From NCBI GenBank assembly GCA_937934595.1, contig CALGZA010000018.1:1-64000 (forward strand): a stretch of 64,000 nucleotides of DNA. Reading direction: 5' to 3'. The position numbers and the translations under genes are program-made. This document shows, in pieces, positions 1 through 64,000 of the stretch. Positions within the stretch are counted from its first letter, which is position 1. Every line of letters begins with the position of its first letter. This DNA comes from an uncultured Verrucomicrobiales bacterium (GTDB lineage: Bacteria; Verrucomicrobiota; Verrucomicrobiia; Verrucomicrobiales; Akkermansiaceae). Below the pieces are notes generated by a model, which had not been told where the DNA came from, made no database searches, and was given only the letters and a program-made list of their open reading frames with translations.

Positions 1-156
1 TACTTCATCGACGGAGGCATCATCGGCAGCAAAGCCTTCCTCAAAGACACCATCCACCACCTAAAAGGCAACTACCTACACCCCAACCGCAAAAGCAACG
101 GCAAAAAAATCCCCAACAAAAAACTAAAACTCTGGTCCCTGCGCCAATTAGAATAA
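1..156 (+). CDS. REP-associated tyrosine transposase (RAYT / Y1_Tnp), C-terminal fragment truncated by window edge
   Basis: Frame 1 reads YFIDGGIIGSKAFLKDTIHHLKGNYLHPNRKSNGKKIPNKKLKLWSLRQLE*, resembling the C-terminus of RAYT proteins (GxxIGSKAFxxE... LxSLRxL). Confidence 0.6.
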   Translation, partial: YFIDGGIIGSKAFLKDTIHHLKGNYLHPNRKSNGKKIPNKKLKLWSLRQLE

Positions 157-342
157 ACCCTATCAATACATAAAACAACTCATCTAAAATCACTCTATAC
201 GCACACCCAGAGCATCCGTCATCAATACCAAACCACTCCACAGCAACTATTTCCTAATTGCCATTTGACAAACCAGATTACCTACAAATAATCAGCGCCA
301 TAGCCAAAAATAGAAACCACAAGGCTAAAAACAAAAACACAC

Positions 343-936
343 ATGAAAACCATCATTAAATCTCTAGCCATTGCTTCAATAGCTGCAATAACAGCATCTT
401 GCGGAGTAACCCCTAAAACCCCACCAACTATAGTAAAACCACAAGTTAAAATACCGATCAAAAAGAAAAAGCCAGTCACAACTTCAACAGCTGCGCTCGC
501 TAGAAAAGTCCTAAACCACCCAAAAATCAAACTCCTCCGCATACAAGTTAGCGGCAGATCAGATTCCGCCAGTTCATACGACAACATCGCCTCTACCGCT
601 CGAGGATACAGCGCAAAACGCAGCAGCTACGGAACCGCACCTGGTGGATACGTCAAGCTCAGGAGACAAATGCTAAAAACCATGCTCTACCTTGCAAATA
701 CTAAAGGATACAGCTACCGCGTAACATCCATCGCAGGAGGCTCTCACAGTCGCAATTCAAGACACTACGCAGGCATAGCTTTTGATGTAGACAAAATCAA
801 CGGCAGAAAAGTCAGCCACAGCAACCCATACTTCAGAGCATTCATGAGAGCAGCCAGAGCACAAGGAGCGACAGAAGTCCTCGGACCTGGAACTAAAAAC
901 CACAACTCTCACGTTCACATTGCATGGCCTCGTTAA
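343..936 (+). CDS. Putative lipoprotein with peptidase M15-like (D-Ala-D-Ala carboxypeptidase-type) domain
   Basis: Lipobox-like ITASCG; motifs HSRNSRHYAGIAFDVD and HNSHVHIAW match the zinc-binding pattern of M15/Hedgehog-type peptidases. Confidence 0.6.
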   Translation: MKTIIKSLAIASIAAITASCGVTPKTPPTIVKPQVKIPIKKKKPVTTSTAALARKVLNHPKIKLLRIQVSGRSDSASSYDNIASTARGYSAKRSSYGTAPGGYVKLRRQMLKTMLYLANTKGYSYRVTSIAGGSHSRNSRHYAGIAFDVDKINGRKVSHSNPYFRAFMRAARAQGATEVLGPGTKNHNSHVHIAWPR

Positions 937-966
937 ACTAAAAACGCATTACTCACTAAAACACTC

Positions 967-1004
967 AAACCTATCATAATCTTTTATGATAGGTTTATTT
1001 TTTT
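967..1004 (+). terminator. Rho-independent terminator
   Basis: aaacctatcataa-tctt-ttatgataggttt perfect stem followed by attttttt. Confidence 0.85.
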
Positions 1005-1025
1005 ACCAAGTATCTATAATATAGC

Positions 1026-1985
1026 ATGGAACAAAAAAAAATACCACATACAGCGTCCGACTGTAAAAGCAATGACACAAGACGCGGCTTTCTAAGAAAA
1101 AGCACGGCCGCCGCCGTTGCCGCCACCCCGCTAGCACAGAATCTTTCTGCATACACTCTCAACAAACAGCCCAAACAGACACACAGCCTAAAAGGCAGAC
1201 TCTTAAAATCCATTAAATACGGTATGATCAATGGTAAATCAGTCATAGAAAAATTTCAAATGGCTAAAGACGCTGGCTTTGAAGCAATCGAGCTCAGCAC
1301 GCCAAACGCCCCAGTCAAAGAAGCCATCGCAGCCATCGCAGCAACAGGCATCATCGTAGATGGCTCAGTCTGCCGCACTCACTGGAAAATACGCCATAGC
1401 GATCCAGACCCAAAAATCAGAGCAACAGCACTAACTCACCTCAAGCAAAGCATCACAGAAACTCACCAAGCCGGCGGCAGCTCCATACTAATAGTCGTTG
1501 GCCATGGAAAAGACGGAACCCAACAACAAGTATGGGATCGCTCAACCAATAACATAAAACAAGCTATCCCCCTCGCGGCCAAACTCGGTATCAACATCGT
1601 CATAGAAAACGTCTGGAACCACTTCTGCTACGACCACAAAGGCGACTCCAACCAGACAGCAGAACAACTCGCAAAATACGTCGATCAATTCAACTCCCCA
1701 CTCATTGGACTTCAATTCGACATCGGTAACCACTGGAAATACGGTAACACCGCAGACTGGATTCGCCACCTCGGAAAACGTATCTACAAACTCGACGTCA
1801 AAGGCTTCTCTCGTCAAGCAAACAGCTTCACTAACATTGGCGATGGTGACATCAACTTCACTGACATCCGAAAAGCCCTCATAGAAATAAACTACCACGG
1901 CTGGTGCGCAGCAGAAGTACGCGGCGGAAGCTCCGAACGTCTCAAAGCCATCTCACAAAACATGAACAAGGTATTTGCACTTTAA
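1026..1985 (+). CDS. Tat-signal sugar phosphate isomerase/epimerase (TIM barrel, xylose isomerase-like)
   Basis: RRGFLRKS Tat motif; GFEAIELSTP and IVIENVW...GLQFDIGNHW...DVKGF motifs. Confidence 0.8.
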   Translation: MEQKKIPHTASDCKSNDTRRGFLRKSTAAAVAATPLAQNLSAYTLNKQPKQTHSLKGRLLKSIKYGMINGKSVIEKFQMAKDAGFEAIELSTPNAPVKEAIAAIAATGIIVDGSVCRTHWKIRHSDPDPKIRATALTHLKQSITETHQAGGSSILIVVGHGKDGTQQQVWDRSTNNIKQAIPLAAKLGINIVIENVWNHFCYDHKGDSNQTAEQLAKYVDQFNSPLIGLQFDIGNHWKYGNTADWIRHLGKRIYKLDVKGFSRQANSFTNIGDGDINFTDIRKALIEINYHGWCAAEVRGGSSERLKAISQNMNKVFAL

Positions 1986-2035
1986 AATCTTTATCCTTTA
2001 AAAATATACACTAAATCATTAATCTACCAACCATA

Positions 2036-3376
2036 ATGACAAACCAAAACAACAATAACGAACACTCCAAAGGAGACTCACAAATTTCACGCCGCAGCTT
2101 CGTCAAAAACACCACCATCGGAACAGCAGCACTCGGACTAACACCACTAGCATTTCCCAGCCTAGCTTCAGCACAAGCTACAGCAGGAAATAAAAAACTC
2201 AAAGTTGGCGTCATAGGACTCGGAGGCCGTGGCGGCGGTGCAGTCAGAGACATCCTAACAGCAGATCCAGACACCATACTATGGGCAGCAGCTGACATAT
2301 TCGAAGACCGTATGAAAAAAATCAAAGGATTCGAGAAAAAATTCGCCGGACGAGTAGACACAGACAACGGCAAACGCCAATTCGTCGGATTCGACGCATA
2401 TCAAAAAGTAATCGATAGCGGAGTAGACATCGTCCTACTCACCTCATCACCTCTATTCAGACCCAAGCACTTCGCCGCCGCCATAGCAGCAGGTAAGCAC
2501 GCATTTGTCGAAAAACCATTCGCCCTAGACATACCAGGACTCAAAAGCATAGTCGATACCGCTAAAAAAGCAAAATCAAACAACCTGTCAGTCCTCACAG
2601 GACTAGTCTGGAGATACAGCACACACCAAATGGAAATGCATAAACGTATCGAAGACGGAGAAATCGGAGAAATCCTCTCCACATCATCATCATATTGCGG
2701 CGGCAGCAGACCTAACAAAATGCCAGACGTCAAATTCAAACCACCCACAATGTCAAACATGGAATGGTCACTCAGATACTGGCAAAACTTCGTCGAACTC
2801 GGCGGCGACGGCATCCTCGAATACATGATCCACGGAATCGACCGCATGTCATGGTCCATGGGAGATCAAATGCCCGTCAAATGCATCGCAAACGGCTCAA
2901 ACACCGTCCCCGTGCCAAACACTAACGCCTGGGACAGTTTTAACCTCCGCTACGAATACGCAGACGGAAAAACAGCAGACTTCTTCGGACGCCAAATCCC
3001 AGGAACATACGCAGCTAGCGGTGACATCATCACAGGCTCAAAAGGAAGCGCATTCTCAGACGGCAAAAACGTCTCCATCGTCAAAGACGGTAAAACCACC
3101 TGGCAGAGCTCAGGAACCCTCGGATACGTCAACGAACACAAAATCTTCACAGAACACATCCGCAAAGGAAAAACCTACAACGACATCATCGAAAAATTCG
3201 CCAACACACACGCCATCTGCATCATGGGCCGCCAAGCCGCATACACCGGCCAACTCATCACAGACAAGCTAATCATGAGCTCGGAAGACCTACTCATCGA
3301 CACCACAAAACTAGACTTCAAAACACCATTTACCGCTCGCAAACCAGCGCTGCCTGGTAAAACAAAATTCGTCTAA
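2036..3376 (+). CDS. Tat-signal Gfo/Idh/MocA family oxidoreductase
   Basis: SRRSFVKN Tat motif; KVGVIGLGGRGGGAVRD Rossmann motif; KHAFVEKPFALD EKP motif. Confidence 0.9.
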   Translation: MTNQNNNNEHSKGDSQISRRSFVKNTTIGTAALGLTPLAFPSLASAQATAGNKKLKVGVIGLGGRGGGAVRDILTADPDTILWAAADIFEDRMKKIKGFEKKFAGRVDTDNGKRQFVGFDAYQKVIDSGVDIVLLTSSPLFRPKHFAAAIAAGKHAFVEKPFALDIPGLKSIVDTAKKAKSNNLSVLTGLVWRYSTHQMEMHKRIEDGEIGEILSTSSSYCGGSRPNKMPDVKFKPPTMSNMEWSLRYWQNFVELGGDGILEYMIHGIDRMSWSMGDQMPVKCIANGSNTVPVPNTNAWDSFNLRYEYADGKTADFFGRQIPGTYAASGDIITGSKGSAFSDGKNVSIVKDGKTTWQSSGTLGYVNEHKIFTEHIRKGKTYNDIIEKFANTHAICIMGRQAAYTGQLITDKLIMSSEDLLIDTTKLDFKTPFTARKPALPGKTKFV

Positions 3377-3386
3377 AAGCACCACC

Positions 3387-4535
3387 ATGACTAAGTTCAA
3401 ACTATTCCCCTCTGCCAGAGCAAGCGCTCTGGCAGCACTCTCACTAGCCCTCACACTCACCCAAGCCAGTGCCGAAGAAAAAGCAGCCAAAACCAGCACT
3501 GACATAAAACCAGCTCTCAGTAACACAGACCTTGATGAAGAACAACTGCGCCTAGCAGCCATCATCCACAAACGCATAGTAGACTACCAACAAATCAAAA
3601 ATAAAACAAACGCCAACAAACCTCAACCCTTCGCAGCATACAAAGACACCACAAAATCAGGCGCCCAGTTCGACATGCTCCCCATCAAAGCCGGAACATT
3701 CACATGGAAAGGCGAACAACAAGGAGACACACTAGAAGTAACACTCTCACCCTTCTGGATGGGCAAAACCGAAGTCACATGGGAAGAATATGAACCATTC
3801 ATGCTATCAGAAATCCCACGCCAAAAAAATGGCGAAGTCCTAGACTTCATGCGCCCTCAGATCAAAAACGATATAGACTTCATCGCGCGACCCACTCCCC
3901 CATACCACCCCATGACCTACGGCATGCAGCGTAACAAACGCCCAGCAGTCAGCATGACCCAACACGCCGCCAACAAATACTGCCAGTGGCTCAGCTTCCA
4001 CACAGGACACTTCTACCGCCTACCCACCGAAGCAGAATGGGAATACGCTTGCCGCGCAGACAGTAACACAAAATACAGCTGGGGAGATAAACCAGAAGAC
4101 GCCATACATTATGCATGGCTCGGAGGCAACGAAGCCTCACACTACCAAGAACCAGGTAAGAAAAAACCAAATGCCTGGGGCCTCCTAGACATGCACGGTA
4201 ACGCCCAAGAATGGACACTAGACCAATACGTCCATAACAGAAAAACCTACTTCGCCAAAGACAAAGTCAACAACCCCTGGATCAAAGCAACCAAACCCTA
4301 CCCACACGTTACCAAAGGAGGACACTGGAAACTACCACTAGAAAAAATCACCGCCGCTAGCCGCATCCCATCAGACCCTAAATGGAAAAAATCTGATCCT
4401 CAATCCCCCAAAAGCCAATGGTATCACACAGACACCCCATGGCTCGGACTCAGAATCGTAAGACCCGTCAAAATCCCAACCATCGAAGAAATGTACCACT
4501 ACTGGAACTCAGGCGTAGCAGAAGACGACCTCTAA
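3387..4535 (+). CDS. SUMF1/formylglycine-generating-enzyme-fold secreted protein (copy 1)
   Basis: PFWMGKTEVTWEEYEPF...FYRLPTEAEWEYACRADS...NAWGLLDMHGNAQEWT...GLRIVRP. Confidence 0.9.
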   Translation: MTKFKLFPSARASALAALSLALTLTQASAEEKAAKTSTDIKPALSNTDLDEEQLRLAAIIHKRIVDYQQIKNKTNANKPQPFAAYKDTTKSGAQFDMLPIKAGTFTWKGEQQGDTLEVTLSPFWMGKTEVTWEEYEPFMLSEIPRQKNGEVLDFMRPQIKNDIDFIARPTPPYHPMTYGMQRNKRPAVSMTQHAANKYCQWLSFHTGHFYRLPTEAEWEYACRADSNTKYSWGDKPEDAIHYAWLGGNEASHYQEPGKKKPNAWGLLDMHGNAQEWTLDQYVHNRKTYFAKDKVNNPWIKATKPYPHVTKGGHWKLPLEKITAASRIPSDPKWKKSDPQSPKSQWYHTDTPWLGLRIVRPVKIPTIEEMYHYWNSGVAEDDL

Positions 4536-4588
4536 AAACACCACCTACCTCCTCCCCATCAAAACACAAATAACGAACAAATTCACCC

Positions 4589-5725
4589 ATGAAAACTCTG
4601 CTTCTCCTAACTCTTCTCACCCTCATAAACAACTCCTCAGCCACCACAAACACCCCACACCCCTCACAAAAAGCAGACATAAAACCCGCCCTAACCACAG
4701 AAGGAATAGACAAAGAAGAAATGCGCATAACCAAGATCATCCACAAGCGCATCCTAAAACAACAAGCCATCGAAAATAAAGCAAAGCACACAATAAACAA
4801 ACAACCAATCGCCTACACAGACAAACTAGACTCAGGAGCCTCACTCGAAATGCTCCCCATCAAAGCAGGCTCATTCACCTGGCAAGGCACAGATAGCAGT
4901 GACACCCTACAAGTCACACTCTCACCATTCTGGATAGGCAAAACAGAAGTCACATGGGAACAATACCAGCCCTTCATGAACGCCGAAATAACCAGAGAAA
5001 AAAACGGCCAAGCTCCGGCATACATACGTAAATCCATCACCAGTGACATAGACTTCATTGCTCGCCCCACCCCTCAATACTATCCTATCAATCACAGCAT
5101 GCAGATCTTAAAACGCCCCGCCATAGGCATGACCCATCACGCCGCAAACAAATTCTGCCAGTGGATTAGCTACCAGACAGGCCACTTCTACCGCCTCCCC
5201 ACAGAAGCAGAATGGGAATACGCATGTCGAGCAGACTCCAAAACAAAATTCAGCTGGGGAAACAACCCACAAGACGCCAGCAAATACGCCTGGTTCAATG
5301 ACTCACCATCATCACACTACAAACAACCAGGCCAAAAAAAACCAAACCCCTGGGGAATACTAGACATGCACGGAAACGTCCTAGAACTAACCCTAGACCA
5401 ATTCACTCCAAATAGACAAAAATACTTCGGCAAAAAAAACGTAACCAACCCATGGATTAAAGCAACCAAACCCTACCAACACGTCACCAAAGGAGGACAC
5501 TGGAAACACAAACTAAAAGACATCACCGCCAGCTCACGCCACCCATCGAAACCTAATTGGAAAGCCACTGACCCACAAAACACCAAAAGCCTCTGGTATT
5601 TCTCAGACACACCATGGCTAGGCATGCGCATCGTAAGACCCGCTAACATCCCCACCCCTGAAGAAATGTATCACTACTGGAACTCAGGAACCGCCGCTGA
5701 TAGCAAATTCGCAAAATACAAATAA
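4589..5725 (+). CDS. SUMF1/formylglycine-generating-enzyme-fold secreted protein (copy 2, tandem paralogue)
   Basis: Same motifs as the preceding ORF (PFWIGKTEVTWEQYQPF, FYRLPTEAEWEYACRADS, GMRIVRPANIPTPEEMYHYWNSG). Confidence 0.9.
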   Translation: MKTLLLLTLLTLINNSSATTNTPHPSQKADIKPALTTEGIDKEEMRITKIIHKRILKQQAIENKAKHTINKQPIAYTDKLDSGASLEMLPIKAGSFTWQGTDSSDTLQVTLSPFWIGKTEVTWEQYQPFMNAEITREKNGQAPAYIRKSITSDIDFIARPTPQYYPINHSMQILKRPAIGMTHHAANKFCQWISYQTGHFYRLPTEAEWEYACRADSKTKFSWGNNPQDASKYAWFNDSPSSHYKQPGQKKPNPWGILDMHGNVLELTLDQFTPNRQKYFGKKNVTNPWIKATKPYQHVTKGGHWKHKLKDITASSRHPSKPNWKATDPQNTKSLWYFSDTPWLGMRIVRPANIPTPEEMYHYWNSGTAADSKFAKYK

Positions 5726-5735
5726 CACAAATCCC

Positions 5736-6800
5736 ATAAAACCCAAACAACACACAAAAAAAACAACAAGATCACTGACCAAACTCAGTATCATCACACT
5801 CGCCTGCACCCTACTCACCACAGCACTCACCCACTGCAAATCAAAAAAATACCCCACCACCCAAGCAACTCAAACAAACCCAACTCCCCACATCACAACT
5901 CCTGAACTCAAAAAATACAGCTTCTCCCAGCCACACCTAGGCACCACCATCCTCATCGTCTTCTACTCACACAGCGATGAACTAGCCACCAAACTCTCCC
6001 AAAAATGCTTCCAACAAGTCAGAGAACTCAACGCCATCTTCTCCGACTACACCCCCCACAGTGAACTCAGTAAACTCTGCCAGAAAACCATCGGCACCCC
6101 TCACAAAGTCAGCACCCCACTCTTCACCGTCATCGCCCAAGCACAGTCCATCTCCGCCAAAACCAACGGAGCATTCGACATCACCCTCGGCAAGCACACC
6201 AACCGCTGGCGAAACAAATCAATAACCAAACCACAAGAACCAGACCCCACAAACTACAAACACCTCAAAATCAACCCCACCACACAATCCGTCACCCTCC
6301 TCAAGCCACTCAAAATCGACCTAGGCGGAATCGCAAAAGGGTACATCGCCGACCAACTCATGCGCACAATCAAACAAACAGGTATCACCAAAGCAGGAGT
6401 CATCATCGGCGGAGAAACCGTCCTAGCTGACGCCCCACCTAACAAAAAAGGCTGGAAAATAGGCATCGAAAACACACAAAAACAAATCATCGGCACCCTT
6501 ACCCTAAACAACACAGCCCTCTCCACATCTGGAGACACCTACCAATTTTTCGAACAAAACGGCAAACGCCAATCACACCTCATCAACCCAAACACCAAAA
6601 AAAGCAAAACCAACCGCCTCCACGTCACCACCATCGCCCCAAACGCCATGCTCGCAGACGCTTGGGCCACAGCACTTCGCATCCTCCCCATAGAAAAAGC
6701 TCTCCCCCTTGCCGAAACACAACCCAACCTAAAAGCCCACTTCGCACCACACCAAAAAACTCCCACAAAAACCACCAACTTCCCAAACACAACCAAATAA
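5736..6800 (+). CDS. apbE: FAD:protein FMN transferase (ApbE family), lipoprotein; start codon uncertain
   Basis: The frame of ORF 6360..6800 is open upstream to about 5736 and encodes ...LTKLSIITLACTLLTTALTHCKSKK..., ...IFSDYTPHSELSKL..., AFDITLG, KIDLGGIAKGYIADQL, STSGDTYQFF; typical ApbE motifs. No ATG/GTG/TTG in the 5' part. Confidence 0.8.
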   Translation: MKPKQHTKKTTRSLTKLSIITLACTLLTTALTHCKSKKYPTTQATQTNPTPHITTPELKKYSFSQPHLGTTILIVFYSHSDELATKLSQKCFQQVRELNAIFSDYTPHSELSKLCQKTIGTPHKVSTPLFTVIAQAQSISAKTNGAFDITLGKHTNRWRNKSITKPQEPDPTNYKHLKINPTTQSVTLLKPLKIDLGGIAKGYIADQLMRTIKQTGITKAGVIIGGETVLADAPPNKKGWKIGIENTQKQIIGTLTLNNTALSTSGDTYQFFEQNGKRQSHLINPNTKKSKTNRLHVTTIAPNAMLADAWATALRILPIEKALPLAETQPNLKAHFAPHQKTPTKTTNFPNTTK

Positions 6801-6833
6801 TGACCCAAATCCATACAGCCATTACAACAGCGC

Positions 6834-6869
6834 AAAAAAAGGCTCCGCTGCACAAAGCAAGCAGAGCCT
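6834..6869 (-). terminator. Rho-independent terminator for the PEP-CTERM gene
   Basis: On minus strand: aggctctgct-tgctttgtgc-agcggagcct followed by ttttttt. Confidence 0.7.
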
Positions 6870-6888
6870 GAGAAATTTACCACATCAA

Positions 6889-7890
6889 TTAACCGCGCCT
6901 CCTACGCAGCAAAACACCTAAAGTAGCTAACCCAAATAAAGATACGCTACTAGGCTCAGGAACAGCATCTCGCGCTAATTCAATCGACTCTGGAAACTGA
7001 GTACCCTCTAGCGTAAAACGAAACTGCGCGCCAGAATTAAGCGCCTGCCCATCAGAATCCATCACATTAAATCTTGAAGAAGTAATATAAATCTGATCCA
7101 CATCATTATTAAAATCACCAATCAAGTTAGGAAAAATATTATTGTTCTCTAAACGGCCATCACGGTTTGAATCCATAGCCGCCAGCCCTACAAATGTAGC
7201 ATCTGTATTTAAAGTCTCATTAAATACCCCCCATGAATCAGCTCCAGCAGGAGCTGTACCCTCCAGAATATTAACAACATCATTGCCGATATCATTAGTC
7301 TGAGGCCTTACATAAAATGGCGTATCTGCTGACAAACCAAATTGTGCCGGCCCACCCGGATTTGTACCCCAATTGGGAGGAACCTCAATGATTCCCCCAT
7401 TTATGTGATCATACATCACACTTTCACCCGTTCCTCCAATGAGAGACATAGAGTTACCAAATACTTGGAACGCACCTGTCACACCTAAGGGATCCTCAAA
7501 TCCAGCAGTAATAGAAAAACCCTTAACATTCGTAAGATTTTTTAACAAAACTGTTCCAACTGGCGCTGTTGTCAAATCTGGTAATACTGTACCAGTCGCT
7601 CCAATAATTTCAAAATCGGCAGAGTGCGCCTGATTACCATCCCACGGAATAAGATCAATAGAGTAATTAACCAATGTACCATCTCTTGTCATAAGCACAT
7701 CGTTCGCATTTGCTGAACCACTAAAACCCGTCACCACAACCCCGTTTACAGGTGAAGTGTCTACAGCACCATCTCCGACCCAAGATGAATTCCCATCCCA
7801 GGTTAGACCTATCGCAGCATAACCATGGGAAGCTAAAGCCCCTAATATTAGCAATTGTGTTATTATTTGTTTTTTCATAATTTTTATCAT
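6889..7890 (-). CDS. PEP-CTERM sorting domain-containing protein
   Basis: C-terminus AVPEPSSVSLFGLATLGVLLRRRRG; N-terminal signal peptide. Confidence 0.9.
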   Translation of the reverse strand: MIKIMKKQIITQLLILGALASHGYAAIGLTWDGNSSWVGDGAVDTSPVNGVVVTGFSGSANANDVLMTRDGTLVNYSIDLIPWDGNQAHSADFEIIGATGTVLPDLTTAPVGTVLLKNLTNVKGFSITAGFEDPLGVTGAFQVFGNSMSLIGGTGESVMYDHINGGIIEVPPNWGTNPGGPAQFGLSADTPFYVRPQTNDIGNDVVNILEGTAPAGADSWGVFNETLNTDATFVGLAAMDSNRDGRLENNNIFPNLIGDFNNDVDQIYITSSRFNVMDSDGQALNSGAQFRFTLEGTQFPESIELARDAVPEPSSVSLFGLATLGVLLRRRRG

Positions 7891-8277
7891 TTATGAGTTA
7901 ATAGTTAACTCATTATGAAAAATAGTTTAAACTAAAAGAAACATCACGTCAAATTATAAATAATATCATTAATTATCATAAAATATTAACAAATTATATA
8001 ATTAAGATACAGAACCCCCTATAAGTCTTGCGAGAATGACTAAACACCCAAAAAAAAATCCTAAATACCACCCAATCACAATACTGCACACGCTAGCCAC
8101 ACCCCAGAAAACTCACAGTCACAAAAAATACAGCACCGACCGCGCCGGAGTCCCAGCCTACCCTAACAGGCATTAATCACGAAATAACCCACACACACAT
8201 AGCTGTAACCTTACACTATGGAAAAATAGTTAATATTCACGATTATACAAGGATTCTAGACGCACAATCATGACCAG

Positions 8278-8313
8278 ATGCCTAGAAATCCAAATAAAAT
8301 TGACTACTTAGGA
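8278..8313 (+). pseudogene. ISAs1-family transposase 5' fragment (second copy, opposite orientation)
   Basis: ATGCCTAGAAATCCAAATAAAATTGACTAC = MPRNPNKIDY, 9/10 residues identical to the start of the 8834..9517 transposase (MPRNANKIDY); 24/30 nt by hand alignment. Confidence 0.55.
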
Positions 8314-8344
8314 GACTCTCCTCCACGGAGACTACATTCAGGAG

Positions 8345-9517
8345 AACAGGATAAACTATAGGTAGTCAGTATCTTTCAATGCTCTTAGCTGGCGCTTTGG
8401 CAGACTCTTCTTTTTTCGCCTTCTGTTTATAAATTCCACTGATTTAAAGCCATCCGTCTCATCGCAGCATAGTTTTTCACCGAGTTTTTTTCTTTAGTTT
8501 GATTGGCGTCTTCTTTGAAAAAGTTATCGAGTATCCAGTGTGAATTATCCTCTATTCTCCAGTGGTCACGTATGAAGTTTTGTATCGCCATGGCTCCTTA
8601 GCTTCTAAGGCTACTCATGTAGTAGCTCGTTTCTGAATGCGTTTGGTTATCTTTGCCTATCACATCTCGCTGCACCATGATGATGCTGTTTAGGTTCTCC
8701 TAGCGCTCACGGATACTTATGTCCATCCAATCTAGGTTGTGGCAGACGACTATTTGTCTCTTACTAAGGCGACCGTGGGAGTTTTCTACATCTTTAGCGT
8801 AACTCTAATGACCTGAGCTTACTTCTGCTAGATTTAGTTGTCTGCTAGCATATTCAAATTGGCCAGAAATTTTTCATTATAGAGTGCTTTTTGATTTTCT
8901 TTAACTACTGGGGCGTAATCGCCTCTTTTATCTATTATTTTCTTAGCAATAGCGGCTTGACTCCCTATGGCATCTATGGTGACTACACTACCTTCAATAT
9001 CAAGCAACTCGAGAAGTTCTGGTATTGCTGTTATTTCGTTACTTTTTTCTGACACTATGACTTGAGCAAGTGTGATGCCTTCGTCACACGCCCAAGCACT
9101 AACAGAATGAACATGCTTCTGATCTTGATCTCTACTACCTCTTAAAACTTTACCATCAATGGCAATATGGTGATTAATGCCTTTGTAGTCTAGGGCATCA
9201 AGATGTTGTGCTATACATTGGGAAAATTTATTAGACTCAATAGCTTGGAAGATTCTCGAGAAGGTATTGTAGCTAGGGATTCCATTAGGTAGAGGGAGGT
9301 ATTTTTTGAACCACTTTTTTTGTAGATTGCAGAACTCTTCCATGAGTTCATAGGAGTTGATACCACAGAGTATTGATACAAATACCATAAAGATAACTTC
9401 ACCAAAATGATGGCGGATAATACCAGTAGGATGGCGCAGGTCTGCTAGACCTTCAAAAGCTGTTAGATTTTTAGTAAAACCTAGAGAATAGTCAATTTTG
9501 TTTGCATTACGTGGCAT
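8345..9517 (-). pseudogene. ISAs1-family transposase, 3' half decayed
   Basis: ORF 8834..9517 encodes FEGLADLRHPTGIIRHHFGEVIFMVFVSILCGINSYELMEEF...IAIDGKVLRGS...; downstream frames contain decayed C-terminal motifs (GRLSKRQIVV, RDHWRIEDNSHWILDNFFKEDANQTKEKN) with in-frame stops. Confidence 0.85.
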
Positions 9518-9633
9518 CTCTTCATGGTAAAGTGCCTATATACAGCGTACAAGCCTAAATTGACACTATATGATGTTTGTCCCGAATGTAAAAGCCCTGA
9601 GGCAATTGCGCACTCTTTCCTGTTGCTCTTTAT

Positions 9634-9864
9634 TCAGTCTGCAACCAGAACCTTTAGGTCTACTGGCAGAATTCCCTTCACTTTTAGGCCTTTTGCTCCA
9701 AGATTCTTCCAAAGAGCGCAATATTTGGAGACAGCATTACGATGCACCCCTATCATAGTAGCTACTTCAGCATAGGTTTTACCACTATTGCGAAGTTTAA
9801 CAACGAGCTTTCTGCGATCTTCTAATTCAGCGGGGCTTAGTTTTCTAGCATCTCTTAATTCCAT
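9634..9864 (-). pseudogene. IS630-family transposase N-terminal HTH fragment
   Basis: MELRDARKLSPAELEDRRKLVVKLRNSGKTYAEVATMIGVHRNAVSKYCALWKNLGAKGL: HTH module of IS630 transposases with no DDE domain. Confidence 0.7.
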
Positions 9865-9907
9865 ACCTTATGATAGCAGTTTAAGTGACTACTTATTGGC
9901 TGCCTGA

Positions 9908-10228
9908 TTAATACCATCCCCTCATTTGAGCACTACCTGGATCGACACCATCCTGCAAAAGTCGCAGAGCCTCTGGAGCGAGCGGTAAGACTTCTTCTTT
10001 TCTACCATCAGGAGGCCAACTAAAGGCTTCTTCTATTGTTAGAGAATACGTAGAGGCATTGACGTTCAATTTATCCATTTTGAAGCCACAGAGGACACAT
10101 GATAGACCGTCGAAGCTTTTATGCAAATCGACATAAAGAAGGGTAGTTCGAACTTTTATAACTGATGAAGATAAATTAATCATAGCCGGTGAAACTATGG
10201 CAATTTTGAATTTAGGCCAGTAGCTCAA
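9908..10228 (-). pseudogene. IS66 family TnpB (Orf2)-like remnant with internal deletion
   Basis: LLYVDLHKSFDGLSCVL resembles TnpB xxxDMRKGFDGLxxLV; FSWPPDGRKEEVLPLAPEALRLLQDGVDPGSAQMRGWY resembles the TnpB C-terminus. Confidence 0.55.
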
Positions 10229-10339
10229 TTTAAGGACGCTTACGGAACAACATCAAAACCCGCGCTACCACCAGTCACAAAGACTCTATCTAAAAGCCCA
10301 TCATGACAGAACACAATCATAGACATCACAGAACCAATC

Positions 10340-11182
10340 CTAGGACATATTAACCACTAACCGCACACCATCCCTCTCCAACAAAACCTTCCGCTCTTTA
10401 TAAAGCTGCCCAAGAGCCTTCTTATACGTTTTCTTACTCACACCAAACATTGCCTGTATAGACAAAGCATCACTCTTATCACCCACTCCAATAAAGCCCC
10501 CCTCCTGAGACAACCTACTCATAATCTGCTCCGCTAAAGTCCCCACCTTCTCAGCACCAGGCTTATGCAAAATAACATCCACCTTATCATCATCGCGTAA
10601 ACCAAGAACATAACCCTTAAGCTTATCCCCTATCGTTACTGGCTGAAAAATCTGATCATGATATATCATCCCCCAGTGCGTCCCCTCCACTATCACATTA
10701 TAACCATTGGAAGACCGCCTCACCACCAGAAGACCTACCTGCTCATCTTCCAGAAACGTCCTCCTATCTTTACCTAAAAACCTACCAAGCTTAGTAGTAG
10801 CCGCCAACCTGCCCGACTCCTCATCCACATAAGCACGCACCATCACACTCAACCCCTCACTAACCTTCCTCTTCTGCTCTCCAAAAGGCAACATCAGATC
10901 CTTACTCAGCCCCCAGTCCAGAAAAGCCCCCGCCTTATTAACCTGCACCACCCTTAAAACTGCACACTCACCTACAACAATCTTAGGCTCCTTAGTCGTT
11001 GCTATCAAGCGGTCTTCAGAATCATTATAAATAAAAACCCTCACCCATGCACCCACCTCCAAACCACGCCCACCCTCATACGTAGGCAATAAAATTTCTC
11101 CATCCTCATGACCGTCCAGATAAACACCACGCTCCTCTAGCCTCACAACCTCTAAACTATTCCATATACCTAGATCAGCCAT
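10340..11182 (-). CDS. S1 RNA-binding domain protein, CvfB/YitL-like
   Basis: N-terminal S1-like repeats (GVYLDGHEDGEILLP; GAFLDWGLSKDLMLPFGEQ) and C-terminal winged-helix-like FGVSKKTYKKALGQLYKERKVLLERDGVRLV. Confidence 0.8.
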   Translation of the reverse strand: MADLGIWNSLEVVRLEERGVYLDGHEDGEILLPTYEGGRGLEVGAWVRVFIYNDSEDRLIATTKEPKIVVGECAVLRVVQVNKAGAFLDWGLSKDLMLPFGEQKRKVSEGLSVMVRAYVDEESGRLAATTKLGRFLGKDRRTFLEDEQVGLLVVRRSSNGYNVIVEGTHWGMIYHDQIFQPVTIGDKLKGYVLGLRDDDKVDVILHKPGAEKVGTLAEQIMSRLSQEGGFIGVGDKSDALSIQAMFGVSKKTYKKALGQLYKERKVLLERDGVRLVVNMS

Positions 11183-12060
11183 TATGATTCAGCGTCAAAT
11201 ATTGAAGCCATACTCTGTGGCATAACCCTTACCCCACCACCATCGACCATCTCAGAATCACCAGGCATCATCGCTAAAGCCTCACTAACTGACTGCGGCC
11301 TATCCTCCCACTTAGGACTCATCAACTTATACATCCAGTCCCTAAAAGAACTTGGAATCCCTCCTCTATAACCACTCACATAAGGTAACTCCCCCACCTT
11401 ATGCTTAGCCAAAGCCACAGCCAATGGCAAATCCGCCAATGGATGACAATCAGCAAGCATCGCATAACAAAGCTGACCAATCATAAACAAACTAGTAACC
11501 TCCCCCCTAGGCTGCCCTTCACATAACTCCGGCGCCGCAAACGCGGGCGCTATCATCAACGCCCCAGTATCACCACCATGAATCAACGGCAGAAGCTTAC
11601 TATAACCAACATCCGTCATAAGAAAATGCTTACGCCCACTTGCCTTCACATGCACCAAAACAGATGACAACCTAAAATGATAATGAAAGAAACCAATGTG
11701 CCTCAACTCACCCAAAGTCTCTAACAACTGCTCCGCCATAAAATGAACATCAGCTATGCTAAACTCCTTCCTCCCCAATAAACTCTCCAGCGTCAGCCCC
11801 TTCACAGACTCAGAAACCAAATAAGCAAAATCCCCATCTATACCAGCATCCAAGACTGACAAAACATTTGCATTCTCTATAGAAGATAGATCCTTCACAA
11901 CCCCCAAAAAATTCTTCTCAAATTCCAGCTTATCAGCAACACCAGAAATATCAAACTCCCTGAATATCACATCTCGCTTCAACAGCTTATCCTCAGCAAG
12001 ATGCACCTTACCCAAGCGACCCTCTCCAAGGCTTTCTTTGAATGTATATCGATCTATCAT
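11182..12060 (-). CDS. Protein kinase-fold protein, probable pseudokinase
   Basis: LGEGRLGKVHLAED (G-loop), HYHFRLSSVLVHV at the HRD position, DVGYSKLL at DFG; catalytic Lys and Asp appear replaced. Overlaps the S1 gene start by 1 nt. Confidence 0.75.
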   Translation of the reverse strand: MIDRYTFKESLGEGRLGKVHLAEDKLLKRDVIFREFDISGVADKLEFEKNFLGVVKDLSSIENANVLSVLDAGIDGDFAYLVSESVKGLTLESLLGRKEFSIADVHFMAEQLLETLGELRHIGFFHYHFRLSSVLVHVKASGRKHFLMTDVGYSKLLPLIHGGDTGALMIAPAFAAPELCEGQPRGEVTSLFMIGQLCYAMLADCHPLADLPLAVALAKHKVGELPYVSGYRGGIPSSFRDWMYKLMSPKWEDRPQSVSEALAMMPGDSEMVDGGGVRVMPQSMASIFDAES

Positions 12061-12225
12061 CGTTTTCTTTATCTACTAAAAATAAACTAATTACTATAAA
12101 ATGTAAACCTCAGACTCACAGGAAAACAAAATACCAAATACTCATTAAAAAAATCCTCCCACCAAGTAAACTCAATCACCAACTGAGCAACACCTAACCT
12201 AAGAAAATCCCTAAAGAAAAATAAA

Positions 12226-13020
12226 TCACCTCCCCTTCCCAGGCTTTACTCCACTCAACTTAGATCGATTGAAAACAATCTCATGAGCTCCTATATACCC
12301 CGTATCAACCAGCGCCTTATTCCAAGTATCTATAAGCGCAGCATTATTAAAAATATGATACGCCTTCAAAACCCACAATAAACCATCCTGCTTCTTACCA
12401 CCATGAAAACACTCCAAAGCATTCGCATAATAATAAAAAGGATTATCATCCATAAAAGTATGCAACCCTCGCGCCCTCTCCAACTCTAAAACACCCTTCC
12501 CAGAATCACCCCCAGACAAATTAGTCAGCGATACCAAATATTTAAAATCCAACAAAGGCAACCTCCTCCCACCCCTACTATCCAAAAGCCTATGAATATA
12601 CTGAATACGCTCAACAGTCTCCCTAAACCTCCCATCAAAAAAATTAACCTCCACCAAATTCATCAAAGTCGCAAAATGTGCCGGATCTATCTTAAGCACC
12701 CTCTCATAAAATACAATCGCAGAATCTACATCATGAATTTGAGCCCTGCAAATACCCTGTAACCAAATCAAATCTATATCCTCAGGAAAAATAGCCAACG
12801 CATCGCGTGATGCAATCATACACGTAAAAAAATTCTGCTTCTCATTAGCAGCAGCAGCCTTCTTCTTCAACTTCACATACTCAACCCTCTTCTCAATAGG
12901 CAAACGCCCAAACCTCTCGCCAATCTCCTTCAATCGCAGACTAACAACAGGATCCTGCGCTGACAAAAACGATGGCCTCGCCACCATCAAAATAAAAGTT
13001 AATACAGAAAGCAGCCTCAT
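12226..13020 (-). CDS. TPR-containing secreted protein
   Basis: Signal peptide; tetratricopeptide pattern (DVDSAIVFYERVLKIDPAHFATLMNLVEVNFFDGRFRETVERI). Confidence 0.7.
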   Translation of the reverse strand: MRLLSVLTFILMVARPSFLSAQDPVVSLRLKEIGERFGRLPIEKRVEYVKLKKKAAAANEKQNFFTCMIASRDALAIFPEDIDLIWLQGICRAQIHDVDSAIVFYERVLKIDPAHFATLMNLVEVNFFDGRFRETVERIQYIHRLLDSRGGRRLPLLDFKYLVSLTNLSGGDSGKGVLELERARGLHTFMDDNPFYYYANALECFHGGKKQDGLLWVLKAYHIFNNAALIDTWNKALVDTGYIGAHEIVFNRSKLSGVKPGKGR

Positions 13021-13253
13021 AGGTTTAATGATTTAGATCACTAACTAATATAGATACCTTAATAATGTCAAGTATCAACCCACACAAACACAAAACATAA
13101 AACACAAAATATAATCCAAAACACTACCCTAAACTATACCTAAGCCTTACATAGCAATAATTAAGAACCAATCTATCCAACCTAAATATCAAAAAAATCA
13201 CTAGCACAACAAACCTCTCAACATAAAAAAACACCAAAGAAATCAATTTTATT

Positions 13254-13281
13254 TTGACAGATCACCCGCCTCTGCTACGTT
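13254..13281 (+). promoter_or_regulatory. Candidate sigma70-type promoter of tRNA-Thr/tuf with GC-rich discriminator
   Basis: TTGACA (13254-13259), 16 bp spacer, TACGTT (13276-13281; weak -10), followed by CCGCCCGCC. Confidence 0.5.
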
Positions 13282-13347
13282 CCGCCCGCCTGTCAGTAGG
13301 TTAACTACTCGACAAGTAACCAGTATTAATAGCAATTACAACGTTAC

Positions 13348-13422
13348 GCTCTTGTAGCTCAGGGGTAGAGCACATCCTTGGTAAGGATGAAGTCGGCGGT
13401 TCAAATCCGCCCAAGAGCTCCA
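13348..13422 (+). tRNA. tRNA-Thr (anticodon GGT)
   Basis: Cloverleaf: GCTCTTG/CAAGAGC acceptor, CATCC-TTGGTAA-GGATG anticodon arm, GGCGG-TTCAAAT-CCGCC T-arm, encoded CCA. Confidence 0.95.
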
Positions 13423-13453
13423 GCGTAATCGTAATCATATTAATAAATATCCA

Positions 13454-13477
13454 GCTCAGCAAAATAATTTGCTGAGC
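13454..13477 (+). other. Perfect 10-bp hairpin between tRNA-Thr and tuf
   Basis: GCTCAGCAAA-ATAA-TTTGCTGAGC, not followed by a T-tract. Confidence 0.7.
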
Positions 13478-13511
13478 CTAATTAAAGCGCAAAAAAGAAA
13501 AATAAAATATT

Positions 13512-14696
13512 ATGGCTAAAGAAGCATTCGAAAGAAACAAGCCGCACGTTAACGTTGGTACTATCGGACACGTTGACCACGGCAAAACAACTCTTACAGC
13601 AGCTATCACCAACACTCTCGCAGAGGCAGGTGGTGCAGTAGCTAAAGCATACGACGAAATCGACGGTGCACCAGAAGAGCGTGAGCGTGGAATCACCATC
13701 TCAACAGCTCACGTTGAGTATGAGACAGAGACTCGCCACTACGCACACGTTGACTGCCCAGGACACGCTGACTACGTTAAAAACATGATCACAGGTGCAG
13801 CACAAATGGACGGAGCTATCCTCGTTTGTTCAGCAGCTGACGGCCCTATGCCTCAGACTCGTGAGCACATCCTACTTGCTCGTCAGGTCGGTGTTCCAGC
13901 TATCGTAGTTTTCCTAAACAAAGTTGACCAAGTCGACGACGAGGAACTCCTCGAGCTCGTTGAAATGGAAATCCGTGAACTCCTCGACATGTATGAGTTC
14001 CCAGGAGACGACATCCCCGTCATCATGGGATCAGCTCTCAAAGCTCTCGAAGGTGACGCTACTCACAGAGAGAACATCCACAAACTTATGGCAGCTGTTG
14101 ACAGCTACATCCCTGAGCCAGAACGCCCAGTTGATCAGCCATTCCTAATGCCTGTTGAAGACGTATTCAACATCTCAGGCCGTGGAACCGTTCTCACAGG
14201 ACGTATCGAGCGTGGAATCATCAAGAAGATGGAAGAAGTTGAAATCGTAGGTATCAAAGAAACTGCAAAGACAACTATCACAGACATCGAAATGTTCCGT
14301 AAATTCCTCGATGAAGGTCGTGCAGGTGAAAACGTAGGTCTCCTCGTTCGTGGTCTTAAAAAAGACGACGTAGAGCGTGGCCAGGTTGTTGTTAAGCCAG
14401 GAACCGTTACTCCACACGCTAAATTCATCGCTGAAACATACGTTCTATCTAAAGACGAAGGTGGTCGCCACACACCATTCTTCTCAAACTACCGTCCTCA
14501 GTTCTACTTCAGAACAACTGACGTTACAGGCTCTATCAAACTCCCAGAAGGTGTTGAGATGGTAATGCCTGGTGACAACGTTGAAATGGAAGTTGAACTC
14601 ATCACCAAGATCGCTATGGAGAAGCGCATGCGCTTCGCTATACGTGAAGGTGGCCGCACAGTAGGTGCTGGACGTGTAGCTGACATCCTAGACTAA
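13512..14696 (+). CDS. tuf: Elongation factor Tu
   Basis: [24 protein letters not shown]...[25 protein letters not shown]; full-length EF-Tu. Confidence 0.99.
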
Positions 14697-14735
14697 TTGA
14701 GTAATTATTCTAGAATCAAAAAAAAGCTAACACTT

Positions 14736-14834
14736 TTTTAATGCGCTAGGTTTCAGCACGTTATATCGCTGAAAACTGGATTTCGAGGGTGCTTCAAGTT
14801 TTAATGCTTGAAGTACCCTTAAATCGCATTAAAA
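14736..14834 (+). ncRNA. Candidate branched structured RNA element (intergenic tuf-tRNA-Trp)
   Basis: Closing 10-bp perfect inverted repeat TTTTAATGCG/CGCATTAAAA encloses hairpins TTTCAGC..GCTGAAA (14751-14774) and AGGGTGCTTCAAG..CTTGAAGTACCCT (14786-14819). Confidence 0.5.
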
Positions 14835-14916
14835 CAACTGCCCATCTGGTTCTGAAAAACTTCAAATCAAATTGGCGAAAATAAATAACAAGGAGTAGTA
14901 AATAAAAGTAACAAAC

Positions 14917-14992
14917 AGGGCCGTAGCTCAATTGGTAGAGTAGTGGTTTCCAAAACCATTGGTTGTGAGTTCGAGTCTCTCCGGCCCTGCCA
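14917..14992 (+). tRNA. tRNA-Trp (anticodon CCA)
   Basis: AGGGCCG/CGGCCCT acceptor, GTGGT-TTCCAAA-ACCAT anticodon arm, TTCGAGT T-loop, encoded CCA. Confidence 0.95.
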
Positions 14993-15022
14993 CTCCTTAC
15001 ATTTAAATAACAAAAAAATAAC

Positions 15023-15250
15023 ATGTTTCAGAAGATTTCAACATTCATAGGCGAAGTAAGAGGAGAACTCCGCAAGGCAAGCTGGCCTTGGGATCCAGAT
15101 CCAAAAGCCAAAGGCCTCAAAAAATACAAAGAGCTCATAGACTCTACAGTAGTAGTCATGATCGCCATTGTATTACTAGCAGGTTTCGTTGCCATCTCTG
15201 ACCTACTCTTATCCAATGCTATCCAACTCATCTCAAAGAGCTTTAGCTAA
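15023..15250 (+). CDS. secE: Preprotein translocase subunit SecE
   Basis: Small one-TM protein directly before nusG: FIGEVRGELRKASWP...STVVVMIAIVLLAGFVAISDLLLS. Confidence 0.9.
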   Translation: MFQKISTFIGEVRGELRKASWPWDPDPKAKGLKKYKELIDSTVVVMIAIVLLAGFVAISDLLLSNAIQLISKSFS

Positions 15251-15310
15251 ACAACACCAAAGCAAATACTGCTTTAAACTTTCTATCAAACGATAATTTA
15301 ACACAACCAA

Positions 15311-15886
15311 ATGCCAAAAATCCCACCACCTAACAAACAATGGTATGTAGTCCACGTCCTCTCCGGTCAAGAGCAGCGCGTTCGTGACCGCATCCTGCGT
15401 ATGGTAGAAACAGAAGAAATGGGAGACTATATCTTCGAAGTACTCGTTCCACAGGAATTAGTATCCGTAGTTGGCAAAGGCGGAGAGAAAAAGGAAAGAA
15501 AAAAGAAATTCTATCCCGGTTACATCATCGTAAACATGAACCTCTTCACAGAGGACAATCAACTCGTCGAAAACACCTGGTACTTCATTAAAGAAACAGA
15601 CGGCATCATAGGATTCGCAGGAACCAAAAACGAACCTATTCCTATGCGCCAACGCGAAGTAGACGCCATGCTCGCTCAAATCAAAGAGCGTGAAGAAAAC
15701 ATCCGCCCTTCCATCGCATTCCAAGTCGGAGACGAAGTCACAGTATCAGACGGCCCATTCCAGAGCCAGACAGGTATCGTAGAAGAAATAGACGAAGAAA
15801 AAGGAAAACTACGCGTGTCAGTGACCATATTCGGTCGCGCCACACCAGTAGAACTCGAATTTTGGCAGGTAGAAGCTGGTGAGTAA
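15311..15886 (+). CDS. nusG: Transcription termination/antitermination protein NusG
   Basis: KQWYVVHVLSGQEQRVRDRI...FYPGYIIVNM...VGDEVTVSDGPF KOW motif. Confidence 0.97.
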   Translation: MPKIPPPNKQWYVVHVLSGQEQRVRDRILRMVETEEMGDYIFEVLVPQELVSVVGKGGEKKERKKKFYPGYIIVNMNLFTEDNQLVENTWYFIKETDGIIGFAGTKNEPIPMRQREVDAMLAQIKEREENIRPSIAFQVGDEVTVSDGPFQSQTGIVEEIDEEKGKLRVSVTIFGRATPVELEFWQVEAGE

Positions 15887-15944
15887 TTCATCTGCCACAC
15901 ACATCATCATCACCACATATTAACATCAAACAATTAGCAAAATC

Positions 15945-16373
15945 ATGGCTAAGGAAGTAAAACAAATTCTAAAACTCCAGATACAAGCTGGACAAGCAAA
16001 TCCGTCACCACCAGTTGGACCAGCACTCGGTCAAGCAGGCGTGAACATCATGGCCTTCTGTAAGGACTTCAACGCTCAAACTCAAGCAAAAGCAGGAGAC
16101 CTCCTGCCAGTTGAAATCACCGTATTCAAGGACAGCTCATTCACATTCATCACCAAGCAGCCACCAGCAGCAGTCCTTCTTAAGAAAGCTGCCAAGATTG
16201 CTTCTGGTTCAAGTGAACCAAACAAAGTCAAGGTAGCTAAGCTCACCAAAGAGCAACTCCTAGAAGTAGTTGCAATCAAAATGCCTGACCTCAACGCCAA
16301 TGACCCAGAAGCAGCATGCAGAATCCTCGCAGGAACATGCCGCCAAATGGGAATCACCGTTGAAGGACTCTAG
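15945..16373 (+). CDS. rplK: 50S ribosomal protein L11
   Basis: [37 protein letters not shown]...[13 protein letters not shown]. Confidence 0.99.
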
Positions 16374-16395
16374 ATACAAGATCATTTAAAACTAT

Positions 16396-16424
16396 AAAGA
16401 CGCATCACATGATGCGTCTTTTTT
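16396..16424 (+). terminator. Rho-independent terminator after rplK
   Basis: AAAGACGCATC-ACAT-GATGCGTCTTTTTT. Confidence 0.9.
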
Positions 16425-16458
16425 GTGTACCCTTTCCAAACCTAAACCATAAAACCCA

Positions 16459-16695
16459 TCACCCCTCAGAATAAAACAAATCCAGTATCCTCGTCTCATC
16501 CGCAAAAGGATCACGGTAATAGGCCAATACATGCCTCTTTATAACCTTAAAACATATAGGCCTACCCATCAGATCCAGCTCATAGTGATCCCCCTGTGTA
16601 CCAGGAAAACACTCCAGGCGCTTCAAAAAATCCAAAACCTCAGAACCATCAGCTAAACGGCGTATCGCCATCTCAGCATCTTTATGCAGAATCAT
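16459..16695 (-). CDS. Small hypothetical protein
   Basis: 78 aa ORF in good context; no family assigned (faint RelE/ParE-like C-terminal pattern only). Confidence 0.5.
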   Translation of the reverse strand: MILHKDAEMAIRRLADGSEVLDFLKRLECFPGTQGDHYELDLMGRPICFKVIKRHVLAYYRDPFADETRILDLFYSEG

Positions 16696-16699
16696 AACC

Positions 16700-17926
16700 T
16701 TAGATCACACCTAAATCTCTACCCGCCCTAATAAAAGCCTCTATCCCCTTATCAAGCTGCTCTTTACTATGAGCAGCACTAATCTGAGTTCTTATCCTAG
16801 CCGTATCATGAGGCACCACAGGATAAAAAAAGCCTATAGCAAATACCCCATAATCCAAAAGCTTCTCCGAAAACTTCTGTGATAAAGCCGCATCACCTAA
16901 CATAACAGGTGAAATAGGATGGTCATCACCAGAAATAGTAAAACCAGTCGAGGCCATATTATCTCTAAAATAACGGGTATTCTCTTTCACCTTATCAGCA
17001 TATTCATTCGTCTCCTCAAGCATATCAAACACCTCCAATGAAGCAGCTACAATCACCGGCGCTACAGAATTAGAAAACAAATACGGACGTGATCGCTGAC
17101 GCAATAAATCAATAATCTCCTTCTTCCCAGAAGTATAACCACCAGACGCACCACCAAGAGCCTTACCAAGCGTTCCTGTCGTTATATCAATCCCCCCAAA
17201 CAACCCACAGTGCTCATGAGTCCCCCTGCCCCTCTCACCCAGAAACCCAGTCGAGTGACAGTCATCAAAATGAACAATCGCATTATACTTCTCAGCCAAC
17301 TCATGAACCTTGTCTAGCTGACATATAATCCCATCCATAGAGAAAACCCCATCAGTCGTTATCAATTTAAACCGAGCCCCAGCCTCATCAGCCTCCTTAA
17401 GCTTCGCCTCCAAATCCTCCATATCGTTATTCGCATAACGGAAACGCTTAGCCTTACACAAACGAACGCCATCAATTATAGACGCATGGTTCAAACTATC
17501 AGAAATCACAGCATCCTCCGCCGTCAAAAGAACCTCAAACAATCCACCATTCGCATCAAAACAAGACGGATACAATATCGTATCCTCCGTACCCAAATAA
17601 CTAGAAATCTTCTCCTCCAACTCGCGATGCAAAGTCTGAGTGCCACAAATAAACCGCACAGAAGCCATTCCAAAGCCCCACTTCTTAGCCGCAGCAGACG
17701 CTGCAGCCACTACCCGCGGATGATCAGCCAACCCAAGGTAATTATTAGCACACATGTTAATTACCTCAGAACCATCCTCCAAGGTAACAGTCGCATTCTG
17801 TGAAGACGAAATAAAACGCTCACTCTTAAAAAGACCAGCCTCTTTGATACCTGTTAGAGTCGAAGTTAAATGACTTTGTAATTCTCTCGGATACATGCAA
17901 ACAATAAAGCCAGTTTTACTGACCAT
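16700..17926 (-). CDS. kbl: Glycine C-acetyltransferase (2-amino-3-ketobutyrate CoA ligase)
   Basis: [15 protein letters not shown]...[11 protein letters not shown]...[11 protein letters not shown]...[13 protein letters not shown]; start probably internal (MYPRELQ). Confidence 0.95.
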
Positions 17927-17947
17927 GTGAAGCCGAATCTAAAGATT

Positions 17948-19321
17948 TTATCTCGTGGGCGGTAAAACAAGTAACACACTGGTCATACAAAACGCTTCAC
18001 CCGCATCCATAGCCTTTTTAGCGTGCCCAGCTCCCCATGAATCAGTATATATAATCTTATCGGTCTTCTCATTATATCCTATAATAACACGCATGTGACC
18101 ACCTCTAACCTGCGGTATGCCCTCCTCAGCAAAAAGCCCCAACTGTAAACACCAACCCACCGGTATACCCTGTTTGATATACTCCTTTATCTTACTCTTA
18201 AACCTTGAAAATGAATTCTTCTTTATCATCACTTCACGAAAAACCTTAGGATCGCATTTATGCAGAAAATAACTAAAGCTTATACTCTCCTTACTTGAAA
18301 TCCTCGAATACGGCTTCTTACCAGGTATATCTATACTCTTGGCCTTCCTCTTTTTAGCTAGCTGCTGGTAAGAATTTATATCGCGCATCATAGCTTTCAT
18401 TCCAGATACATAGACACGGTAATCTAACTCTTTAGCTGTAATCCCCTTAGGATATTCATACAGTACATTCACACGTGAATTCAACTTACTTGTAACTTTC
18501 TTAAGCGCATTTACCATCTCTGAAATAGAAGTACCTCCTCTTGCACTAGATCCAGCTAACTGCGCTATCTCATGCTGATCCGTAGAACGTCCATAATATT
18601 GATAAATACGCGCAGCAGACGCACACGCACAGTATCCTTTCCGCCCTTGGTCAACCATAGGCAAATTACTAATGTAAACCTCTCCAGTCTTATGATCACT
18701 CTTTACATTTAGAGAGAGTGAGCTACGGCTAGCCGTAGCCTCACCCCTACCCGCACTCTTCTTAGACATCGCTCTAAGCCTCAAGAACTCAGGCCTTCCA
18801 GTAGTAGATCGTGACGCCTCTAAACGGTAAACACTACCTTCCCAACTCCAAACGTCAGCCACTATACTAACCGTCCCCTTCTTCTTCTCTGTCCTAGGCT
18901 TAGTAGCAAGCTTATCAGTGATACCAGACCTAAGCTTACTTATAAGCTTACCAAATTCACCTACACTAATCGCCCCATTATCCCCTCTATTATAGAAAGA
19001 TATCGATAAAGCCTTTATCTCCTTCCCTCCATTTGACAACATAAGACTCTCACCAGCTCTTACTCCAAACATACGGAAACCTCTCCCTTCAGAACGCAAA
19101 GCCTTCTTCCTCGCTGACTGCCACCTAAAGCCAAATTTCCTATTCGCAGGCTTTTTGAAAAATTCCACTGCATTCACCCCCCAGAGTTCCTTATCAAAAA
19201 CCAAAATATCTACATCAACAGGCTTCACCACCACCCTTCTCCTTGTCTGGCCACTTGCTAACAACGAGCAAACAAAACCAAATACACACATCAATATTAC
19301 TATTCTATTTTTACAACACAT
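17948..19321 (-). CDS. Secreted C39-like papain-fold peptidase
   Basis: NLPMVDQGRKGYCACASAARIYQYYG (Cys), GGHMRVIIGYNEKTDKIIYTDSWG (His/Asp): Peptidase_C39_2 pattern. Confidence 0.75.
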   Translation of the reverse strand: MCCKNRIVILMCVFGFVCSLLASGQTRRRVVVKPVDVDILVFDKELWGVNAVEFFKKPANRKFGFRWQSARKKALRSEGRGFRMFGVRAGESLMLSNGGKEIKALSISFYNRGDNGAISVGEFGKLISKLRSGITDKLATKPRTEKKKGTVSIVADVWSWEGSVYRLEASRSTTGRPEFLRLRAMSKKSAGRGEATASRSSLSLNVKSDHKTGEVYISNLPMVDQGRKGYCACASAARIYQYYGRSTDQHEIAQLAGSSARGGTSISEMVNALKKVTSKLNSRVNVLYEYPKGITAKELDYRVYVSGMKAMMRDINSYQQLAKKRKAKSIDIPGKKPYSRISSKESISFSYFLHKCDPKVFREVMIKKNSFSRFKSKIKEYIKQGIPVGWCLQLGLFAEEGIPQVRGGHMRVIIGYNEKTDKIIYTDSWGAGHAKKAMDAGEAFCMTSVLLVLPPTR

Positions 19322-19430
19322 ATAGATATAATTTGAACAAACTGATCACTCCTGTATAGAAAAATATTCAAAAAACTCTAAGACTAAACAAACTAAAATA
19401 ACCTATATTACTGTATATCAATCAACTAAC

Positions 19431-20174
19431 CTACCATACCCCCTGCTCCTTTAACTGCCTCTTCGCCACCTCAGCCCACCCCCTATTTGCCGCAGGAGAC
19501 GCCGGTGACGGGTGTAATATCTTGCCCACTTTCCCTTCGTAGCCCGGAAGATGTTCAGCCAAAGTCGCCTTAAACTGCTTCTCCGCAAAAACCCCTACAC
19601 CTATCAAATACTCAGGCTGCATCTCCTTAATCATCTGCGCCAAATGCCATCGACACGCAGCATCCACTGGCGCCACCTCATCCGCAACTAACTTATCTGG
19701 CGTTATATTCCTACCCGTCTCACCCATCCACACCAATGGACAAAAATTAGTAACAAAATGATCCGCAAAAAAATCATCCACACATGGAAACTCCTCAGAA
19801 AATAAGCCCCACAACCGCCTACCACTCACCTCAGATCGAGGACAACCAAAACCCTGAACAGGTCGCTTAGGATGCTCATTTTCCGGCGTAGCTACCAGTG
19901 TCTCTATCCCCATCCACTCACTAACAGCTGCCACCTCACCAAAAGGCACTCCTGTCTGCGCCATACCCCATGGCCCAGGATTCATCCCCAAAAAAAGCAC
20001 CCGCTTCTCCCCACCACCATAACGCTCCAAATACATCCGATGCGGCTCCCATGCATAAACTAATGGATTATAAACATGAGTCACAGGCTCTGAAAAAATC
20101 AACCCACTCAAATCCCTAACCATCCTCTTTGCAAACTTCTGCAGTTTATCTGACATAACCCCATATTGATACAA
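19431..20174 (-). CDS. SMUG1-type uracil-DNA glycosylase
   Basis: VYNPLVYAWEPHRMYLERYG...RVLFLGMNPGPWGMAQTGVPFGEV...LHPSPASPAANRGWAEVAKRQL. Confidence 0.9.
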   Translation of the reverse strand: MYQYGVMSDKLQKFAKRMVRDLSGLIFSEPVTHVYNPLVYAWEPHRMYLERYGGGEKRVLFLGMNPGPWGMAQTGVPFGEVAAVSEWMGIETLVATPENEHPKRPVQGFGCPRSEVSGRRLWGLFSEEFPCVDDFFADHFVTNFCPLVWMGETGRNITPDKLVADEVAPVDAACRWHLAQMIKEMQPEYLIGVGVFAEKQFKATLAEHLPGYEGKVGKILHPSPASPAANRGWAEVAKRQLKEQGVW

Positions 20175-20262
20175 TCACCTCCCCAATAGCACGCAAAAAA
20201 ATCCAAGATCTGCAGCCACCTAAACCATACACTTCCCACTTGCTTTTTCTAAATGCTCAGGC

Positions 20263-20829
20263 ATGACTATTACCATGCAGCAAGAAATCATACTAGAACG
20301 TGAAGTAGAAGCCGTTCAGATCCCAAGCGGAGACGCCATCATACTTCCACAAGGCACCCCCGTAATGATCACCCAGACTCTAGGAGGAACATACACCGTA
20401 GCCACGCAAGCCGGACTCGCCAGAATCTCAACCAAAGATGTTGACGCCCTAGGTATTGACCCTAACGAACAAGCCGAAAAAACAGCACAATCAGAAGCAC
20501 TCAAAGACGCCCCACTAGATGAACAAGTCTGGGCCGCACTCAAAGAAGTTTACGATCCAGAAATCCCCGTAGATATCGTAAACCTCGGCCTCGTCTACGA
20601 TTGCATTCTCAAGGAATCAGAAAAAGACTCAAGCAAATCAACCGTAAACGTCAAAATGACACTCACCGCTCCAGGCTGCGGAATGGGACCAGTCATCGCA
20701 GCAGACGCCCAGTCTCGCATCATGACCATCGACAACATCGAAGATGCCACAGTTGACCTTGTCTGGGATCCAGTGTGGACCCAAGACATGATCACCGAAG
20801 AAGGTAAAATGAAGCTCGGAATGGTCTAG
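20263..20829 (+). CDS. sufT: SufT-like DUF59/MIP18 Fe-S assembly protein
   Basis: YDPEIPVDIVNLGLVYDC...MTLTAPGCGMG...VDLVWDPVWTQDMITEEGKMKLGM. Confidence 0.85.
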   Translation: MTITMQQEIILEREVEAVQIPSGDAIILPQGTPVMITQTLGGTYTVATQAGLARISTKDVDALGIDPNEQAEKTAQSEALKDAPLDEQVWAALKEVYDPEIPVDIVNLGLVYDCILKESEKDSSKSTVNVKMTLTAPGCGMGPVIAADAQSRIMTIDNIEDATVDLVWDPVWTQDMITEEGKMKLGMV

Positions 20830-20856
20830 AAATCTAACAAAATAACCCTCCCTACC

Positions 20857-21351
20857 CTAACTCACCTCTCCATCCAAATCACCATCCATAAACATCACCA
20901 AAGAAGGCAACGCCTTCTTTAAAACTTGAGCCACCGCTTGATAAGCTCTCGGCCCCTGCCCTATAGGATCAGGCAAGTCCAAGCCAACCTTCCCATTAAA
21001 AGAAACAAAATCACACACCAAATTACACTTCTCCGCATAATCCGGAAATGAATGCACCAGCATATCCAGATGACTCTCCGTCATTGCAAATACATGCGTA
21101 GCTCTCTCCAGCATCTCTCTATCCACTGGCCGGCTCCTAAATCCATCCACTATAGCATCAGCTGAATTACCCCTTAAAACACTAGCCGTCTCCGAGCTCA
21201 TCCTATCACCAGCGTAAGCCGCCACACCAGCTGAACCCAGCAGCTCATACGCCGGATTACCCTCAACCAGCTTCCTAAACAAACCCTCAGCCATAGGACT
21301 ACGGCACGTATTCCCAGTACAAACAAAAAGTACTTTTTTCTTATCACTCAT
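20857..21351 (-). CDS. Low-molecular-weight protein (Tyr/Arg) phosphatase
   Basis: VLFVCTGNTCRSPMAEGLF; DLPDPIGQ. Confidence 0.95.
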   Translation of the reverse strand: MSDKKKVLFVCTGNTCRSPMAEGLFRKLVEGNPAYELLGSAGVAAYAGDRMSSETASVLRGNSADAIVDGFRSRPVDREMLERATHVFAMTESHLDMLVHSFPDYAEKCNLVCDFVSFNGKVGLDLPDPIGQGPRAYQAVAQVLKKALPSLVMFMDGDLDGEVS

Positions 21352-21366
21352 CTTACTATTACCCCA

Positions 21367-22773
21367 TTAAAACTCAACCTCTTCACCAAGAACACCCACG
21401 CTAACCTCACCATCGTGCACCTCCTTCAAAGCATCACAAAAGCTCTCACTCCTACTCTGCTCACCATGGACCAACCACACCTTACTCTTCGGCCCAGTCA
21501 TCGCATTAAAATAATCAATCAACTCAGAGTGATCAGCATGACCAGAAAAAGAATCCATTATCTCAACCTGCGCCCTCACTGGATACGGCTTACCAAATAT
21601 CTTAACCTCATCCCAGCCCTCACGTATCTTCCAACCAAGAGTATTCTGTGCACAATAACCAACAAACAAAATCGTATTCTCTGGCTCAGAAATCCCATTC
21701 TTAAGATGATGTAATATCCTACCCGCCTCACACATCCCAGATGCAGATATAATGATAGCCTGACCATCGCGCTTATTCAGATCCTTTGACCCATTCACAC
21801 TTCGTATAAGAGTCAATCCCTCAAACCCAAACGGATCAGCCTTCTCAAATAAAAAATTATAAATCTCCTTATTAAAACACTCTGGATGCAACCGGAAAAT
21901 CTCCGTCGCATTTACAGCCAAAGGACTATCCACATACACCGGCACCTCAGGAATAGACTTCTCCTCAAACAACTGATGCAATACATACAGCAACTGCTGT
22001 GTGCGCTCCACCGCAAAAGAAGGTATAATAATCTTACCACCCCTCTCTAAAGCCCTATTAACTATATCCGCTATCTCCGCATCAGCTCGCGTACCTAACT
22101 CATGCTCCCTTCCCCCATAAGTACTCTCCATCAATACATAATCCACATCATCCACCGCAGCAGGATTCCTCAAAATATCATTATCCCCCCTGCCTACATC
22201 ACCAGAGAAAAGCAAACGCTTCTTCTTACCATCAGAATCATCCTCTATATCCAAAACCACCTGTGCACTACCCAGAATATGACCAGCATCAACAAAATGC
22301 ATCGTCACACCCTTACCTATCAACATAGGCCTATCATAACCCACATTCACAAACTGCCTCAAACACAGCTCCGCATCCACCTCCTCATACAACGGCTCCA
22401 CAGGAGGTAAATCACTCCTTTTCCTCTTCTTATTCAGATACGCCACATCCTTCTCCTGTATACGCGCACTATCAGCAAGCATGATCTGACACAAATCCCT
22501 AGTCGCAAACGTAGCATAAATATTCCCCTTAAAACCCCTCTTTGTTAAATTAGGCAAATTACCACTATGGTCAATGTGAGCATGACTCAAAACCACACTA
22601 TCCACCTCCTCTGGCTTAAAATAAGGAAAACCACAGTTAACCTCATAAGCATCCTTTCGCCGTCCCTGATACAAACCACAATCCAAAAGTATCTTCTGCC
22701 CGTTCACCTCTAACAAATGTTGAGACCCAGTCGTCGTTCCTGCCGCTCCACAAAATTTTAATTTCATATCCAT
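21367..22773 (-). CDS. MBL-fold beta-CASP metallohydrolase (RNase-like)
   Basis: VVLSHAHIDHSGNLP, beta-CASP IIISASGMCEAGRILHHL, FSGHADHSELIDY. Confidence 0.92.
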   Translation of the reverse strand: MDMKLKFCGAAGTTTGSQHLLEVNGQKILLDCGLYQGRRKDAYEVNCGFPYFKPEEVDSVVLSHAHIDHSGNLPNLTKRGFKGNIYATFATRDLCQIMLADSARIQEKDVAYLNKKRKRSDLPPVEPLYEEVDAELCLRQFVNVGYDRPMLIGKGVTMHFVDAGHILGSAQVVLDIEDDSDGKKKRLLFSGDVGRGDNDILRNPAAVDDVDYVLMESTYGGREHELGTRADAEIADIVNRALERGGKIIIPSFAVERTQQLLYVLHQLFEEKSIPEVPVYVDSPLAVNATEIFRLHPECFNKEIYNFLFEKADPFGFEGLTLIRSVNGSKDLNKRDGQAIIISASGMCEAGRILHHLKNGISEPENTILFVGYCAQNTLGWKIREGWDEVKIFGKPYPVRAQVEIMDSFSGHADHSELIDYFNAMTGPKSKVWLVHGEQSRSESFCDALKEVHDGEVSVGVLGEEVEF

Positions 22774-22886
22774 ACAACTTACTCATCATCTCTGACATGG
22801 AAAGAGAAAACTCAAGCACCTTAAAAAGACACTAAATTACACAACAAAAACACAACAACTCAAAACCACAACAAGCTAAAACTCTA

Positions 22887-24065
22887 TTACATTCTAACCC
22901 AACACTCTTCATCAATAACCCAGAAATTCTTCAGCTTCTCTATCTCCTTTTTACGTAAATTATAAACTTTAGTCACATGCCTCAACTCAGGCAGACCCAC
23001 AGCTTCACCTCCCGCCAGCTTTGACTCAGCCAGCTCCTGCTGCACAGACTTCAAAATCCTCCAGTCCTTCAACATCCGCCTAACCTCCATTACCATATCC
23101 TTATTCAGAGTAGACGGCTCCGCCAACTTAGCCCTCAGATCAGTCAAACCCAAGTTACTCTTTAACATATTCATACCAGGAAGAACCGGCTTAGCATCAA
23201 CATGATTCTTCTTCATCTCACCAGCAATCTGACTAGAATTAGCCAGAACCCGCCAACGCTTCCAGTCAGAAAAACCCGGATCCTTAACCCCTCGATAAAA
23301 ATTCAATTTACCCTTATAATCACTCAGCTTCACATCATGATACTCAGCATTAAAAAAATCCCTCACCCTATTGAGCCACTGCTCGCGCTCCTTTTTAATC
23401 ACACCATCAGTCTTTACAAGCTCTCTATCCACAGCCTTATTTGGCTTCACCTCCCCCTCAGCAGAAAGCTTCCGCTTAATCTTAGCCAGATCCCTCTCCG
23501 CACTCTCAATAATCTCACCCTGACAAAACAACACATGCAAATTAACAACCTCCTCACGCTGAACAGCCTCAGCCTCTACACCCTGAGTCACCCTACCCCA
23601 CTCAGTCTGAGTCAACGAATGAGAAATATTCTTCAAGTCCGTGATCGACTCCAGCTGCCTCGGTAAGGAAGCTATCGGATCCTTCATCGCCTTAGCTATC
23701 TCACTCGGATTAAGAGTCATCTGCACACTACTACTTAAGCTTTTCCTTAACTCATGAGTTAGATTATTAACCAGCCCCTTCTTATGCAGAGACTCCTCTC
23801 TACTCAATAAAGCCTTCCTATACTTCGTATTCCTCTCTTTCATCAGCTCAGAAGCCTCCCGCCAAGATATCTCCACCTTCTTAAAAGGAGACTGCGCAGC
23901 CAGCTCACGGGTATAACTCTCCCCCTTACTCTCTACCTCATGCTTCAGCACCTGCTCTACCTCCACAGTAGCGCACTGAGTGAACAACATCAGAGAAAAT
24001 ACCAACAATATCAATCGCTCAAAAATATCTTTCATGAGTCTCATCCCATACTTATACGCAACCAC
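22887..24065 (-). CDS. Hypothetical lipoprotein, helical
   Basis: Signal with lipobox-like LFTQCAT; charged helical body. Confidence 0.65.
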   Translation of the reverse strand: MVAYKYGMRLMKDIFERLILLVFSLMLFTQCATVEVEQVLKHEVESKGESYTRELAAQSPFKKVEISWREASELMKERNTKYRKALLSREESLHKKGLVNNLTHELRKSLSSSVQMTLNPSEIAKAMKDPIASLPRQLESITDLKNISHSLTQTEWGRVTQGVEAEAVQREEVVNLHVLFCQGEIIESAERDLAKIKRKLSAEGEVKPNKAVDRELVKTDGVIKKEREQWLNRVRDFFNAEYHDVKLSDYKGKLNFYRGVKDPGFSDWKRWRVLANSSQIAGEMKKNHVDAKPVLPGMNMLKSNLGLTDLRAKLAEPSTLNKDMVMEVRRMLKDWRILKSVQQELAESKLAGGEAVGLPELRHVTKVYNLRKKEIEKLKNFWVIDEECWVRM

Positions 24066-24144
24066 TTATTCATTCTTTCAACATCTACCATCATTCTCCC
24101 ACAAAAGGCTTTCATCCAGACTGCCACTGAGATAATTTCAACCC

Positions 24145-24729
24145 ATGCGGAACAAAGCAAAGGAACACGAAGCCAGAGATAACAAACACACACGCGGCAG
24201 AGAAATCAAAGGCGGCGGTGGACTCGCTAAAGGTGAAGACGCCATCCCATCCATCCTTAAAGACAAAGCAAACCCATTCATCCTCATCCTAGACTGCGTG
24301 ACTGACCCACACAACCTAGGCGCCATTCTCAGAACCGCTAATGGCGCTGGCATAGACGCGGTAATCGCCCCAAAAGACAAATCCGTTGGACTCACTGAAA
24401 CCGCCCAGCGTGTAGCCGTTGGAGCAGCAGAAACAACTCCATTCATCAGAGTCACCAACCTCGCCAGAACCATGAAAAAACTTCAAAAAGACTACGGAAT
24501 CTGGCTCCTAGGCACCAGCGATAAAGCCACACAGTCACTCTACAACTCAGACCTTAAAGGACCCCTCGGCATCGTCATGGGAGCAGAAGGCTCTGGCATG
24601 CGGCGCCTCACCGAAGAAAACTGTGACATCCTCATCAACCTTCCAATGGCAGGCAAAGTAGACTGCCTCAACGTCAGCGTCGCCACAGGCGTCTGCCTCT
24701 ACGAAGCCGTCAGACAAAGAACCATCTAA
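24145..24729 (+). CDS. TrmH/SpoU-family RNA 2'-O-methyltransferase (RlmB-like, lacking N-terminal substrate-binding domain)
   Basis: [28 protein letters not shown]...[45 protein letters not shown]. Confidence 0.92.
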
Positions 24730-24733
24730 AAAA

Positions 24734-26293
24734 ATGGAAAACAACCCAGACATCATCCTAGCCTCTACGTCCCCTAGAAGAAAAGAGCTCTTAGCAACAC
24801 TCGTTGAAAAGTTCCACATCATCCCCTCACCAGGAGAAGAAATCCACTGCAACGATACACCTCTCATCGAGCTATGCTGCATGAACGCTCAGTCTAAAGC
24901 CGCAGCCATAGCAGGAAAAGCAGAACACACCAAACACATCGTCATCGGCGCAGACACACTAGTCTACATAGACAGCACACCCCTCGGAAAACCAACCAGC
25001 AAAGATGAAGCTATTGCCACACTTAATAAACTCTCAGGAAGAACACACCAAGTCTGCACAGGCGTTTGCATCATACATAATCAACAAGTCAAAACCTTCC
25101 ACGAAATCACCAACGTCAAATTCAAAAAACTCACTCCAGAAATCATCCAACAATACATAGACAAAGTAAACGTCATGGACAAAGCAGGCAGCTACGCCGT
25201 CCAAGACCACGGTGACATGATCATCAGCGAAGTAAACGGAAGCTACGAAAACGTAGTAGGCCTACCCCTAGAATCCCTCAGACCACATCTCACCAATCTC
25301 GGCATACAATGCATACCCCCTAAGCAGCAAGTCCCCACAGATCACCGCTACCCCCTCCTATTTAACCCCAATGCCAGAAGCAACAGAGGAAAACGCTCAC
25401 TCCGCTTCTTCATGTCAAACGCCAGCGACTTCGTCCTCTACGCCACCCGCAGCATTCAAGACGCAAACGAAATCACCACCAAGTTCGCATCCAACAAAGA
25501 ACCAGTCGTCATAGCCGCAGGAGGGGACGGAACACTTAACGCTATCATCAAAGGACTCATAGGCTCAGATACAGCACTCGGAATACTACCCACAGGCACC
25601 ATGAACGTATTCGCCAGAGAAATGGGAATCCCCATACCAAATGTCCAACGATCAAATCTCAACCGCGCACTCAAAGTCATCAAAAACGGGCACATCAAAA
25701 AAGTTGACCTATTCCAAGCCAACGGCCACCCATTCCTACAAATGGCAGGCGTAGGATTCGACGCTCAAGTCATCGAAGACACCACCATCGAATCCAAAAA
25801 ATTACTCGGCCCACTCGCATACCTCATGAGCGCCGTTAAACTACTCGGTGAAAACCCTCCTAAAATGAAACTCATCTGCAACGACGGACGTGAAATAGAA
25901 GGAGTCGCCGTCCTAGCAGGAAACGGAGAACTCTACGGAGGACAAGTCAGACTATTCCCAAAAGCAAACAACAACGACGGACTCCTAGACATCCTCGTCT
26001 TCAAAGAAACAGGTTACAAATTCGTAGTAGACACACTAAAAGGAATCGCAGGTGTACTAGACCTCGTCAAATCATCCGTAGAATACATCCAAGCAGATGA
26101 ATTTAAAGTCATCTCAGACCGAGATGTCCCCATCGAAGTAGACGGTGAATACCTCGGAAGACACACCGAAGTAAACTTCACCACCACAGGATCCCACCTC
26201 AAAGTACTCGCCCCCGAACAACCCATCGGAGGCATCATCAAAGACTGGACCGACTGGGTGCAAAATATCCCCAGAAAAATAGCAGGCGAATAA
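24734..26293 (+). CDS. Maf nucleotide pyrophosphatase - diacylglycerol/lipid kinase fusion
   Basis: N-term Maf: ILASTSPRRKELL...VIGADTLVYIDSTPLGKP...YAVQDHG; C-term DAGK: VVIAAGGDGTLNAIIKGL...GILPTGTMNVFAREMGIP. One open frame. Confidence 0.92.
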   Translation: MENNPDIILASTSPRRKELLATLVEKFHIIPSPGEEIHCNDTPLIELCCMNAQSKAAAIAGKAEHTKHIVIGADTLVYIDSTPLGKPTSKDEAIATLNKLSGRTHQVCTGVCIIHNQQVKTFHEITNVKFKKLTPEIIQQYIDKVNVMDKAGSYAVQDHGDMIISEVNGSYENVVGLPLESLRPHLTNLGIQCIPPKQQVPTDHRYPLLFNPNARSNRGKRSLRFFMSNASDFVLYATRSIQDANEITTKFASNKEPVVIAAGGDGTLNAIIKGLIGSDTALGILPTGTMNVFAREMGIPIPNVQRSNLNRALKVIKNGHIKKVDLFQANGHPFLQMAGVGFDAQVIEDTTIESKKLLGPLAYLMSAVKLLGENPPKMKLICNDGREIEGVAVLAGNGELYGGQVRLFPKANNNDGLLDILVFKETGYKFVVDTLKGIAGVLDLVKSSVEYIQADEFKVISDRDVPIEVDGEYLGRHTEVNFTTTGSHLKVLAPEQPIGGIIKDWTDWVQNIPRKIAGE

Positions 26294-26316
26294 TACCACC
26301 CCCTGCTACCAACAAC

Positions 26317-27201
26317 CTAACTCACTATCTCAGTACCAATACCAGACTCAGTGAAAATCTCTAACAAAAGTGAATGAGGCACCCTCCCATCAATAAAATG
26401 AACCTTACTCACACCCTCACTCAGCGCCTCTAAAGCAGAGTTCACCTTAGGCAGCATCCCCCCAGAAATAACCCCTGCAGCTATTAACTGACTGGCCAAA
26501 CCCGTATCTATAGACGGTATAATACTCCCCTCATCTGAAGGATCTCGTAAAACACCAGGAACATCAGAAAGATAAATCAACTTCGCCACCTTAAGCTCTC
26601 TCGCTAAAGCTGCCGCCGCTAAATCAGCATTCACATTCAGCTTCTTACCACTACCTAACTCAGACGCCAAAGGAGATATCACAGGCACTATCTCCGCATC
26701 ATAAGCCTCCTGCATCTTCTCCATGTTACAACGCACCACCTGACCCACCCTTCCTATGTCAACCTCCTCACCATACTCATCAACAGACTTAATCCGCTCC
26801 CCAATAAAAACCTCTGAACCCGGAAAACCCACAGCCTTACCACCAAAATCCCGTATCATACCTACCAACCCAGGATTAATTATTCCAGAAAGAGTCTTCT
26901 CAACTATACGAATCGCATCCACCGAAGTCACCCTAAAACCACCTACAAATCGCGCCTCAAGCCCAGCCTCCTCCATTGCAGCTGAAATCGCCTTACCCCC
27001 CCCATGCACAACAATTGGATTAATCCCAGCCACCTCCAAAAATACAACATCCCGCATCACCTGCCGAACCAACTCAGGATTATCCATCGCAGATCCCCCC
27101 ATCTTAATTAGAAAAGTCTTCCCTCGAAAGGACTGCAAATAAGGCAAAGCCTCCACCAAAGTAGCCGCCTTACTAATAGTTTGATCAAGTTGATGTGACA
27201 T
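26317..27201 (-). CDS. argB: Acetylglutamate kinase
   Basis: FLIKMGGSAMDNPELVRQVMRDVVFLEVAGINPIVVHGGGKAI...LNVNADLAAAALA. Confidence 0.95.
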   Translation of the reverse strand: MSHQLDQTISKAATLVEALPYLQSFRGKTFLIKMGGSAMDNPELVRQVMRDVVFLEVAGINPIVVHGGGKAISAAMEEAGLEARFVGGFRVTSVDAIRIVEKTLSGIINPGLVGMIRDFGGKAVGFPGSEVFIGERIKSVDEYGEEVDIGRVGQVVRCNMEKMQEAYDAEIVPVISPLASELGSGKKLNVNADLAAAALARELKVAKLIYLSDVPGVLRDPSDEGSIIPSIDTGLASQLIAAGVISGGMLPKVNSALEALSEGVSKVHFIDGRVPHSLLLEIFTESGIGTEIVS

Positions 27202-27251
27202 AAATTTTCTTATTTCCTAATGACTAAAACCTCATTCTCCCACCCTCAACA

Positions 27252-28598
27252 TCACACCCTAAAGCGCGCACGCCGCCCAGCCCTCACTCGGTGAATCACC
27301 TCCTCCACACCCTCCATTACCAAACCATCACCCCCATCAGTGACAACCACTCCCCTCCTCCTCAAAAAAGGAAAGACCAACATACAAGCCAATACACCAA
27401 ACAACAAATAAAGAACCGGCGCATAATACAACGTCTCCCCACACAAACGCATACTACCCATAACCAACACACACATAACCAAAATGGACCAAAACCAAAA
27501 AAACAAAACAGACTTCCCACTAAAACAAACCAACAACAAAATCACCACCAACGCCAAACCAGCCTCCACCCACCAACTCACACGCTCATACCTCCTACTC
27601 TCCTCAACAACCGGTAACAAAGCCAATTGATTCAACTTCATCACAGGTAACTCAATCGCCCTGTAATCATCAGCCTTCACACCAGCTGCTGACAAAATCG
27701 TATTCTCACTATCCAGAGGAGACTCCTTCACAGAGGTAATCTCAGCAGAAATCAAATGCACCTCAGAACCCTCTAACTCCCCATCAAAACGAAAATACCC
27801 AAACTCATCAATAGGAATCATACTACCCGTATCTCCTAATACAATACACCTCCCCACCATCACCTCCAAATCCTCAGGATCCACCCCCAAATGATGCATC
27901 CTCTCTAACAACAAAGAAGAAAGAAGCACCCTCTCACCCCACACAGCCAACAAAGGAATACCATCAGCCGCAGGCTCACTCTCTAATTGAGAAAAACCCA
28001 CCCTACAATTCTCAGGTATCTTTAACGTAGGCGCCAAACTCACCTGATTCACACTAGGCAAGCTCAACACATCTCCCCTCATAGAATCAAGCGCCAACGA
28101 AGAATCATACAAATAACCCGGAATATCCACAGACCCCGCAGTCCTCCGTAAAGGAACCGATAAAACACAAGAATCTAACAACTCCAACTGCGAACACAAC
28201 GTATTATTCTCCAACTCAGGAAGATCTGGCCAATGCAAATGCGTCCCCAAAAATAAATGCCGCGTCCCCAAACGAACCAAATTACTCACCGTCACCGCCA
28301 GATCAGTCGGATCATATACTCCAAACGCATTCGTCCCATCCGGATCATCATTAATGCTACACACCAAATAACGTGGAGGCTCCGGCATAGTTCCCATCAC
28401 CTGACTCAATACCACCCTATCAGACTCAAACACCTTCTCAGGCGGAACAAAATACGTATCCCAATCCACCATAGACCTCCCACCTACCTCAGGAACATGC
28501 GCCTGAACCCTAGCCAAAGGCAAAACAAAATAACCAACCAAAGCTACGATCAAAAAGACCATAATCAATAACCAGCAACTTCTTCGCTCAGCTTTCAC
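27252..28598 (-). CDS. CHASE2-like sensory domain membrane protein lacking an output domain
   Basis: N-terminal TM, CHASE2-like VGFSQLESEPAADGIPLLAVWGERVLLSSLLLE...IPIDEFGYFRFDGE, then TM helices and a short tail. Confidence 0.55.
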   Translation of the reverse strand: MKAERRSCWLLIMVFLIVALVGYFVLPLARVQAHVPEVGGRSMVDWDTYFVPPEKVFESDRVVLSQVMGTMPEPPRYLVCSINDDPDGTNAFGVYDPTDLAVTVSNLVRLGTRHLFLGTHLHWPDLPELENNTLCSQLELLDSCVLSVPLRRTAGSVDIPGYLYDSSLALDSMRGDVLSLPSVNQVSLAPTLKIPENCRVGFSQLESEPAADGIPLLAVWGERVLLSSLLLERMHHLGVDPEDLEVMVGRCIVLGDTGSMIPIDEFGYFRFDGELEGSEVHLISAEITSVKESPLDSENTILSAAGVKADDYRAIELPVMKLNQLALLPVVEESRRYERVSWWVEAGLALVVILLLVCFSGKSVLFFWFWSILVMCVLVMGSMRLCGETLYYAPVLYLLFGVLACMLVFPFLRRRGVVVTDGGDGLVMEGVEEVIHRVRAGRRARFRV

Positions 28599-28619
28599 AA
28601 ATATATATCAGCGTTACAA

Positions 28620-29582
28620 CTAACTATCTAACAAATCCAAAACAGGCAAAATCGCCTCAGCATAATCCGTCCCAGTCACCAGCTCCCTCAACAAAGCCCC
28701 AGCCACAGGAATATGCTGCGCAAACCACTCCTCATTCTTATTAGAAACCAAATTCCCATAAGCCCCAAGAGCCTGCATCAACCTCTGAATAGCACACATC
28801 GTCAATATATCATCCAAAGGCCGCTCCTCCGTCACATCCTCCCACATATCAAGCAACTTCGCACGCTCCTCAGCAGAATGATTCATATAAGGATCATAAA
28901 TCAAAGAGGCCAAATCATACTCCTGCCTTCCCCGTCGCATACCCTGGAAATCAATCAAATAAGCCTTCCCCTCATACACAATAATATTCTGTGACTGAAA
29001 ATCCCTATGCACCAAATGCCTAGATGACGCCCCTAACGCATCCGCCATACGCCTCAATGCACCATGCTCCCTCAGCTCCTTCGTCTCACCACTAGACATC
29101 CCCAAATGAATCTCCGCCAACTGATCAAAAAAATAATCCTGCTCCCACACATACATCTCCGCATCAAATGCTGGCTGAAACTCCAGCTCCTTAGGTGGCC
29201 GAGTATAAAACAACTTATCCAGCTGCTCAAAAGCAGAACGATAAAATGGCTCACGCACCTCCCACGCCTCATCTCGCATCGAAAGCAAATCCTGATCACC
29301 TAAATCCTCCACCAAAGCACAACAACGACTCGTATTATCATACAAAACATGCGGAACATTCAGCTTCGCATCCATTAGAAACTCCGCAACCGGCAAATAA
29401 TTCGCATTATCAGCACGCTCCATCGTATAATGAATCCCTATATAAGTAGGATAACCCTCAGGCTTCAACCGTATAATCGTCCGCCCAGACGCTCCCTTAG
29501 TGATAGGCTCAATAATAACAGAATGAGTAGGAGCAAGCTCTAAATGAGCCCGTATGGCAGTGAGTAATGTATTTGCTGGCAT
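28620..29582 (-). CDS. amgK: Aminoglycoside-phosphotransferase-fold sugar kinase, AmgK-like
   Basis: CALVEDLGDQDLLS, LVHRDFQSQNIIVYEGKAYLIDFQGMRRGRQEYDLASLIYDPY; adjacent to murU. Confidence 0.88.
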   Translation of the reverse strand: MPANTLLTAIRAHLELAPTHSVIIEPITKGASGRTIIRLKPEGYPTYIGIHYTMERADNANYLPVAEFLMDAKLNVPHVLYDNTSRCCALVEDLGDQDLLSMRDEAWEVREPFYRSAFEQLDKLFYTRPPKELEFQPAFDAEMYVWEQDYFFDQLAEIHLGMSSGETKELREHGALRRMADALGASSRHLVHRDFQSQNIIVYEGKAYLIDFQGMRRGRQEYDLASLIYDPYMNHSAEERAKLLDMWEDVTEERPLDDILTMCAIQRLMQALGAYGNLVSNKNEEWFAQHIPVAGALLRELVTGTDYAEAILPVLDLLDS

Positions 29583-29613
29583 AGTAATAATAGTTTGTTT
29601 TGATTAAAATAAT

Positions 29614-30525
29614 TTAAAGATCCTTCCCCGCATGCCTCCCGCGTGCCTCATGACGAACAATACAATCTGTCAAATCAGAACCAGCAGCAACCATCGCACC
29701 AGGCCAGACAATCGTATTCCTCAGCTTCGCCCCACCACCAATGACCGCCTCATCACCAATGACACAGCTTTCTACACAGATCTCAGCACTCGGGTCAATC
29801 ATTGCTTTCTCATGAATCGCCACACTCCCAGATCGCAACAACGCATGAGCATCAAAATAAGAACCTCGGGACCCCAGATCATGCCAAATCGCACTCCCAG
29901 AAACAAATGCACCCAACTTCCCACCCTTAACCAGCTCCAAAAAAGCAGGAACCACAGAAACCTTCTCACCAGCAGGAATCAAATCCAAAATCTCAGGACG
30001 TATACAATAAATCCCCGTAAACTGATAACTCCCAGCATCCACACCTAAACCATGCCGCATATCCACCACCCTATCACCATCCACCGCAACATTACAATTC
30101 GGACCACTAGGAAACAAAGCCAAAGTCGCCACATCCCCAGAAGAAACATGCGCATCCATCAGCGCACTCAAATCCAAATCAGTCAAAATATCCCCATTAT
30201 AAACCAAAATCGAATCCCCACCCACAAAAGGCGCCACATTCTTTATACCTCCACCCGTCTCCAAAAGCTCCTCCTCATAAAAAAAATCAATCTTAGCTCC
30301 CATAAACTCACCATCAGGAAACTTCTCCCCCCAAGCATCAGGTAAATGATGCGTATTAATCGCAAACGAATCAATCCCACAAGACATACAATGACGCAAC
30401 GCATAATTCACCATCGGCTCATGATACAAAGGAACCAACGGCTTCGGCAAAGAATCCGTCAAAGGCTTCAACCTCGTACCTAACCCCGCCCCCAAAATAA
30501 ACGCTTTATGTATCCCATGTTTCAC
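29614..30525 (-). CDS. murU: N-acetylmuramate-1-phosphate uridylyltransferase-like nucleotidyltransferase
   Basis: KAFILGAGLGTRLKPLTDSLPKPLVPLYHEPM; pairs with amgK. Confidence 0.85.
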   Translation of the reverse strand: MKHGIHKAFILGAGLGTRLKPLTDSLPKPLVPLYHEPMVNYALRHCMSCGIDSFAINTHHLPDAWGEKFPDGEFMGAKIDFFYEEELLETGGGIKNVAPFVGGDSILVYNGDILTDLDLSALMDAHVSSGDVATLALFPSGPNCNVAVDGDRVVDMRHGLGVDAGSYQFTGIYCIRPEILDLIPAGEKVSVVPAFLELVKGGKLGAFVSGSAIWHDLGSRGSYFDAHALLRSGSVAIHEKAMIDPSAEICVESCVIGDEAVIGGGAKLRNTIVWPGAMVAAGSDLTDCIVRHEARGRHAGKDL

Positions 30526-30695
30526 AACACACCACTAAACCAGAATCTCTGACAGGTAAAGAGTATATCATCCACACCAAACCATACCAAACATCACCCC
30601 ACTAACTCACCCCTAACCCCCAGCAACCTCCACACACCCTAGCATTCTTCTTCTAAGCTCGACCCTCCTAAACAAATTTTTATAATAAAACAACA

Positions 30696-31409
30696 ATGAC
30701 TACAAAATCACCACAGACAGTACTAATCACAGGCGCTAACCGAGGCCTAGGATACGAGACCGCCAAAACACTCAAACAACTAGGACTCCGCGTCATCCTT
30801 AGCGCCAGAGATACTATCAAAGGGCAAGAAGCCGCAGATAAACTAGCCGTCGAGTTTTTACCTCTAGATGTCTCAAACACAACCAGCATCTCACAAGCCG
30901 CCAAAAAATATCAATCCCTATTTGGAAACACACTAGACATCCTCATCAACAACGCAGGCATCTTCCCAGACACTAACGATCAAGCATCCATCCTAGAAAC
31001 CTCCCCAGAACTCATCCACCAAGCCCTCCTAACAAACACCACCGGACCCATGCTAGTCACCCAGCACTTTCTCCCCTACCTAGAAAACAGCTCAGACCCA
31101 AGCAAAGCAAGAATCATCAACCTCTCATCTAAACTAGGACAGCTCAGCTCTATGCAAGCCACAGCTCCAGCCTACTCCATTTCTAAAACCGCACTAAACG
31201 CACTCACCCGCCAACAATCCGCAGCACTTGCCACTAAAAACATCTGCGTAAACGCCGTCTCACCCGGCTGGGTGCGAACAGACATGGGCGGAAAACATGC
31301 AGACCTATCAGTCACAGAAGGAGCAGACTCCATCATCTGGCTAGCCACCCAAGCACCCAGCACTCTAACCGGAGCATTCATCCGCAACCGAAAACAAATC
31401 GAATGGTAA
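30696..31409 (+). CDS. SDR family oxidoreductase
   Basis: VLITGANRGLGYETA; LINNAGIF; YSISKTALN. Confidence 0.95.
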   Translation: MTTKSPQTVLITGANRGLGYETAKTLKQLGLRVILSARDTIKGQEAADKLAVEFLPLDVSNTTSISQAAKKYQSLFGNTLDILINNAGIFPDTNDQASILETSPELIHQALLTNTTGPMLVTQHFLPYLENSSDPSKARIINLSSKLGQLSSMQATAPAYSISKTALNALTRQQSAALATKNICVNAVSPGWVRTDMGGKHADLSVTEGADSIIWLATQAPSTLTGAFIRNRKQIEW

Positions 31410-31527
31410 ACAACAACCACTATGCCAACATAGCCACCAAATTAAATAGCTCCATTACCACTACACCTAACATAAGAGACACCTCAGTTGCAGGTAGAAT
31501 AACCTACATCTCATCACACAGCCCCAC

Positions 31528-34500
31528 CTAGTCGAGGCCGTAATACCAAACCTTAATCCATAAATCCTTAAAATCTTTAGCTATAAGAATCAACATCGGC
31601 AACAAAACCAATGTAATCACAGTAGCAAACAAAATACCAAAGGCCAAAGACGCAGCCATAGGCTTCAAAAACTGAGCCTGAACTTCTGTCTCTAATAACA
31701 ACGGAGCCAAACCAAAAAATGTAGTAAGCGAAGTCAAAAGAATAGCCCTAAATCGATCCGCACCAGCATTCCGACAAGCATCTAACAAACTAGAACCCTC
31801 AGAACGGAGATCCGCTATCCTACAAACTAATACCAAAGAATCATTCACCACCACTCCTGATAGCGCTAGTATTCCAAATACAGAAAGAATAGAAACCGGA
31901 ATACCCATAATGTAATGACCCAACAACGCTCCAATAATCCCAAAAGGAATAACCGACATTATTATCAAAGGCTTCGCATAGCTCTTCAACGGAATCGCTA
32001 TCAATATATAAATGAAAAGAATCGAAGTAGCGAAACCAACCAACAATGACTTCATTGACTTCTCTCTCTGCTCAGCCTCACCACTCTGACTAATAGAAAT
32101 AGCCGGAAACTTCGCCTCCATCTCAGGAAAATACTCCTCCTCAAGCCGCTTCAAAATATCACCCGATGATGTCACCGCTTTATCCACAGAAGCCTCCACA
32201 GCCACCACACGCTTACTATCATACCTCTCTATCGTAGCCAGTGACTCAGAGTAGGTCGTATCAGCCACCACTGAAAACGGAATCGTTGTACCATCTTGCT
32301 TGCGCACTCGCATATTCCTCAGAGTCTCTATAGAACCTCGCTCCTCTATCGGATACCTTACCATCACCTTAACCTCATCTCTCCCCCTCTGAACCCGCTG
32401 CGCCTCTCTACCAAAGAAAGCATCCCTAACATTCCTAGCCAAATCCAACTTCGTAAGATCCGCCGCCTGCCCCTCAGGAGTAATACTGTAGAGTATCTCT
32501 GGCTTACCTGAATCAAAAGTATCATAAATATCAAAGACACCCGTATATCCAGAAATTACCTCCTTCAGATCATCAGCCGCAGCCTTTAGCTCCTCCAAGT
32601 TATCACTCTCCAAATTAATAACCAAGTCCCCTCCCGGAGGTCCTGCTCGTGACGACAATGTCAATGACCTAGCTCCAACTACAGAACCAATTGCTTTCCT
32701 CCATTCTTTTACGATCTGCTGCGTCGGAAGATTCTCTCGATCTGCTGAACGCGTTAACTCAGCAGCTATCGATGCCACCGTATTTGTAGATGCTGAAATC
32801 TGTATCTCCACAAAAGGATTCTCTCCGTGAGTCTCTTCATATTTCTCACCCAGACTTCTTGCAATTTTTGCAATCCTCTCAGCATTCCTATGCAGATACT
32901 CAACAGACTGACCCTGCTCCAATTGAAGTAAAACCGTAGCATTATCCTGATAAATATTCGGAAAAAAAACAAAGCGTAACTGCCCCGCAGGAAACAGTGA
33001 AATCACCAAAATAAAAATACCAACAAAAGCAGCAATTACAGCATATCGCCATGGAATTAAAAACCGAACAAACGGCCTATACACACCATCGATAAATGAC
33101 TGTAAAAAAACAGCTATCATTCGCTGAAACCTTGCCCAACCTCGCGTAAACCAGTTTCCAGGTTTTCGATGGACATCAATATGAGCCAAATGTGATGGCA
33201 AAATCAACTTCGACTCAATCAGTGAAAAAATAAGACAGAAAATAACCACACTAGCTATCTGCCCAAACACATTCCCCAACCGCCCACTAACCTGAGTCAA
33301 AGGCAAAAACGCAGCAACAGTCGTAATCACTCCAAAAGTCGCGGGCGTCACTACCTTACCCACGCCTCGCACAGTCGTGCGTAATGATGACTCCTTGTCA
33401 TCAGCATGTTCTCCCCTCTCTTTCTCAGAATATATCGACTCACCAATGACAATAGCATCATCCACAACAATACCCAGAACTACCAAAAAACCAAAAGCAG
33501 ATATGACATTCAATGATAGATCTATACCTGGTAATGGAAACAAGATCATTGCACCAGCAATAGATACAGGAATCCCAATCGCCACCCAAAAAGCCAATCG
33601 AAAATTTAGAAACACCATCAATATTCCCAAAACCAAAAGCACACCAAAACCACCATTAGAAACCAACAAATACAACCTATCTCTTATATTTGTAGCTCCA
33701 TCTAACCAGCCAGCTATACTCACCCCATCTGGCAAGCCAGAATACTCATCCACTATAAGCCTTGCTTGCTTCACTGCATCTACTATATCATCATTACCCT
33801 CCGTAATAATCTTAAGACTAACCGTAGGCTTACCCTTATATTGATTCAACATATTTTGATCAATAAATGCATCCCTCACCACAGCCACATCTCTAACATA
33901 TATCCTAACACCATCAGAATTAGTACGCACCACTATACCCTCAAAGTCTTTCTTCCTATATGCCTGATCCCTAGACCTAAGTGAAATATCACCACGCTTA
34001 GAACGCACCACACCACCACCTAGATCCACCGAATTATTAGTAATAGCATCCGCTAATTCAGAAAAAGTTAGATTATAATAACGGAGTTTATCCTCAGAAG
34101 GCTCAATAGATATCTCATAATCCCGTGACCCAAAAAGCTCCACCTTAGATATAGCTGGCTGCCTCAGCAACTTATCGCGCACCTTACGAGCTTCCTCCTT
34201 CAGCACAGCTTCAGGAGCATCTCCATACAGCTCCACCCACAGCACCACACTCTCCCTCTTCTTTTCCGTTACAACCGGCTTCTCTGCCTGCTCAGGAAAT
34301 GACGGTATAGCATCAATCTGAACTTTAACATCATCTAACAATTTCGAAATAGGATACTTCTCCTTAGCCTGAATGGTAATAATCGCTAAACTCTCTCCAC
34401 TTACAGAGCGCACATGCTCTATACCATCCACTCCCACGAGTGACTCCTCTATCTTTATAGCCACCCCTCGCTCCACATTCTCAGGTGTCCCTCCCCTGAT

Positions 34501-34668
34501 AGGAACCTTCACAACCACAGACTCAGAAGCAAACGCAGGAAAACCCTCTTTCCTAACCGTCAACGCACTAAAAATACCACCAGCAATAATCGTAAACATC
34601 AGTATGTTCGCCACTACAGGATTGTTAGCGAACCAACTTATATAAGGATGTTTTTTAAACGGAGACAT
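31528..34668 (-). CDS. Efflux RND transporter permease (AcrB family)
   Basis: 1046 aa, RND architecture: WFANNPVVANILMFTIIAGGIFS...VVDDAIVIGE...LALSGVVVNDSLVLV. Confidence 0.97.
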   Translation of the reverse strand: MSPFKKHPYISWFANNPVVANILMFTIIAGGIFSALTVRKEGFPAFASESVVVKVPIRGGTPENVERGVAIKIEESLVGVDGIEHVRSVSGESLAIITIQAKEKYPISKLLDDVKVQIDAIPSFPEQAEKPVVTEKKRESVVLWVELYGDAPEAVLKEEARKVRDKLLRQPAISKVELFGSRDYEISIEPSEDKLRYYNLTFSELADAITNNSVDLGGGVVRSKRGDISLRSRDQAYRKKDFEGIVVRTNSDGVRIYVRDVAVVRDAFIDQNMLNQYKGKPTVSLKIITEGNDDIVDAVKQARLIVDEYSGLPDGVSIAGWLDGATNIRDRLYLLVSNGGFGVLLVLGILMVFLNFRLAFWVAIGIPVSIAGAMILFPLPGIDLSLNVISAFGFLVVLGIVVDDAIVIGESIYSEKERGEHADDKESSLRTTVRGVGKVVTPATFGVITTVAAFLPLTQVSGRLGNVFGQIASVVIFCLIFSLIESKLILPSHLAHIDVHRKPGNWFTRGWARFQRMIAVFLQSFIDGVYRPFVRFLIPWRYAVIAAFVGIFILVISLFPAGQLRFVFFPNIYQDNATVLLQLEQGQSVEYLHRNAERIAKIARSLGEKYEETHGENPFVEIQISASTNTVASIAAELTRSADRENLPTQQIVKEWRKAIGSVVGARSLTLSSRAGPPGGDLVINLESDNLEELKAAADDLKEVISGYTGVFDIYDTFDSGKPEILYSITPEGQAADLTKLDLARNVRDAFFGREAQRVQRGRDEVKVMVRYPIEERGSIETLRNMRVRKQDGTTIPFSVVADTTYSESLATIERYDSKRVVAVEASVDKAVTSSGDILKRLEEEYFPEMEAKFPAISISQSGEAEQREKSMKSLLVGFATSILFIYILIAIPLKSYAKPLIIMSVIPFGIIGALLGHYIMGIPVSILSVFGILALSGVVVNDSLVLVCRIADLRSEGSSLLDACRNAGADRFRAILLTSLTTFFGLAPLLLETEVQAQFLKPMAASLAFGILFATVITLVLLPMLILIAKDFKDLWIKVWYYGLD

Positions 34669-34689
34669 CAGTAATCAATTATTAAATAT

Positions 34690-35850
34690 TTAATTCTTCT
34701 TCACTTCAGACTCTTCAGCCACTTCAACCACTTCCATACCCGGCTTATAATTACTCAGCGGCCGAGTAATCAGCTTTAAAGGAAACTTAACCCCTTCTCC
34801 TACTACCTTAACATAAGCCGAATACTTATCACTCTGTATACGCTCTACCTCCTGCTTGACCAATAAATGATCACCATCAACAAGCCAAATATACGTGTCA
34901 TTAACAAGTGCAGACTCAGGAACCTTTAAAGCATCTTTAATCTCAGCCACAGGGATCTCTATATTTACAAAACTACCCACAGGAAGCACCCCCACACTAT
35001 TAGTATAAGGATCACTCACCTCGCCAATCACATAACTCACTTGATTCTGCATATCCATCAGCGGCTCCATCCTCACTATCTCAGCATCCCACTTTAAACG
35101 AGCATCACTTGGACTCACCAGTGTAATAGCCAGAGACTCACCTGCCACCAACCGGATCCTCTCCATCTGATCAGCAGTCAGCGGAATGCGAACCTCCGCC
35201 TTCTCAGTTGCTATCAACGCACCCAAAGAACTTTGAACTCCCACATAACTCCCCAAGGAAGCAGAACGCTTCGTCACCACAGCATCATAAGGAACCACAA
35301 TAGTCGTCCGCTTGAGATCCACCTCAGCCTTTTCAATCGCTATCCGAGCAGCATCAACATTAGCCTCAGCCGCCGCCAATTGAGGCTTTCGTAATACAAA
35401 ATCAGACGCACTAGTAAGCGCCCTTCCTGATGCCACCCAGTCCGCCTTAGCCTGACCCGCACGCACCTCTTCCTCCGCTAATGCAGACTGCTGTAATATC
35501 AACTGTGCCTTCCGCGTTGCCAACTCAGACTGATAATCAGAATCATCTATCACAACCAAAGTCTCACCACTCTTCATCATCTCACCCACCTTAAATCGAG
35601 GCGATATATACTGAATTTTCCCACTCACCTCAGGCGTTAACTGAGTTTCAAAATAACTCTGCACCGTGCCATACCCTATCATCTTAGGACGGTAATTACC
35701 CAAAGACACCTCTACCGTATCAACAAGCGGCTTATAATCCACCTGCTTTTTAACCTTCTCCTCAGGCTTAGACTCTATCATCGCCTTACCTAACAGTAAG
35801 CAAAGCATAATAATAGCCAGCGAAACCATAATTCTAATAAAAATATTCAT
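34690..35850 (-). CDS. Efflux RND periplasmic adaptor subunit (MFP)
   Basis: LTPEVSGKIQYISPRFKVGEMMKSGETLVVIDDSDYQSEL; operon position. Confidence 0.95.
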   Translation of the reverse strand: MNIFIRIMVSLAIIMLCLLLGKAMIESKPEEKVKKQVDYKPLVDTVEVSLGNYRPKMIGYGTVQSYFETQLTPEVSGKIQYISPRFKVGEMMKSGETLVVIDDSDYQSELATRKAQLILQQSALAEEEVRAGQAKADWVASGRALTSASDFVLRKPQLAAAEANVDAARIAIEKAEVDLKRTTIVVPYDAVVTKRSASLGSYVGVQSSLGALIATEKAEVRIPLTADQMERIRLVAGESLAITLVSPSDARLKWDAEIVRMEPLMDMQNQVSYVIGEVSDPYTNSVGVLPVGSFVNIEIPVAEIKDALKVPESALVNDTYIWLVDGDHLLVKQEVERIQSDKYSAYVKVVGEGVKFPLKLITRPLSNYKPGMEVVEVAEESEVKKN

Positions 35851-35866
35851 AATGTTTTAATCTCTC

Positions 35867-37243
35867 TTAAAGCCCCTTTCCCAATGCCAAAGCCAATCGA
35901 ACTCGATTCTGAAATCTCAGCGCCTCAGTATTAATAAGTGATTCTTCTGTAGTAAATGACCGTCGCTGAGCATCCAGTAATGTTAAAATCTCCACCAACC
36001 CAGATTCATAATTCGCTCTCGTGCGTAACTCAGCACTCCGCGCCGCCTTCAAGGCCTTCTCATAAGACTCCTCTTGACTCTTAAGATAACGCTCAGACCC
36101 CAGAGCATCTTCTACCTCACGAAACGCCCCTAAAACTACAGCCCTATAATTACCCAGTGCCTGCTTAGCCCGCGCATTAGCAGCCCCTAGCTCAGACCGC
36201 CTGCTCCCACCATCCACCAAAGGCGCCGTCAAATTACCCGCGACAGACCATACATTAAACTCCCCTTTCACAATATCCCTAAGAAGGTTAGACCGCTGCC
36301 CATGGCTCGCAGTCAACTGAAAACGTGGATACAGATCCCTATGCGCCACCCTCATCCTAGCATCAGCCGCCAAAATCCGCGCATAAGCACTATGAATATC
36401 AGGCCTCCTCATCATCACATCAGATGGAATCCCCGCAGCCACACCCCTAGATAAAGACGGAAAATTCTTCACCCTCAACCCAGCTCTAGGATATCGCCCT
36501 GTTAGAGATGATAACAATCGCGCAGCCTGATCTCTAGCATCCTTCCTCTGCTCCACTTGTGCCTTCGTATTCTCCACATCCGTCCGCGAAAGATCTAAAT
36601 CACTCAAACTACCCGTGCCCGCCTCAAAACGCCGGTTCACCAACGAAACAGACTTCTCAAAGCTTTTCAACCGCCGCTCAGACAATGCCAGCAACCTCTC
36701 AGACGCAACCAAAGAAAAATAAGCCTGCATAGTCTGCGCAGCTATCGACTGCCGTGCAGCCTCATGATCAGCAGCAATAGCCGCCTGATCACTCTTCACC
36801 GCATTCACACCAGAACGTAACCGCCCCCAGACATCCAACTCCCACTGAACATCTAACAGCGCAGAATAGATACCCGTGTTGCGTCCATTACTCCTACTCC
36901 TCCCCAAAGAACCTCCCCCATTCACTGACAACATACCCGGAGCATAAGATTTCCTAGTATTAAAACCAGCCTCCTCCATCCTAGCCAAGCTAACCTGCAA
37001 ATCAGGATTTGACCTCAGCGCCTCTCTAACATAACCCTTTAAGTCACTATCTGAAAATAAAGAAAGTAATCCACTCGCCACCTCAGGCACAGGCGCTAAA
37101 CCAGCATCAAAACTCCCAGGCACATCAACCACCGCATCAGCACTCTCCACCATCGAATCAGGCTCAAGCGGAATAGAACTGCATGAATGAAACACAGAAA
37201 AAATAGGCAATACAATAACAGTAATAATCAGCTTGAAATTCAT
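35867..37243 (-). CDS. Outer membrane factor lipoprotein (NodT/TolC family)
   Basis: Lipobox SVFHSCSS; ALRSNPDLQVSLARMEEA; RPDIHSAYARILAADARM. Confidence 0.95.
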   Translation of the reverse strand: MNFKLIITVIVLPIFSVFHSCSSIPLEPDSMVESADAVVDVPGSFDAGLAPVPEVASGLLSLFSDSDLKGYVREALRSNPDLQVSLARMEEAGFNTRKSYAPGMLSVNGGGSLGRSRSNGRNTGIYSALLDVQWELDVWGRLRSGVNAVKSDQAAIAADHEAARQSIAAQTMQAYFSLVASERLLALSERRLKSFEKSVSLVNRRFEAGTGSLSDLDLSRTDVENTKAQVEQRKDARDQAARLLSSLTGRYPRAGLRVKNFPSLSRGVAAGIPSDVMMRRPDIHSAYARILAADARMRVAHRDLYPRFQLTASHGQRSNLLRDIVKGEFNVWSVAGNLTAPLVDGGSRRSELGAANARAKQALGNYRAVVLGAFREVEDALGSERYLKSQEESYEKALKAARSAELRTRANYESGLVEILTLLDAQRRSFTTEESLINTEALRFQNRVRLALALGKGL

Positions 37244-37249
37244 AACATA

Positions 37250-37876
37250 TCAACAGGGAACAGATTTAGGTATCACTTCCAAAGCAGCAAAAATCGCCTC
37301 TATCTGACCATCCACCAGAGATGTAATCTGCCTTTGCGTCGGCTTCTTCTTAAACAGATGATCCTTCGTCCCCACCGGACACTTCGAAATCATCGTAGCC
37401 ATAGAAATAAAAATACCAACTCCCCACCCCACAACCTCATCAGAATCAGTCCCCAAAAAATCAGCTAACACCTCAGATAAATACTTCAGCTCAAATTCCT
37501 CAACCTCTGTCAAAATCATCGCCACAGGTGAACCAGGAGTGTTAATAGTATTACTCATCATCCGATTAAAATGACCAGCACTACCCTCATCAAAGGAACG
37601 CATCAAAATCGCATGAGCTATCGCCGATACCTTATCCTTAGCAGCAGCATCATAAGCCAACGCACCCCTAATCGGATACACAGCCTCAGCATCCTCAAAA
37701 GCACGCCTCAATGCCGCCACAAAAAGCTGATCCTTAGAACCAAAATGATAATTCACCGCCGCTATATTAGCACCAGCTCCACGCACTATATCAGCTATCT
37801 TACCACCACGGTAACCCTCATACGCGAACACATCGATCGCACTCCTGAGTAACCTATCTTTAGCGTCCTGCTTCAT
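37250..37876 (-). CDS. TetR/AcrR family regulator with CerR-like C-terminal domain
   Basis: DRLLRSAIDVFAYEGYRGGKIADIVRGAGANIAAVNYHFGSKDQLF. Confidence 0.93.
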   Translation of the reverse strand: MKQDAKDRLLRSAIDVFAYEGYRGGKIADIVRGAGANIAAVNYHFGSKDQLFVAALRRAFEDAEAVYPIRGALAYDAAAKDKVSAIAHAILMRSFDEGSAGHFNRMMSNTINTPGSPVAMILTEVEEFELKYLSEVLADFLGTDSDEVVGWGVGIFISMATMISKCPVGTKDHLFKKKPTQRQITSLVDGQIEAIFAALEVIPKSVPC

Positions 37877-37984
37877 TCAGCAAACCCCTACAGACGCTCA
37901 CCCTAAAAATCAAATCATTTTTTCAAATATCCATTTTAATTCTGTGCAAGCAATTACCACCCACCTCAGCTAAACCACCCAAAC

Positions 37985-38680
37985 CTAAACCGCAATCTCA
38001 CTCATTCGCCCCCTGAGCAAAACACCCATATCACGCATCACAGACTCCGGTAAACCCAACTCAATACCCACACCCACAACATATTCAGGAACAGACTCCA
38101 AAAAACAATCAATCCGCTTCTGTAAATAATACTTACGCACCTCATTCATCATACCACCAGTAACACAATTCATCACTTGGTTCGACAAATCACCCATCTC
38201 ATCACCATACTCAGAAGCATGCAAGACAGATGACTTCACACTCGCAAGATGCATCTCACTCCATATAGAATGCGCCTCAGCCTCTACCTCCACTTCCCCA
38301 CGCAGCCTCAACAAATCCAAAAAACAACCCAACTTCTCCCTCACCACTACATCCAAAACCTCTCCCGCATGAACCTCCCCAGAACCACCAAGCCCAGCCA
38401 AAGACTCTATACACCCAAAAGCAAATGCCTTAAGCTCATTTTCAGAAACCTCATCTAATAAACGAACCTCCTCACCATCATCAAATACACCCCCCTCATA
38501 TACACCCTCATTACCAAAACCATAATTAGCTAACTTTTCCACCTTCGGCGACTTATCGACTAACTTCGCGCTAGAATACCGCCCCCGCTCACTAACTCCA
38601 CCCTGCGCACACCTCCCACTCGGAGATCCATTTAACTGGTAAGCATAGCGTAAAGGCATTCTTTGGTAACGTTTTCTCAT
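37985..38680 (-). CDS. Hypothetical protein
   Basis: 231 aa ORF, no recognised domain. Confidence 0.55.
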   Translation of the reverse strand: MRKRYQRMPLRYAYQLNGSPSGRCAQGGVSERGRYSSAKLVDKSPKVEKLANYGFGNEGVYEGGVFDDGEEVRLLDEVSENELKAFAFGCIESLAGLGGSGEVHAGEVLDVVVREKLGCFLDLLRLRGEVEVEAEAHSIWSEMHLASVKSSVLHASEYGDEMGDLSNQVMNCVTGGMMNEVRKYYLQKRIDCFLESVPEYVVGVGIELGLPESVMRDMGVLLRGRMSEIAV

Positions 38681-38932
38681 AAGATAAGTAAATTTGGTTT
38701 GTTCGAGTGACTAATATTTACCCTCACAAGCTAATTTTAACAACTCATCTCTAATAATATTTTTTAAAACATTATAAAATAAAGGGAAAAATTGCTAATT
38801 TAATTAAATTTGATTATCATTAAAAATTAAATAAATACGCTAAATAACGATTTTAAAGGAAAAAACACACCTCTAAATTACCCAAAACAACTAAAACTTG
38901 CTAATTTTTTTAAAAAATACTAACTTACCCCC

Positions 38933-39457
38933 ATGTCCGATATACACAACATCCGGAATCTCACACATTCACTCACAAACGTGCATGAAGAACTCAGCGT
39001 AGAACAATTAGAACTCTACCAAAAATTCATTACCAAATCCCTAGAATTCCGAAAAGCCGAAGAAGCCCTCCTCTCCGCAATGGACCTCGAGGACGGCGGA
39101 GACCAGAAAACATCAGACACCCTAAGAACCATCCGCAGATCACTAGACAACCCAAGCCACCGCCTCTCAGGCAGCGAGTGCGTCATACTAGCCTGCTTCT
39201 ACAAAGAGCTTGAAGGCGAAGAATATGTCGAAACAAAACGTATCAACATCTACCTCCACAGCTACAACCGCAAACCAGCAAACACGACCAAAATCGTAGA
39301 CAACCTCGAAAAGAAAAACCTCATCAAAATCAAAAGCGACGGACTACACTCACACAAAATGTACTCCCTCACCAAAGAAGGACAAAATAACGCCTGGAAC
39401 CTAATCGAACGCCTCAGCGACAGCAGTGGTAATGATAAATTAGCCGTAATGGAATAA
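38933..39457 (+). CDS. Putative winged-helix DNA-binding protein
   Basis: KIVDNLEKKNLIKIKSDGLHSHKMYSLTKEGQNNAWNLI resembles a MarR/PadR-type wing. Confidence 0.55.
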   Translation: MSDIHNIRNLTHSLTNVHEELSVEQLELYQKFITKSLEFRKAEEALLSAMDLEDGGDQKTSDTLRTIRRSLDNPSHRLSGSECVILACFYKELEGEEYVETKRINIYLHSYNRKPANTTKIVDNLEKKNLIKIKSDGLHSHKMYSLTKEGQNNAWNLIERLSDSSGNDKLAVME

Positions 39458-39479
39458 ACAACCTAACAAAAAACACCAC

Positions 39480-40823
39480 CTACTCCCCAAAACTGCTAAA
39501 CTTCTCATAAAAAACCGACCAGCACTCCAAGAACCCAGTAGCAAAAACCTCAGGTCGCAGCTTGATCCATTCATTCAGCTCATCCATCTCAAACCAAACC
39601 GCGTGCTCAACCTCACTGCAAGGAAACCTCAACGCACCATCATAACGTGCCACATAAAGGCCAATGTGCTCCCATCCAGTATTCTCACAAGGCCTTATCT
39701 GAGCAATATGCTGCACCTCAGTATCAATGCTTAACTCCTCTTTAAGCTCCCTAACAGCACAAGCATCATAACTCTCCCCAGACTCCAAATGCCCAGCAGA
39801 ACTACTATCCCACGCCCCCGGAAAATTATCCTTAAGAACACTCCTCTTCTGCAGTAAAACCTCCTTCTTTTTATTAAAAACAAGCACATGCACCGCCCTA
39901 TGTAATAAATGTTCAGCATGCACCACACTACGTTTTTCCTGCCTCACAACCACATCATCATCATCAACCACATCAAAAACCTCATCTCCACTCTGAGGTA
40001 AATCCCTCAACGGATGATCATCATACATCTGCGTAATCTTGATCCACTGATCCAGGCTAATCTCTTCAGCCCGCGCCGTCACCGGCAAGCCAAGCTCAGC
40101 AGAAACATCCTCCCAACAAGCCGTATCAGGTAACTGCTTCTTAACCTGCTTCCTCCTCTGAGAAAACCCCCTCCTCACCAACTCATCAAACAACCTCTTA
40201 TCATAAACCTCATCGCTCAACCGAGGAACACAAGTCATCACCGTAGAATCAATCAGCGGCCTAGGATGAAAAGCCTCTGGTGGCACCGTCTTCACCGGCT
40301 TACTCTCCCACTCACTCTGCATCCTCAATGATAAAACCCCATACGCCTTCGTCCCATGCTTAGCCACTATCCGGTCTATAAACTCCTTCTGCAGCATAAG
40401 AACAGCCCTAACCACAGGAGTCGGACTCTTCATAAAATTACGCATAATAGCCCCACCAGCACTATATGGTAAATTCCCTAAAAACTTTATCGGCGCATAC
40501 TTAAACAAACTCCTCACATCAAAACGAGCACCATCAAAATGATGAACCTCCACATCAGCCCTACCCTTGAACTTCTCCCCTAAATACTCCGCTAAACGCG
40601 CATCAAATTCAACCAGTATAACCCGCTTAACCTTACCAAGTAAATGCTCAGTCAGCGCCCCAGTCCCTGGCCCCACCTCCACCACAGTATCATCAGAACA
40701 CGGATCTAACTGATCCACTATCCAACGAGCCACATTCGCATCACATAAAAAATTCTGACCCAGCTTCTTACTCGGTATCACCCCATTCTGCTTAAGAACA
40801 TCTATAATCTCACTCGCTATCAT
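39480..40823 (-). CDS. rsmA: RsmA (KsgA) 16S rRNA dimethyladenosine transferase fused to C-terminal Nudix hydrolase
   Basis: KKLGQNFLCDANVARWIV...VVEVGPGTGALTEHLL...FLGNLPYSAGG; then Nudix box GHLESGESYDACAVRELKEELSI. Confidence 0.93.
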   Translation of the reverse strand: MIASEIIDVLKQNGVIPSKKLGQNFLCDANVARWIVDQLDPCSDDTVVEVGPGTGALTEHLLGKVKRVILVEFDARLAEYLGEKFKGRADVEVHHFDGARFDVRSLFKYAPIKFLGNLPYSAGGAIMRNFMKSPTPVVRAVLMLQKEFIDRIVAKHGTKAYGVLSLRMQSEWESKPVKTVPPEAFHPRPLIDSTVMTCVPRLSDEVYDKRLFDELVRRGFSQRRKQVKKQLPDTACWEDVSAELGLPVTARAEEISLDQWIKITQMYDDHPLRDLPQSGDEVFDVVDDDDVVVRQEKRSVVHAEHLLHRAVHVLVFNKKKEVLLQKRSVLKDNFPGAWDSSSAGHLESGESYDACAVRELKEELSIDTEVQHIAQIRPCENTGWEHIGLYVARYDGALRFPCSEVEHAVWFEMDELNEWIKLRPEVFATGFLECWSVFYEKFSSFGE

Positions 40824-40962
40824 TACCTACCCACCTAAACCCATAAACACAAAAACAGCGAGTCCATAAACAAAGTAAATCACACCTAAGTAATCAACCC
40901 CATTAACAAGACTCCCCTAAACTCGACTATACTCACCCCAAAACACCCCCTATCAGAAAAGA

Positions 40963-41160
40963 CTAATAAACAACATTAGCCTCTTCCTCACCCTTCTCCA
41001 GCTCCGTCTTCTCTGACCCCTCGTGACTAACCGTCAGCCCAGCAGAACGCGCCACAGCCTGCATCAAGCTACTCGGAAGGCGAGATGCACTATTCAAAAG
41101 AGAACAAGAAGGAAGAACAGCAAAACAAGCCGCCACAGCAATCAATTTAATATATTTCAT
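40963..41160 (-). CDS. Small lipoprotein
   Basis: MKYIKLIAVAACFAVLPSCSLL. Confidence 0.6.
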   Translation of the reverse strand: MKYIKLIAVAACFAVLPSCSLLNSASRLPSSLMQAVARSAGLTVSHEGSEKTELEKGEEEANVVY

Positions 41161-41243
41161 AAGCTAATTCACACTAACCACCCCCCACAACCCGGTCAAC
41201 TTGAAAAACAAGAACAAACCCAGCTCATCAACCAATAATAAAC

Positions 41244-41837
41244 CTACTCCTTAATCTCACCCGCCTCACCCGCCTCACCCGGCTCACCCGGCTCACCCGG
41301 CTTAGCCTTAGCTGCCTTAGCTGCCTGCTCAGCCTTTATAGCCTTAACAAATTTAGATAACTTCTGAGGCGGTAGTAACGCATCCGTCTTCTTCTTAACA
41401 GGCTCAACCTTTGCCAAAAACTGCGTAAACTGCTCATCCCTTGCTACACGAAGCTCCTCAGAAAGCTTAAATTCAGCCATCGCTCTCATCTTCTTCTGCA
41501 CCTTATCACCCATATGAACAAACTGCTCAGCCACAAACCTCATCTGAGCATCAGTCGGCTTCACATTAACATCAATTTGAGGCTCAAGCGCCAACATCAC
41601 CTTAGCCAAATGTTCTAGCTTTGCCCCAGACGTAGCCAGAGACGCATCATCTTTAACAGCCGCCATCGCATCAAAAGCAGACTCTAAAAAAAATGTCACT
41701 TTCGCAAATGCCACCTCTATAGCCATCACCTTCTTCTCACTACTCTGCCCCGCTTTAGGAACAGCTAACGCCGGATCCGCCTGCACACCCAATGCCAAAA
41801 GCATCGACAACACTATACTCATTCTCATCATATTCAT
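41244..41837 (-). CDS. Secreted hypothetical protein with short C-terminal collagen-like Gly-X-Y tract
   Basis: Signal peptide; C-term KPGEPGEPGEAGEAGEIKE. Confidence 0.7.
   Translation of the reverse strand: MNMMRMSIVLSMLLALGVQADPALAVPKAGQSSEKKVMAIEVAFAKVTFFLESAFDAMAAVKDDASLATSGAKLEHLAKVMLALEPQIDVNVKPTDAQMRFVAEQFVHMGDKVQKKMRAMAEFKLSEELRVARDEQFTQFLAKVEPVKKKTDALLPPQKLSKFVKAIKAEQAAKAAKAKPGEPGEPGEAGEAGEIKE
41256..41301. repeat. 9-bp tandem repeat encoding GEP/GEA triplets
   Basis: (ctcacccgc)n/(ctcacccgg)n within ORF 41244..41837. Confidence 0.8.
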
Positions 41838-41847
41838 AAAATTTCTA

Positions 41848-42753
41848 CTAAAGTAATTGATACCTCCCTAACAAATCTCCAACCGCAGTCATGTTACTAT
41901 CACTCAACTTCACCATAGGCAACCGTATATCTTGCTCACACATCCCCATCAGAGACACCGCCGCCTTAATCGGCACAGGATTCGTATCTATACCCATCAG
42001 CGTAGTCATCAAAGGCTCATATTCTGAATGTATCTCTTCCGCACGCAACAGATCACCCACATTCATCGCACGCACCAGATCAGACATAGCTCGCGGTAAA
42101 ATATTAGAAGCAACAGAAACCAAACCCACAGAACCACGCTTCATAAACTCAATCGTCAACGGATCATCCCCACATAAAATAGAAAAACCTTCCGGCAAAG
42201 CCCCCTTCAACAAATCAACCCTCCCTGGATCTCCCCCAGCCTCCTTAATAGATACTATATTAACACAATCCGCAGCTAACCTAACAGCAGTCTCCACCTC
42301 TATACTAACCACCGAACGCCCAGGAACAGAATACAACATAATAGGAAGCTTCGTACTCTCAGCCACCGCCCTAAAATGCTGATACAACCCCTCCTGAGAC
42401 GGCTTATTATAATAAGGAGTCACCTGCAACGTCCCATCCACCCCCAACTTCTCCGCCTCCTGTGTCAGATAAATAGCCTCAGACGTAGCATTCGCTCCAG
42501 TACCAGCTACCACCAGCACCCTACCCGCAACATGCTCCACAGCCACACGGATCACCTCCAAATGCTCAGCACGCCCCAAAGTCGGTGACTCACCAGTCGT
42601 ACCAACGGGCACAATCCCCTCAACACCACCCTCAATCTGAAAATCAATCAGCTTCCTAAACGCCACCTCATCCACCACCCCATCCTTGAAGGGAGTAACA
42701 ATAGCCGTGAAAGTTCCTTTAAACATAGGCCCCTTATGATCACTCACCATCAT
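41848..42753 (-). CDS. dapA: 4-hydroxy-tetrahydrodipicolinate synthase
   Basis: GTFTAIVTPFKDG...VPVGTTGESPTL...TPYYNKPSQEGLYQHF...LYSVPGRS...IKEAGGD. Confidence 0.96.
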   Translation of the reverse strand: MMVSDHKGPMFKGTFTAIVTPFKDGVVDEVAFRKLIDFQIEGGVEGIVPVGTTGESPTLGRAEHLEVIRVAVEHVAGRVLVVAGTGANATSEAIYLTQEAEKLGVDGTLQVTPYYNKPSQEGLYQHFRAVAESTKLPIMLYSVPGRSVVSIEVETAVRLAADCVNIVSIKEAGGDPGRVDLLKGALPEGFSILCGDDPLTIEFMKRGSVGLVSVASNILPRAMSDLVRAMNVGDLLRAEEIHSEYEPLMTTLMGIDTNPVPIKAAVSLMGMCEQDIRLPMVKLSDSNMTAVGDLLGRYQLL

Positions 42754-42825
42754 TCAGTCAAGCCATACATACAGGATAAAAACTTCCCCCTTTGCATAAC
42801 CACTCTTCCAGACTAATCTCATATC

Positions 42826-43230
42826 ATGCCAAGCCCAGAAAAATGGAAAAAACTAGAATCTCTCATGCTCAAACTAGGCATCCTCCCAGATGACATCATC
42901 GAAAAATACATCAAAGGATCTGGTAGCGGAGGACAAAAAATTAATAAAACAGCCAGCTGCGTCTACCTCAAACACATCCCAACAGGAATCGAAGTCAAAT
43001 GCCAAGCGCAAAGATCACGGGAACTCAACCGTTTCATCGCAAGAAAAGAACTCTGCGAAACATTCCAAGAAAAAATACTAGGTATCCAATCAGCAAGACA
43101 ACAAGCCAGAGAAAAAATCCGACGCCAAAAACGAAGACGATCACGTAGACAAAAAAACAAAATGTTAGACAACAAATCAAAACAAGGCGAAAAAAAACAA
43201 CTCCGCCAAAAACCAAACCAACAAGATTAA
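42826..43230 (+). CDS. Peptide chain release factor-like GGQ protein (ribosome-rescue type)
   Basis: GSGSGGQKINKTASCVYLKHIPTGIEVKCQAQRSRELNRFIARKEL plus basic tail RRQKRRRSRRQKNK. Confidence 0.85.
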   Translation: MPSPEKWKKLESLMLKLGILPDDIIEKYIKGSGSGGQKINKTASCVYLKHIPTGIEVKCQAQRSRELNRFIARKELCETFQEKILGIQSARQQAREKIRRQKRRRSRRQKNKMLDNKSKQGEKKQLRQKPNQQD

Positions 43231-43267
43231 CAATTGCCGTCACTCTATCCACTGCTAAAATAAACCC

Positions 43268-44524
43268 ATGTCAGGAAAACGCTCGCTTACTAATATTCAC
43301 ATCCACTCACTCACAAATGAGAACTCAATAGAAGAACTAGAAACCAGACTCGCCCCAAAACTATACCCCAGCGTCAAACCCATCATGCCCATGGGTAAAG
43401 TGAATGCTCACAGAGTCAACAAAACCTGGAAAGCCCTCTCCCAAGAGCCTAATAAAGACATACTAGACCAATGGACCACAGAAAATATCGAGTCCTTTGA
43501 CGGCAATATCGAAAACTGCATCGGCTCAATCAAAGTCCCACTCGGTATTGCTGGCCCCCTCAGAGTAAACGGCCTCTTCGCTCAAGGAGACTACCTCATC
43601 CCACTTGCCACTTCAGAAGCTGCTCTCGTAGCCAGCTACCACCGCGGATCTTGCGTAATCTCTGCCAGCGGAGGCTGCTCATCCATGCTCCTCTACCAAG
43701 CCTTAAACCGCTCACCAGCATTTGTCTTCTCCTCATTAGCTAATGCTGGAAAATTTGTCGCCTGGGCCATGCAAAAATTCAAAATATTCCAAGACATAGC
43801 CAATGCCACTACTTCTCACGGAAAACTCGTAGACATAGGAACCACTATAGAAGGTAACCACGTCTACCTGAACTTCGAATACACCACAGGTGACGCATCC
43901 GGACAAAACATGGTTACCATCGCCACTCAAGCAGTATGCGATTTCATCAAAGAAAATTGCCCAGTCCACATCATTAACCTCTACGTCGAAGGAAATCTAT
44001 CAGGTGACAAAAAAGCTAGCTCTCAAGCATACAACTCCGTCAGAGGGAAAAAAGTATCATCCGAAGCCAACATCTCACGTGAAATAATAGAAAAATACCT
44101 CCACACCACTCCAGAACAAATGGTCGAATACTGGAGAGTATCCGCTCTTGGCGGCGTACTCAGCGGCACACTAGGAGTGCAAGGTCATTTCGCCAATGGA
44201 CTCACCGCACTCTACTTAGCTACCGGCCAAGATGCCGCCTGCGTAGCTGAATCAGCTATGGGTGTCACCAGATTTGAAATAAACCCAGACGGCGGACTCT
44301 ACGCCGCAGTCACTCTTCCATGCATCATGGTAGGAACCGTTGGAGGTGGAACAGGACTCCCATCACAAAAAGCATGCCTTGACCTTATGAACCTACACGG
44401 CGCAGGAAAAAGCAATGCCCTCGCCGAGGTCTGCGCTGGCCTACTCCTCGGTGGAGAACTCTCCATCATCGCAGCATTAGCTTCTGGAAGCTTCACTAAA
44501 GCACATAAAAAACTAGCTCGATAA
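43268..44524 (+). CDS. Hydroxymethylglutaryl-CoA reductase
   Basis: ENCIGSIKVPLGIAGPLRVNG...PLATSEAALVASYHRG...GDASGQNMVTIAT...GGGTGLPSQKACLDLM. Confidence 0.9.
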   Translation: MSGKRSLTNIHIHSLTNENSIEELETRLAPKLYPSVKPIMPMGKVNAHRVNKTWKALSQEPNKDILDQWTTENIESFDGNIENCIGSIKVPLGIAGPLRVNGLFAQGDYLIPLATSEAALVASYHRGSCVISASGGCSSMLLYQALNRSPAFVFSSLANAGKFVAWAMQKFKIFQDIANATTSHGKLVDIGTTIEGNHVYLNFEYTTGDASGQNMVTIATQAVCDFIKENCPVHIINLYVEGNLSGDKKASSQAYNSVRGKKVSSEANISREIIEKYLHTTPEQMVEYWRVSALGGVLSGTLGVQGHFANGLTALYLATGQDAACVAESAMGVTRFEINPDGGLYAAVTLPCIMVGTVGGGTGLPSQKACLDLMNLHGAGKSNALAEVCAGLLLGGELSIIAALASGSFTKAHKKLAR

Positions 44525-44595
44525 TCAATCAAATCAATGATACAAAAATTAAAATCAATTAAAGTAATACAAAGATCGGTGCTATAACCATACTC

Positions 44596-45468
44596 ATGCG
44601 CTGGTGGACATACCAAAAAGAACGATTCCCAATTTTCCAACACGGACTATTAGTTGCAGCATTTAGCTCTTCTGCAGTAGCCTATACCTCACTTTTATGC
44701 AGCACCACTCCCAGCTGGCGTGCATTCCTAGTAGCATTCATAACAGTATTCCTATTCTTCCTTCAGCTAAGAATAGCAGACGAATTTAAAGACGCAGAAG
44801 AAGATGCTAAATACCGTCCACACAGAGCAGTACCCCGCGGATTAATAAGCCTTAAAGAACTCGGTATAGTATTCATCTCTACCACTATAATACAGCTCAT
44901 CCTAACCATCTGGCTAGACTACAGACTACTCATACTTCTATTCATCACCTGGACATACCTGTCCCTAATGAGTGTAGAGTTCTTCGCACGTGACTGGTTA
45001 AAAACCAGACATATTACCTACTTATGGACCCACATGCTTATCATGCCACTTGTAGACCTCTTCGCTACTGCATGCTTATGGCTACCCAATGAATCCAAAC
45101 CTGATAACTTAATCTACTTCATCATCGCCAGCTTCTTCAACGGTATAATCATCGAGATAGGACGGAAACTAAGACAACCTCAAAATGAACAAACAGGCGT
45201 CCCCACTTACAGTAAACTCTGGGGCCTAACAAATGCATCCCGAGCTTGGCTCAGCTGCATGGCTATCACTGCTCTTTTTGCCATCCTAGCAGCCTCTAAA
45301 ATCAACTTCGCTCTTCCTGCCACACTAATCTTAGCTCCCATTCTACTCCTCGCAACATGGTCTTACCATCATGCCAATACCATAAAAACTAAACACTTCG
45401 AGCTCATCTCCGGAATATGGACACTCGCTCTATACACCTCACTCGGCATCATTCCACTTCTAACCTAA
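44596..45468 (+). CDS. UbiA-like prenyltransferase superfamily membrane protein
   Basis: Polytopic; RIADEFKDAEEDAKYRPHRAVPRGLISLKEL resembles the UbiA NDxxDxxxD + RPxxxG region. Confidence 0.7.
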   Translation: MRWWTYQKERFPIFQHGLLVAAFSSSAVAYTSLLCSTTPSWRAFLVAFITVFLFFLQLRIADEFKDAEEDAKYRPHRAVPRGLISLKELGIVFISTTIIQLILTIWLDYRLLILLFITWTYLSLMSVEFFARDWLKTRHITYLWTHMLIMPLVDLFATACLWLPNESKPDNLIYFIIASFFNGIIIEIGRKLRQPQNEQTGVPTYSKLWGLTNASRAWLSCMAITALFAILAASKINFALPATLILAPILLLATWSYHHANTIKTKHFELISGIWTLALYTSLGIIPLLT

Positions 45469-45474
45469 TAACCC

Positions 45475-47976
45475 ATGATTATTAAACCTCATCAAACCAA
45501 ACTCTCACACCTCCTAGGCGGTAAAGCATCCGCTCTAGCAGCACTATCAAATGCTAACTTCTGTAACATCCCACCATGGTTCGCTGTGACAGATATCCAA
45601 AATACAGAACAAATCACAACCGAAGCAAAAAAACTCCTAACACATTCATTCGCCATTAGATCATCCGCACACGGTGAAGACGGAACAGAACACTCATTCG
45701 CAGGACAATACGACTCATTCCTCTACGTGAATCAAAAAAATCTAATAAACAAAATAACCGCCGTCCTAAATAGCAACAACAGCCAACACCTTAATTCTTA
45801 CCGTAAAACAAAAAACGTAACCCACACGCCAAATCATAACGTTACTGCAATTATACAAAAAATGCTAACACCCACCGTCAGTGGAGTCGCATTCAGCGCA
45901 GACCCAGTAACAGGAGACACCACCACAACCATCATCTCAGCACTCTGGGGAACAGGTTCCGCACTCGTTTCGGGAGAAGAAAACGCAGACACCTGGACAC
46001 TAAAACAAAATAAAATCACCAAAGAAATAATCGCCCAGAAAACGCACCAACACATCGCAGGATCAGAAAGCAACGAAGGCATAAAACGCATTAATGTCCC
46101 TCAAGAAAAAATATCCAAACCCTGCCTAACAGAAACCCAAATCCAAGAAGTTGCCGAACTCGCAAAACACTGTGAAGAACACTTCGGATCCCCCCAAGAT
46201 ATCGAATGGGCCATCGAAAACAACACCTTATTCCTCCTACAGAGTCGCCCCATCACCACCCTAAAACCCAAACCAAAAGCCACCCTACCTCTCACTGTAT
46301 GGGACAATAGCAATATCGCAGAAAGCTATTCAGGTATCACCTCTACCCTCACATTCTCATTCGCAGAACGTATCTACGAACATGTCTATAGAGAATTTTG
46401 CATCCTACTCTCAGTACCAAAAAACAGTATAAAAAAACATGATGCCGTCTTCCCTAAAATGCTCGGCCACATCCACGGCCACGTCTACTACAACCTCAAC
46501 AGCTGGTATCACATACTCGCCATGCTACCAGGTTTCTCCATAAACCGTGGATTCATGGAACAGATGATGGGAGTCAAAGTCCCCATGCCTGATGAGGTCA
46601 TCGAAAACATTGTAAATCAAACTAAAACCAACAAAATATATGACGGATGCTCACTACTCAAAATGATATTCGGACTCATACGTAATCAATACAAACTAGA
46701 AAAAAACATCAGCAGATTCTATCAAAGACTCAATAATGCCCTAAACTCACCAAAAACTCCACTAGATGAAATGTCTCAAGAACAACTCATCGCACACTAT
46801 AACAACCTAGAATCAAAACTTCTAAAACGCTGGGATGCTCCATTAATAAACGACTTCTTTGCCATGATCTACTACGGTATCCTAAAATCACTCTGCCAAA
46901 AATGGCTAAAGGATAGCTCTCTGCAAAACACCTTATTACTAGACAGTGGAGATATTATCAGCGCAGAACCACCCAGGCGCATCGCTGAAATGGCGGACAT
47001 CGTAAGAAATAACACAAACCTAAAAAACACCCTAGCATCAAACATTTCAGAACAGAAAAAACGCAGCGAAATAGCCAACCACCCCGAGCTCAACAACGCA
47101 CTCAACACTTACCTCAATAAATTTGGTGACCGCTGTCTCGAAGAATTAAAACTAGAATCCCCATCAGTACGAGACCACTCAGCAGCACTCCTAGCCAGCA
47201 TCAGCGCCATGGCTAGCCGAGCACCGCATCAAACAAAATCCCCAACCAACAACCAAGAACTAAACCAAGCAAGAAAAAAACTTTCCTGGCTGAAACGCAA
47301 AATATTCAATTGGATACTTAAACAAGCTAAAAACCGAGTCCGCGACCGCGAAAATCTAAGATTTGAACGCACAAGGCTCTTCGGCAGAGTACGCCAAATA
47401 ATGATACAGATAGGCAATAAGCTAGCTGTGAATAATCAACTCAACAACCCCAGAGATATATTCTTCCTAGAGCTAAAAGAAGCCATCTCAGGCGCTTCTA
47501 CTAACTATCACAACATAGTAAACAAAAGAAAAACCGAAGATGAAATCCATCGTAACCAAACCCCACCACCAGATAGATTCCACACAGTCGCACCCATCAC
47601 CCAATATGATTCATTTGAATCAGCCCTCCCCTATACACCACCTGATGGAGATAACATCTCAGGAATAGGCGCCTGCCCAGGTATAGTCAGAGGAAAAGTC
47701 AGAGTTGTATTAGACCCTCGTGACGCTACACTCAAAGAAGGAGAAATCCTCGTAGCCCAACAAACCGATCCAGGCTGGGTCGTCCTATTCCCAGCAGCCT
47801 CAGGATTACTCGTTGAACGCGGCTCACTACTCTCACACTCAGCTATCGTAGCAAGAGAACTAAACCTACCATGCGTCGTCTCTATACAAAATATCACCCA
47901 GATACTCAAAACAGGCGACATTGTAGAAATGGACGGAAAATCCGGAACCATAACTCTAATAAAAGATGAAAACTGA
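45475..47976 (+). CDS. PEP synthase/rifampin phosphotransferase-like dikinase (ATP-grasp + unknown middle domain + phosphohistidine domain)
   Basis: FAIRSSAHGEDGTEHSFAGQYDSFL, GVAFSADPVTGD, DIEWAIENNTLFLLQSRPIT; C-term GLLVERGSLLSHSAIVARELNLPCVVS. Confidence 0.88.
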   Translation: MIIKPHQTKLSHLLGGKASALAALSNANFCNIPPWFAVTDIQNTEQITTEAKKLLTHSFAIRSSAHGEDGTEHSFAGQYDSFLYVNQKNLINKITAVLNSNNSQHLNSYRKTKNVTHTPNHNVTAIIQKMLTPTVSGVAFSADPVTGDTTTTIISALWGTGSALVSGEENADTWTLKQNKITKEIIAQKTHQHIAGSESNEGIKRINVPQEKISKPCLTETQIQEVAELAKHCEEHFGSPQDIEWAIENNTLFLLQSRPITTLKPKPKATLPLTVWDNSNIAESYSGITSTLTFSFAERIYEHVYREFCILLSVPKNSIKKHDAVFPKMLGHIHGHVYYNLNSWYHILAMLPGFSINRGFMEQMMGVKVPMPDEVIENIVNQTKTNKIYDGCSLLKMIFGLIRNQYKLEKNISRFYQRLNNALNSPKTPLDEMSQEQLIAHYNNLESKLLKRWDAPLINDFFAMIYYGILKSLCQKWLKDSSLQNTLLLDSGDIISAEPPRRIAEMADIVRNNTNLKNTLASNISEQKKRSEIANHPELNNALNTYLNKFGDRCLEELKLESPSVRDHSAALLASISAMASRAPHQTKSPTNNQELNQARKKLSWLKRKIFNWILKQAKNRVRDRENLRFERTRLFGRVRQIMIQIGNKLAVNNQLNNPRDIFFLELKEAISGASTNYHNIVNKRKTEDEIHRNQTPPPDRFHTVAPITQYDSFESALPYTPPDGDNISGIGACPGIVRGKVRVVLDPRDATLKEGEILVAQQTDPGWVVLFPAASGLLVERGSLLSHSAIVARELNLPCVVSIQNITQILKTGDIVEMDGKSGTITLIKDEN

Positions 47977-49066
47977 AATTCAAAACCACGCACAATTTAA
48001 TTCAATCCGCTACGCCAACTGCTGGGAAGATGCAGATATCCTCATGGAAGCCATCCAGCCTAAAGGTAAACATTGCCTCAGCATCGGATCCGCCGGCGAT
48101 AATTCCCTATCCATGCTAGCCGAGGGCGCCTCCCAGGTAACCATTGCTGAAATGAACCCCGCACAAGTCGCATGCATCAAATTACGTATCGCCGCATACA
48201 AAACTCTAAACCACAGAGATCTATTAATCCTATTAGGCGAAAAACCAGAACAAGAAGTATCCCGTAAAACACTATTTGATCGTTGCAAAAAAGAACTCGA
48301 CCAAAAAAGCACCACATACTGGGAGCATTTCCCCATTCAGATCAAAACCGGCTTTGGGAAAGCCGGAAAGTTTGAGAACTATTTCCGCATCTTTCGTGAA
48401 AAAGCCCTACCCCTAGTCCACTCACGTAAGACAATAAACAACCTACTCGAAATAAAATCACCTACAGAACGACAAACCTTCTATGAAAATAAATGGAATA
48501 CTTGGCGGTGGAGACTATTATTCAAGATCTTCTTTTCCCGCTTCGTCATGGGCAGACTGGGACGAGACCCTTCATTCTTCAAATACGTTAAAGGATCAGT
48601 CGCTGAACGCATTCTCACCAGAGCCAAGCACGCTCTTGTAAATCTAGACCCCTCTACTAACCCATACTTAAAATGGATCCTAAACGGAAACTATGGCTCA
48701 TCTCTCCCTCACGCACTTCGTGAAGCTAACTTTGAGAAAATAAGAACTAACCTACATAAAATTACTATCATCGAGGGAACCCTTGAATCAGCACTCACTA
48801 AAAACAAATATGACGCATTCAACCTGAGTGATATATTCGAATACATGTCAGATGAAAACACCCAAAATCTCCTAGAAAAAATCCACTCACAGGCCAGCCC
48901 AAAAGCTCGCATAGCGTACTGGAATATGCTCGCACCAAGACAATCTAACAAAAAATTACACCATAAAATCAAACCACTAAATAACACTTCATCTAAACTC
49001 TTTCTTCAAGATAAAGCCTTCTTCTACTCTAATTTCATTGTAGAGGAAACCACCTCGCCCCTTTAA
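47966..49066 (+). CDS. DUF3419 / BtaA-like AdoMet-dependent 3-amino-3-carboxypropyl transferase family
   Basis: NSIRYANCWEDADILMEAIQPKGKHCLSIGSAGDNSLSMLAEGASQVTIAEMNPAQVACIKLRIAA. Confidence 0.82.
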   Translation: MKTEIQNHAQFNSIRYANCWEDADILMEAIQPKGKHCLSIGSAGDNSLSMLAEGASQVTIAEMNPAQVACIKLRIAAYKTLNHRDLLILLGEKPEQEVSRKTLFDRCKKELDQKSTTYWEHFPIQIKTGFGKAGKFENYFRIFREKALPLVHSRKTINNLLEIKSPTERQTFYENKWNTWRWRLLFKIFFSRFVMGRLGRDPSFFKYVKGSVAERILTRAKHALVNLDPSTNPYLKWILNGNYGSSLPHALREANFEKIRTNLHKITIIEGTLESALTKNKYDAFNLSDIFEYMSDENTQNLLEKIHSQASPKARIAYWNMLAPRQSNKKLHHKIKPLNNTSSKLFLQDKAFFYSNFIVEETTSPL

Positions 49067-49073
49067 ATTACAA

Positions 49074-50402
49074 ATGCCTATCACCCCTATCATCATAGTC
49101 ATCACCTCTCTTCTATTACTGTTGAGTGCCTCTACATGGATGATGAAGAAAAAAATCATCGGAGGAGAAAACGCCAGAAAAACCGTTCACCTCGGCATGG
49201 GGGTCATATGCCTGTCATTCCCATTCCTATTCAATGACCCACTGCCTGTCTGGATACTCGCAGGCATCGCCGTAACTAGCATTCTAGGAGTAAAAGTAAC
49301 TAACCTACGCTCAAGCATAGGCTTATCCTTATTCTCAGTAAAACGCCTATCTATAGGAGAACTCATCTTTCCCATCGCTGTCGCCTGGCTCTTTACTCTG
49401 AATATCTCTACTGAAAAACACACCGCTATTTACTACACCATTCCCCTATTACTACTTACTCTAGCAGACACAATGGGAGCCATTGCAGGCACTCGGTTTG
49501 GCCAGATCATCTATAGAACAGCATCTGGAAAAAAAAGCATAGAAGGCTCACTCGCATTCCTCATCACCGCTCTTATCTGCACCTTCACCCCACTGTTCTT
49601 ATATACTGAATTCAATACCTTACACATCATTCTCATCGCCCTAACGGTCGCCCTACTTACCACCGCCTTAGAAGGAATTTCCGGAATGGGTATGGATAAT
49701 CTACTCATTCCCATCGGCTCATATTTCTTGCTAGAATACTACACCAACATATCCACACCATCTCTTACCCTCAGACTAGTATGCATGCTCCTACTCACCT
49801 TATTACTCATTTGGACCCGTAATAAGCACCACATGAACGGCGGTGCCCTCATCACAGCTGCTCTACTTTGCTTCATATCTCTAATGCTCGGTGGACCTCT
49901 CTGCCTCACAGCATGCTTATTCATCCTCATAAGACACATTCTAGCACTAAAAAAACTCCCACAAAATCTCCACCACACCCATTCCATAGACACCATATTA
50001 GCCATCTCAGTCCCCGCTATCACCTGGCTTACATTAGGAAAAAAACTCATAATTGAGCCCCACTTAGGCCAAACATTTTTCATCATATCACTCGCCATCA
50101 CTATAGCCATGCTTCATGCTGGCACTCAAAAAATTATCCATTCAGAAACCAATCAAAAAAAATCATTCATCCTTAAAAGCACCTGCATGGCTGCATGTAT
50201 CGCCTCCCTAACATACCCACTACTAACCAACTCAGAATTCCTATTCATCCTACTCACACTCACTCTAATCTGCCCCTTCTGCTCAGCACTCTATTTCAAA
50301 ATAAGAAGCCGCGGATTACCTAGTATTTTTGACTGGATCACGCTATCCACCATCACAGGAAGCTCCACAAGCATCATCTATTTCAGCTATGTACATTATT
50401 AA
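49074..50402 (+). CDS. Phytol/dolichol kinase-like (CTP transferase family) polytopic membrane protein
   Basis: GGENARKTVHLGMGVICLSFPFLF...LTLADTMGAIAGTRFGQIIYRTASGKKSIEGSLAF. Confidence 0.75.
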   Translation: MPITPIIIVITSLLLLLSASTWMMKKKIIGGENARKTVHLGMGVICLSFPFLFNDPLPVWILAGIAVTSILGVKVTNLRSSIGLSLFSVKRLSIGELIFPIAVAWLFTLNISTEKHTAIYYTIPLLLLTLADTMGAIAGTRFGQIIYRTASGKKSIEGSLAFLITALICTFTPLFLYTEFNTLHIILIALTVALLTTALEGISGMGMDNLLIPIGSYFLLEYYTNISTPSLTLRLVCMLLLTLLLIWTRNKHHMNGGALITAALLCFISLMLGGPLCLTACLFILIRHILALKKLPQNLHHTHSIDTILAISVPAITWLTLGKKLIIEPHLGQTFFIISLAITIAMLHAGTQKIIHSETNQKKSFILKSTCMAACIASLTYPLLTNSEFLFILLTLTLICPFCSALYFKIRSRGLPSIFDWITLSTITGSSTSIIYFSYVHY

Positions 50403-51300
50403 ACCATCACCAAACCTACCACCTCACCAACAATCAATATTCCTCCAAGGAGCCAGCTACATCATAGCTGAAAAGAATATGATACTCGGAGTCTGGACTG
50501 AAAATACTCCCAATATTGAGGGAACTGCCACAGTGACTATTGGCGCATGCCAGCTCGAAGGCGAAAACCCAATACAGTTCTTAATAACATGCATCAATCA
50601 CATAAATTCCTCTCACCCTAACAGAAAAATAATCGGCCCAATGAACGGAAACACCTGGATGAAACATCGCCTAATCGTCCAGACCAGTAAAAGACCTAGC
50701 TTCCTCATGGAGCCCACAGAACCTCTAACACTACTTAGCATATTCGAAGCAGCAGGATTCGAAACACTGTCACTTTACTCCTCATCAACTATTGATCTAA
50801 CTACAGAACAACCGGACTTCTCACGCGTCGAAAAAATAGTTTCAGATCAAGGAATCACCATCAGACAGATCAACACAAATGAATTTGAAAGCGATCTCAC
50901 TAAAATATACAGCCTCTGCCTATCTGCTTTCTCTCACAACTTCCTATACACTCCCCTTCCAAAAGAAGCATTCATGCACTCTTACCTATCAAAAAAAGAA
51001 CTCATTGACCCCGAGCTCGTCATACTAGCATTCAAAGATGAATCCCTAATAGGTTTTTTATTCTGCCTACCAGATTCAAAACCACATACAGTAATAGCAA
51101 AAACACTAGCTACTTGCCCAAAACACAGAACGACCGGTCTAGGAACACTACTAGTCGCTAAAGCACATCAACAAGCCAAAACCAAAGGATATAAAGAAAC
51201 AATTCATGCCCTTCAACATGAGAGCAATTCCTCATTGAGAATCAGCCAAAGATTCAACGCTGAAAAATTCAGAACCTATGCACTTATGATCAAAAAATGA
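50389..51300 (+). CDS. GNAT family N-acetyltransferase
   Basis: C-terminal GNAT signature KTLATCPKHRTTGLGTLLVAKAHQQAKTKGYKETIHALQHESNSSLRISQRFNAEKFRTYALM; start more likely MYIIKPS (50389) than the ORF-track 50329. Confidence 0.78.
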   Translation: MYIIKPSPNLPPHQQSIFLQGASYIIAEKNMILGVWTENTPNIEGTATVTIGACQLEGENPIQFLITCINHINSSHPNRKIIGPMNGNTWMKHRLIVQTSKRPSFLMEPTEPLTLLSIFEAAGFETLSLYSSSTIDLTTEQPDFSRVEKIVSDQGITIRQINTNEFESDLTKIYSLCLSAFSHNFLYTPLPKEAFMHSYLSKKELIDPELVILAFKDESLIGFLFCLPDSKPHTVIAKTLATCPKHRTTGLGTLLVAKAHQQAKTKGYKETIHALQHESNSSLRISQRFNAEKFRTYALMIKK

Positions 51301-52784
51301 ACCTAGTAAATCAACTTAAAAAAAGAGCTGCAGAACATCCTAACAGAACAGCACTGATTGATAAAAATCATAAAATAAATTATCAAAAACTTTACCAAAA
51401 AGTAAGCCAAGGTGCAGACTTCCTAAAGCATCAAGGCCTATCAAAAGGAAACTGCATACTTCTATTGGAACCAATCAGTATCAATTTATATATCCATCTT
51501 CTAGCTATCTTCCACGCCGGTATGACCGCTATGATCATTGACCCCTCCACTAACAAAAAATCACTCAAACACTGCCTCCAGCTCTCTCCTCCAGATGCAT
51601 TCATCGGTTCACCAAAGGCACATCTACTCCGCCTCCTGCACCCCGAGCTATGGAAAATCAAAAAAAACATACATACCAACAGATGGATTCCTTTCAGCAA
51701 AAAATGGACCTTAAAAAAACAAGCGCGCCATAACCTCACTTCGCCTCAATCAGTAAATCCTACTAGCGCCGCACTCATCACATTCACCAGTGGCAGCACA
51801 GGCATGCCCAAGGCCGCATGCAGAACACATGGATTCCTTCAAGCACAGCATAAAGCACTCTCAGAATCCCTAGACTTTAAAGAAAATGAAGTAGACCTCG
51901 TCACTCTGCCCATCTTTGCCATCGCTAACTTAGCATCAGGCATGACCTCCGTAATTGCAGACACAGACCTCCGCTACCCCGCACGTGCCAATGCTCCAGC
52001 CATCTTGAAACAATGCCAACAACATAAAATCACCCGCTGCGCCGCATCCCCCGCCTTTTTCAAAAAGCTCTTTGATCACTGCCCGCTACCTCCATTTAAA
52101 TCAATCTACACAGGAGGCGCACCAGTATTCCCTCACCTCATCGAAAATATCCAAAACAACCATCCTAATCTAAAAATAGTAACAGTCTACGGCTCCACAG
52201 AAGCAGAACCCATATCGCATATCGCTTGGGATGAAGTGTCAGAAGCAGACCGCTATGCTATGAAAAGCGGTAAAGGATTACTCGTCGGCTCCCCAGTTGC
52301 CGCCACAAAAGTGATGATCTACCAAAAAAATGATGACCAAATAGGTCACATTGCTGTTACTGGTGATCATGTATTAAAAGGATATCTTAATAACAAAGGA
52401 AACGCCGAAACCAAGATACAGCTAAATGACTCAATCTGGCACCTCACTGGGGACATGGGATACCTTGACCAGAAAAACAGGCTTTGGCTAATGGGCCGAG
52501 AATCTGCTACATTTGAAATCGCAGGTAAAAAAATCTACCCCTTCGGAATAGAGTGCGCTGTCATGCACCACCCCATGGTATCTCGCTGCGCTGTTATTCA
52601 GCATGAAAACAGAAACCTCCTTTGCATAGAAACTAACCACACTTGCATCGAAAATATAACCACCCACTTCCCAGAATATAACTACCTAGAATGTATACCA
52701 GTTAACCACATCCCCATGGATAAAAGACATAACGCCAAAGTAGATTACCCCGCCCTCACATCCATGCTAAGTAATACTAATTAA
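51297..52784 (+). CDS. AMP-dependent synthetase/ligase, OleC-like
   Basis: FTSGSTGMPKAACRTHGF; DLVTLPIFAIANLASGMTSVIADTDLRYPARANAPAI; VTVYGSTEAEPISHI; LTGDMGYLDQKNRLWLMGR. Confidence 0.88.
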   Translation: MNLVNQLKKRAAEHPNRTALIDKNHKINYQKLYQKVSQGADFLKHQGLSKGNCILLLEPISINLYIHLLAIFHAGMTAMIIDPSTNKKSLKHCLQLSPPDAFIGSPKAHLLRLLHPELWKIKKNIHTNRWIPFSKKWTLKKQARHNLTSPQSVNPTSAALITFTSGSTGMPKAACRTHGFLQAQHKALSESLDFKENEVDLVTLPIFAIANLASGMTSVIADTDLRYPARANAPAILKQCQQHKITRCAASPAFFKKLFDHCPLPPFKSIYTGGAPVFPHLIENIQNNHPNLKIVTVYGSTEAEPISHIAWDEVSEADRYAMKSGKGLLVGSPVAATKVMIYQKNDDQIGHIAVTGDHVLKGYLNNKGNAETKIQLNDSIWHLTGDMGYLDQKNRLWLMGRESATFEIAGKKIYPFGIECAVMHHPMVSRCAVIQHENRNLLCIETNHTCIENITTHFPEYNYLECIPVNHIPMDKRHNAKVDYPALTSMLSNTN

Positions 52785-53208
52785 CCTCCCTAAAACCTGT
52801 CTTCAGATCAATATTAGCCCGCTGCAAAGCACTATTCAGCATCAAAAAATACTTATACTCCTTCTTCTTATCCTTAATCAAAAGAATAATACGAGGAGCC
52901 CTATCTGTCTCCAAACCATACCACAATGCCTGCCCAATAGCATTCTTCCACTTACTAGCCCACTCCACTTCTATCGCATGATTATCTGTAACTATATCCG
53001 CTCGCCCTCCCTTCACCGTCACCTCCACATCACCTCCTAACTCATCAGCCAATTGTGCGATGTAGTATGCCTCATTTTTATGCTCAGCCTTACCCCCTCC
53101 CACATAATCATCCAGCCATCCTGTCTTCGTCTTCACAAAAAACAGCACCACCCCAATAAGACCCAACTTAACAATAAGCTTTAATTTCCAATTTCTTTTT
53201 TTAGACAT
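52777..53208 (-). CDS. Membrane-anchored small protein with possible PD-(D/E)XK-like motif
   Basis: N-terminal TM; GGRADIVTDNHAIEVEWASKWKNAIGQALWYGLETDRAPRIILLI. Confidence 0.5.
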   Translation of the reverse strand: MSKKRNWKLKLIVKLGLIGVVLFFVKTKTGWLDDYVGGGKAEHKNEAYYIAQLADELGGDVEVTVKGGRADIVTDNHAIEVEWASKWKNAIGQALWYGLETDRAPRIILLIKDKKKEYKYFLMLNSALQRANIDLKTGFREVN

Positions 53209-53300
53209 TTATCAAACAACATACATAATTTCATTCCACTCAAATAACGATAATTATCTTTTTATTTGGTAAAGATTAAACTTTTGATAACCTTACACCC

Positions 53301-54194
53301 ATGAAATGCAGTATTCTCAGTAATATCAAAAATACATGGAGGCGCCTTTGCCGCAGCATGATCAACTGGTGGAAACACGAGCACGCTGATACCGCCGCAT
53401 CTCTCGCTTTCTACTCACTTATCTCTCTCGTACCCATCCTCATCACAGGCATTTCTGTCGCCGCATGGCTAGTCGATGAAGAAACCGCAAAAAGAAGCCT
53501 CCTAGAAGGCACCAACAACATCGCCGGATCCAACGTAGCAAACTACTTCGCATCTCTCCTCGGCCAGAATATACGCTGGGTTGGCAGCGGTTTCTCACCT
53601 ATCCTCGGTGGCTTACTCCTCCTGTACGCAGCCACTAAAGTCATCGCCGAACTACGCAGGTGTCTAGGCACCATTTTTGGCTCCGATGAATTCACAGGTA
53701 AGAAACGAGCACTCGAAACACTCACTGACCGTGGAGTCGCCTTCGTATTATTACTATTCCTCGGCGGCTTCATTGCTTGCTCAGTCATAGTCGAAACAAT
53801 GCTCAGAGTCGCCCTCAGCGCTGCAGAAGGAGGAGAAATCCTTATCTGGATCACTACAGTCATCGCTCCCATACTCACCTTCTTCGCCATGGTCCTTCTA
53901 GCAGCCGTCGCCATGAGATGGCTACCACAGCGACCACCTAAATTCTCCGAAGCCCTCAGAGGCGGAATAGTCAGCGCCATTCTCTTAGTCATCCTGAAAC
54001 TCGGCCTAGCAATGGTCCTAAAACACGCAAACGTAGGCAGCTACTACGGCTCCGCCATCACACTCGTGCTAGTCCTATTCTGGATCTATTTCGCTATGCA
54101 AGCCTTCCTCTTTGGCGCAGAATATGTCGCCGAACTCGTCAGAGAACGTGTAAAACGTAATCTTAACAACTCAAAAAATAACCGACAAACCTAG
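53301..54194 (+). CDS. YihY/virulence factor BrkB family membrane protein
   Basis: HEHADTAASLAFYSLISLVPILITGISVA...GSYYGSAITLVLVLFWIYFAMQAFLFGAEYV. Confidence 0.93.
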   Translation: MKCSILSNIKNTWRRLCRSMINWWKHEHADTAASLAFYSLISLVPILITGISVAAWLVDEETAKRSLLEGTNNIAGSNVANYFASLLGQNIRWVGSGFSPILGGLLLLYAATKVIAELRRCLGTIFGSDEFTGKKRALETLTDRGVAFVLLLFLGGFIACSVIVETMLRVALSAAEGGEILIWITTVIAPILTFFAMVLLAAVAMRWLPQRPPKFSEALRGGIVSAILLVILKLGLAMVLKHANVGSYYGSAITLVLVLFWIYFAMQAFLFGAEYVAELVRERVKRNLNNSKNNRQT

Positions 54195-54552
54195 CCACAT
54201 CTCAAGACTAACTCATGTTGAATCCCTTACCTTTAAAGCGCAGCTAAATTTAAAGTCACAAGAACTAAGCCATGACATCCCCACACTCATCCTTAGACTA
54301 TCTTTTTCATTTAGCGGCAGAATCACCTCTGCATGAGGAACAAAAAACGCTCCGTTAATGGTTACAGATACACTTTAATGATTTTCTCAAGCGTATTAGT
54401 GACCCAAATAGCTTAATTCGTGTCTCCAAGATCAATTCCAATGAACACAGCGGCTTGAGTCCCTCAATGTATTTTTAGTTACCATATCAAGGTAGAATCT
54501 CAGATCACAGAAGTAACCTCAACTACCCTCTCATTCTATCTTGTTCGGCATT

Positions 54553-54990
54553 TTATTGGGTTAGCAACTGTTTGGTAATCGACATTAACTCCCCTCTTTC
54601 TCGATTACAACTCAGATAATTCATGCACTTCACATAATCTAGGAAATCAAGAATAGCATCTCTATGCACTTCTTCTTTAATAATGGCATGAGCTCTTCCT
54701 AACAGAAGTAATAAATGGCTAATTCCTCCAGGTCTTTCTTCTAAAGCTATTCGGCATAATCCAGGGATGAAATATACATAGCCTTCGTCTGTGATCATAG
54801 AAAAGTAATCAAAACCAATTCGATCACCAATATCGTCCAACTCAATATTAGTAGGATTCAGAGCTTCCAAATACTTCTGGGCTTCCAGACATTCAGAACC
54901 ATGATTAGGATCACGAATAAGTTTTCTTACGCCATCGGCTGAAAAAGCTTTGTTGATCTTTTCTAGTTCAAACGTATCACTTTCATTCAT
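54553..54990 (-). CDS. Hypothetical protein
   Basis: 145 aa intact ORF in the accessory island. Confidence 0.5.
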   Translation of the reverse strand: MNESDTFELEKINKAFSADGVRKLIRDPNHGSECLEAQKYLEALNPTNIELDDIGDRIGFDYFSMITDEGYVYFIPGLCRIALEERPGGISHLLLLLGRAHAIIKEEVHRDAILDFLDYVKCMNYLSCNRERGELMSITKQLLTQ

Positions 54991-55002
54991 GGCATATTTT
55001 TA

Positions 55003-55103
55003 GGCTAACGTAAAGTACACCTACCCTAACAAGGAGGCGAACTGTAATACTGAGTTGAGGTTATAATTATCATAAAATTCTGGGCTAAAATGGCGTATTA
55101 GGC
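55003..55103. repeat. Noncoding repeat copy A (cassette-site-like)
   Basis: ggctaacgt...gaggcgaactgtaatactgagttgaggttataattat...tagc-like...tggcgtattaggc; homologous to 56607..56702. Confidence 0.5.
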
Positions 55104-55208
55104 TTAGGTGAGACGTCTTTGTTCTGCAAGTTTAGTTTATTTCATCGGTTAAGGTTTCATATACTAAAGGTTGACTATCTTTAGAAAAAAATCGCTTTAT
55201 TGCTTGGC

Positions 55209-55532
55209 CTAATTGGCAACCAAAATACGTGAAAAACATAGTATAGATAAATTGATCCATATTAAGTTATTCTCTAAAATCAGGACGCCATTGTGTATAT
55301 TGATCTCAATACTTAAAATATTAATTCCACTATAAACTGCAAACAAAATAAATAATATTGAAACTAATGTTACTGATGTAATAAGGGAATACGCATAGTT
55401 CTTAATGATCAGACTTACAAGCAAGCCCATCAAGAATGGAATACTTCCAAGTATAGCGCCACCCATAATTATTATTGGTAGTAATAATAAGGATAGTATT
55501 TTACGGGTATTCATTTTTAGCAGAACTTTCAA
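55209..55532 (-). CDS. Hypothetical membrane protein
   Basis: 107 aa, multiple hydrophobic segments. Confidence 0.4.
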   Translation of the reverse strand: MKVLLKMNTRKILSLLLLPIIIMGGAILGSIPFLMGLLVSLIIKNYAYSLITSVTLVSILFILFAVYSGINILSIEINIHNGVLILENNLIWINLSILCFSRILVAN

Positions 55533-55685
55533 GTTCTCTGGCGGCTAACTCGAATTCCCGAGAAGCTCTGTCTCCGGAGAGACATTCACAAATTACAGAT
55601 TCACTTCGCAAACTCAAAACGCTGTTAGCCGTCGAGAGCAGCCGCTTGTTCGGCAAGCTCATCTAGCAGGTTCCTTTTCACCTTT

Positions 55686-56480
55686 CTATTTTACAATCCA
55701 CCACTTTCCCTCGCTAAGCTTCATGTCGAATCCAAATGGAAGGCCTGATGCCGGTTTCTGAGCATTGAGAAGCGAGACGTCTGCTTGAATGCCGTTGTCT
55801 TTGAACTTGATTTGGATTTTTGGATCTCTGGGCAACGGGGGCATTCCTTTTTCCATCTCTTTCTTAATCTCATCGCGCTCCGCAGAGATGATGTATTTGG
55901 CAGCTTCGTTCACATTTTTGTTCGCGAGAGCCGTGATGAATGCCTTTGCAACTACTTCCAGATCCGCTGTCAGGTTGTTCTCGCCGCCGATATTGGCATC
56001 AACCTCTTCTGCTAACTGCTGATCGATTTTTTTGAGGACCTCTTCCGCTGCCTTACGGAATGCCGGATTATCATCGTTCTCCATTGTTTTGCTGAGGGAG
56101 ATGATGGCCTTGGTTTGCCGTTCAACTTTCCAGAGCGTGTAGGCAGACTGAATACGAATGTAGCTGTCCTTGTGGTCAAGTGCCTTGGTCAAAGCTGGAA
56201 CGGCGCTCTTCGCGTCCGGTCCAAGTTCCTGAAGCCTTTGGAAGGCCATCGCCTTGCCCGCCCCGTCAGCGTTAGACTCGGTCATTTGACGGATGCATTG
56301 CTCAATGAGCTTTTTCTTGGGCTCGGTGAAAGTAGTTTCCGCCTTACCGCCGCTGATGCAGAGAAAGATTATGGCAGTCGTTAGCGTGGCCGTGGGCAAT
56401 ACGGCGACTAGATTTTTGATTTTGCTGGTGCGTTTCATTGTTTGATTATCGTTTTGTAAGCCATGGTAATTCCTTTTCAT
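55686..56480 (-). CDS. HEAT-repeat-containing secreted protein
   Basis: AMAFQRLQELGPDAKSAVPALTKALDHKDSYIRIQSAYTLWKVERQTKAIISLSKTMEND. Confidence 0.75.
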   Translation of the reverse strand: MKRNYHGLQNDNQTMKRTSKIKNLVAVLPTATLTTAIIFLCISGGKAETTFTEPKKKLIEQCIRQMTESNADGAGKAMAFQRLQELGPDAKSAVPALTKALDHKDSYIRIQSAYTLWKVERQTKAIISLSKTMENDDNPAFRKAAEEVLKKIDQQLAEEVDANIGGENNLTADLEVVAKAFITALANKNVNEAAKYIISAERDEIKKEMEKGMPPLPRDPKIQIKFKDNGIQADVSLLNAQKPASGLPFGFDMKLSEGKWWIVK

Positions 56481-56606
56481 GACGCTTAAGTATGGCGAAA
56501 TTCCTGACTATTTAAAATCGATAAATTTCATCTAAACATCAAGAAAATCAATAAATGAACCCGCATGTAATGGCGTGCTAGGCGCGACATCTTGATTAGT
56601 TGTCGA

Positions 56607-56702
56607 GCCGAACGTGATAGCATAGCCACCACCTACGGGGAGCGAACTCTGCTACTGAGTTAAGGGTTATAGTTGTGTGTTAACTTGGCTAGAAAGGCGC
56701 CG
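56607..56702. repeat. Noncoding repeat copy B (cassette-site-like)
   Basis: gccgaacgt...gagcgaactctgctactgagttaagggttatagttgt...ggctagaaaggcgcc; homologous to copy A. Confidence 0.5.
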
Positions 56703-56799
56703 CAGGTGGTTGGTCTACTGCGACTTCCATGAGAAGGTTTGTCTAGTGATTCTTTTGATTTTTATTTACTCATAGATTACATCCCCAGATAACTGGAGT

Positions 56800-56840
56800 C
56801 AAGCGGACATCCGCTTGGCCGGGTTTGGGCTGGCAAGCCC
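56800..56840. repeat. Tandem perfect palindromes (REP-like)
   Basis: CAAGCGGA-CA-TCCGCTTG (56800-56817) then GGGCT-GGCA-AGCCC (56827-56840). Confidence 0.65.
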
Positions 56841-57253
56841 ATGGTTAGTGGTTAATACTTCTGTCAGTAGTTGAACAACGGAATCGGGCTTCCATACGCA
56901 GTCTAGGGTGTGAAGATCTTTAGAGTCTTCGTTGCACGATTGATTCCGGTTTTTTTATTGTTGGTTTAATAAAAAGTTGAGGGCTGCTATCTTGTTGTCG
57001 CACTCTGGGATGCCTTCGCAGTATCGCAGTCACCTCTGAAATCTTGTTTGTGAATTTGGTTGTTCATTGTAATAAAAATGATCGTTATCTCTGTCTCTAG
57101 CCCGCTCGTTTCTTGGCGTTTTTCCATGGCTCGTAATCACATTCATGGTTGTTGGTTGTATTTTGGTTGTTTTCAAAGCCATGCTAAAGCTTGGTAAACA
57201 ATCAGCCAACAGCCTATTTTAACGATCTATGGGACACTTCCTAATCTTCAACA

Positions 57254-57811
57254 TTAAGAACTATTTCTTCTCGCATTTGAAATGCTTTTAGTTTCGTCTC
57301 GCCACCATACTTCAGTACTACCTATCTGCCCTAAAGTATAAATATTAGAATCTATATTATTATCTTTAATCCAACCTTCTGAAATCCAGTCTTTAGGATG
57401 CCAATACCTCAAATTAACTAGGCCTACTATACTCAAAGAAATAGTTTTTCCTTCTCTTGATAAAGGCTTAATGAAAATATTAGATTCTAGATTAGGATCT
57501 ATACTTAAGTATTTAGACTGAAGAAAATCCTTGTAGAAAACAGCTTTGACACTAAGAGTAGAGCCCACATCAAACTCTCTATCAAACACCAATAATAAAT
57601 GCGTAAGGGTTGGTTTAGAAGGACTAATTATTGAGGACTTAGAATGAGTTACTATTTTAATCACTCTATTTTTTCCACCTTTGAGTATTCTAGGTTCAGT
57701 ATTATTGTATACAACATTAACTCCATTGAAATATAAAACTTCACGCCCAGAATTTGCGTTTAATTTTATAATATATACAGATAATATAAAAATAAATGAA
57801 ACAAGAGTCAT
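57254..57811 (-). CDS. Hypothetical protein, single N-terminal TM/signal
   Basis: 185 aa ORF, no recognised domain. Confidence 0.45.
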   Translation of the reverse strand: MTLVSFIFILSVYIIKLNANSGREVLYFNGVNVVYNNTEPRILKGGKNRVIKIVTHSKSSIISPSKPTLTHLLLVFDREFDVGSTLSVKAVFYKDFLQSKYLSIDPNLESNIFIKPLSREGKTISLSIVGLVNLRYWHPKDWISEGWIKDNNIDSNIYTLGQIGSTEVWWRDETKSISNARRNSS

Positions 57812-57917
57812 AATAAAATATTTTTTTTATTCAATTTACTCAATATTGGGTGATCTAACATCTTCATTTCTTATTTGAGTATCTCATAGCCAACCTCTCA
57901 TGTCAGCTAATAATCTA

Positions 57918-58490
57918 CTACCCCAACTTTGAACAATTATTAACCCCAATCATATAATACCATTGCATCTTGAACTTGCTGCCTTGTTTGACGCGGGCGA
58001 CTACGGCATTGAGGCGAGACGGGTGGCTCATGATGGCGGCTGGGATCACGGCTTGCCCTGCACGGTGCAGGTGCTCTGAGCATTCGCTGCTTCCCCACCA
58101 GATAAGGGCATCGCGTCTAATCCATTCAAAGTAGATGACGCGGCGTCCCAGCGCATCATAGCGGTAGCTGACGGTGCATCTGCCAGCTTTGATGGTTCTG
58201 ATACGCTTGTCCACGTCGTAAGTCATTGTGTATCTTTCATTATTGATGTAGTAGCCAGTCAAGTTCCCTTTTGTATTGTGCTTGCTGGCTTTGCCATAGA
58301 GCTTAGTCATTTGGGCACTTGCATTGTAGGTGTCTGCACCTACGCCAGTGAGAGTATTTCCTTCGGTGAAGTAGCAGCATGGACTGCAGGTGGCGATGAA
58401 GCTGGAATACACGTCGTAGTCGTGCTCGCTATGGATTTCTGAGTGTTTCTCAAAATATTGCTTGTCTAATAATTTTGTTAAAAGTAGCAA
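57918..58490 (-). pseudogene. RHS/YD-repeat protein fragment
   Basis: TKGNLTGYYINNERYTMTYDVDKRIRTIKAGRCTVSYRYDALGRRVIYFEW: YD repeats with no full-length shell. Confidence 0.65.
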
Positions 58491-58557
58491 GACTACAACA
58501 GCTCAACTTCCAGCATAAAGAAGTGCTAAGGTAAGCGCATAATGTGTATGCGAGTGG

Positions 58558-58900
58558 CCTATATCTCAGCGCTGTGCCATCTATGGCAATAAGTTACTCA
58601 GCTAGCATGAGGTTAAAATCTCTAACAAATGCTATGAAAAAGTTATTAAATCCTCTATAGCCGAGAGCCTTAGAGGTTCTCCAAAACGTGTCATCACTAG
58701 GCACTCCTTTAGGCTATTTAAGAGATTTGTTGAGCCATTGTTCTTCAGGCTTCGTAAATCTCTCCATAGCTTCAAACTCTTCACATTGTCAGATAGTAGC
58801 AGCTAAGGCGATGAATATGATTTCATCAAAAATAATGTCTTTTAGCCCTCCCATCTTCTGGATCAGATAGGATTTCGAATATTTTGATTGAAGGAGAAAT
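58558..58900 (-). pseudogene. ISAs1-family transposase N-terminal remnant
   Basis: Minus-strand frames give GFLLQSKYFEILSDPEDGRAKRHYF, DEIIFIALAATI*QCEEFEAMERFTKPEEQWLNKSLK*PKGVPSDDTFWR, then LIAIDGTALR; parallels the 8834..9517 transposase, with stops and a frameshift. Confidence 0.75.
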
Positions 58901-59089
58901 CCACCAGTGAGATTGTTAGATTTAGTATTTTTTGAGCCATTCAGCTCACATACATCAATGTGTTCGTCGGTACAAGGATAATTTTCTAGTATTTCAAAAT
59001 GAGATAACCTTGAACCATATCTATTTATACTCCAGGGACTCTTGACCCACAGTCGTTTAGTGCTACACTCTTCAGCAACACACTATTTT

Positions 59090-59302
59090 ATGGAAAAATT
59101 TTACATCATAACAGGTATCATAGTTGCCGTTCTTCTCACCATATGGTGGATCTACAAAGCAATTCGCAGATCACTATGCTGCGGCACATGTGGCTGTAAC
59201 CTCATCTCAGAAAAAGAAAAAAAGAAAATGCTCGCGCGCCGTGAAAAAAAACTACTCAGAAAAAACAAAAACTGTAGCTCATGCCCTAAAAATCAAGGCT
59301 AA
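59090..59302 (+). CDS. Small Cys-rich single-TM protein
   Basis: MEKFYIITGIIVAVLLTIWWIYKAIRRSLCCGTCGCNL...NCSSCPKNQG; start 59090 preferred over 59042. Confidence 0.5.
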   Translation: MEKFYIITGIIVAVLLTIWWIYKAIRRSLCCGTCGCNLISEKEKKKMLARREKKLLRKNKNCSSCPKNQG

Positions 59303-59327
59303 TAATCAAGCTCACTCCCAAACACCA

Positions 59328-59358
59328 AAATCTAGAGCCATCCTATAACTCTAGATTT
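59328..59358 (-). terminator. Rho-independent terminator of bioB
   Basis: AAATCTAGAG...CTCTAGATTT perfect 10-bp stem; minus-strand stem ends in a T-run. Confidence 0.6.
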
Positions 59359-59380
59359 CTAAACCTTAAGACCAACCCGC

Positions 59381-60382
59381 CTACTCAGCAGGACAACAAG
59401 GTGATAACGCCTTATCACACTCTCTCACAGGCGCCGCCATATTAGGATTAGGCTGCTTAGCAGACAGACCCAACTGGCTGATCAAATTAAGATCTTTCTG
59501 AACACTAGGATTAGAAGCTGTAAGTAGCTTATCACCATAAAATATAGAGTTTGCACCAGCAAAGAAACACAAAGCCTGCCCCTCCTCAGATATCTGTGTC
59601 CTGCCAGCAGATAGCCTCACCTTCGCCTTCGGAACCGCTATACGTGCTATGGCTACCATCCTAACAACATCAAAAATAGTAACCGGATCAGAACCCTCTA
59701 AAGGCGTACCTGGCATCGGCATCAGCGAGTTTATCGGCACAGATTCAGGTTGTGGATTGAACTCAGAAATAACCTCTATCATTTTAAGCCGATCATCATC
59801 AGTCTCACCAAGCCCCAAAATCCCACCACAACAGATAGACATACCCGCATCTTGTGCGTTGCGTATCGTAGCTAACCGATCATCATATGTATGCGTAGTT
59901 ACAATATTAGGATAATGCTCCCTAGAAGTATCTAAATTATGATTATAAGCCGTCACTCCAGCCTCCTTAAGAATAACTGCCTCCTCTACTCCTAATTCAC
60001 CAAGTGTCACACACACCTCCATTCCCAGCGTCGAAACATCACGAATGGTATCCACCACCTGATCAAACCTCTTAGTACCCTTTCGCACTCCACGCCATGC
60101 AGCACCCATACAAAATCGCGTTGATCCACTATCCTTAGCTACCTGAGCACGCTTCATTATCTCCTCCTTCTCCATCAGACGCTCTACCTGAATACCAGAA
60201 TTGTGCCTCGAGGACTGAGCACAGTATGAACAATCTTCTGAACATCCACCAGTCTTAATAGACAGTAAAGTACAGAGCTGTATCTCATTATCACTCCAGT
60301 TCGCATCATGAACTTCTCTGGATTTCTTAATGAGGTCGAAAAGAGGTAAATCAAACAGGGCTTTCAGCTGGTCAAATTTCAT
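59381..60382 (-). CDS. bioB: Biotin synthase
   Basis: LLSIKTGGCSEDCSYCAQSSRHNSGI (CxxxCxxC), YNHNLDTSREHYPNIVTTHTYDDRL. Confidence 0.98.
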   Translation of the reverse strand: MKFDQLKALFDLPLFDLIKKSREVHDANWSDNEIQLCTLLSIKTGGCSEDCSYCAQSSRHNSGIQVERLMEKEEIMKRAQVAKDSGSTRFCMGAAWRGVRKGTKRFDQVVDTIRDVSTLGMEVCVTLGELGVEEAVILKEAGVTAYNHNLDTSREHYPNIVTTHTYDDRLATIRNAQDAGMSICCGGILGLGETDDDRLKMIEVISEFNPQPESVPINSLMPMPGTPLEGSDPVTIFDVVRMVAIARIAVPKAKVRLSAGRTQISEEGQALCFFAGANSIFYGDKLLTASNPSVQKDLNLISQLGLSAKQPNPNMAAPVRECDKALSPCCPAE

Positions 60383-60420
60383 AAAAATAAGGAATTAAAT
60401 ATATAAATAGTAAAGTGGTT

Positions 60421-61125
60421 TTATCGCGATGCTCGGAATACCCACGACCCATTGATCGCTGGCATTTTACCTTTAGACAGGGCAGCATAATCCGTCTTAC
60501 CCCTAGCCCCTATGATCTCTTTCCCTGTCGCCGCCTTCCAATAAGCATTCATCGACTCACCACTATGGCACCCCCATGACTTGCATATTGCCTTGGGCGC
60601 AAATACCGAAGCCTTGATTTTATAGAGCTCTTTCTCATGCAACCATGAAGTACACGCCCCAATGATATCCGACGAGTAATCAAGTAAAAAACAATGCTTA
60701 TTAGAATGCCCAAAAAAATCAAAAGTAGTGATCGAGCGAGTTGGGCGAGAATTAATAGCTCTTATCACAGACGGCCCACCCTTAACCCAGATAAGCTTAG
60801 CCCCTCGCTTAGCTGCCTGCTCAGCGATCCATTTCGTATAAGGCTTACCATCTTCCCTTCCTCTCGCCACATACCCACTCTTATGAACTAACCAGATAAT
60901 TTTAGATTTAGGCCCATATGCCACGCGTATATTGTCCATACGCATCGTTGAAGCACGTATGAAATTAGCCCACCAACGATCATGACGATCCCTCTCAACA
61001 CGCAAATTCTCCCACTTCCGAAGCGCAGGACCACCAGCTAAAATAACATGCTCTGATGCCCCAGCCTTCTGTGGCGCCAAGCTGATAGTAAGAGTAATGA
61101 GGAGGATAGTGAGTAACGTTTTCAT
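60421..61125 (-). CDS. Secreted hypothetical protein
   Basis: Signal peptide; DFFGHSNKHCFLLDYSS, CKSWGCHSGESMNAYWK. Confidence 0.6.
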   Translation of the reverse strand: MKTLLTILLITLTISLAPQKAGASEHVILAGGPALRKWENLRVERDRHDRWWANFIRASTMRMDNIRVAYGPKSKIIWLVHKSGYVARGREDGKPYTKWIAEQAAKRGAKLIWVKGGPSVIRAINSRPTRSITTFDFFGHSNKHCFLLDYSSDIIGACTSWLHEKELYKIKASVFAPKAICKSWGCHSGESMNAYWKAATGKEIIGARGKTDYAALSKGKMPAINGSWVFRASR

Positions 61126-61178
61126 AATTTTTTAAGTGCAGATAGTGTGTGAAATAATAAAGGTTTATCAAGGCTTTT

Positions 61179-61652
61179 CTATGAATTGGTAGCTTCTATT
61201 CTTGCTTGAACTGCCAATTCAAAAGCTTCGTTATCACCATAACGCTTAATAGAAAATTTAACACAGCAGCGCTTCCCTGGCTCAGGTGACCAACTTGCCT
61301 GCCAAAAATGATAAATAGAACCAGTCGAAGCAGTCACAGAAATCCTTGATACACCAACCACTCCAGAACTATTCCTAGAGGAACGACTACATATCCGAAC
61401 CTGACCGCTAGACTCTGACTCTAAATCCAAAACAAGTTGATCCCTATATCGAACCGCATTCTCAAACGCCTGCTGCCCTCCACCAAAAGAACTATCAGAG
61501 AAAAATTTAGCATACTTTATACTCCGCCGCTGTAACCTGACCTGCCAACCATGAGTAAGTTGATCAGGCAGATCAATGCGTGCTATCGCGTAGTTGGAAT
61601 CATGACCAGTCGAACGTTGTGACATGTTCTTATTATGACTAAATTCAAACAA
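61179..61652 (-). CDS. AP2-domain-like DNA-binding protein (two AP2-like units)
   Basis: HGWQVRLQRRSIKYAKFFSDSSFGGGQQAFENAVRYRDQL and VGVSRISVTASTGSIYHFWQASWSPEPGKRCCVKFSIKRYGDNEAFELAVQARIEA. Confidence 0.65.
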   Translation of the reverse strand: MFEFSHNKNMSQRSTGHDSNYAIARIDLPDQLTHGWQVRLQRRSIKYAKFFSDSSFGGGQQAFENAVRYRDQLVLDLESESSGQVRICSRSSRNSSGVVGVSRISVTASTGSIYHFWQASWSPEPGKRCCVKFSIKRYGDNEAFELAVQARIEATNS

Positions 61653-61711
61653 GCTGTCTAGTGCGTTCTTCTATTGTGCCATCCTGCGTTTTATGGTTGA
61701 TTAAAGCAGTA

Positions 61712-62281
61712 ATGAGATGCCCAGAATGTCTAGAGAGAATTCATACCCGCGCAGAGGAATGCCCTCACTGCGGCATGACTTTAGAGCGACTCAGCCAAAA
61801 CTACCAAAACATCAACTCCAAAGTACATGATGGTGTGCACGATGAAGCTGGTTTACTAAGTATAGAGATGCGCAGAAAAATGAAAAATGCCATCCAATTA
61901 TGTGAACAACAATTTGTCGGTGTAAGCATCGCCGTATCACTTGTCGCCCTTAAAGACAACCAAACCCCAACAGGATACGGATTCTGGCTACACAATAACG
62001 GCCAATTCTTCCGCAACCATATTGACCATTCAGACACAGTCGACGGCAGAGGCCGTGTCATACTAGTTTTAGACGCAAAAGCTAAACGGATTGCACTAAG
62101 CTACGGATACTATTTTGACGGCCACATCAAAGACAAAGAAAATTTCGATATCCTCAGCACTGGCCATGCCAGCCTTCTAGAAGGAAATATAGTATTAGGT
62201 TGCGAGCAGATACTAAAAGCACTCAAAGAAACACTTAAAAAAGCAATTCTGAGATCCATTAAAAAGCAAAGAATATCATGA
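61712..62281 (+). CDS. Zinc-ribbon + TPM domain protein
   Basis: MRCPECLERIHTRAEECPHCGM; DEAGLLSIEMRRKMKNAI...RGRVILVLDAKAKRIALSYGYYFDG; start 61712 preferred over 61661. Confidence 0.7.
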   Translation: MRCPECLERIHTRAEECPHCGMTLERLSQNYQNINSKVHDGVHDEAGLLSIEMRRKMKNAIQLCEQQFVGVSIAVSLVALKDNQTPTGYGFWLHNNGQFFRNHIDHSDTVDGRGRVILVLDAKAKRIALSYGYYFDGHIKDKENFDILSTGHASLLEGNIVLGCEQILKALKETLKKAILRSIKKQRIS

Positions 62282-63219
62282 ATATCTCAAAATACATCAT
62301 CGTATACCTCTGCTTCTTTAACACATTAACAGCAGATCCCAACACTGATAATCAAGGCTTAAACATTACCGAGAAAATCTTAACTGAATTAGATCTACCA
62401 AATTGGTTCTGGGGAGGCGCCCACAACTTCGCTAACATAGTTAACAATCTCGAACAACCAGAGGACGAGCTCTTGAACCAATATCTTTACGGATTCTCCA
62501 CTATAGCCACAGGTCTTAATGACCCGCTCAACGTACTAAATAAAGAAGAACAACAAATCATAACAAAGCTCATTTCTGAACATGACATGAAATCAGCATT
62601 CCCCCTATACATCAATATCCTTAACACAGGCCAACAACTCCCACTAATACGAGCACAAATCAAACCTCGGCTAAACCACGCGTTTAAAAATCGAAACGCT
62701 CTGGTCATGTTTTACCACATGAATGATCCCCGTAACGTAGACGGATATCTATGCCTTGACGAAAAAGGAGTCATCGAAAACTGGGAAGTAGATGAGCTTT
62801 ACATAAAAAGCGCCAGAGATGCCAGCATTCACATTAACAGCTTCGACCAGTTAGAACATTTCGTTCGTGACCTTTCAAAACGCTCATACTGGCTCGAACA
62901 AAAACTAATGCCTCCAGTCCTAGCCGACAACTCAAACAACAGTGACTTATCCTCAAAAACACACAGCCATTGGAATAAATGGTTCACCATATTATCCGAC
63001 CATATCATCGCATTATCACTCGCCATATTCACCATTCTCATAGGCTTGTGGTATTTCTTGTGGTCCAGAAAGTGGCGGAAATTCGTCATCCCAGACCAAA
63101 AAACCCCACTCAGATTCGGTGCTCATCATGGCGCCAATATCAGCAATGTCATAGAATTCTCTGACCCCCGTGCATCTCTCTCAGAACAATACAAAAAAAT
63201 AAAAAACAACGACCTATAA
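62278..63219 (+). CDS. Hypothetical secreted/membrane protein coupled to the TPM gene
   Basis: Signal peptide, one C-terminal TM; 4-nt overlap with the TPM gene. Confidence 0.6.
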   Translation: MNISKYIIVYLCFFNTLTADPNTDNQGLNITEKILTELDLPNWFWGGAHNFANIVNNLEQPEDELLNQYLYGFSTIATGLNDPLNVLNKEEQQIITKLISEHDMKSAFPLYINILNTGQQLPLIRAQIKPRLNHAFKNRNALVMFYHMNDPRNVDGYLCLDEKGVIENWEVDELYIKSARDASIHINSFDQLEHFVRDLSKRSYWLEQKLMPPVLADNSNNSDLSSKTHSHWNKWFTILSDHIIALSLAIFTILIGLWYFLWSRKWRKFVIPDQKTPLRFGAHHGANISNVIEFSDPRASLSEQYKKIKNNDL

Positions 63220-63311
63220 TTGCCATTACAGCCATAAGCTCCCAGTTACAAAATTCACATACTTTTCACCCCAAATTCATCACCCCTTCATAAAATAATG
63301 CCAAATTAGGC

Positions 63312-64000
63312 ATGATGAAATTAACAAATAAAACAAAATTTGACGTCTGCGTAGCATCACATTTCGGTATGTGCTTCGGTGTAAAAGCAGCAATAGCTAA
63401 AACCAAAAAACTCGCCTCACACACTCCAATAACCATCCTAGGTGAACTGGCTCATAATGATACTGTGATAAAAAAACTAGAAAATCTAGGAGCTAAAAAA
63501 TCCAACCTCGAAGATCACAACGCCAAAACACCAAACGTCATCATCACAGCACATGGCACATCAGACACACAACGCAAAAAATGGGCAGATAATGGATACA
63601 TAGTGACCGACACTACTTGCCCACTAGTGCACAAAGCACACAACGCACTAAAAACACTTATCCTAGCAGAATACACTCCAGTTCTAATAGGAAAACCAGA
63701 ACACGTCGAAGTCAGAGGCCTCGCAGGTGACTTCCCTCAAACCCAAATCATCTTAAACATTCAAGACATCGATAAACTAAATATCAAAAATAACAAAATA
63801 GGCATCATCTCACAAACCACTCAGCAAATAGATCACGTAAACTCCCTCCTATCTGAAATAAAACAAAAATACCCTAACGCCAAAGTCAAATATATCGACA
63901 CCGTCTGCAGCCCCACAAAAGAAAGACAAACAGCACTCGTTGACCTCTGCAATAAATCAGAGATCATCATTGTAGTAGGCGGAAAAAACTCAAATAACAC
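63312..64000 (+). CDS. ispH: 4-hydroxy-3-methylbut-2-enyl diphosphate reductase, truncated by window end
   Basis: FGMCFGVKAAIAKT...ILGELAHNDTV...TAHGTSD...DTTCPLVHKAHN...IGKPEHVEVRGL...GIISQTTQ...DTVCSPTKERQ. Confidence 0.93.
   Translation, partial: MMKLTNKTKFDVCVASHFGMCFGVKAAIAKTKKLASHTPITILGELAHNDTVIKKLENLGAKKSNLEDHNAKTPNVIITAHGTSDTQRKKWADNGYIVTDTTCPLVHKAHNALKTLILAEYTPVLIGKPEHVEVRGLAGDFPQTQIILNIQDIDKLNIKNNKIGIISQTTQQIDHVNSLLSEIKQKYPNAKVKYIDTVCSPTKERQTALVDLCNKSEIIIVVGGKNSNN

Follow-up and report, generated by a model that had tools for sequence, protein, structure and literature searches.

A conserved seven-gene cluster encoding an HMG-CoA-reductase-like protein, a candidate pathway for an amphiphilic lipid-like product

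The ebo cluster is a widely scattered bacterial operon that includes the UbiA-like protein EboC and whose product is obscure. UbiA proteins normally need allylic diphosphates, and one of them acts with alcohol kinases in phytol activation and tocopherol prenylation by VTE5, VTE6 and VTE2. DUF3419 proteins are known from betaine lipid synthesis by BtaA and BtaB, AMP-forming ligases from the β-lactone synthetase OleC, and swivelling-histidine enzymes from rifampin phosphotransferase and the prodigiosin ligase PigC/RedH. In Streptomyces, the presence of a lone HMG-CoA reductase beside a complete MEP pathway is a stated puzzle (PMC13001223). Here, a 64,000-nucleotide stretch of DNA from an uncultured Verrucomicrobiales bacterium (the window) was analyzed, in which relatives of these enzymes are encoded side by side with a GNAT acyltransferase. 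No description of such a cluster was found in the open-access literature on DUF3419, BtaA or combinations of these families, and within that literature the claim of a first, sequence-only reading that it matches no characterised pathway holds. The cluster is apparently undescribed, and none of the known pathways tested fits it. It offers a testable answer to why MEP-pathway bacteria keep a lone HMG-CoA reductase.

All seven ORFs were present on the forward strand at 43268-52784, separated by gaps of 71, 6 and 7 bp or overlapping by 11 bp (47966/47976), 14 bp (50389/50402) and 4 bp (51297/51300), in agreement with the short gaps and three overlaps read from the sequence. Co-conservation in other genomes, the check set by that reading, was then run, and the set survived it: all 86 of the 86 loci, which span at least 13 phylum-level groups, keep the core order HMGR-UbiA-PEP-DUF3419-kinase, a conservation far beyond chance. 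In 73 of 73 loci the ligase gene comes immediately after the GNAT gene, and this pair, which travels together, stands behind the core in 62 and ahead of it in 11. The full seven-gene unit is shared by Akkermansiaceae relatives of the host and is dispersed among genomes from at least 13 phylum-level groups, and the set was complete in 34 of the 41 loci with room on both sides; in genome G006 it is split 440 kb apart, yet complete, and in G011, of the same genus, the DUF3419, kinase and GNAT genes are lost and the HMGR frame is broken. Inter-protein distances among the seven correlate at 0.53-0.86 (50 loci), and label shuffles gave at most 0.15 (four pairs tested). The seven genes are one conserved unit, and layout and conservation bear out the single operon proposed earlier. 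Occurrence is sporadic (18 of 291 Verrucomicrobiota, 6 of 276 Gammaproteobacteria). No neighbours beyond the seven recur around the cluster loci, some seemingly recurrent families being generic or spurious antisense frames produced by simple ORF calling. As a best guess, the cluster is self-contained, moves horizontally and directs the biosynthesis of an amphiphilic lipid-like compound; given the strict order over distant carriers, what it makes must be useful to the hosts. Carriers range over Akkermansiaceae, Trueperaceae, Desulfobulbus and an alphaproteobacterial plasmid, and the cultured ones include Haloferula sp. BvORR071, Luteolibacter pohnpeiensis, Rubritalea profundi and Desulfobulbus rhabdoformis.

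The first gene (43268..44524, +) encodes a class I HMG-CoA-reductase-like protein of 418 aa with an altered substrate pocket (Pfam PF00368, HMG-CoA_red, 8.7e-113). It shares with class I HMG-CoA reductases the fold, Arg590, the DKK loop and the catalytic residues Glu559, Lys691, Asp767 and His866 (human numbering), kept as E82, K248, D322 and H413; these four and R126, D247, K249 and N310 are invariant in 64 sequences. By contrast, the position of Ser684 is occupied by Glu (E241) in 64 of 64, and no Lys is found at the position of Lys735 among the 64 compared. In solved class I enzymes, Lys735 forms a salt bridge to the HMG carboxylate (PMC9500038). The neighbour of the lost lysine is Arg or Gln and could still bind a carboxylate.

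Its genomic setting also differs from that of class I HMG-CoA reductases, with six unrelated enzymes co-encoded in MEP-pathway genomes devoid of HMG-CoA synthase. The host genome has no synthase, and of 46 genomes that bear the cluster only 1 does; the MEP-pathway enzyme DXR was found in 43 of them, and HMGR itself in 41, nearly always as one copy. The scarcity of the synthase, the presence of DXR and the changed residues contacting the HMG carboxylate led us to set the mevalonate pathway aside, and the initial statement that the HMGR makes mevalonate is probably wrong. We propose instead that the enzyme is a four-electron reductase of a CoA thioester other than HMG-CoA. A relative of the statin-blocked enzyme would thus be apparently repurposed, and a change of substrate in the family would mean that annotation wrongly reads mevalonate synthesis into such genes. 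Of the 41 roomy clusters, 5 have no HMGR at the locus, and 5 of 46 genomes have none anywhere, and its step is therefore dispensable or supplied elsewhere; no replacement reductase was found at the locus in three such cases (L057, L073 and L082).

The second gene (44596..45468, +) encodes a UbiA-superfamily membrane transferase of 290 aa (Pfam UbiA, 1.9e-11). Its first Asp-rich motif (N/DxxxDxxxD) is present as an invariant D62xxxD66xxxD70. The second metal motif is non-canonical, GRKxR...E standing in place of DxxxD, with an Asp lost and Arg/Lys instead. The cluster resembles ebo in being a widely scattered operon around a UbiA-like protein, but no further gene is common to both and the match to the EboC model reaches only 16.5 bits.

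The third gene (45475..47976, +) encodes a PEP-synthase/rifampin-phosphotransferase-type dikinase of 833 aa, in which PPDK_N (residues 52-268, 2.6e-56) is followed by PEP-utilizers (754-824, 9e-25), the architecture of rifampin phosphotransferase. His788 is invariant, and Pfam detected no C-terminal PEP/pyruvate-binding domain of PEP synthase. The nearest solved chain is a Listeria enzyme annotated as PEP synthase (5fbs, E 6e-66). The protein shares with rifampin phosphotransferase and PigC/RedH an ATP-binding domain, a swivelling His domain and the lack of a pyruvate domain; by contrast, its genetic context is another and it scores 303-317 bits against cut-offs of 999-1350. A rifampin resistance enzyme was ruled out on score (303 bits in the curated family, cut-off 999).

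The fifth gene encodes a polytopic membrane protein of 442 aa (P0005, 49074..50402, +), for which Pfam gave no match of its own in the host. Conserved motifs of the family (RKxxH, GExxF, DxxAxxxG...KKSxEG and E...GxDN; 27 and 71 sequences) are, we take it, those of CTP-dependent lipid-alcohol kinases of the SEC59/VTE5/DGK1 type. Weak profile matches were to CTP_transf_1 in 1 of 27 members (2.5e-07) and to DUF92, presumably the VTE6 family, in 4 of 27. An extra C-terminal membrane half is present, and the AlphaFold model (pLDDT 92) best matched the fold of CdsA (4q2g/4q2e), weakly (E 0.01-0.05). A CTP-type alcohol kinase combined with a UbiA-family transferase recalls VTE5/VTE6/VTE2; here, however, a second phosphorylation would fall to the soluble dikinase, UbiA motif 2 is lost, and head-group and cyclase genes are absent.

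Between dikinase and kinase lies a gene (47966..49066, +) for a DUF3419 protein of 366 aa (Pfam DUF3419, 1.3e-64), a probable 3-amino-3-carboxypropyl transferase from SAM, with near-invariant motifs SAGDN and NLSDIFEYM. The earlier label 'BtaA-like' stands as to family but not subfamily, which is separate from true BtaA (ca. 20-26% identity to canonical BtaA, SAM-site residues SAGDN versus SGGCN). No BtaA that has been assayed is close to it.

The last two genes encode a tandem GNAT acyltransferase of 303 aa (50389..51300, +; Pfam Acetyltransf_1, 3.1e-08) and an AMP-forming acid ligase of 495 aa (51297..52784, +; Pfam AMP-binding, 3.1e-51). Searching by sequence yielded no useful solved structure of a DUF3419, kinase or GNAT family member; the AlphaFold model of the GNAT (pLDDT 95) matched the tandem GNATs MAB_4324 and mycothiol synthase (E ~1e-13). 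The ligase best matches acyl-CoA ligase family PRK09274 (NCBIfam NF006754, 367 bits, 1.2e-109) and conserves TFTSGSTG and Lys481. It had been called OleC-like, which is right as to superfamily and the RxHxxxxAQ-type signature but otherwise only loosely so: OleC models score 212-224 bits against cut-offs of 850-900 (224 versus 900 for the β-lactone synthetase). The operon contains no thiolase or other Ole gene (OleA, OleB or OleD), and these scores and missing partners rule out the Ole hydrocarbon/β-lactone route.

From the enzyme families, a route of six steps in guessed order can be drawn by which the seven genes may make an amphiphilic lipid-like product, a reading that falls somewhat short of evenly balanced. 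The ligase would activate a carboxylic acid; the tandem GNAT would take the resulting acyl-CoA to acylate an amine; this amine would come from the DUF3419 enzyme, which would transfer the 3-amino-3-carboxypropyl group of SAM to a lipid acceptor; the HMGR-like enzyme would reduce a CoA thioester other than HMG-CoA to an alcohol with four electrons; this alcohol would be phosphorylated by the kinase of CTP type and the dikinase with its swivelling His; and the unusual UbiA protein would join the activated chain to its acceptor in the membrane. As a best guess, then, a pathway at the membrane would reduce and phosphorylate a carboxylic acid, add an aminocarboxypropyl group from SAM and N-acylate the amine of that group. 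Two loci (L068 and L075) have genes for HAE3/HpnN-type MMPL exporters within the operon or at its end, which supports a lipid-like product. Amine acylation is supported by one locus (L106), where no GNAT gene is present and a gene for a formyltransferase, another N-acylating type, overlaps the dikinase gene. The modified lipid suggested at the outset is plausible, and a modified isoprenoid possible. About as tentatively, the pathway, in at least 13 phylum-level groups, would make a new class of N-acylated, aminocarboxypropyl lipids, with an HMGR homologue off mevalonate reducing a different acyl-CoA to an alcohol.

Other products were weighed against this one. HMG-CoA can come from leucine without HMG-CoA synthase, and in fungal fusarinine-type siderophores SidI and SidF form a ligase and GNAT-like pair. 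If leucine breakdown supplied a genuine HMG-CoA reductase, mevalonate or a derived isoprenoid could be the building block, for instance as a mevalonyl group that the GNAT would transfer once the ligase had activated it. The general fold and catalytic residues of the HMGR-like protein and the resemblance of its ligase and GNAT to the fungal pair agree with this, but both contacts to the HMG moiety are changed, 45 of 46 genomes lack the synthase, and the GNAT-ligase module can be parted from HMGR and is retained in loci without it, all of which makes this reading rather improbable. Unlikely, too, is a scheme like phytol salvage, in which reduction of an isoprenoid acid gives an alcohol that the kinase and then the dikinase phosphorylate, the diphosphate serving UbiA to prenylate an acceptor that also bears the aminocarboxypropyl group. 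The VTE5/SEC59-type motifs, the weak DUF92 matches, the intact UbiA motif 1, P450 genes adjoining some clusters and a squalene/phytoene synthase family in 37 of 46 cluster genomes are in its favour; the Arg/Lys in UbiA motif 2 is not, nor is the absence of any recurrent aromatic-acceptor or cyclase gene near the cluster. The synthase family is absent from 9 of the 46, the isolate Desulfobulbus rhabdoformis among them, and a squalene- or carotenoid-dependent product is not supported as a requirement.

The aminocarboxypropyl group might also be a metal ligand, as in nicotianamine-type compounds, in a small metabolite that is secreted, such as a signal or a metallophore, and not in a membrane lipid. 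Its transfer from SAM is common in metallophores (PMC10491745), and the sporadic distribution fits secondary metabolism, as the two exporter loci would fit secretion; yet two of the seven enzymes are polytopic membrane proteins from families acting on hydrophobic substrates, and neither siderophore receptors nor metal transporters are recurrent neighbours, which leaves this reading quite doubtful. By far the least probable is a variant betaine-lipid (DGTS) operon. BtaA is itself a DUF3419 protein, and a probable aminocarboxypropyl transfer is common to both systems, but canonical bacterial btaA genes are directly followed by a btaB-type methyltransferase gene, whereas no BtaB-type N-methyltransferase was found in the cluster or among recurrent neighbours, six other partners are present, and the subfamily is distant, with its own SAM-site motif. 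Because the DUF3419 protein has no BtaB partner, a betaine-lipid operon was ruled out, and the betaine-like lipid first envisaged was not borne out. As to the puzzle of lone reductases in bacteria with a MEP pathway, Vibrio and Photobacterium carry lone HMGR copies that are 54-59% identical.

The seven co-directional ORFs proposed as an operon at 43268-52784 were all confirmed on the forward strand, in the order HMG-CoA reductase-like protein (HMGR), UbiA-like protein, dikinase (PEP), DUF3419 protein, kinase, GNAT and ligase. Neighbouring ORFs were separated by gaps of 71, 6 and 7 bp or overlapped by 11, 14 and 4 bp, and six of the seven proteins had Pfam matches (HMG-CoA_red, UbiA, PPDK_N with PEP-utilizers, DUF3419, Acetyltransf_1 and AMP-binding). 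A short, rescue-factor-like gene with an RF-1 domain (42826-43230) ends 37 bp upstream of where HMGR begins, and the two may be co-transcribed; at other loci, different genes lie upstream of the cluster.

Relatives of the fifth protein, the putative kinase P0005 (49074-50402, 442 amino acids), were found by search in 14 of 57 close-relative genomes, host counted, surrounded by the identical seven genes in identical order. The same order was seen on a Roseinatronobacter plasmid, where HMGR is cut by the start of the record. The DUF3419 alignment was run against 85,462 species genomes and gave at least 516 relatives, of which the top 80 were retrieved; order and adjacency were counted over 90 non-duplicate loci. 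The core order HMGR-UbiA-PEP-DUF3419-kinase was intact in 86/86 testable loci, GNAT and ligase were neighbours in 73/73 (downstream of the core in 62 and upstream in 11), and the complete set was present in 34 of the 41 loci that had enough flanking sequence on either side, which bears out the co-conservation expected of the set. Pairwise distances of the seven proteins correlated at 0.53-0.86 over 50 loci, and label shuffles (200 for each of four pairs tested) reached at most 0.15. The seven genes form a unit, real and conserved. Among neighbours across loci no further gene recurred widely beside the cluster, and the set is apparently complete in itself.

Within groups the cluster is sporadic, occurring in 18/291 Verrucomicrobiota and 6/276 Gammaproteobacteria. 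Grouping in a concatenated tree was mostly by phylum; because one tight group mixes Gemmatimonadota, Latescibacterota, Actinomycetota, Rhodothermota, Bacteroidota and one gammaproteobacterial bin, transfer is suggested, bearing in mind that bins can contain foreign contigs. Two genomes of the host's genus depart from the standard arrangement. In G006 the set is split yet complete, with HMGR-UbiA-PEP near 926-931 kb and DUF3419-kinase-GNAT-ligase near 484-489 kb on a single contig. G011 is devoid of the DUF3419, kinase and GNAT genes (L144:6377-12822), the initial codons of its DUF3419 gene are fused in frame to the ligase gene, and the reading frame of its HMGR is broken near codon 55, a picture that suggests either decay of the cluster or a fault in the assembly. 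In the 16 relatives checked, HMGR was present in 11/11 carriers of the kinase gene and, among non-carriers, only in G011.

The sequence-only reading had HMGR making mevalonate, a role that the data argue against. Among 46 cluster-bearing genomes, HMG-CoA synthase was found in one and DXR of the MEP pathway in 43; HMGR was present in 41, nearly always as a single copy, and missing genome-wide in five, no replacement being seen within three HMGR-less loci. In 64 cluster HMGRs the catalytic Glu, Lys, Asp and His and Arg590 (human numbering) are invariant. In solved class I HMGRs, Lys735 forms a salt bridge with the carboxylate of HMG, and Ser684 provides a polar contact (PMC9500038). The Ser684 position is Glu in 64/64 cluster sequences, and Lys735 is lost to Met, Val or Ser, depending on placement of a one-residue gap, with the caveat to an altered-pocket reading that Arg or Gln immediately precedes it. 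The cluster protein is thus probably not an HMG-CoA reductase. Lone HMGRs of Vibrio and Photobacterium share 54-59% identity with it; two aligned Vibrio sequences carry Asp in place of Ser684 and lack Lys735, and that of V. fluvialis (L129:11944-13206) adjoins yccS and modABC with no cluster around. A Streptomyces homologue also carries Glu at the Ser684 position, and a 2026 review describes an unexplained HMGR in Streptomyces having the complete MEP pathway (PMC13001223).

The UbiA-like protein retains the first Asp motif, DxxxDxxxD; on alignment to chlorophyll synthase, GRKxR...E replaces the second, DxxxD. The dikinase has the ATP domain and an invariant swivel His, and a pyruvate domain is absent from it; its nearest solved chain is the Listeria enzyme 5fbs, which we take to be rifampin phosphotransferase. 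P0005 itself had no Pfam match, and among 27 family members one matched CTP_transf_1 (2.5e-07) and four DUF92. The family conserves RKxxH, GExxF, D...A..G...KKSxEG and E...GxDN, which are motifs of CTP-dependent lipid-alcohol kinases. The predicted model of P0005 was confident (pLDDT 92), and the only sensible match in a fold search was a weak one (E 0.01) to CdsA, a CTP-using membrane enzyme. The DUF3419 protein differs from canonical BtaA, with which it shares about 20-26% identity, in having SAGDN instead of SGGCN at the SAM site, and no BtaB lies beside its gene, whereas BtaB is present at canonical BtaA loci. GNAT is a tandem GNAT by predicted model and fold search, and the ligase belongs to the PRK09274 family, scoring far below OleC cut-offs.

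The mechanism that follows is inferred and, as regards substrate, step order and product, conjectural. A lipid chain would be made, phosphorylated and transferred by the HMGR-like, kinase, dikinase and UbiA-like proteins, and an amine would most likely be brought from SAM by the DUF3419 enzyme. Ligase and GNAT, read as a pair because their genes move together, would provide acyl-CoA and then transfer the acyl group. Locus L106 lacks the GNAT gene and has a formyltransferase gene (PF00551; 12402-13193, minus strand) overlapping the dikinase gene, possibly a non-orthologous replacement in a divergent cluster; as another N-acylating type it fits amine acylation, at this one locus. Exporter genes of the MMPL/HAE3 type with a distant resemblance to HpnN, which lie within the operon or at its end (L068:7857-10004 and L075:12509-14785), fit a hydrophobic product. 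Cytochrome P450 genes lie beside the cluster at L046:18356-19630, directly ahead of GNAT, and at L049:15001-16365, L091:14922-16259, L099:2447-3739 and L104:2433-3728; a short ORF of L056 (about 7671-7949), in the same place as the L046 gene, resembles a P450 C-terminus by eye. Among the known pathways tested, with open-access papers as the literature covered, none matched the set, and the pathway was rated new in kind, its parts coming from known families and its function inferred.

At L103:4659-9346 the dikinase and DUF3419 genes are separated by a second PEP-like ORF and a class III aminotransferase gene; the best model for the latter was prodigiosin PigE, which at 343 bits fell short of its cut-off. 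On a Rhizobium plasmid (L137:1677-4065) another DUF3419 gene stands beside a CoF-synthetase-type gene, an MBL hydrolase and an oxidoreductase, possibly a different DUF3419 cluster. In the window, a single ORF at 39480-40823 (minus strand) encodes a fusion of a KsgA-type rRNA adenine dimethylase and a NUDIX domain.
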